DNA of 21,544 bases from a virus. The stretch spans positions 1 through 21,544 of IMG/VR virus record IMGVR_UViG_3300046028_008083; one strand, 5' to 3'. Under the pieces are notes generated by a model. The model was not told the DNA's origin, ran no database searches, and worked only from the letters and a program-made list of their open reading frames with translations. A program made the translations under genes and the position numbers. Below are positions 1-21,544 of this stretch, one piece after another; positions within the stretch are counted from its first letter, which is position 1; each line of letters opens with the position of its first letter.

Positions 1-2
1 TC

Positions 3-908
3 CGTTCCGGAGTTGGCGCACGCGAGCTGCGTGACCTGGTGTCGGACACCGACGCTCTCGGCGGCAACACCGTCCCGACGTCGTTCCAGCGTCAGCTCGT
101 CGAGTACGTCGAGTTCTACACCGGCGCCCGGAACCTGAACGTCACGGTGCTCACCACCCAGTCGGGTGAGGCCCTTGAGATCCCCAACGTCGCGACCCGT
201 TCCACGGCCGCGATCCGGGGTGAGGGCACCGCGATCGGCGAGGTCGACGCGACGTTCGGCCAGGCGACCCTGAACGCCTGGAAGTACGTCGTGCTCACCC
301 AGGTGAGCAACGAGCTCCTGACCGACACCGGCATCGACATGCTCGGCTTCATCGCCCGGGACACCGCCCAGGCGATCGCCCGCATCACCGACACCGACTA
401 CGTCACCGGCTCGGGCTCGAACAAGCCGAAGGGCATCATGACGACCCAGGCTGTCGGCGCGACCGCCCAGACCGCGAGCACGGGTGTCCCCTCCTACGGG
501 AACCTCGTCGACCTGGTCTACTCGGTCAACCCGCAGGCTCGGGCGCTCGGCGCCTACTGGTTCACGCTCGACACCAACGCGGCGAAGATCCGTCGGATCA
601 CCGACACGACGGGCCGGCCGCTGTGGGAGCCGACGCTGACCGCAGGCGAGCCCGACCGGCTGATGGGCTACCCGATGGTCCTCGACCCCAACGTGGCCGC
701 CTTCGCGACCGCCGGCGGGACCCACATGGCGTTCGGGAACTTCAGCTCGTACTACATCCGTGACGTCGCCAGCGTCCGCTTCGAGCGGTCCGACGACTTC
801 GCCTTCTCGTCCGACCTCGTCACGTTCCGCACGATCCTGCGGACCGACGGCGACTACGTCGGCGGTGTGGACGGGCACGTCAAGTTCCTCAAGGCCCCGA
901 CCAGCTGA
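3..908 (+). CDS. HK97-fold major capsid protein (5' partial)
   Basis: This is the C-terminal part of a phage major capsid protein, the subunit that builds the icosahedral head. The visible hallmarks of the HK97-type family are the GGNTVPTSFQRQLVE segment near the start of the mature domain, a central stretch with SNELLTDTGID, the SGSNKPKGIM loop, the GRPLWEP segment and the MGYPMVLDPN segment, followed by a C-terminal FRTILRTDGDYVGGVDGHV strand. A GTG at 39 could be taken as a start, but the frame stays open to the left edge and codes for RSGVGARELRDL, which fits the linker before the mature domain. The gene therefore most likely begins outside the window and carries an N-terminal delta/scaffold region. 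The visible part is 301 residues. A strong hairpin follows the stop codon, and a glycosyltransferase cassette follows that. Confidence 0.93.
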   Translation, partial: RSGVGARELRDLVSDTDALGGNTVPTSFQRQLVEYVEFYTGARNLNVTVLTTQSGEALEIPNVATRSTAAIRGEGTAIGEVDATFGQATLNAWKYVVLTQVSNELLTDTGIDMLGFIARDTAQAIARITDTDYVTGSGSNKPKGIMTTQAVGATAQTASTGVPSYGNLVDLVYSVNPQARALGAYWFTLDTNAAKIRRITDTTGRPLWEPTLTAGEPDRLMGYPMVLDPNVAAFATAGGTHMAFGNFSSYYIRDVASVRFERSDDFAFSSDLVTFRTILRTDGDYVGGVDGHVKFLKAPTS

Positions 909-914
909 TCCATC

Positions 915-949
915 CCGGGGCGGGCTGGGCGATCCCCGGCCCGCCCCGG
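915..949 (+). terminator. Strong GC-rich hairpin after capsid gene
   Basis: A perfect 11-bp inverted repeat, CCGGGGCGGGC (915-925) and GCCCGCCCCGG (939-949), surrounds a 13-base loop in which GGG (927-929) and CCC (934-936) could add three more pairs. It begins 6 bases after the capsid stop codon. There is no T-tract, so it may be a partial terminator, an mRNA-stabilising end or a processing site that sets capsid expression apart from the downstream sugar genes. The hairpin is seen directly; its function is inferred. Confidence 0.65.
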
Positions 950-1032
950 ACCCTCTCCGTGCCGACCGTTGTGGTTCGGGGGTTCGCCGCTGGCACGGGC
1001 GGCGGCCCCCCGACCACTCCCAAAGGAGCACC

Positions 1033-1230
1033 GTGCCTGCTCACATCATCTCTGTCGACGCGCACTCGCCTGCGTCCGAGCAGCTCGCCGCCTCGGTGCG
1101 CAAGCTCGAGACCCGCGAGGAGATCGTGTCGGTCGTCCAGACCGGCGACTGCTTCGTCGTGGTGACCCGCCGCAAGCCGGGCCGACCGGCGAAGGAGACC
1201 CGGGTGACCGCCCAGGCGGAAACCCGATGA
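1033..1230 (+). CDS. Small unknown protein with basic GRP-type tail
   Basis: This 65-residue protein is not recognised. The GTG start at 1033 is chosen because an AAAGGAG ribosome binding site lies at 1022-1028, five bases upstream; the same frame is open further upstream but there it overlaps the capsid gene. The N-terminal part (MPAHIISVDAHSP) and the middle (SVVQTGDCFVVVTRR) look like a small beta-rich fold. The C-terminal part contains RRKPGRPAKE, a basic stretch with a GRP core that resembles an AT-hook. The stop overlaps the start of the next glycosyltransferase (ATGA at 1227), so it is the lead gene of the translationally coupled sugar cassette. In other phages small genes directly after the capsid gene can encode decoration or head proteins, but nothing here proves that role. 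Confidence 0.75.
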   Translation: MPAHIISVDAHSPASEQLAASVRKLETREEIVSVVQTGDCFVVVTRRKPGRPAKETRVTAQAETR

Positions 1231-2390
1231 AGATCGCCTGGATGTCGAACGCCCCGTGGGCGCCGACGGGCTACGGGCAGCAGACCGCCCAGGTCCTGCC
1301 CCGCCTGGTCGCCGACGGCCATGACGTGGCGGTCATCGCGAACTACGGCCTGCAGGGTGGGGTGCGCGACTGGGAGGGGATCCGGGTCTACCCCTCGGGG
1401 TCGAACTGGTCGAACGACGTGATCGCTGCACATGCGACCCACTGGTTCGACGGGGAGCCCGGCCTGCTCGTCACGCTCTACGACGTGTGGACCCTCGAGC
1501 ATCCCGCTTACCGAGAGATGACGATGGCCGGCTGGGTGCCGATCGACCATGCGCCGGCGCCGCGGCTGGTGGCCCGCCATTTCGCCGAGACCGGTTCGGT
1601 GCCGATCGCGATGAGCGACTTCGGTCGCCGTCAGCTCGCCGCCGACGGCCTCGACCCGCTGTACGTCCCGCACGGGATCGACACGACGGTGTTCGCCCCG
1701 GTGCCCGACGCGAAGGCCCTGTTCGGCATCCCCGAGGACGTGTTCCTCGTCGGGATGGTCTCGACCAACAACTCGCTCGAGCCGTGCCGCAAGGCGTACC
1801 CCGAGGCGTTGATGGCGTTCCGCCGTCTGCTGCATTCGCATCCGGACGCCTTGTTGTACATCCATGCGGAGAACCGTGGTGCGCTCGGCGGCCTCGACCT
1901 GGTGGCGTTGGCGACCGGGGTGGGGATCCCGACCGAGAACCTCCTGTTCGTCGACGGGTACCGGTACCGCAACGGGCTGATCGGCCAGGCCGAGCTCGCG
2001 AACCTGTACTCGGCGTTCGACGTCCTGTTGTTCCCGAGCATGGGTGAAGGGTTCGGGATCCCGACGGTCGAGGCGCAAGCCTGCGGCACGCCGGTGATCG
2101 TCACGAACTTCTCCGCCCAGGCCGAGCTCGTCGGGCCCGGCTACGCGACCGCCTGGCAGCCCCGGTGGGATCCCGCCCAGCTCGCCTACTGGGCGACGCC
2201 GCTGATCGACGACATCGCCGAGGCGCTTGTTCATGCGGCCGAGCATCGTGACCACCTGGTCGAGATCGGCCCGGCGTGCCGCGAGTTCGCCCTCGGCTAC
2301 GACGCCGACCATGTGTACACCACCTACTGGCAGCCGGCGCTCGAGACGCTCGAGGGGTTGTTGCCGTCGACGGCGCCGATCCGGCTGTGA
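1227..2390 (+). CDS. GT4-type (GT-B fold) glycosyltransferase
   Basis: This 387-residue protein is a retaining glycosyltransferase of the GT4 type, expected to move a sugar from a nucleotide-sugar donor onto an acceptor. The N-terminal Rossmann half starts MKIAWMSNAPWAPTGYGQQT, including the glycine-rich acceptor-side loop. The linker shows VPHGIDTTVF, typical of the family just before the donor-binding half. The donor half holds the E-x7-E motif EGFGIPTVE with E274 and E282, followed by ACGTPVIVTN. There is no signal peptide or membrane segment, so it should act in the cytoplasm. The ATG overlaps the preceding stop (ATGA) and the stop overlaps the next start (GTGA), so it is coupled to both neighbours. 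Its place between capsid and connector genes suggests virion protein glycosylation; the acceptor and the sugar cannot be read from the sequence. Confidence 0.9.
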   Translation: MKIAWMSNAPWAPTGYGQQTAQVLPRLVADGHDVAVIANYGLQGGVRDWEGIRVYPSGSNWSNDVIAAHATHWFDGEPGLLVTLYDVWTLEHPAYREMTMAGWVPIDHAPAPRLVARHFAETGSVPIAMSDFGRRQLAADGLDPLYVPHGIDTTVFAPVPDAKALFGIPEDVFLVGMVSTNNSLEPCRKAYPEALMAFRRLLHSHPDALLYIHAENRGALGGLDLVALATGVGIPTENLLFVDGYRYRNGLIGQAELANLYSAFDVLLFPSMGEGFGIPTVEAQACGTPVIVTNFSAQAELVGPGYATAWQPRWDPAQLAYWATPLIDDIAEALVHAAEHRDHLVEIGPACREFALGYDADHVYTTYWQPALETLEGLLPSTAPIRL

Positions 2391-3061
2391 ACATCACCGC
2401 CGCGGTCCTGTGCCACAACCTCCACGCCCACGACCGCCTCGACCTGTTCTGGCAGACGTGGGAGTCGCTGCACGTCGAGGGGGTGCGGGTCATCCCGGTC
2501 GACAACGGGTCGACCGACTCGACCGACGAGCTGGTCGCCGACCTCGGCGGTTACGTCTCCAAGGACCGGCTGACAACCTGCGGGCACGGCACGAACCTGT
2601 GTGCGCGTGTCGCGATCGGAACCGACGCAGACCTGTGCGTCCTCTCCGATGACGACATGCGATGGCTGCCCGGCTGGGCCGAGCAGCTCCGCGCCTGGTG
2701 GTCCGCCGCGCCCGACGACGTGCTGTTGACCGGCTGCCATGTGGAGCCGGTGTTCTCGTGGAACGAGATCCACGGCCGGGTCGTCTGCGGCGGTGTCCCG
2801 GGTCTGATCCGGGCTTCGACCGGGGCGGCGTCATGGTCGTTCCGTGCCGGTGACTGGCCCCGCATCGGGCCGGTCCCAGATCGCATCCAAGGCTGGGGTG
2901 ACGTGCCCACCTGCCAGCGCATCACCGACGCCGGCTACCGGGTCGCGCAGCTGAACCTCGCCGAGCATGCGGGGCACGGGCGCAGCACCTGGGGGAACCG
3001 GACTGTGGAGATGCACGGCTGGGACATCGACCCGGCCCTGGCCTGCCTGGAGGCTCCATGA
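2387..3061 (+). CDS. GT2-like (GT-A fold) glycosyltransferase
   Basis: This 224-residue protein looks like a family 2 glycosyltransferase. The N-terminal half shows VIPVDNGSTDSTDELV, the usual donor-binding strand and loop, and an aspartate triplet D88-D90 in CVLSDDDMRWLPGW, which fits the metal- and nucleotide-sugar-binding DXD site. Further on there is a GxxG-rich middle (VCGGVPGLIRASTGAASW) and WGDVPTCQRITDAGYRV, which resembles the acceptor-side region where an ED/WD motif sits. The GTG start at 2387 overlaps the upstream stop (GTGA) and the stop overlaps the ATG of the SDR gene. It is shorter than many GT2 enzymes and has no membrane segment, so a soluble cytoplasmic enzyme acting on a protein or a short glycan is the best guess. 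Confidence 0.82.
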   Translation: MNITAAVLCHNLHAHDRLDLFWQTWESLHVEGVRVIPVDNGSTDSTDELVADLGGYVSKDRLTTCGHGTNLCARVAIGTDADLCVLSDDDMRWLPGWAEQLRAWWSAAPDDVLLTGCHVEPVFSWNEIHGRVVCGGVPGLIRASTGAASWSFRAGDWPRIGPVPDRIQGWGDVPTCQRITDAGYRVAQLNLAEHAGHGRSTWGNRTVEMHGWDIDPALACLEAP

Positions 3062-3966
3062 ACGTGCTCGTGACCGGCGGTTCGGGGTTCATCGGCTCCC
3101 ATGTGGTCGCCGAGCTCCTCGCCCGGGGGATGACCCCGGTGATCTTCGACCGGCATGTGCGCCGCCCCCCGCAGGGCTGCGAGCTGATCCTCGGCGACGT
3201 TCGCGACCCGGTCGCGGTGACCGAGGCGGTCGCCCACGCCGACGGGGTGATCCATCTCGCCGCGGTACTCGGCACCCAGGAGACGATCGCGAACCCGCGT
3301 CCCGCCGCCGAGACGAACGTCCTCGGCAGCCTCAACGTGTTCGAGGCGGTCGCCCAGTACCGGGTCCCGGCCGCGCTCGCCGCGGTGGGGAACCACTGGA
3401 TGGACAACGGCTACTCGATCTCGAAGACGTGCGCCGAACGCTTCGCGAACATGTACAACGGCGAGCGGGACACGAGCATCGCGGTGGTGCGGGCGTTGAA
3501 CGCCTACGGGCCCGGCCAGTCGGTCGCCGCCCCCTACGGCCATTCGAAGGTCCGCAAGATCATGCCGTCGTTCGTGTGCCGGGCGTTGGCCGGCGACCCG
3601 ATCGAGGTCTACGGCGACGGCTCCCAGCAGATGGACATGATCCATGTCGGCGATGTCGCCTGGTGTTTCGTCGAGGCGATGCTCGTCGGGCCTCGGGCCG
3701 ACGGGCGGGTCTACGAGGCCGGGACCGGTTTCGGCCCCGAGGTGCGGGACATCGCCCAGGTCGTGATCGACACGGTCGGCCAGGGCGAGATCGTGCACCT
3801 GCCGATGCGGCCCGGCGAACCGGACCATTCGGTGGTCGTCGCCGACACGTCGACGCTGACGCCGATCTGGCCGCAGGACCGCCGCTTCATCGACCTGGTG
3901 AGCGGCGTCGAGGAGACCGTCGCCTGGTACCGCCAGGCTGAGGGTGTCCACTGGTCGGCTCGGTGA
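3058..3966 (+). CDS. SDR-type NAD-dependent nucleotide-sugar epimerase/dehydratase
   Basis: This 302-residue enzyme belongs to the extended short-chain dehydrogenase/reductase group. It probably converts a nucleotide-activated sugar (4-epimerase or 4,6-dehydratase type chemistry) into the donor used by the neighbouring transferases. The N-terminus holds the NAD-binding TGGSGFIG motif (G7, G10, G13), then GDVRD and VIHLAAV, both typical of the family. The YxxxK pair is Y119 and K123 in GYSISK. The segment before it reads AAVGNHWMDN, so the Ser/Thr normally found upstream of the YxxxK in GalE/RmlB-like enzymes is not in its usual place. This may mark a particular subgroup. NAYGPGQ and the later VYGDGSQQMDMIHVGDVA segment support the assignment. 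The ATG overlaps the previous stop (ATGA) and the end overlaps the next GTG (GTGA). Confidence 0.9.
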   Translation: MNVLVTGGSGFIGSHVVAELLARGMTPVIFDRHVRRPPQGCELILGDVRDPVAVTEAVAHADGVIHLAAVLGTQETIANPRPAAETNVLGSLNVFEAVAQYRVPAALAAVGNHWMDNGYSISKTCAERFANMYNGERDTSIAVVRALNAYGPGQSVAAPYGHSKVRKIMPSFVCRALAGDPIEVYGDGSQQMDMIHVGDVAWCFVEAMLVGPRADGRVYEAGTGFGPEVRDIAQVVIDTVGQGEIVHLPMRPGEPDHSVVVADTSTLTPIWPQDRRFIDLVSGVEETVAWYRQAEGVHWSAR

Positions 3967-4643
3967 TCCCCAACCTCGTGCACCGCATCTGGTTCGGGCC
4001 CGCCCCGATGCGGCGCGAGCTGGTCGAGTTCGGCCGCACCTGGGAACGCCACGGCTACGAGCTGAAGCTGTGGACCGAGGCGAACCTGCCTCGGCTCCGC
4101 AACCAGTGGGTCTACGACGAGATCGGCCGCCGGGGCGTGAACACCGGCGGCGGAGTCCCCGAGCTGGGCGTGTGGGTGCAACGCGCCGACGTCGTCGCCT
4201 ACGAGCTGATCTACGAGCACGGCGGCATCTACGCGAACTGCGACATGGAATGCCTCCGCCCGATCCCCCTCGAGGGGATCTCGGCGTTCGCCGGCTACGA
4301 GGACGGCGAGTTCCTGTCGAATGCCCTCATGGGCTGCGAGACGGGACATCCGTTCTTCGGTGCGGTGATCGACGAGCTCGAGCCCCGCTACCGGGAGATG
4401 CCGGGCGAACCGATGAACGGTGTGACCGGCCCGCACCTGTTGACCTGGGTGCACCGCACGAACCCCGGTCTCCTGCACGTCTTCCCGAAGGCGGCGTTCA
4501 ACCCGGTGCTCTACGACATCGAGTCGATGCGCACCGAATGGGACGACCACCCCGACTCGTACTGCGTCCACCACTGGGGTCACACCCGGGACCGGTGGAC
4601 CGCCGCACCGTCCGACGCGTTCCTCGATGCGCGCTACCGCTGA
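3963..4643 (+). CDS. GT32-like glycosyltransferase with altered DXD motif
   Basis: This 226-residue protein resembles the glycosyltransferase sugar-binding region family with DXD motif (GT32/capsular-polysaccharide type). It starts MIPNLVHRIWFGPAPM, the usual IPK-xIHxxW opening, and continues with LWTEANLP and then RADVVAYELIYEHGGIYANC. In the family the GGIY is followed by a DxD metal site; here the residues at these positions are N92, C93 and D94, so the first aspartate is replaced by asparagine. The later FLSNALMGCETGHPFF and GPHLLT segments also fit. A C-terminal HHWGHTRDRW region carries the His/Trp residues seen at the end of this family. The GTG start overlaps the SDR stop (GTGA). Activity may be retained with one aspartate, but it could be lowered. 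Acceptor and donor are unknown. Confidence 0.82.
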   Translation: MIPNLVHRIWFGPAPMRRELVEFGRTWERHGYELKLWTEANLPRLRNQWVYDEIGRRGVNTGGGVPELGVWVQRADVVAYELIYEHGGIYANCDMECLRPIPLEGISAFAGYEDGEFLSNALMGCETGHPFFGAVIDELEPRYREMPGEPMNGVTGPHLLTWVHRTNPGLLHVFPKAAFNPVLYDIESMRTEWDDHPDSYCVHHWGHTRDRWTAAPSDAFLDARYR

Positions 4644-5202
4644 CGTCACCCTGCTGACGGCGTCGATGCCGGAACGGCACCGGATGCTCGGCGAGCTGTG
4701 CGCCTCGGTCGCCGCCCAAGACGTCGCCCCCCGCCAGCATCTCATCGCGGTCGACTACCCCGAGGAGGGGTTCGTCGCCACGATCAACCGGCTCGCCCGC
4801 CAGGTGACGACCTCCTGGCTGATGGTCCTGCCCGACGACGACCTCCTCGACCGTTGGCATCTGTCGACGATCGTGGCGGCCGCCGGCTGGTACGACGTCG
4901 CCTACACCTGGTGCCGTTCCGAGGGTCGTGACGGCTGGACGCCGAACAGTGCGTTCGACGCCGAGACGTTGCGGCGAACGAACTTCATCCCCGGGGGTGC
5001 GGCGCTGATCCGCACCGACCTGTGGCAGCGCCTCGGCGGGTACCGCAAGACCCCGGACTGGGACGGCGTCGAGGACTGGGACTTCTGGATCCGGGCCCTC
5101 GACGCCGGCGCCGAGTTCGTCTGCGAGCCGACAGTGACGTGGACCTACCGGTTCCACGGCCAGAACCTGTCCCTCGGGCAGCTCCCCTACCACCGTAAGT
5201 GA
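4627..5202 (+). CDS. GT2-like glycosyltransferase
   Basis: This 191-residue protein is a compact family 2 glycosyltransferase. The N-terminal half has VTLLTASMPERHRMLGELCAS-type opening residues, then SWLMVLPDDDLLD with the aspartate triplet D70-D72 at the DXD position. The acceptor half contains IPGGAALIRTDLWQRLGGY and VEDWDFWIRALDAG, the ED-type catalytic base region seen in GT2 enzymes (E149, D150, D152). The ATG at 4627 gives a 17-base overlap with the preceding gene, so translation is again coupled. It ends 7 bases before the head-tail connector gene, which keeps the sugar cassette inside the structural operon. No membrane segment is visible. It is the last of the five contiguous sugar genes, and its sugar and acceptor are not known. 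Confidence 0.85.
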   Translation: MRATADVTLLTASMPERHRMLGELCASVAAQDVAPRQHLIAVDYPEEGFVATINRLARQVTTSWLMVLPDDDLLDRWHLSTIVAAAGWYDVAYTWCRSEGRDGWTPNSAFDAETLRRTNFIPGGAALIRTDLWQRLGGYRKTPDWDGVEDWDFWIRALDAGAEFVCEPTVTWTYRFHGQNLSLGQLPYHRK

Positions 5203-5209
5203 GGACCCT

Positions 5210-5836
5210 GTGGCCGACACGCTCGACATCGTGAGCCTCACCGAGGCGAAGGCCGCGGTCAACATCGACGCGTCGAACACGAGCTACGACACCGAGATCG
5301 CCGCGTACATCACCGGCGTGTCCCGCCGGATCGACACGCTCTGCGGCCCGGTGGTGCGCCGCACGATCAGCGCCGAGACCCACTGGTGTGGGGCGGCACC
5401 GTTCGTCGACGTGCGCCACGTCCCGATCTCGAGCGTGTCGTCAGTGGTCGAGTACGACCAGGAGGGCACGGCCACGACCCTGACTGCGGAGACGGTGTCG
5501 ACGAAGCCGACCGACGGCTACCTGATCGACGTCACCCGGGAGGTCCCGACCCGGATCTACCGGCGTTCCCAGGGTGGCCCCTATACGTTCCCCGCCGCGG
5601 GCGCGGTCGTGATCACCTATGGCGCCGGCCGTTACGCGAACACCGCCGCGGTCGACGAGGTGTTCAAGCGGGGCGCGGCGATCATGTTCTCACACCTGTG
5701 GCGCCGCGAGCAGGGGGTCGGCTCGACGACGTTCGGGCCGCTCGAGGACACCGGGCTGGGCACCCCGACGTTCGCGGTGCCCCGTGCGGTCGTCGAGCTC
5801 CTCGCCGAGCATCTCCGCCCGGCGGGTGTCGCCTGA
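5210..5836 (+). CDS. Head-tail connector protein (gp6/gp15-like)
   Basis: This 208-residue protein resembles the phage head-tail connector (HK97 gp6 / SPP1 gp15-like) that forms a ring under the portal. The N-terminal helical part reads SLTEAKAAVNIDASNTSYDT followed by EIAAYITGVSRRIDTLCGPVV, the usual helical pair of this family. A beta-rich middle follows, with VDVRHVPISSVSSVV, then an ITYGAGR segment and a helical C-terminal part (VFKRGAAIMFSHLWRREQG). The GTG start is preceded by a GAGG site at 5201-5204, partly formed by the end of the upstream glycosyltransferase gene. In most related phages this gene follows the capsid gene closely; here about 4.3 kb of sugar genes separate the two. Confidence 0.87.
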   Translation: MADTLDIVSLTEAKAAVNIDASNTSYDTEIAAYITGVSRRIDTLCGPVVRRTISAETHWCGAAPFVDVRHVPISSVSSVVEYDQEGTATTLTAETVSTKPTDGYLIDVTREVPTRIYRRSQGGPYTFPAAGAVVITYGAGRYANTAAVDEVFKRGAAIMFSHLWRREQGVGSTTFGPLEDTGLGTPTFAVPRAVVELLAEHLRPAGVA

Positions 5837-6240
5837 TGGCGGCAACCAGCCTCGTCAACGCGAAAGCCGACCTGTACACGCGGCTCTGCGCGAACACGAC
5901 CCAGGGCACACCGGCGGCGACGCTGACGACGATCTCCCGGGTCTACGACCATGAGCCGAACGCCGGCGAGATCGCGAAGCCGACGTCGATCACGCTGATG
6001 ACCGCGTCGATCGACCCCGAGTACTTCCGGTTCCAGCTGCGGATCTACGCCGCCGACGCCACCCAGGACATCACCCAGGACCGCCTCGACCTCGCAATCG
6101 ACCAGGTCGACACGATCCTCGGCCGCAACGCCAACGACCCGTACTTCGGGCCTTCCCAGTGGGCGGTCGACTACGTCGACGAGATCGGCGCCTGGCTCGC
6201 CGTCTCGGAGGTCCTCGTCGGCCGGGAGGATTACTTCTAG
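5836..6240 (+). CDS. Probable tail terminator / neck protein
   Basis: This 134-residue protein sits where tail terminator or head-tail joining proteins usually lie, directly after the connector. It starts with MAATSLVNAKADLYTRLCA, has a central LQIR-like strand (FRFQLRIYAADATQD), a helix LDLAIDQVDTILG, and an acidic C-terminal end. This alternation of a helix, a small beta-sheet and a helix fits the tail-terminator (gpU-like) fold, but that is a judgement from order and size rather than a clear motif. The ATG shares one base with the preceding stop (TGATG), and its stop is directly followed by the GTG of the CgeB-like glycosyltransferase. Confidence 0.7.
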   Translation: MAATSLVNAKADLYTRLCANTTQGTPAATLTTISRVYDHEPNAGEIAKPTSITLMTASIDPEYFRFQLRIYAADATQDITQDRLDLAIDQVDTILGRNANDPYFGPSQWAVDYVDEIGAWLAVSEVLVGREDYF

Positions 6241-7248
6241 GTGCGGGTCCTGATGGTCCGCCCCGGCCCCCACTTCTCGGTCCTCGACGTGCATCTCGGC
6301 TGGTTCCGGGCGTTCCAAGAGTTGGGCGTCAACGTCGAAGAGTTCCGCCTGGACGACCGGCTGGACTTCTTCACGCAGGCGATGCTCGAGCAGGACGGCG
6401 AGCTGCGTCGCGTGTTCAACGACGAGGCCGGGATCCGCCTCGCCGCCAACGGCCTCAAAGAAGCGTGTTACGACTTCTGGCCCGACGTGGTGATCGTCAC
6501 CTCGGGGTTCTTCATCCCGCCGGACGTGCTGCGGGTGGTGCGCTCCCGACGGCATCGGCTCGTCGCCCTGTTCACCGAGTCCCCTTACGAGGACGACCGG
6601 CAGGTCGAACGGGCCGACCTGTTCGACGTGGTCCTCCTGAACGACCCGACGAACCTCCAGGCGTTCCGGGAACGCCAGTGGCGCTCCTACTACATGCCCC
6701 ACGCCTACGACCCGGGCCTGCACCGGCCGGGCCCGGGTCTGCCCGAATGGGCGTGCGACCTGGCGTTCGTCGGCACCGGCTACCCGTCCCGCCAGGAGTT
6801 CCTCGCCGCCTGCGATCTCGACGGCCTGGACGTGCGCCTCGGCGGCAACTGGCCGCAGGCCGGCGCCTGGTTCACCGACCGGCTCGTCCACCCCGACGGC
6901 TACTGCCTCGACAACACCGAGACGGTGCAGCTCTACCAGTCGGCTCGGGCCGGCCTGAACCTGTACCGCAAGGAAGGCTCAGCCGGGGCTGACGGCTGGG
7001 CGATGGGGCCCCGTGAGGTCGAGCTCGCCGCGACGGGTTGTTTCTTCCTGCGGGAGCCCCGACCGGAATCGGATCGGGTGCTGTCGATGCTCCCCACGTT
7101 CTCCGAGCCTGGCGAGGTGCGTCCGCTCCTCGACTGGTGGCTCACGCACGACGAGCAGCGCGCCGACACGGCCGCCGCTGCCCGTGCGGCGGTCGCCGAC
7201 CGGACGTTCACTGCGAACGCCCGCCGGCTGCTCGAACTGATCTCGTAA
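6241..7248 (+). CDS. CgeB-like glycosyltransferase
   Basis: This 335-residue protein resembles the CgeB/spore-maturation type glycosyltransferases (GT-B fold, related to the Glyco_trans_1 group). The N-terminal part starts MRVLMVRPGPHFSVLDVHLG. The middle shows DVVLLNDPTNLQAFRER and YYMPHAYDPGLH, then the beginning of the second domain, CDLAFVGTGYPSRQEFL. The C-terminal donor-binding part carries ARAGLNLYRKEGS, WAMGPREVELAATGCFFL with the conserved Arg/Glu pair, and LPTFSEPGEV, all typical of the family. It starts directly after the upstream stop codon (TAG then GTG) and ends 33 bases before the tail tube gene, so it is transcribed with tail genes. Its separation from the other five sugar genes hints at a tail-directed role. 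Confidence 0.87.
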   Translation: MRVLMVRPGPHFSVLDVHLGWFRAFQELGVNVEEFRLDDRLDFFTQAMLEQDGELRRVFNDEAGIRLAANGLKEACYDFWPDVVIVTSGFFIPPDVLRVVRSRRHRLVALFTESPYEDDRQVERADLFDVVLLNDPTNLQAFRERQWRSYYMPHAYDPGLHRPGPGLPEWACDLAFVGTGYPSRQEFLAACDLDGLDVRLGGNWPQAGAWFTDRLVHPDGYCLDNTETVQLYQSARAGLNLYRKEGSAGADGWAMGPREVELAATGCFFLREPRPESDRVLSMLPTFSEPGEVRPLLDWWLTHDEQRADTAAAARAAVADRTFTANARRLLELIS

Positions 7249-7281
7249 CACCTTAAGCAGATCCTTAGGAGGGATTCCGCT

Positions 7282-7680
7282 ATGGCACGTATCCACGGGC
7301 GCTCCGGGCGCCTCTACGCCGGCATCGCAAGCTCGGGTACCGCCGAGCCCATCGCGTTCCTGAACAGCTGGTCGGTCGACTTCTCGAGCGACGACGTGGA
7401 GGTCACCAGCTTCGGGGACACCTCGAAGGTGTACGTCTCGGGTCTGCCCGACGTGGCCGGCACGTTCGCCGGGTTCTACGACGACGCGACCGCCCAGATG
7501 TACACCGCTGCGGTCGACGGCGTCGCCCGCAAGTTCTACCTGTACCCCTCGACCGGGAACACCGGCCAGTACTGGTTCGGGACTGCGACGTTCGACTTCT
7601 CGATCTCGACCGGGGTCGGCGACGCGGTGACCGTGTCCGGCAACTTCCGGGGCGCCGGCACGGTCTCGAAGGTCGGCTGA
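7282..7680 (+). CDS. Major tail tube protein
   Basis: This 132-residue protein is the probable tail tube subunit, which stacks into the tube between head and tail tip. The size, the position between neck genes and chaperone, and the strongly beta-rich sequence fit: MARIHGRSGRLYAGI, then FLNSWSVDFSSDDVEVTSFG (a typical tail tube segment in which the charged strand is followed by TSFGD), GTFAGFYDD, and a closing FDFSISTGVGDAVTVSGNFR strand pair. An AGGAGGG site at 7267-7273 precedes the ATG, the strongest ribosome binding site in this part, as expected for a highly expressed protein. It is rich in Ser and Thr, so it has many possible O-glycosylation positions next to a glycosyltransferase gene. 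Confidence 0.85.
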   Translation: MARIHGRSGRLYAGIASSGTAEPIAFLNSWSVDFSSDDVEVTSFGDTSKVYVSGLPDVAGTFAGFYDDATAQMYTAAVDGVARKFYLYPSTGNTGQYWFGTATFDFSISTGVGDAVTVSGNFRGAGTVSKVG

Positions 7681-7699
7681 TCCCGAAGGGGGGCACAAG

Positions 7700-8011
7700 A
7701 TGGGCGAGAAGGTCTGGGCCGTCAAGGTCGACGGCCGGATTGTCCAGGTCCAGGACCTGGCGCTCGACACGTTGGCGGGTATCGCCGAGCGGAACAAGGT
7801 GTCGTGGATCGATGTGATCTCGGCACCGGCCCGCGACGCGCATGTGGCCCGCGACGTGTTGGCCGCCGCCTGCACGCATGCCGGTACCGAGGCGCCGACG
7901 GCGATCTCGGGTCGCGAGATGCTCGAGCGTTTTGAGCTGATCGAGGACGACAAGCCGCAGGAGTTCACAGACGGAATCCCTCCGCAGGGGGCCGGCCGCT
8001 CGACGCTTTGA
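7700..8011 (+). CDS. Tail assembly chaperone, short form
   Basis: This 103-residue protein occupies the usual position of the gpG-like tail assembly chaperone, between tail tube and tape measure. It starts MGEKVWAVKVDGRIVQVQDL, has a helical middle and reaches FELIEDDKPQEFTDGIPPQG before its stop. The ATG follows a GAAGGGGGG site. A second frame that continues from GGGGG at 7987-7991 to 8115 encodes a typical chaperone extension, so this short form is probably one of two products from the gene. The chaperone coats the tape measure protein during tail assembly and is not part of the finished virion. Confidence 0.82.
   Translation: MGEKVWAVKVDGRIVQVQDLALDTLAGIAERNKVSWIDVISAPARDAHVARDVLAAACTHAGTEAPTAISGREMLERFELIEDDKPQEFTDGIPPQGAGRSTL
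7987..7991 (+). promoter_or_regulatory. Probable -1 programmed frameshift site
   Basis: A run of five G follows CA (CAGGGGGCC) near the end of the chaperone's first frame. In the zero frame the codons are CAG-GGG-GCC. A tRNA on GGG (7988-7990) can move back one base and still pair with GGG (7987-7989), after which the -1 frame reads on to the extension. The site lies 18 bases before the first-frame stop. This is the position and direction expected for the tail chaperone frameshift; efficiency cannot be judged from sequence. Confidence 0.6.
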
Positions 8012-8115
8012 TCGTCCAGCTGTGCCGGCCCCCGTTCTGTTTCACGCCCCGCCAGGTCCGCGAGGAGTTCACGGCCCGTGATGTGGCCCTGTTGATGTTG
8101 GCGGTGGATGGCTGA
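7990..8115 (+). CDS. Tail assembly chaperone extension, probably made by -1 frameshift
   Basis: If ribosomes slip back one base after the GGG codon at 7988-7990, translation continues here and adds 41 residues, giving a product of about 138 residues. The extension includes LIVQLCRPPFCFTPRQVREE and FTARDVALLMLAVDG, which has the character of the gpGT-type second frame in other long-tailed phages (PP-x-x-x-TP-x-QV, then a helix). There is no good independent ribosome binding site; a TTG at 8008 would be a weak separate start. The frame ends with TGATG, so its stop overlaps the ATG of the next gene by one base. Confidence 0.7.
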   Translation, partial: GRPLDALIVQLCRPPFCFTPRQVREEFTARDVALLMLAVDG

Positions 8116-8603
8116 TGGGTGTGTCGAAGTCAGGTAAGCAGCTCGCCCGCAAGTTTCAGCGCACGATCGACGACTTCGATGATCTGACGTTGGCGCAGGT
8201 CAAGGAGGCGTCGCAGATCATCAAGACCGAGGTGACCCGTCGCGCCCCGAAGCGCCTGTCGGGGGTCGGGAAGCGGGGTGCCCGCATCGGGGTGCGTTAC
8301 AACGTCGACCGGTTCGGGGATGCGTTCGAGGCGAAGTCGTTGGTGTTCGCGACGGGCCCGTTCCATCTGATCGAACGTCCGACCGACGCGCACCGGATCC
8401 CCCGGGCGGAGGTGGGTCGGGGGAAGCGCCGGCGGGCGAACACGAAGCCGATCGTGATCCCCGGGGTGGGGGTGCGCCGCTCTGCGCAGCATCCGGGCAC
8501 GAAAGGCAAGTACCCGTGGCGGAAAGGCAACGAGGCCGCCGAACCCAAGGTGCGCGAGGTGCTGACCTCGAAGACCGCGACGGTGATCCGGAGGAACTTC
8601 TAG
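8115..8603 (+). CDS. HK97 gp10-like tail component
   Basis: This 162-residue basic protein resembles the HK97 gp10-like (minor tail protein Z-like) family. The evidence is an N-terminal helix that ends in TEVTRRAPKRLSGVG, a following strand RIGVRYNVDRF, and the typical segment VFATGPFHLIERPTDAHRIP, followed by a basic loop and the C-terminal KYPWRKGNEAAEPKVREVL. Members usually lie between the connector and tail tube genes; here the gene stands between the chaperone and the tape measure, which is unusual. The ATG shares one base with the end of the chaperone extension (TGATG), and the stop abuts the tape measure ATG. A role in the neck or tail completion is likely but not shown by motif. Confidence 0.62.
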   Translation: MGVSKSGKQLARKFQRTIDDFDDLTLAQVKEASQIIKTEVTRRAPKRLSGVGKRGARIGVRYNVDRFGDAFEAKSLVFATGPFHLIERPTDAHRIPRAEVGRGKRRRANTKPIVIPGVGVRRSAQHPGTKGKYPWRKGNEAAEPKVREVLTSKTATVIRRNF

Positions 8604-10454
8604 ATGGCGATCACCCGAGAGAAGCTCGAGCTCCTCATCACCGGGGACGCGCGCGACGCGGTCGCAGCGATGCGTCAGGCATCGGGTGCGGCCACCGGCC
8701 TGGACGACTCGGTCGGCGCGTCGGCGACGAAGATGAGCAAGCTCGGCGCGGTCGCCGGCGCCGCCGGTTCGGCGATCCAGCAGAACATCGGCATGATCGC
8801 CACCACGGCGGTCGCCGCGATGACCGCCGCCGCGGTCGCCTCGATCCGAGAGTTCACCCAGCTGGCCGACAAGGTGCGGGACTTCTCGCGCGTCTCGGGT
8901 CTAAGCGCCGGGCAGTCGTCGCGTCTCGTCGCGATCTTCGACGATCTGAAGATCTCTCAGGAGGCGGCGAACAACGGGTTCCTGCGCCTGAACCGGGGGA
9001 TCTCGTCGGGGACCGTCAACCTCCAGGAGTACGGGGCTGAGGCGGTCCGCAACCGGGACGGCAACCTCAACATCTACAAGACGCTTCTGTCGGTCGCCGA
9101 CGCCTACACGTCGACGTCGGATTCGGGTCGTCGAGCGCAGCTGGTGCAGGAGGCGTTCGGGAGGGGTGGCGCGGCGCTGATCCCGATCCTCGAGCAGGGC
9201 CGGGAGGGGATCGAGCGGCTGTACGGGCAGGTGCCCGAGGGGCAGCTGCTGAAGAACGAGGATCTGATCCGGGCGCGCGAGTTCGAGTTGGCGTTGGATG
9301 ACCTGAACGACTCGGTGATGGAGCTCAAGGTCGGTCTCGGCCGCGAGTTGGCCCCTGCGGTGACCGGCGTGGCGAGTGCCGCTGCGGGTCTGATCCGTGC
9401 CGGTGGCGACGCCAAGAGCACGCTCGACAGTTGGGGTGCTGGTGGCACGGTCCTCAATGGAGTCTTGAGAGGCCTTGCTGCCACTGTCACGCTGGGCGCG
9501 TCTGAGGTCTACCTCCAAGTAAAGGCATTCGGCGAGAGCCAGCAGTCTCTCGACCGGTTGACGTCGGCGCAGAAGGCGTACGGCGAAGCCTTGGCGTCAC
9601 TCAAGAAGTTGCAGGACGAAGACAACGCCAGCACCAAGGAGCTGCGAGACGCTAAGGAGGCGCTCGCCAACGCCCGGGAACGGTACGGCAACATCCTCGA
9701 CCGGACGAACGCGAAGCAGCAGACCGAGATCGACAAGCTCGAAGCGACCAAGCAGTCGACCTATGACCTGATGTTGATGAAGATGGGTCTGGAAGGCGCG
9801 CAGATCGCGATGGAGCGCGCCACCACCAATCTCGACAAGGTGATGGGCGACTCCACGGCGACCGACCTGGAGAAGCGCGACGCGACCCTGTCGGCATCGA
9901 CGGCGATCATGAACTACGCCCGGGAGCAGCTCGAGCTGGAAGGCCAGTCGATCGAGACCGAGGCCGGCCAGAAGCGGTTTCGCGACATTCTCGACTACAT
10001 CGCCGGGACGTTGGCACCGGACAACCCGTTGCGGTCGCGTCTGCGCGACTACAAGAACGACCTCGAGGGCATCCCGACAGACGTTCGCACGACGTTCAGT
10101 GTGCGTCTTGACACTCGAGAGATCTACGGCCAGCTCCAGGACATGGGGCTGACCGGCGAGCAGGCCGCCGAGATGATCCGCGCGTCGTACGAGTATCTGA
10201 TGCCGACTCGTTACGAGGGTGCGACGGGTGGGCTGGTGACCCGGCCGACGATGGCGTTGATCGGCGAGGCGGGACCGGAGGCGGTGATCCCGTTGAACCG
10301 GGCGCCGGGCGCGTCGCCGCTCGGTCCGCTGGGTGGCGGGTCGATGTCGATCACGGTGCCGTTGGTGGTCGACGGCCGGGTCCTCGCTGAGGTGACGGCG
10401 TCGGAGTTGAACCGGCCGGGTGGCCCGGTGATCAAGCAGCGGGCGATCGTGTGA
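8604..10454 (+). CDS. Tape measure protein
   Basis: This 616-residue protein sets tail length by spanning the tail tube during assembly. The start (MAITREKLELLITGDARDAV) and the helix with AMRQASGAATGLDDSVGA are typical. A hydrophobic Ala-rich region follows at about residues 47-81 (QQNIGMIATTAVAAMTAAAV), as usual for tape measures that enter the host membrane. The middle is helical and contains a coiled-coil-like stretch at about residues 315-390. The C-terminal end carries ATGGLVTRPTMALIGEAGPE followed by AVIPLNR, a hallmark of the family in actinobacterial phages. Its length predicts a fairly short tail (by the general rule of about 0.15 nm per residue, roughly 90 nm). A GGAGG site at 8591-8595 precedes the ATG, and the stop overlaps the next GTG (GTGA). 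Confidence 0.93.
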   Translation: MAITREKLELLITGDARDAVAAMRQASGAATGLDDSVGASATKMSKLGAVAGAAGSAIQQNIGMIATTAVAAMTAAAVASIREFTQLADKVRDFSRVSGLSAGQSSRLVAIFDDLKISQEAANNGFLRLNRGISSGTVNLQEYGAEAVRNRDGNLNIYKTLLSVADAYTSTSDSGRRAQLVQEAFGRGGAALIPILEQGREGIERLYGQVPEGQLLKNEDLIRAREFELALDDLNDSVMELKVGLGRELAPAVTGVASAAAGLIRAGGDAKSTLDSWGAGGTVLNGVLRGLAATVTLGASEVYLQVKAFGESQQSLDRLTSAQKAYGEALASLKKLQDEDNASTKELRDAKEALANARERYGNILDRTNAKQQTEIDKLEATKQSTYDLMLMKMGLEGAQIAMERATTNLDKVMGDSTATDLEKRDATLSASTAIMNYAREQLELEGQSIETEAGQKRFRDILDYIAGTLAPDNPLRSRLRDYKNDLEGIPTDVRTTFSVRLDTREIYGQLQDMGLTGEQAAEMIRASYEYLMPTRYEGATGGLVTRPTMALIGEAGPEAVIPLNRAPGASPLGPLGGGSMSITVPLVVDGRVLAEVTASELNRPGGPVIKQRAIV

Positions 10455-13400
10455 GCGTCCCGACTCCGATCGTGGAGTGGGCGCCGGCGAAAGGCCCGTA
10501 CGAGACGGTCGACACCTACTACAACCTGGACGGTACGGCGGGGACGTTCATCACGACGCCCGATGCGGCGGCGTGGACGTTTGCGGGTACGTACCGGGTG
10601 ATGATGCGGGTCCGGGCGACCGATTGGACGGCCGCGGCGACGCAGCATCTGGCGACCCATTACGGGGTTTCCGGGGCGTTCGCCTGGCGGTTCTCGGTGA
10701 CGACGGCGGGCGCGTTGCAGTGGTCCCGGTCGACCGACGGGTTGGCGGAGGTGCAGCAGACGTCGTCGGCGCCGTCCTTGTCGAACGGGACGACCTACTG
10801 GCTCGGCGTCGAGTACGTCACCAGCTCGGGGGCGGTGTCGTTCTACAAGGCTGATGACGCGGTGACGATGCCGACAGTGTGGTCCGGCTGGACGTTGGTT
10901 TCGTCGCACACGATGACGTCGGGCACGCCGTACGACTCGGGTTCCCGGCTGGTGTTGGGCGCGACTGATGACGACAAGGGTCGACTGACCGGCCGGGTGT
11001 ACCAGTACGCGCTGTACTCGACGTCGACGTTGCTGGCCTCGTTGGACGCTGATCTCGACGGCTATGTGACGTCGCCGAGCGTGCAGGTGTCGTCGACGGG
11101 TCAGACGTGGACGTTGCAGGGTGCGGCGACGCTGGTCACCGATTGGGTGGACATCAGCGCCTACGTGCAGGAGGGGTCGGTCCAGGTCGGCCGCCAGTAC
11201 GAGGTCGACCGGTTCAACGCCGGGACGGCCTCGTTGACGTTGGTGGCCAGGACCCGCCTGTTCGACCCGGACAACACGGCCGGCACCTATTACGGGCAGC
11301 TGGTGCCGATGCGCCAGTTCCGGATCCGCATGGTTCGTTCGGACACGGTGTACCCGGTGTTCCGAGGCTATGTGACCGACTGGGGGCAGGCGGTCCCATC
11401 GGCGGACCGGGCGATCTTCACGACGGTGCAGCTCGCCGACGCGTTCGCCCTGTTGGACGCCACGTTGGTGCCGTCGGTGTACGAGCAGGCGGTCCTCGCC
11501 AAGGACCCCAAGATCTACTACCGGTTCGACAACGCGAACGCCCTGATCGACAGTTCGGGCGACGATCGCAACGGGGTGTTCACGTCGACCCCGACCCTCG
11601 TCGATGGGCTGTTGACCAACGACGCGTCGCGCGCCTGGTCGCTGACCGGGTCGAACTACGCGTGGGTCCGGGCCGACCTCATCTCGTTGGGTCTGACGCC
11701 GGCGTTCGAGTTCTGGTTGTCGACGACAGCGACGACCGGGGTGATCGCCGACTTCCAGCAGTCAGGCGTCAGCGTGCTGATCATGCTGCGCGCCGGGAAG
11801 CTGCGGTTCTGGGACAGCTCGAGCACGAACTTCTACGAGACGACCGCAGCAATCAACGACGGTGTCGCCCGCCACTGCTATTTCGACACGACGACCGACA
11901 CGTGGCGGATCGACGGGGCGGCCGTGTCGACGACCAGCGGTTCCGAGACGAGCCCCGACGAGCTCGGCGGTCTTGTCCGCACGAACGGGGTCATGACGCT
12001 TGGCAACAACCAGGCGGCGAACTACCCGTTCGTCGGGACCCTCGACGAGTTCACCGGCTACGCCTCCAACGTCGGCGACACCTACGACGAGGGCGCAGCG
12101 CCGCTCGCCGGGCAGACGACCGGGGTGCGGGTCGGTGCGCTCCTCGACCTGCTCGACTGGCCTGCTGCGTTGCGTGACCTCGACGCCGGCGACTCGACCA
12201 TGCAGATCTTCGACGGCGAGGGCCTGTCCATGCTGGATGCGGTCCAGCAGGCGGCCGACACCGAGCTGGGCCAGACCTACGTCGACGCCTACGGGCGGGT
12301 CCATCACCGATCCCGCTCCGCGTTGTGGCGTGATTCCCGGTCGCAGTCGGGGCAGTCGACGTTCGCTGATTCGTATGGTGCGCCGGAGTACGCGAACTTG
12401 ACCGGGGCGTCGGGTGCGTTCGTGTCCGCTCCCGACAACGACGCGTACACGCTGACGAATCTTGAGATCGTCGCTCGGGTACGTCTGGTCGATTGGACCC
12501 CGGCTACACCCCCGATGATCATGAGTCTCTTCAAAGCGGACCCGAACCGGAACTGGCGTCTGTATGTCGCTGCGAGCGGGGCGTTGGTCTTTGAGTACAC
12601 GCCGACGGGCCTTGCTGTTGACATTCGCACACGCTCCTCTTCAGTGCTCGGTGCGACCGATAATGAGACGTACTGGCTGAAAGTAACTTTTGAAAACAAC
12701 GTCGCTGGCTTGAATCGCACTTCGTTCTATTGGGCGGCGGATCAGCAGACCGAACCATCTTCATGGCAGGCGGTCGGCTCGACTACGAGCGGCGCATCGT
12801 TTGCTGGTTTCCCCAACATCGTTTCGACCTTGGAGCTCGGATCTAACGAGAACGGGGTCAACAACCGTCTCAACGGTCGGATCTATTACGCGGCGTTGCG
12901 GAATGGGGTCGGCGGAGCGACGGTCGCAGAGTTCAACCCGTTGCGGGACGCGTCTTTGCCCGCAACGACTGTCGTCTCGCAAACCGGCGAGACATGGACT
13001 GTCAATGGGGCCGCGACCTTGGTTGACACTGCCGATGCGCGTTACGCCGCCGAAGGGTTCTCCCTGACCCGGGACGAGACGCTGCTGCGCAACCCGGTGT
13101 CCGCCTCCCGTCAGGACGGGACGACGATCACCGTGTCGGACAGCGCCGGGATCACCAAGTACGGGCAGCGGGCCTGGGCGGCGCCGACGTCGTACGACTT
13201 GTCGGACAATGTGGTCAACGACCGGGCGACGTTCCTCCTCGACCGGTACAAGGAGCTGACGACCCGGCTCGAGTCGATGACCGTGCATGTGCACAGGGAT
13301 CCGGCCACGTTGACGCCGGTGGTGGGCCGCCGCCAGATCGGCGACCGGGTCGTCGTGAACCGCCGACCGTTGAACACGAGTTCGCGTATCACCTCAAGTG

Positions 13401-13543
13401 TGATTATCGAAGGGGTCGCGCACCGGTTCGCGCCGCGCCGCTGGTCGACGACCTACCGGGCGTCGCCGATCGAGACGACCGTGTTCTTCATCCTCGACGA
13501 TGCGACCTACGGCGTCCTCGACGACGACCGTCTCGCCTACTAG
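10451..13543 (+). CDS. Tail tip/hub protein with three LamG/ConA-like domains
   Basis: This 1030-residue protein probably forms the tail tip and carries the adsorption domains. It alternates between lectin-like and hub-like parts. Residues about 1-229 are a ConA/LamG-like sandwich ending GQTWTLQGAATLV. Residues 230-343 look like distal tail/hub sequence (VDISAYVQEGSVQVGR, RLFDPDNTAGTYYGQLVPMR). Residues 344-540 are a second, different LamG-like domain (DPKIYYRFDN, GTLDEFTGYA). Residues 541-637 return to hub (LLDLLDWPAALRDLDAG). Residues 638-857 are a third LamG-like domain, paralogous to the first, ending GETWTVNGAATLV. Residues 858-1030 are hub-like again (GRRQIGDRVVVNR). The third domain is clearly less GC-rich. 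LamG-type domains bind sugars or proteins, so host recognition is inferred. The GTG overlaps the tape measure stop. Confidence 0.82.
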   Translation: MSVPTPIVEWAPAKGPYETVDTYYNLDGTAGTFITTPDAAAWTFAGTYRVMMRVRATDWTAAATQHLATHYGVSGAFAWRFSVTTAGALQWSRSTDGLAEVQQTSSAPSLSNGTTYWLGVEYVTSSGAVSFYKADDAVTMPTVWSGWTLVSSHTMTSGTPYDSGSRLVLGATDDDKGRLTGRVYQYALYSTSTLLASLDADLDGYVTSPSVQVSSTGQTWTLQGAATLVTDWVDISAYVQEGSVQVGRQYEVDRFNAGTASLTLVARTRLFDPDNTAGTYYGQLVPMRQFRIRMVRSDTVYPVFRGYVTDWGQAVPSADRAIFTTVQLADAFALLDATLVPSVYEQAVLAKDPKIYYRFDNANALIDSSGDDRNGVFTSTPTLVDGLLTNDASRAWSLTGSNYAWVRADLISLGLTPAFEFWLSTTATTGVIADFQQSGVSVLIMLRAGKLRFWDSSSTNFYETTAAINDGVARHCYFDTTTDTWRIDGAAVSTTSGSETSPDELGGLVRTNGVMTLGNNQAANYPFVGTLDEFTGYASNVGDTYDEGAAPLAGQTTGVRVGALLDLLDWPAALRDLDAGDSTMQIFDGEGLSMLDAVQQAADTELGQTYVDAYGRVHHRSRSALWRDSRSQSGQSTFADSYGAPEYANLTGASGAFVSAPDNDAYTLTNLEIVARVRLVDWTPATPPMIMSLFKADPNRNWRLYVAASGALVFEYTPTGLAVDIRTRSSSVLGATDNETYWLKVTFENNVAGLNRTSFYWAADQQTEPSSWQAVGSTTSGASFAGFPNIVSTLELGSNENGVNNRLNGRIYYAALRNGVGGATVAEFNPLRDASLPATTVVSQTGETWTVNGAATLVDTADARYAAEGFSLTRDETLLRNPVSASRQDGTTITVSDSAGITKYGQRAWAAPTSYDLSDNVVNDRATFLLDRYKELTTRLESMTVHVHRDPATLTPVVGRRQIGDRVVVNRRPLNTSSRITSSVIIEGVAHRFAPRRWSTTYRASPIETTVFFILDDATYGVLDDDRLAY
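12362..13021 (+). other. Lower-GC third lectin-like domain, paralogous to the first
   Basis: This part of the tail tip gene encodes residues 638-857. Between about 12500 and 12900 the base composition falls well below that of the flanking sequence, with many A/T third positions (for example AAAGTAACTTTTGAAAAC at 12679-12696). At protein level it copies the layout of residues 1-229: the YxNLxGxxGxFxxxPD opening, a DWTxA strand, a TYWLxVxxxN strand, SWxxVxS, RLxGRxYxAL, and the same ending GxTWTxxGAATLV. The nucleotide sequences are not alike, so this is an old duplication or an exchanged homologue rather than a recent copy. Confidence 0.75.
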
Positions 13544-13551
13544 GAGCCTGC

Positions 13552-14070
13552 ATGCCTGCCTGGACCGCCCCACGCACCTGGGTCGCCGCCAACACGTTGA
13601 CCGCCGCACAGTTGAACACCGACGTGCGTGACAACACGCTGCACCTCTACGAGGCGTTCGGGACCTGGACGGCGTTCACCCCAACCCTCGGCGGCACCGG
13701 CGCCGCGCTCGGTAACGGCACGCTCGTCTGCCACTACATGCAGATCAACAAGACCGTCATGGCCCGCTACATCCTCCTCGGCGGATCGACGACGAACCTC
13801 TCGTCGGACCGCTTGACCTTGACGTTGCCGGTCACCGCGCGCGACCCGGGCAACTACCGGGTGCCGGTCGGCGTCGGGCATGTGTTCGACTCCGGTGTCG
13901 CCTCGTACCACTGCATCGCGATCATCGACCACACGACCGACACCGGCAACAATCGCATCTTCTTCGGGTACGGCGGCACGACGCTCGCCAACGTGAACGA
14001 CTCGACCCCGATCGCAGCGTTCGCCGCGTCCGACACCCTGTCCGCCACGATCACCTACGAGGCCGCCTGA
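13552..14070 (+). CDS. Minor tail / fibre-like protein
   Basis: This 172-residue protein starts MPAWTAPRTWVAANTLTAAQ, a segment typical of short tail or fibre proteins in actinobacterial phages, where TLTAAQLNTDVRDN forms a helix that trims or attaches the beta-rich remainder. The remaining part is a Ser/Thr/Gly-rich beta structure with WTAFTPTLGGTG and a closing SATITYEA strand. An AGGAG site at 13543-13547, overlapping the previous stop codon, precedes the ATG. The gene follows the tail tip gene and precedes lysis genes, the usual place for host-range or fibre proteins. The ATG of the next gene overlaps its stop (TGATG). Confidence 0.75.
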   Translation: MPAWTAPRTWVAANTLTAAQLNTDVRDNTLHLYEAFGTWTAFTPTLGGTGAALGNGTLVCHYMQINKTVMARYILLGGSTTNLSSDRLTLTLPVTARDPGNYRVPVGVGHVFDSGVASYHCIAIIDHTTDTGNNRIFFGYGGTTLANVNDSTPIAAFAASDTLSATITYEAA

Positions 14071-14309
14071 TGCTCTGGAAGCGTGAACCCGCCCTGATCC
14101 TCGGCGCCGTCCAGGCGCTCCTCGCCTTGGCCTTGTCGTTCGGGCTGGAGCTGTCGTCGCAGCAGATCGGCGCGATCCTCGCCGCGACCGCAGCGCTCCT
14201 CGCCCTGGTGACCCGCCGCCAGACCCTGACCCCGTACCAGATCGAACGCGACGCGACGTTGCCGCCGCTGCCGGGGAGCGTGCCGGGCCCGACCCCGCAG
14301 GGCGACTAG
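14070..14309 (+). CDS. Small membrane protein, holin candidate
   Basis: This 79-residue protein has two hydrophobic segments: LILGAVQALLALALSFGLEL (about residues 9-28) and IGAILAATAALLALV (about residues 33-47). They are separated by the short polar LSSQQ turn and followed by a basic RRQ stop. The C-terminal tail is Pro-rich. Size, two membrane segments and the position directly before an endolysin gene fit a class II-like holin that opens the host membrane at lysis. The ATG overlaps the preceding stop (TGATG), and the endolysin GTG overlaps its stop (TAGTG), which ties the three genes together. Confidence 0.75.
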   Translation: MLWKREPALILGAVQALLALALSFGLELSSQQIGAILAATAALLALVTRRQTLTPYQIERDATLPPLPGSVPGPTPQGD

Positions 14310-15103
14310 TGGCAACCGGGCAGGACCTGGTCGACGCCGGCGCGACGTTCCTCGGCCAGCCGTACTCGACCGCGCCGGGGCGGGATTCGCCGACGTCGGG
14401 CCACAAGGACTGCTCGGGGCTGATCGCCGCCGCCTACCTGGTGGCGACCGGCCGGCCCCTCGAGGCCAACGTCAGCGTCACGATCTACGACCTCGCAGTC
14501 CGCTACGGGCTGACGATCAGCCGCGAGGAGGCGGTCGGGATCCCGGGTGCGTGCCTGCTGATCCCCGACGACCCCTACCAGGGGTGGGGTCCGAACGGGC
14601 ACATCGGCTTCTCGGATGGGCAGGGCGGCACGGTCGAGGCGACCCCACCGCGGGTGCAGCGCCTCCCGGTGGGGTTCCAGCCGTGGGGTCCGGCGGCGTG
14701 TCTGCTGCCGGGTGTCGAGTATTTCCCGCCGGCGCCGCCGGTGGACACGATCGAGGAGACGAGTGTGATCATCGCCGGCCGTCTGCAATCGGATCCGTCG
14801 GTCATCGTCGCGCAGCACATCGGCAACGGGCTGCTGCTCGCCGAGTTCACCTGCCGGGTCGGCGAGGAGCTCTACGGGCTGCCGCCCTCGGCGCTCGACT
14901 ACGTGAACGGCACGGGCGGCACCGGCCGCGGTGAGCTGCCGATCCGGTTCGTGCAGCCCTACGTCCTCGAGTGGACCCGCCAGACCCAGGCGAAGGTCCT
15001 CTCGGCGCCGCCGCCGGGCGGGCACGGCCACATCTGCCTGACGCCGGGGGATCTGCGCGCGGTGATCCGCGCCGAGCTCGACAAGACCCGCCTCGCACAC
15101 TGA
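14309..15103 (+). CDS. NlpC/P60-type endolysin
   Basis: This 264-residue protein is a probable peptidoglycan peptidase used for lysis. The catalytic part fits NlpC/P60: DAGATFLGQPYSTAPGRDSP, then KDCSGLIAAAYL with the nucleophile at C35, and GPNGHIGFSDGQGGTVEATP with the histidine at H98. The region after about residue 140 lacks a recognisable catalytic motif; the stretch PSVIVAQHIGNGLLLAEFTC may belong to a cell-wall-binding or unknown domain. There is no signal peptide, so it needs the holin to reach the wall. The GTG start overlaps the holin stop (TAGTG). The Cys-His pair is seen directly; bond specificity is not known. Confidence 0.82.
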   Translation: MATGQDLVDAGATFLGQPYSTAPGRDSPTSGHKDCSGLIAAAYLVATGRPLEANVSVTIYDLAVRYGLTISREEAVGIPGACLLIPDDPYQGWGPNGHIGFSDGQGGTVEATPPRVQRLPVGFQPWGPAACLLPGVEYFPPAPPVDTIEETSVIIAGRLQSDPSVIVAQHIGNGLLLAEFTCRVGEELYGLPPSALDYVNGTGGTGRGELPIRFVQPYVLEWTRQTQAKVLSAPPPGGHGHICLTPGDLRAVIRAELDKTRLAH

Positions 15104-15201
15104 CATCTGAAGGCAATGTGGCAGCAGGCCCGGTGGAGACCCCGCGCCGACTGCCGGGATCGCGTGCGCTGGTGGGGGCGACGCCTGATCTGAGGAGACC
15201 C

Positions 15202-15411
15202 ATGCAGCTGCACGCGACGTTCAAGGACCGCACCGGCTGGTGGTATGTCCTGCGCATCAAGGACGGCACCTCCGACACGGTCGTCTCCTGCTTCGAGGAC
15301 TCGTCGTTGGCGTGCCGGATCCGCGACTTCCTCGACCATGAGGAGCGGATCTGGCAGCTCCTCGACCGGCACGGCGAGGTCGACGTCCCGATCTCGGAGG
15401 TTCCGTCGTGA
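15202..15411 (+). CDS. Small unknown protein in lysis region
   Basis: This 69-residue protein is not recognised. The ATG at 15202 is chosen because a TGAGGAG site lies at 15191-15197. A GTG at 15118 in the same frame would add 28 residues of Pro/Arg-rich sequence without a clear ribosome binding site, so it is less likely. The sequence reads MQLHATFKDRTGWWYVLRIK, then SDTVVSCFEDSSLACRIRD and an acidic helix with EERIWQLLDRHGEVD. Its stop overlaps the next GTG (GTGA), so it is coupled to the XhlA-like membrane protein. Confidence 0.72.
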   Translation: MQLHATFKDRTGWWYVLRIKDGTSDTVVSCFEDSSLACRIRDFLDHEERIWQLLDRHGEVDVPISEVPS

Positions 15412-15650
15412 TCTTCGGGCGTGGGGAACGCATCGCGAGCCTGGAGGCAAAGGTCGACGGCGTCCACCAGGATCTGCACATGCTGTCGGCGCAGGTCGAA
15501 GGCATGTCCCGCAGCGTCGGGGATCTCCGCACCGACGTGCAGCAGTCGGCGTTGCGGCGCCCCTCGTGGGCAGTCGCGACGCTGCTGACCCTGCTGACCG
15601 GTTTCTGCATGGCGCTGCTCGCCGCCGTGCTCACGTTCGCGCTGAGCTGA
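15408..15650 (+). CDS. XhlA-like coiled-coil membrane protein
   Basis: This 80-residue protein has an N-terminal heptad-like helix (RIASLEAKVDGVHQDLHMLS onward, about residues 8-48) followed by one membrane segment near the C-terminus (VATLLTLLTGFCMALLAAVL, about residues 56-75). This layout matches the haemolysin XhlA-like group, in which a coiled coil precedes one membrane helix and which assists holin/endolysin lysis. The GTG overlaps the preceding stop (GTGA). Together with the two-segment protein at 14070, the phage appears to carry two lysis-related membrane proteins. Confidence 0.68.
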   Translation: MIFGRGERIASLEAKVDGVHQDLHMLSAQVEGMSRSVGDLRTDVQQSALRRPSWAVATLLTLLTGFCMALLAAVLTFALS

Positions 15651-15667
15651 TCACCCCGGGGGGCACC

Positions 15668-15880
15668 GTGGGACTCTACGAAGAAGTGGCCGGGAAACCG
15701 GTGCGCCGCTGGACCCGGGCGGTGGTCGACGAACGCCTCGGCGACGACGCCGACGACCTGGCGGCGCTGCTCGCCGACCCGGCCGTGTCACCGTTCGCGA
15801 TCTGCAAGGCGTTGCGCGCCCGGGGGATCGGCGTGTCGAAGGCGTCGATCTACCAGTGGGCCGAGGAGGCCCGGTCGTGA
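15668..15880 (+). CDS. Small helix-turn-helix-like protein
   Basis: This 70-residue protein has a C-terminal helix-turn-helix-like region: DPAVSPFAICKALRARGIGV followed by SKASIYQWAEEAR, with a turn at GIGV and the second helix suited to DNA recognition. The N-terminal half is acidic. The GTG start follows a GGGGGG site at about 15658-15663. The stop overlaps the start of the phosphoesterase gene (GTGA), so the two are translated together. A role as a DNA-binding regulator or a terminase-like small subunit is possible; position after the lysis genes does not decide. Confidence 0.62.
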   Translation: MGLYEEVAGKPVRRWTRAVVDERLGDDADDLAALLADPAVSPFAICKALRARGIGVSKASIYQWAEEARS

Positions 15881-16929
15881 GCCTCGCCGACGACGTGGCA
15901 GGGTTCGAACCGGACCCGGAGGCGGTGCAGCGGGCCCGCGCCGAGCAGCTCGCCGACGAGGTCGGCCGGCTCCGCAAGCAGCTCGGCGACGCAGTCGGGG
16001 TGATCGAACGCCTCGAGCGGATCGCCGAGTATTCGGGGCGGGCCCTGTCCCCGCCGAAGTGGCTGGCCCGCACCCCGAAACGCACCGAGCAGATCGCGAC
16101 GTTGTGCACGATCCTGTCCGACTGCCATTTCGACGAGGTCGTCGACCCGGCCCAGATCGAGCACCGCAACGGCTACGACCGCCGCATCGCCGAGCTGCGC
16201 CTCGAGCGGTACTTCACCCAGGTGGTGCGCCTCGCCCGCGACTATCTCGCCGGCGTCACCTTCGACGGGGTCGTCGTGTTCCTCGGCGGGGACCTGATCT
16301 CGGGGGACATACACGAGGAGCTGTCCGACACGAACGCGGCGCAGACGCTCGACACGGTGCTGCACTGGTCGGAGCGCATCGCCTCGGGCCTCGCGCTCCT
16401 CGCCGACGAGTTCGGCCAGGTGCATGTCGTCGCGGTGGTCGGCAACCACGGTCGGCGGTCCCGCAAACCCCGGGCGAAGGGCCGGGTGCGCGACAACTAC
16501 GACTGGATGATCTCCCAGCTCGTCGCCCGCCACTTTCATTCGGATCGGCGCCTGACGTTCCAGATCCCCGACGGGACCGACGCCCTGGTGCCGGTGCACG
16601 ACACGACGTTCCTCGTCACCCACGGCGACCAGGTGTCGGGCGGTGGGGGCATCGGCGGGATCTGGCCGCCGATCATGCGGATGATCGCGAAGAAGCGGGT
16701 CCGCCACGACTTCGACACGGTCGTGATGGGCCACTGGCATCAGCTGATCATGGCGCCGTCGGCCGGCCTCATCGTGAACGGCAGCCTCAAAGGCGAAGAC
16801 GAGTACGCGGCGGTGATGAACTTCGCGCCCGAACCGGCGCAGCAGGCCCTGTGGACCGTGGCGCCGGGCCGGGGCGTGACGTTCTCGGCGCCGGTGTTCG
16901 TCGAGGACCGCACCCGGGAGGGCTGGTGA
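15877..16929 (+). CDS. Calcineurin-like metallophosphoesterase
   Basis: This 350-residue protein is a phosphoesterase with a binuclear metal site. All family motifs are visible in order: D82 and H84 in SDCHF, G138-D139 in FLGGDLISG, N190-H191 in VVGNHG, H249 in VTHGDQ, and H286/H288 in MGHWHQ. About 60 residues before the domain form an acidic, heptad-like helix (EAVQRARAEQLADEVGRLRK). The GTG at 15877 is preferred over an ATG at 15856 because it gives the usual GTGA overlap with the upstream gene. Phosphodiesterases of this type act on nucleic acids or nucleotides, and phage versions are mostly unassigned. The stop overlaps the next GTG. Substrate cannot be inferred from the sequence. Confidence 0.85.
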   Translation: MSLADDVAGFEPDPEAVQRARAEQLADEVGRLRKQLGDAVGVIERLERIAEYSGRALSPPKWLARTPKRTEQIATLCTILSDCHFDEVVDPAQIEHRNGYDRRIAELRLERYFTQVVRLARDYLAGVTFDGVVVFLGGDLISGDIHEELSDTNAAQTLDTVLHWSERIASGLALLADEFGQVHVVAVVGNHGRRSRKPRAKGRVRDNYDWMISQLVARHFHSDRRLTFQIPDGTDALVPVHDTTFLVTHGDQVSGGGGIGGIWPPIMRMIAKKRVRHDFDTVVMGHWHQLIMAPSAGLIVNGSLKGEDEYAAVMNFAPEPAQQALWTVAPGRGVTFSAPVFVEDRTREGW

Positions 16930-17120
16930 GCGAAGATCCGTTGACCGAGTTGGATCTGGACGTGGTGACGATCACTCGCGACGCGTCGGGGACCGTCGAG
17001 GTCGACGGCGGCGGCTTGTGCGTCGAGGACATGGTGTTCCTGTTGGAGGCGGCCCGGTTCCAGCTGCTCGCCGAGCTGCTGTGGCCCCGTGACGACGACG
17101 GCGACGAGGTCGAGGCGTGA
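16926..17120 (+). CDS. Small acidic protein of unknown function
   Basis: This 64-residue acidic protein is not recognised. It starts at a GTG that overlaps the phosphoesterase stop (GTGA) and ends with another GTGA overlap into the next gene. The sequence runs SEDPLTELDLDVVTITRDAS, a short beta-like part, then a helix VEDMVFLLEAARFQLLAELL and an acidic end DDDGDEVEA. The coupling to the phosphoesterase suggests a common process. Confidence 0.7.
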   Translation: MSEDPLTELDLDVVTITRDASGTVEVDGGGLCVEDMVFLLEAARFQLLAELLWPRDDDGDEVEA

Positions 17121-17386
17121 CCCGGACCGGCAAGCGCCTCACCGACGACCGCCAGGCCCGCTACGGCAGCCCGGCCGAGAACTGGGCCCGTGCCGCGAAG
17201 CTCTACACGGCGGTGCTCGGCGACAAGCTCACCGAGCCGATCAGCCCCGCCGAGGTCGGCCTGCTGATGGTCGCCTGGAAGCTGTCACGGCTGTGCGCGA
17301 CACCGCACGACACCGACTCGCTCGAGGACCTGGCCGGCTACGCCGCTGCGCTCCAGCTCCTCCACGGCGACGAACCCACCGTCTAG
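17117..17386 (+). CDS. DUF6378-like small phage protein
   Basis: This 89-residue protein resembles a small domain family often seen in actinobacterial phages (DUF6378-like). Its pattern is RQARYGSPAENWARAAKLYT, ISPAEVGLLMVAWKLSRL and DSLEDLAGYAAALQLL. The all-helical layout with an acidic end recalls MazG-like nucleotide pyrophosphohydrolases, but the metal-binding E-rich motif of that family is not complete, so an enzymatic role is not claimed. It is the last gene of the rightward unit and is followed by a terminator hairpin. The GTG overlaps the previous stop (GTGA). Confidence 0.72.
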   Translation: MTRTGKRLTDDRQARYGSPAENWARAAKLYTAVLGDKLTEPISPAEVGLLMVAWKLSRLCATPHDTDSLEDLAGYAAALQLLHGDEPTV

Positions 17387-17451
17387 GTCCGAGAACCTAG
17401 AGACGAGATCGGCGCTCTGCGGCCCCGCCCCCCGCCCGTGGAGTCGACGAA

Positions 17452-17489
17452 CGACGAGCCCCCGGTCCTCGTGGCCGGGGGCTTCGTCG
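17452..17489. terminator. Hairpin between convergent units, probable bidirectional terminator
   Basis: CGACGAGCCCCCGG (17452-17465) pairs with CCGGGGGCTTCGTCG (17475-17489), leaving one bulged base and a 9-base loop. It lies 65 bases after the last rightward gene and before the end of the leftward integrase gene, the right place to stop transcription from both sides. There is no T-tract on either strand, as is common in high-GC actinobacterial genomes. Confidence 0.75.
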
Positions 17490-17625
17490 CGTCAGATGCC
17501 CGGAAAGGCCCCTAGAACGCTGTCTGAGCGGTTCGTCGGGTTGTCGGGTCCTGGGGGTGCGGGCTGGGCCCGCAAGCGTGCAGGCGCGCGTGTGGGGGCT
17601 CAGGCGGTGTCACGCCGCCGACAGG
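17490..17625. other. Non-coding stretch beside integrase, attP candidate region
   Basis: No convincing gene lies between the terminator and the integrase stop. A perfect 7-bp hairpin, TGCGGGC (17558-17564) with GCCCGCA (17568-17574), and a shorter GGCGG/CCGCC pair (17603-17619) are visible. Phage attachment sites often lie next to the integrase gene, so this stretch or the one upstream of the integrase may hold attP. No tRNA-like core is visible here, so the site is not identified. Confidence 0.3.
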
Positions 17626-18546
17626 TCAGGCTCGAGCTGCCGCCGGGACGCACGTCGGAGCGGGGGGGGTGACGGCCGGTTCGGGGCGGAGCACCGGGGC
17701 CTCGTGGTCGAGCGCGGCGCGCATGTCGGCGATCTCGGCGTCGTGGCGCAGGTACCGCCACGTGGTGACCGCGTGCTGGTGGCCGAGGACGGACTGAATG
17801 ACCCGCAGGTCGGTGCCCGCCTGGTAGAGACGCTCGGCGGTCGAGTGCCGCAGCGCGTGCGCCGAGCGGCCGTCCCACGGCTGTTGCTTCAAGCCGGCGT
17901 CGCGCACCCAGCGGCTCACCATCTGGCTCATGTAGTGGGCGCCGACACCGCCGCCGTGGGTGTAGGCGACGATCAGCGGCCCGGCGCGCCGGCCCCGCTC
18001 GGCGAGCCACACCGCGACGTGGTGGCGGACCGTCTCAGGGACCGGGAGGATCCGTTCGTGGCGGCCTTTGCCGACGACGCGCACGAGCCCCTCGACCCAG
18101 TCGAAGTCGGCGAGCTGGAGCCCGGCGACCTCCCCGGCCCGCAGCCCCATGCCGGCCATGAGCGCGATGATCGCTCGGGCCCGGCCGTCGGGCAGCACGT
18201 TCCACAGGGCCTCGATCTGCTCGTCCTTCATCGCGCGGGGTGCCTGGCGGGGCATGCGAGGCAGGCGGATCCGGGCGCTCGGGTCCTCGCGCAGGTGGCC
18301 TTCGTCGACGCACCACACGAAGAACGCCCGGACCTCCGAGAGGCGGGTCCGCAGCGTCGAGGCGGAGACCTCCATCTGGGCGAGCCAGGCGGCGACGGTG
18401 CTCCGGTCGATCGCGCCGACGGTGACGTTGCGGCCGGCGTAGGCGATGAGGTTCTCGACCGTGTAGGTGCGGTTTCGCAGGGTCATGGCGGCGAGGAGGT
18501 GGCGGTGCGTTCGGCGGTACTCGTGGAGTGCTCTCGAGGCCAACAT
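17626..18546 (-). CDS. int: Tyrosine site-specific integrase
   Basis: This 306-residue recombinase integrates and excises the phage genome. The start at 18546 is chosen because an GGAGGG site lies just upstream on the minus strand; the open frame reaches 18708 but the extra 54 residues are low-complexity basic sequence. The N-terminal part has the arm/core-binding SAM-like domain (TVENLIAYAGRNVTVGAIDR). The catalytic domain shows R136 in MGLRAGEVAGL, K160 in VVGKGRHERI, H230 and R233 in HALRHSTAERLY, H256 in LGHQHAV and the nucleophile Y265 in TTWRYLRH. All catalytic residues are present, so it should be active. It reads leftward, downstream of the repressor gene. Confidence 0.93.
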   Translation of the reverse strand: MLASRALHEYRRTHRHLLAAMTLRNRTYTVENLIAYAGRNVTVGAIDRSTVAAWLAQMEVSASTLRTRLSEVRAFFVWCVDEGHLREDPSARIRLPRMPRQAPRAMKDEQIEALWNVLPDGRARAIIALMAGMGLRAGEVAGLQLADFDWVEGLVRVVGKGRHERILPVPETVRHHVAVWLAERGRRAGPLIVAYTHGGGVGAHYMSQMVSRWVRDAGLKQQPWDGRSAHALRHSTAERLYQAGTDLRVIQSVLGHQHAVTTWRYLRHDAEIADMRAALDHEAPVLRPEPAVTPPAPTCVPAAARA

Positions 18547-18708
18547 GCGCCCTCCGGTCGGTCTACGCCGTTTCGGGGTGCTGGGAACGGACCGGTGGTG
18601 TGCCTTGATGGTCCGCTTCCGGGGCTTCGAGTCTTTCCTACCGGTGCCAACCCCGTCAACCGGGCCGGCCGTGGAGGTGGGGTTCCTAGCGCCTGGAGTA
18701 GGCGCCAT
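18547..18708 (-). other. Spacer between repressor and integrase genes
   Basis: These 162 bases hold the GGAGGG ribosome binding site of the integrase. Directly after the repressor stop they also hold a 6-bp hairpin, GCGCCT (18689-18694) and AGGCGC (18700-18705), which may weakly end the repressor transcript. A TTGACG box on the minus strand (18654-18659) could be a -35 element for the integrase, but no convincing -10 box lies at the right distance. No gene is supported. Confidence 0.45.
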
Positions 18709-19053
18709 TCAGTTCCAGCTCGGGTCTTCGTTGGCAAAAACAGGCCCCTGACCTGGGCTTATTGTCTTACATCCCAGGGTGACTCCTCCCTGTTCAGAGG
18801 TGTAAACGTCGCCGCGAGCATCCTGGTACTGGTCGGCGATCACATTGAGGTCGAGGAGCCACCGGCAGCTCGTCGCCTGGCTGTACGCCATCAGCTGCGA
18901 GACGGTGGGCTCCCGATGGCCCCTCAGCCAGGCCGTGATGGTCTGGGCTGAACAACCGACCCTCTGGGCGATCTCACGCTGCTGAAGGCCGGATTCCTGC
19001 ATGGCTGCGGTGAGGAGCAGTCGCAGAGTCGGCTTGAAACGGGCTGAGCTCAC
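18709..19053 (-). CDS. XRE-type HTH repressor (lysogeny regulator candidate)
   Basis: This 114-residue protein carries an XRE/Cro-CI-type helix-turn-helix: LQQREIAQRVGCSAQTITAW followed by LRGHREPTVSQLMAYSQAT, at about residues 22-60. The GTG at 19053 is chosen because an AAAGGAGGGG site lies directly upstream on the minus strand, while the frame's earlier ATG at 19086 would overlap the operator palindrome. The C-terminal part after residue 75 is not a recognised peptidase; there is no Ser-Lys cleavage domain as in LexA/CI proteins, so induction must work another way. Its position beside a divergent early operon and upstream of the integrase gene makes it the likely lysogeny repressor. Operator-like repeats lie in front of it. 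Confidence 0.82.
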   Translation of the reverse strand: MSSARFKPTLRLLLTAAMQESGLQQREIAQRVGCSAQTITAWLRGHREPTVSQLMAYSQATSCRWLLDLNVIADQYQDARGDVYTSEQGGVTLGCKTISPGQGPVFANEDPSWN

Positions 19054-19075
19054 AGCCCCTCCTTTGTGCTCCTGG

Positions 19076-19096
19076 TGTCGGACCACTTGTCCGACA
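19076..19096. promoter_or_regulatory. Perfect inverted repeat, operator candidate
   Basis: TGTCGGAC (19076-19083) and GTCCGACA (19089-19096) form a perfect 8-bp inverted repeat with a 5-base centre. It lies 23 bases upstream of the repressor start and near the expected start point of the leftward promoter, so repressor binding there would allow self-control. Dyad symmetry of this size fits a dimeric HTH protein. Confidence 0.65.
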
Positions 19097-19101
19097 GCGG
19101 C

Positions 19102-19130
19102 ACCCTACTCCCTCGAGCCGCCGACATCAA
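19102..19130 (-). promoter_or_regulatory. Candidate leftward promoter for repressor
   Basis: On the minus strand a TTGATG -35 box (19125-19130) is followed after 17 bases by a TAGGGT -10 box (19102-19107). The -10 box is poor (3 of 6 matches), but spacing is ideal and the transcript would start near the 19076-19096 palindrome and reach the repressor gene. The -35 box overlaps an octamer that also overlaps the -35 box of the rightward promoter. Confidence 0.45.
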
Positions 19131-19214
19131 GCATCACGCGATTCTCGGCGGTGCCGTGACGCCCCCACAATCTCCGCGTGACTAATGCTTGACATGCGGA
19201 ATCAATCACGCGAT
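19127..19214. repeat. Paired repeats in the divergent promoter region
   Basis: TCAAGCAT (19127-19134) is the reverse complement of ATGCTTGA (19185-19192), and ATCACGCGAT occurs twice in direct orientation (19133-19142 and 19205-19214). Each copy of the inverted octamer overlaps the -35 box of one of the two divergent promoters. They are candidate binding sites for the repressor or for a second regulator. Confidence 0.6.
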
Positions 19215-19217
19215 AGT
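19189..19217 (+). promoter_or_regulatory. Rightward early promoter
   Basis: A perfect TTGACA -35 box (19189-19194) is followed after exactly 17 bases by GATAGT (19212-19217), which matches four of six -10 positions. It points into the early operon, whose first start codon is at 19260. The octamer ATGCTTGA (19185-19192) overlaps its -35 box, and ATCACGCGAT overlaps its -10 box; both also occur around the leftward promoter. Confidence 0.72.
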
Positions 19218-19259
19218 GCCCCCCGTTCCGGAAGTGCTGGAAACCGACAAGGGGGCCAC

Positions 19260-19496
19260 GTGCCGTACATCCGTGCCAACCGCCGACAGTGGGCGAACCT
19301 CGACCAGGCCATGTGCGTGGCCGTCGAGCCCGACAAGTTCACCGAGGGCCGCTGGGCGATCTTCGTCGACTTCCCCTCGGGGAAGCGGATCGTCGCCGGC
19401 TCGTACGCCTCGGAGACCGAGGCGATCAACGAGGCCATTGACCTGGTCCTGATCGACTCGGCCGACGACCTCGACGACGACGAGGTCGGACGGTGA
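19260..19496 (+). CDS. Small early protein of unknown function
   Basis: This 78-residue protein is the first gene of the rightward early operon. The GTG at 19260 is chosen because a purine-rich AAGGGGG site lies just upstream and because an ATG at 19185 in the same frame would put the promoter inside the gene. It begins MPYIRANRRQWANLDQAMCV, continues with WAIFVDFPSGKRIVAGSYAS and a helix ETEAINEAIDLV, and ends in an acidic tail DDLDDDEVGR. The fold looks like a small beta-sheet with one helix. Family is not recognised. The stop overlaps the next GTG (GTGA). Confidence 0.78.
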   Translation: MPYIRANRRQWANLDQAMCVAVEPDKFTEGRWAIFVDFPSGKRIVAGSYASETEAINEAIDLVLIDSADDLDDDEVGR

Positions 19497-19720
19497 GCCT
19501 CGCCGCGACGTTCGAGGCCCACTGCGGCATCGCCCACGACCTCGCCTTCGACATCGCCGGGATCTGGGCGGCGCTCGCCAACGTCGACGGGATCACCGCC
19601 GAGGACTGGCCGGCCGTCGAAGCCGCACGCTCCCAGCTCCGCCAGGTGATCTCGAGCCTCGCCGCCACGGGCTTCGAGATCGACGAGCAGCTGTACCGCC
19701 ACATGAAGGGGGCGGCATGA
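19493..19720 (+). CDS. Small helical early protein of unknown function
   Basis: This 75-residue, mostly helical, acidic protein is not recognised. It starts at a GTG that overlaps the preceding stop (GTGA) with SLAATFEAHCGIAHDLAFDI, and ends with FEIDEQLYRHMKGAA. It overlaps the next ATG (ATGA), so it belongs to the coupled early operon. Confidence 0.72.
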   Translation: MSLAATFEAHCGIAHDLAFDIAGIWAALANVDGITAEDWPAVEAARSQLRQVISSLAATGFEIDEQLYRHMKGAA

Positions 19721-19857
19721 ACGCGTGGTCGTTCCTCATCGCCGCGGTCGGCTTCGCCACCGCCGGCGCCCTCCTCATCGGTGTGATCGTCGTCGTCTGG
19801 GACAACGTGATCTGCGGGCCCGACCCGGTGTGGGAACGGGAGGACCAGTGGACGTGA
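19717..19857 (+). CDS. Single-span membrane peptide
   Basis: This 46-residue peptide has one clear membrane segment (FLIAAVGFATAGALLIGVIV, residues 6-25, continuing VVW) and a short tail with DPVWEREDQWT. The ATG overlaps the previous stop (ATGA) and follows an AAGGGGGC site. Its small size and early position could fit a membrane-active regulator or superinfection exclusion protein, but nothing proves this. Confidence 0.68.
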   Translation: MNAWSFLIAAVGFATAGALLIGVIVVVWDNVICGPDPVWEREDQWT

Positions 19858-20117
19858 CCCGTCACACCGTCACCCGCCCGTACCGCACGAGCGTCGAGGT
19901 CGAGACCGGCGCGTTCTGCTACGAGCCTGAGACCGGCGGCCAGCTGATCTTCCAGTTCGCGTCGATCGAGGCGGCACGCGACTGGTGTCAGAACGCCGTC
20001 GACTGCCTGACCATCTACCTCGAGTCGCAGATGCTCACCGCCCAGGTGCAGGCCGTCGACAACCTGACGGCTCACCTCGAGGCGCACGGCTACACGGCCC
20101 AGCAGGAGGCGTCGTGA
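19854..20117 (+). CDS. Small early protein of unknown function
   Basis: This 87-residue protein is not recognised. The GTG at 19854 gives the usual GTGA overlap with the membrane peptide; a GTG at 19848 in the same frame would add two residues and sits closer to the GGGAGG site at 19838-19843. It reads RHTVTRPYRTSVEVETGAFC, a beta-rich start, followed by helices with AARDWCQNAVDCLTIYLESQ and an end with AHGYTAQQEAS. Three Cys residues are spread without a zinc motif. Confidence 0.7.
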   Translation: MTRHTVTRPYRTSVEVETGAFCYEPETGGQLIFQFASIEAARDWCQNAVDCLTIYLESQMLTAQVQAVDNLTAHLEAHGYTAQQEAS

Positions 20118-20251
20118 ACCGGCTGCGGATCTGGAAGCACCGGCCCGACCACTGGCCGCCGGCCGACGAGACCCCCGGCGAATACGAGACCCCGTGGGGT
20201 GTCCTCGTCGTCACCGAAAAGCACACCTCGAGCCTCAAGGAGACCTCGTGA
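20114..20251 (+). CDS. Very small early protein
   Basis: This 45-residue peptide starts at a GTG overlapping the previous stop (GTGA) and follows an AGGAGG site, a strong signal for such a short gene. It reads NRLRIWKHRPDHWPPADETP and then WGVLVVTEKHTSSLKETS. No family is recognised. Its stop overlaps the GTG of the next gene (GTGA). Confidence 0.62.
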   Translation: MNRLRIWKHRPDHWPPADETPGEYETPWGVLVVTEKHTSSLKETS

Positions 20252-20718
20252 CCGACCCGTTCCTCGACCCCGGCGAACCCGGCGACGTCAAGTCCGCCCT
20301 GCGCGCCTCCGACCTCATCAACCTGCCGCTCCTCGTCCGGGTCACCGGCGAAGGCGAATGGCCGGCCCGGGAGGCCGGCGTCGACGCCAACGGCCAGCAG
20401 GTCCGCGCGCAGGGCCCGTCCCCCTACGTCGAGTGTGACGTCGTGGTCCTCGGCGCCTCGGGCATCGAGGACCACGCCGTGGGGGTGCGGATCTCGTGGC
20501 GTCGCGTCGTCCCCCACCAGCTTTCGATCGACATGGCCGGCCGGTGGGTGCCGTGCCGGCCGAAGCAGCAGGAGGACCGGTCGATCATCCTCACGACGTT
20601 CGACGCGAAGGGCAAGGCGAAGGCCCTCGAGCTGCTGCCCGAGATCGAGGAGCTGTTCGGCGCCCGCACCGTCGCTCAGGTCGTCGACGCGTTCGACGCC
20701 ACCGAGGACCCCTACTAG
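20248..20718 (+). CDS. Early protein of unknown function, 156 residues
   Basis: This protein is not recognised with certainty. Its layout, a beta-rich first half (LINLPLLVRVTGEGEWPARE, then YVECDVVVLGASGIEDHAVG, VRISWRRVV) and a helical end (KAKALELLPEIEELFGARTV), recalls phage proteins with a single OB-like barrel, so a nucleic-acid-binding role is possible but unproven. The GTG overlaps the preceding stop (GTGA), after an AAGGAG site at 20237-20242. Its stop is directly followed by the ATG of the next gene. It is the largest gene of the early operon in the window. Confidence 0.75.
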   Translation: MTDPFLDPGEPGDVKSALRASDLINLPLLVRVTGEGEWPAREAGVDANGQQVRAQGPSPYVECDVVVLGASGIEDHAVGVRISWRRVVPHQLSIDMAGRWVPCRPKQQEDRSIILTTFDAKGKAKALELLPEIEELFGARTVAQVVDAFDATEDPY

Positions 20719-21012
20719 ATGACGACGTCACAGACGACGCGACTGGAGACGTTCGTCATTGGTAACAACACGACGGAGCATCTTCGGCGGTGCATTGCGG
20801 TCGAACGCTCGTCGGCGTTCCGTTCCTACACGGGGCGTGGCGTGACGGTTCGTGAGATCACATCTGGGTCGCACCCTGCACTGTGCTTACGCTGCCGCAT
20901 GTCGGTTCGTTTCGACTTGATGCTCTCGCTGCTGCATTGGTACTCGGAGGTCCATGGCGCTGGCGACGACTACATCAGCGTCGCCTACGCCGACAGCGAG
21001 GAAGGGGTCTAG
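20719..21012 (+). CDS. Lower-GC orphan protein
   Basis: This 97-residue protein starts at the ATG directly after the preceding stop (TAG then ATG). Its base composition is lower in GC and its codon choice less biased than in the neighbours (for example ATTGGTAACAAC and CATTGGTACTCG), which suggests a later insertion. It reads TTSQTTRLETFVIGNNTTEH, has CLRCRMSVRFD and ends ISVAYADSEEGV. There is a single CxxC but no second pair, so no zinc finger is claimed. The ribosome binding site (GAGG at 20704-20707) is distant. Function unknown. Confidence 0.62.
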   Translation: MTTSQTTRLETFVIGNNTTEHLRRCIAVERSSAFRSYTGRGVTVREITSGSHPALCLRCRMSVRFDLMLSLLHWYSEVHGAGDDYISVAYADSEEGV

Positions 21013-21014
21013 CC

Positions 21015-21290
21015 GTGGGCACCGACCCGAGGTTCGGGGACGGCTGGTGGACGCAGGCCCCGACACGCGAGCAGATCGTGCGCGGCTACGAGCAGATCGA
21101 ACGCCACAACGAACGCACCCAACGGGAACGGGTCGCGCATCGCGAGTGGATCGAGCACCAGGAGCTGCCCGGCGGTCGGATCCGCCACCGGCGCATGGTC
21201 GGAGGCCGGGTCGTTGAGATCTGGCACACCGAGCCGAAGGCGACGATCGAGTCGGCAGCGTGGAAGCCGTCCGGGCGGCGGCTCGCATGA
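21015..21290 (+). CDS. Basic early protein of unknown function
   Basis: This 91-residue, strongly charged protein starts at a GTG two bases after the preceding stop; a GGAAGGGG site at 20999-21006 precedes it. It reads GTDPRFGDGWWTQAPTREQI, then a charged helix RGYEQIERHNERTQRERVAH, followed by a basic RIRHRRMVGGRVVEIW strand region. No domain is recognised. Its stop overlaps the ATG of the next gene (ATGA). Confidence 0.68.
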   Translation: MGTDPRFGDGWWTQAPTREQIVRGYEQIERHNERTQRERVAHREWIEHQELPGGRIRHRRMVGGRVVEIWHTEPKATIESAAWKPSGRRLA

Positions 21291-21544
21291 ACCACGGCAC
21301 CCGCTCCTGCTACCAGAAGCACAAGTGCCGCTGCGACGACTGCCGCGAGGCCAACACCACCTACATGGCTCAGCACCGGGACCTCGAGCAGCAGGCCGCA
21401 CGCGAGCAGTACATCCGCATGCGCAACCAGTACCGGGATACCAGGTACAGCCTGCAAGACCTCGACGCCTACTTCACCCGGATCGACATCGCCCCGCTCC
21501 CTGACGACCTCGACTGGTCGTGGCGGTCGAACGCCCGCTGCGCC
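21287..21544 (+). CDS. Cys-rich protein, possibly running into a WhiB-like domain (3' partial)
   Basis: This gene is open to the right edge, with 86 residues visible. The N-terminus holds HGTRSCYQKHKCRCDDCREA, with Cys at 8, 14, 16 and 19, a small metal-binding-like module often seen in actinobacterial phage genes. A charged helical linker follows (about residues 30-70). The last residues, DDLDWSWRSNARCA, have the look of the start of a WhiB domain, in which Trp, Arg and the first Fe-S cysteine come in this order. If so, this is a phage WhiB-like transcription factor with an added Cys-rich head. That part is inference because the other three cysteines would lie beyond the window. The ATG overlaps the previous stop (ATGA). 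Confidence 0.65.
   Translation, partial: MNHGTRSCYQKHKCRCDDCREANTTYMAQHRDLEQQAAREQYIRMRNQYRDTRYSLQDLDAYFTRIDIAPLPDDLDWSWRSNARCA

Follow-up and report, generated by a model that had tools for sequence, protein, structure and literature searches.

Conserved sugar-enzyme genes beside the capsid and tail-tube genes of an uncultured actinobacterial phage suggest virion glycosylation

Sugar-enzyme genes among the head and tail genes

The window analysed here, a stretch of 21,544 nucleotides (IMG/VR record IMGVR_UViG_3300046028_008083), comes from an uncultured actinobacterial phage. Between its capsid and tail-tube genes it carries a series of genes for sugar enzymes:

3..908, + strand: HK97-fold major capsid protein (PF05065 4e-57, phrog_10 2e-50), 5' end cut by the contig
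1033..1230, + strand: conserved 65-aa ORF without assigned function, downstream of the capsid gene; its last 4 bp overlap the start of GT4
1227..2390, + strand: GT4 (GT-B) glycosyltransferase (PF13692 2e-13, phrog_2170 1e-32)
2387..3061, + strand: GT2 glycosyltransferase a, GT2a (PF00535 1.1e-6; DDD metal motif in the alignment)
3058..3966, + strand: extended SDR of the nucleotide-sugar epimerase/dehydratase superfamily (PF01370 6e-39, phrog_540 3e-53)
3963..4643, + strand: GT32-like glycosyltransferase, Gly_transf_sug (PF04488 1.2e-5, Pfam cut-off passed)
4627..5202, + strand: small GT2 glycosyltransferase b, GT2b (phrog_14775 glycosyltransferase 7e-12; GT2/GT-A fold)
5210..5836, + strand: head-tail adaptor (connector; phrog_442 5e-15)
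5836..6240, + strand: small protein where a tail-completion gene is expected (position and synteny are the sole basis)
6241..7248, + strand: CgeB-like GT-B glycosyltransferase, GTcge (PF13524 3e-14; AlphaFold GT-B fold, pLDDT 91.8)
7282..7680, + strand: major tail (tube) protein (phrog_1407 3e-12)

Family profiles, together with the predicted fold in the case of GT2b, confirm the five genes that the original prediction had placed between the capsid and the head-tail adaptor, and the start/stop overlaps that it had described run through the whole cassette. GT4/GT2a, GT2a/SDR and SDR/GT32 each share 4 bp (GTGA, ATGA and GTGA, respectively), GT32 and GT2b overlap by 17 bp, and 7 bp separate GT2b from the connector gene. 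The number of sugar enzymes is six rather than the predicted five, which left out GTcge. The start of GTcge abuts the preceding stop codon, and a gap of 33 bp lies between its end and the tail-tube gene. All six enzymes are free of membrane segments. The cassette had also been called complete, a description that does not hold: the window has no nucleotidylyltransferase, so that donor sugars must be supplied by the host, and the SDR lacks a usual catalytic residue, as detailed below.

The Pfam scan gave no model over cut-off for GT2b, but its AlphaFold model has a GT2/GT-A fold (pLDDT 90.5) with AvpGT, WrtF and SpsA as top PDB matches. A tblastn search of isolate phages returned no match for GT2a, and no solved relative of GTcge was found by sequence. 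Neither GTcge nor a tube protein of the window type occurs in isolate phages among 50,697 records. The 65-aa ORF matched none of the PHROG or NCBIfam models; its identity is 69% in L003, 42% in L004 and 38% in L007.

Conservation in environmental phages

The original prediction had proposed a search for the same gene order in other phage genomes. The full five-gene order of the window recurs in no fewer than four other lineages (L003, L004/L006, L007 and L017), and L008 keeps the rest of the order with a methyltransferase in the place of GT2b. The dN/dS values of the cassette genes are 0.08–0.11 for the pair L004-L007 and 0.24–0.46 for the pair window-L003, thus below 0.5 in both pairs tested; the corresponding capsid values are 0.06 and 0.19. 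Since the genes stay open and in the same order in relatives with protein identities as low as about 50%, and their dN/dS is below 0.5, chance can be excluded as the origin of the arrangement.

Two of the glycosyltransferase families are linked to particular structural genes. Of the 65 loci with room for one, 63 have a capsid gene no more than 1 kb upstream of the GT4 homolog, and one of the two exceptions, Mae-JY09, does have an annotated capsid gene at that place. GTcge homologs are followed by the tube gene within 1.1 kb in 107/108 cases, and a search seeded with the tube protein, blind to glycosyltransferases, found GTcge just upstream in 65/66 loci. Gene neighbourhood of this kind indicates coupling; it cannot name the acceptor. 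The interval between capsid and connector is variable in relatives, where it holds GT2, sugar O-methyltransferases including RMNT_CmcI, hexapeptide transferases and dehydrogenases (GFO/IDH/MocA). GT4 is absent beside many capsid relatives, so capsid modification would be non-essential to this capsid family. A cassette this complete inside the structural operon had been singled out as deserving study, but its position is not unique: it is used in the deposited genomes of Microcystis phage Mae-JY09 and Pontimonas phage phiPsal1 and in dozens of the IMG/VR contigs analysed.

Active sites and protein C-termini

Residues E274 and E282 of GT4 are invariant in the alignment, consistent with the E-x7-E motif of GT4 enzymes. 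The SDR has the motifs of extended SDRs: GGSGFIG (GxxGxxG) and Y119-x3-K123 (YxxxK) are invariant in six relatives. However, the usual catalytic Ser/Thr before the Tyr is replaced by V110 and the loop is shortened throughout the clade, including the sequences of the phages Magritte and Satis in the alignments, whereas neighbouring clades retain Thr (e.g. L106, L127). Every NCBIfam model scores far below its cut-off and therefore none names the SDR reaction. Because the catalytic Ser/Thr is missing, donor-sugar synthesis by the SDR is unproven. The GT32-like protein, despite passing the Pfam cut-off, has NxD (N92-x-D94) instead of the DxD metal motif, invariantly in six of six aligned sequences. 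Given these two departures, some members of the cassette may be altered or inactive. The original interpretation is upheld in part, and the variable sugar-tailoring island of the relatives fits its multi-sugar glycan.

The capsid protein of the window ends in ...KFLKAPTS; an uncut copy of the capsid is present in L002. Endings of the type -PT[ST] occur in 10 of the 14 capsids that are accompanied by GT2a and in 0/95 without it, but the capsid tree shows just two changes of this ending, too few for a comparison of independent pairs. Ser or Thr among the last four capsid residues (54/59 vs 31/50) is an enrichment for which relatedness accounts as well as function does. A C-terminal Ser/Thr tail was ruled out as a GT4-specific signature of capsids, as similar tails (GGAS, GATS) occur in capsids without GT4. 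The tube proteins end in ...AAASxVxKVG, in which a clear acceptor tail is not evident.

Proposed virion glycosylation and its alternatives

According to reports, phage-encoded glycosyltransferases act on the C-termini of capsid and tail-tube proteins in mycobacteriophages (Freeman 2023, as cited in PMC12619734, PMC11256854 and PMC10877033). As in Che8-type systems, the window encodes several soluble glycosyltransferases, some in tandem; judged by family profiles and two predicted folds, there are five of them in addition to the SDR. In the accounts that cite the Freeman work, the Che8-type acceptors are capsid and tail tube. Che8 gp108 combines a GT2 with an O-methyltransferase, and its GT2 part matches the GT2b profile of the window (40.7 bits); sugar O-methyltransferases thus occur in gp108 itself and, here, in the island of relatives. 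In contrast, the Che8 glycosyltransferases gp108-110 are encoded at the extreme 3' end of that genome rather than between capsid and connector, and they did not match the GT4, GT2a, SDR, GT32 or CgeB-like profiles; the window, for its part, has an SDR and a separate glycosyltransferase fixed to the tube gene.

Mae-JY09 (PP395641) has a capsid gene, a small ORF, GT4 (40% identical), a GT2b-like gene, an SDR, one extra gene and the head-tail adaptor, although its SDR is only 27% identical, with a canonical SSSEVYG active site, and GT32-like and CgeB-like genes were not recognised. At the same position phiPsal1 (MG835450) carries a shorter set, namely capsid, GT4 (39% identical), a methyltransferase, GT2 and a neck protein, without SDR, GT32-like or CgeB-like enzymes. 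Microbacterium phage Magritte (OR553905) has adjoining SDR (57% identical, same AVGN active site) and GT32-like (35%) genes followed by another glycosyltransferase, but upstream of terminase and portal instead of between capsid and connector. The top PDB match of the GT4 profile is the chlorovirus glycosyltransferase B736L (3oy2, 4.5e-13), a similarity at superfamily level only to an unrelated eukaryotic virus. Chloroviruses glycosylate their own capsid with their own enzymes.

Judging from gene content and neighbourhood, the six enzymes probably glycosylate the phage's own virion proteins, capsid and tail tube, in the cytoplasm while particles are produced. Virion glycosylation is the best explanation because the genes stay in the virion operon next to the capsid gene across lineages and a second glycosyltransferase is fixed beside the tube gene. 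The enzymes of the capsid-side island (GT4, GT2a, SDR, GT32-like and GT2b), made together with the capsid protein, would start and extend a short capsid glycan, probably on a surface-exposed Ser/Thr, using host nucleotide sugars of which one is perhaps altered by the SDR. GTcge would act on the product of the neighbouring gene, the tail-tube protein. We infer the acceptors, the sugars and the order of enzyme action from these arrangements, as well as a benefit in shielding, stability or adsorption. A more specific proposal, which we advance tentatively and with less than even confidence, is a two-target system: the variable capsid-side island would build a lineage-specific head oligosaccharide, and the gene of a dedicated CgeB-like enzyme would have become a core structural-module gene of a whole uncultivated phage group, its product decorating every tail tube. 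If so, a large group of environmental phages would have virion glycosylation as a regular trait, and it would no longer be a curiosity of some mycobacteriophages.

Alternatively, the enzymes could alter the host envelope (wall polysaccharide or a lipid-linked glycan), thereby blocking superinfection or changing the surface, with their late-operon place reflecting timing only. Serotype-converting prophage glycosyltransferases are established to act in this way (discussed in PMC10202952), wall and capsule clusters, too, often contain GT4, GT2 and sugar methyltransferases, and the phage looks temperate, with an integrase and a repressor. Still, we consider this unlikely: the genes lie in the virion operon and not beside integrase and repressor, one glycosyltransferase family is tied to the capsid gene and another to the tube gene, and the six enzymes include no flippase, polymerase or lipid-phosphate glycosyltransferase and have no membrane segment. 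Serotype-converting gtr clusters consist of a GtrA flippase, a membrane-anchored GtrB and an integral-membrane Gtr near the attachment site; the capsid-tube interval has no flippase-like gene and is far from the integrase. It is quite unlikely that the virion protein bearing the sugars is a different one (a tail fibre, a minor tail protein or a head decoration) and that linkage to capsid and tube reflects expression timing alone. The neighbourhood leaves the acceptor unnamed and the same operon also encodes a large tail-module protein, g10451 (10451-13543), but each glycosyltransferase family follows one particular neighbour instead of the operon at large, and the known precedent, in the citing accounts, modifies capsid and tube. 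Glycosylation of modified bases of the phage DNA as nuclease protection is known from T-even and other phages and, mediated by glycosyltransferases, has been proposed for the freshwater actinophages E7 and F5 (PMC10202952). Here it is highly improbable, as none of the scanned proteins of the 21.5-kb genome fragment was recognised as the product of a base-hydroxymethylating or other base-modifying gene, and the capsid- and tube-locked glycosyltransferases, sugar O-methyltransferases and hexapeptide transferases point away from base modification.

To our knowledge, glycosylated phage particles have been demonstrated only in a few mycobacteriophages. That the enzyme arrangement is kept in many environmental phages suggests, short of proof, that these phages put sugars on the surface of their own particles. 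If virion glycosylation is the right reading, sugar coats would be a built-in, rapidly diversifying trait of many soil and water phages, like O-antigen diversification in bacteria. Glycosylated virions could then be predicted from two simple genomic markers, a GT4 gene following the capsid gene and a CgeB-like glycosyltransferase gene preceding the tube gene, which would bear on phage ecology, on the stability and purification of particles and on immune recognition. As to the host, class and order scans for prophages found four genomes with the CgeB-like glycosyltransferase, and a prophage of Klenkia brasiliensis DSM 44526 carries the tube-linked enzyme. A separate scan yielded a single MAG contig of the same type as the window, nearly identical to it and binned with an Acidimicrobiia MAG.

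Gene layout of the cassette and a sixth sugar enzyme

The window comprises 21,544 bases of an IMG/VR virus record with a G+C content of 63-73% per kilobase, and neither tRNAs nor Rfam matches were found in it. It starts inside the capsid gene, and five sugar genes stand between this gene and the head-tail adaptor.

Genes of the window named in the text
3-908, +: HK97-type major capsid gene (window starts inside it)
1033-1230, +: 65-aa ORF between capsid and GT4
1227-2390, +: GT4
2387-3061, +: GT2a
3058-3966, +: SDR
3963-4643, +: GT32-like enzyme
4627-5202, +: GT2b
5210-5836, +: head-tail adaptor (connector)
5836-6240, +: small protein in tail-completion position
6241-7248, +: CgeB-like glycosyltransferase
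7282-7680, +: tail-tube protein
8604-10454, +: tape measure (tail genes also present)
17626-18708, -: tyrosine integrase
18709-19086, -: HTH repressor, end to end with the integrase

The original prediction of a five-gene sugar cassette was exact in its coordinates and right about start/stop overlaps throughout (three are 4 bp long, and that of GT32 with GT2b is 17 bp), but it missed a sixth sugar enzyme at 6241-7248. With 53.6 bits, this CgeB-like enzyme clears the Glyco_trans_1_2 cut-off of Pfam, and it has no PDB relative by sequence. A confident structure prediction (pLDDT 91.8) gives it a GT-B fold, closest in the PDB to those of GT4 and further GT-B enzymes, e.g. GlgM, MshA, BshA and PimA, and CgeB-like glycosyltransferases rank high in a viral library. 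GT2b is the weakest of the five family calls; structure prediction bears it out with a confident GT2/GT-A fold (pLDDT 90.5).

Terminase, portal and head protease genes lie upstream of the capsid gene in L007, a close relative. Given the integrase and repressor pair, the phage looks temperate. The 65-aa ORF is 38-69% conserved in relatives and has no family match. The tail-module protein at 10451-13543 (1030 aa) seems to contain an internal repeat, as its homologs align to it with their N-terminal part a second time, at residues ~647 to 870 (~33% identity).

Conservation and linkage to virion genes

As far as each contig reaches, the order capsid, GT4, GT2a, SDR, GT32, last gene, adaptor, tail-completion protein, CgeB-like glycosyltransferase, tube is common to two near-identical contigs (L002, L010) and to relatives with ~80% (L003), 60-70% (L004-L007) and ~50% identity (L008, where a methyltransferase is the last cassette gene). 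L017 follows this order in the same way. Nei-Gojobori dN/dS of the cassette is 0.24-0.46 for window-L003 and 0.08-0.11 for L004-L007 (capsid gene: 0.19 and 0.06). Shared order and dN/dS together show that the cassette is maintained by selection rather than being a recent stray insertion.

IMG/VR profile scans found at least 580 stretches with GT4 relatives and at least 418 with relatives of the CgeB-like enzyme; the best 80 of each were examined. Among the matches listed, counting non-redundant loci with enough flank, a capsid gene lies within 1 kb upstream of GT4 in 63 of 65; for Mae-JY09, one of the two exceptions, the deposited annotation places there a capsid gene too divergent for the profile. 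Likewise among the matches listed, the tube gene follows the CgeB-like enzyme within 300 nt in 100/108 loci and within 1.1 kb in 107/108. A search with the tube protein only, blind to glycosyltransferases, placed this enzyme within 1.2 kb upstream in 65/66. When only the capsid protein was used, GT4 adjoined the closer capsids only, distant capsids often having the connector directly behind; the GT4 label requires four changes on the capsid tree. These results argue that the tube-linked enzyme is a core gene of its phage group and the capsid-linked set clade-specific. Five related stretches (L259, L266, L268, L281, L283) carry a canonical SDR with a TDEVYG active site (4,6-dehydratase-like) directly upstream of the CgeB-like gene, which suggests that in those phages the tube-linked enzyme has a sugar of its own.

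A 6.5-kb contig in MAG G030 is 97.8% identical to the window over 4.1 kb; G030 shares its class with the Acidimicrobiia MAG from which stretch L172 comes. The tube-linked enzyme also occurs in two further Acidimicrobiia MAGs and a 204-kb Klenkia brasiliensis contig. An acidimicrobial host is likely, though short viral contigs can be mis-binned.

Sugars and acceptors

The content of the capsid-connector interval varies from phage to phage. Its further proteins (n = 102; one protein can match several families) include GT2 (21), Methyltransf_23 (13), hexapeptide transferases (9), Methyltransf_24 (7), GFO/IDH/MocA (6) and rhamnosyl O-methyltransferase/CmcI (5), and one has an NDP-hexose-type C-methyltransferase C-terminal domain. 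SDRs of other islands include TDEVYG or SSEMFG active-site types, as in 4,6-dehydratases. Such variability would be the expected trace of a diversifying glycan and is hard to reconcile with one single added sugar, in line with the multi-sugar glycan originally proposed.

The idea of a complete cassette with its own donor-sugar enzyme fared less well. The window SDR retains the nucleotide-binding motif and YxxxK, but V110 replaces the usual catalytic Ser/Thr across the whole clade and a loop is shortened. The SDRs of two isolate phages share both traits (Magritte, 57% identical; Satis, 54%). Family models assign the window SDR no reaction. NxD replaces DxD in the GT32-like enzyme. Since no nucleotidylyltransferase was recognised in the window, the cassette relies on host nucleotide sugars.

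Action on lipid carriers, which would have spoken against virion glycosylation, finds little support: no membrane segments occur in the six enzymes and no flippase- or lipid-carrier-type genes were recognised in the interval, so the acceptor is most likely soluble and cytoplasmic. We infer the acceptors, the sugars and the benefit of virion glycosylation; capsid and tube proteins are the best acceptor candidates because glycosyltransferase families are fixed to their genes. This matches the precedent of mycobacteriophages, for which capsid and tail-tube glycosylation has been shown (Freeman 2023, as cited in PMC11256854, PMC12619734, PMC10877033).

Comparison with known phages

The general position of the cassette is not unique, as sets led by GT4 also occupy it in Mae-JY09 and phiPsal1. 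The novelty lies in the larger number of enzymes, in the conservation of the set and in another glycosyltransferase that stays with the tube gene throughout a group of uncultivated phages. None of 50,697 isolate phage records matched GT2a, the tube protein or, by tblastn, the CgeB-like enzyme. Microbacterium phage Magritte (L327 2393-4008) has an SDR and GT32-like pair in the window's order, but upstream of terminase; the annotation of that enzyme as UDP-glucose dehydrogenase is not supported by its SDR sequence. Che8 gp108 (L330 16172-17347), annotated as a glycosyltransferase, has by Pfam an O-methyltransferase domain behind its GT2 domain.
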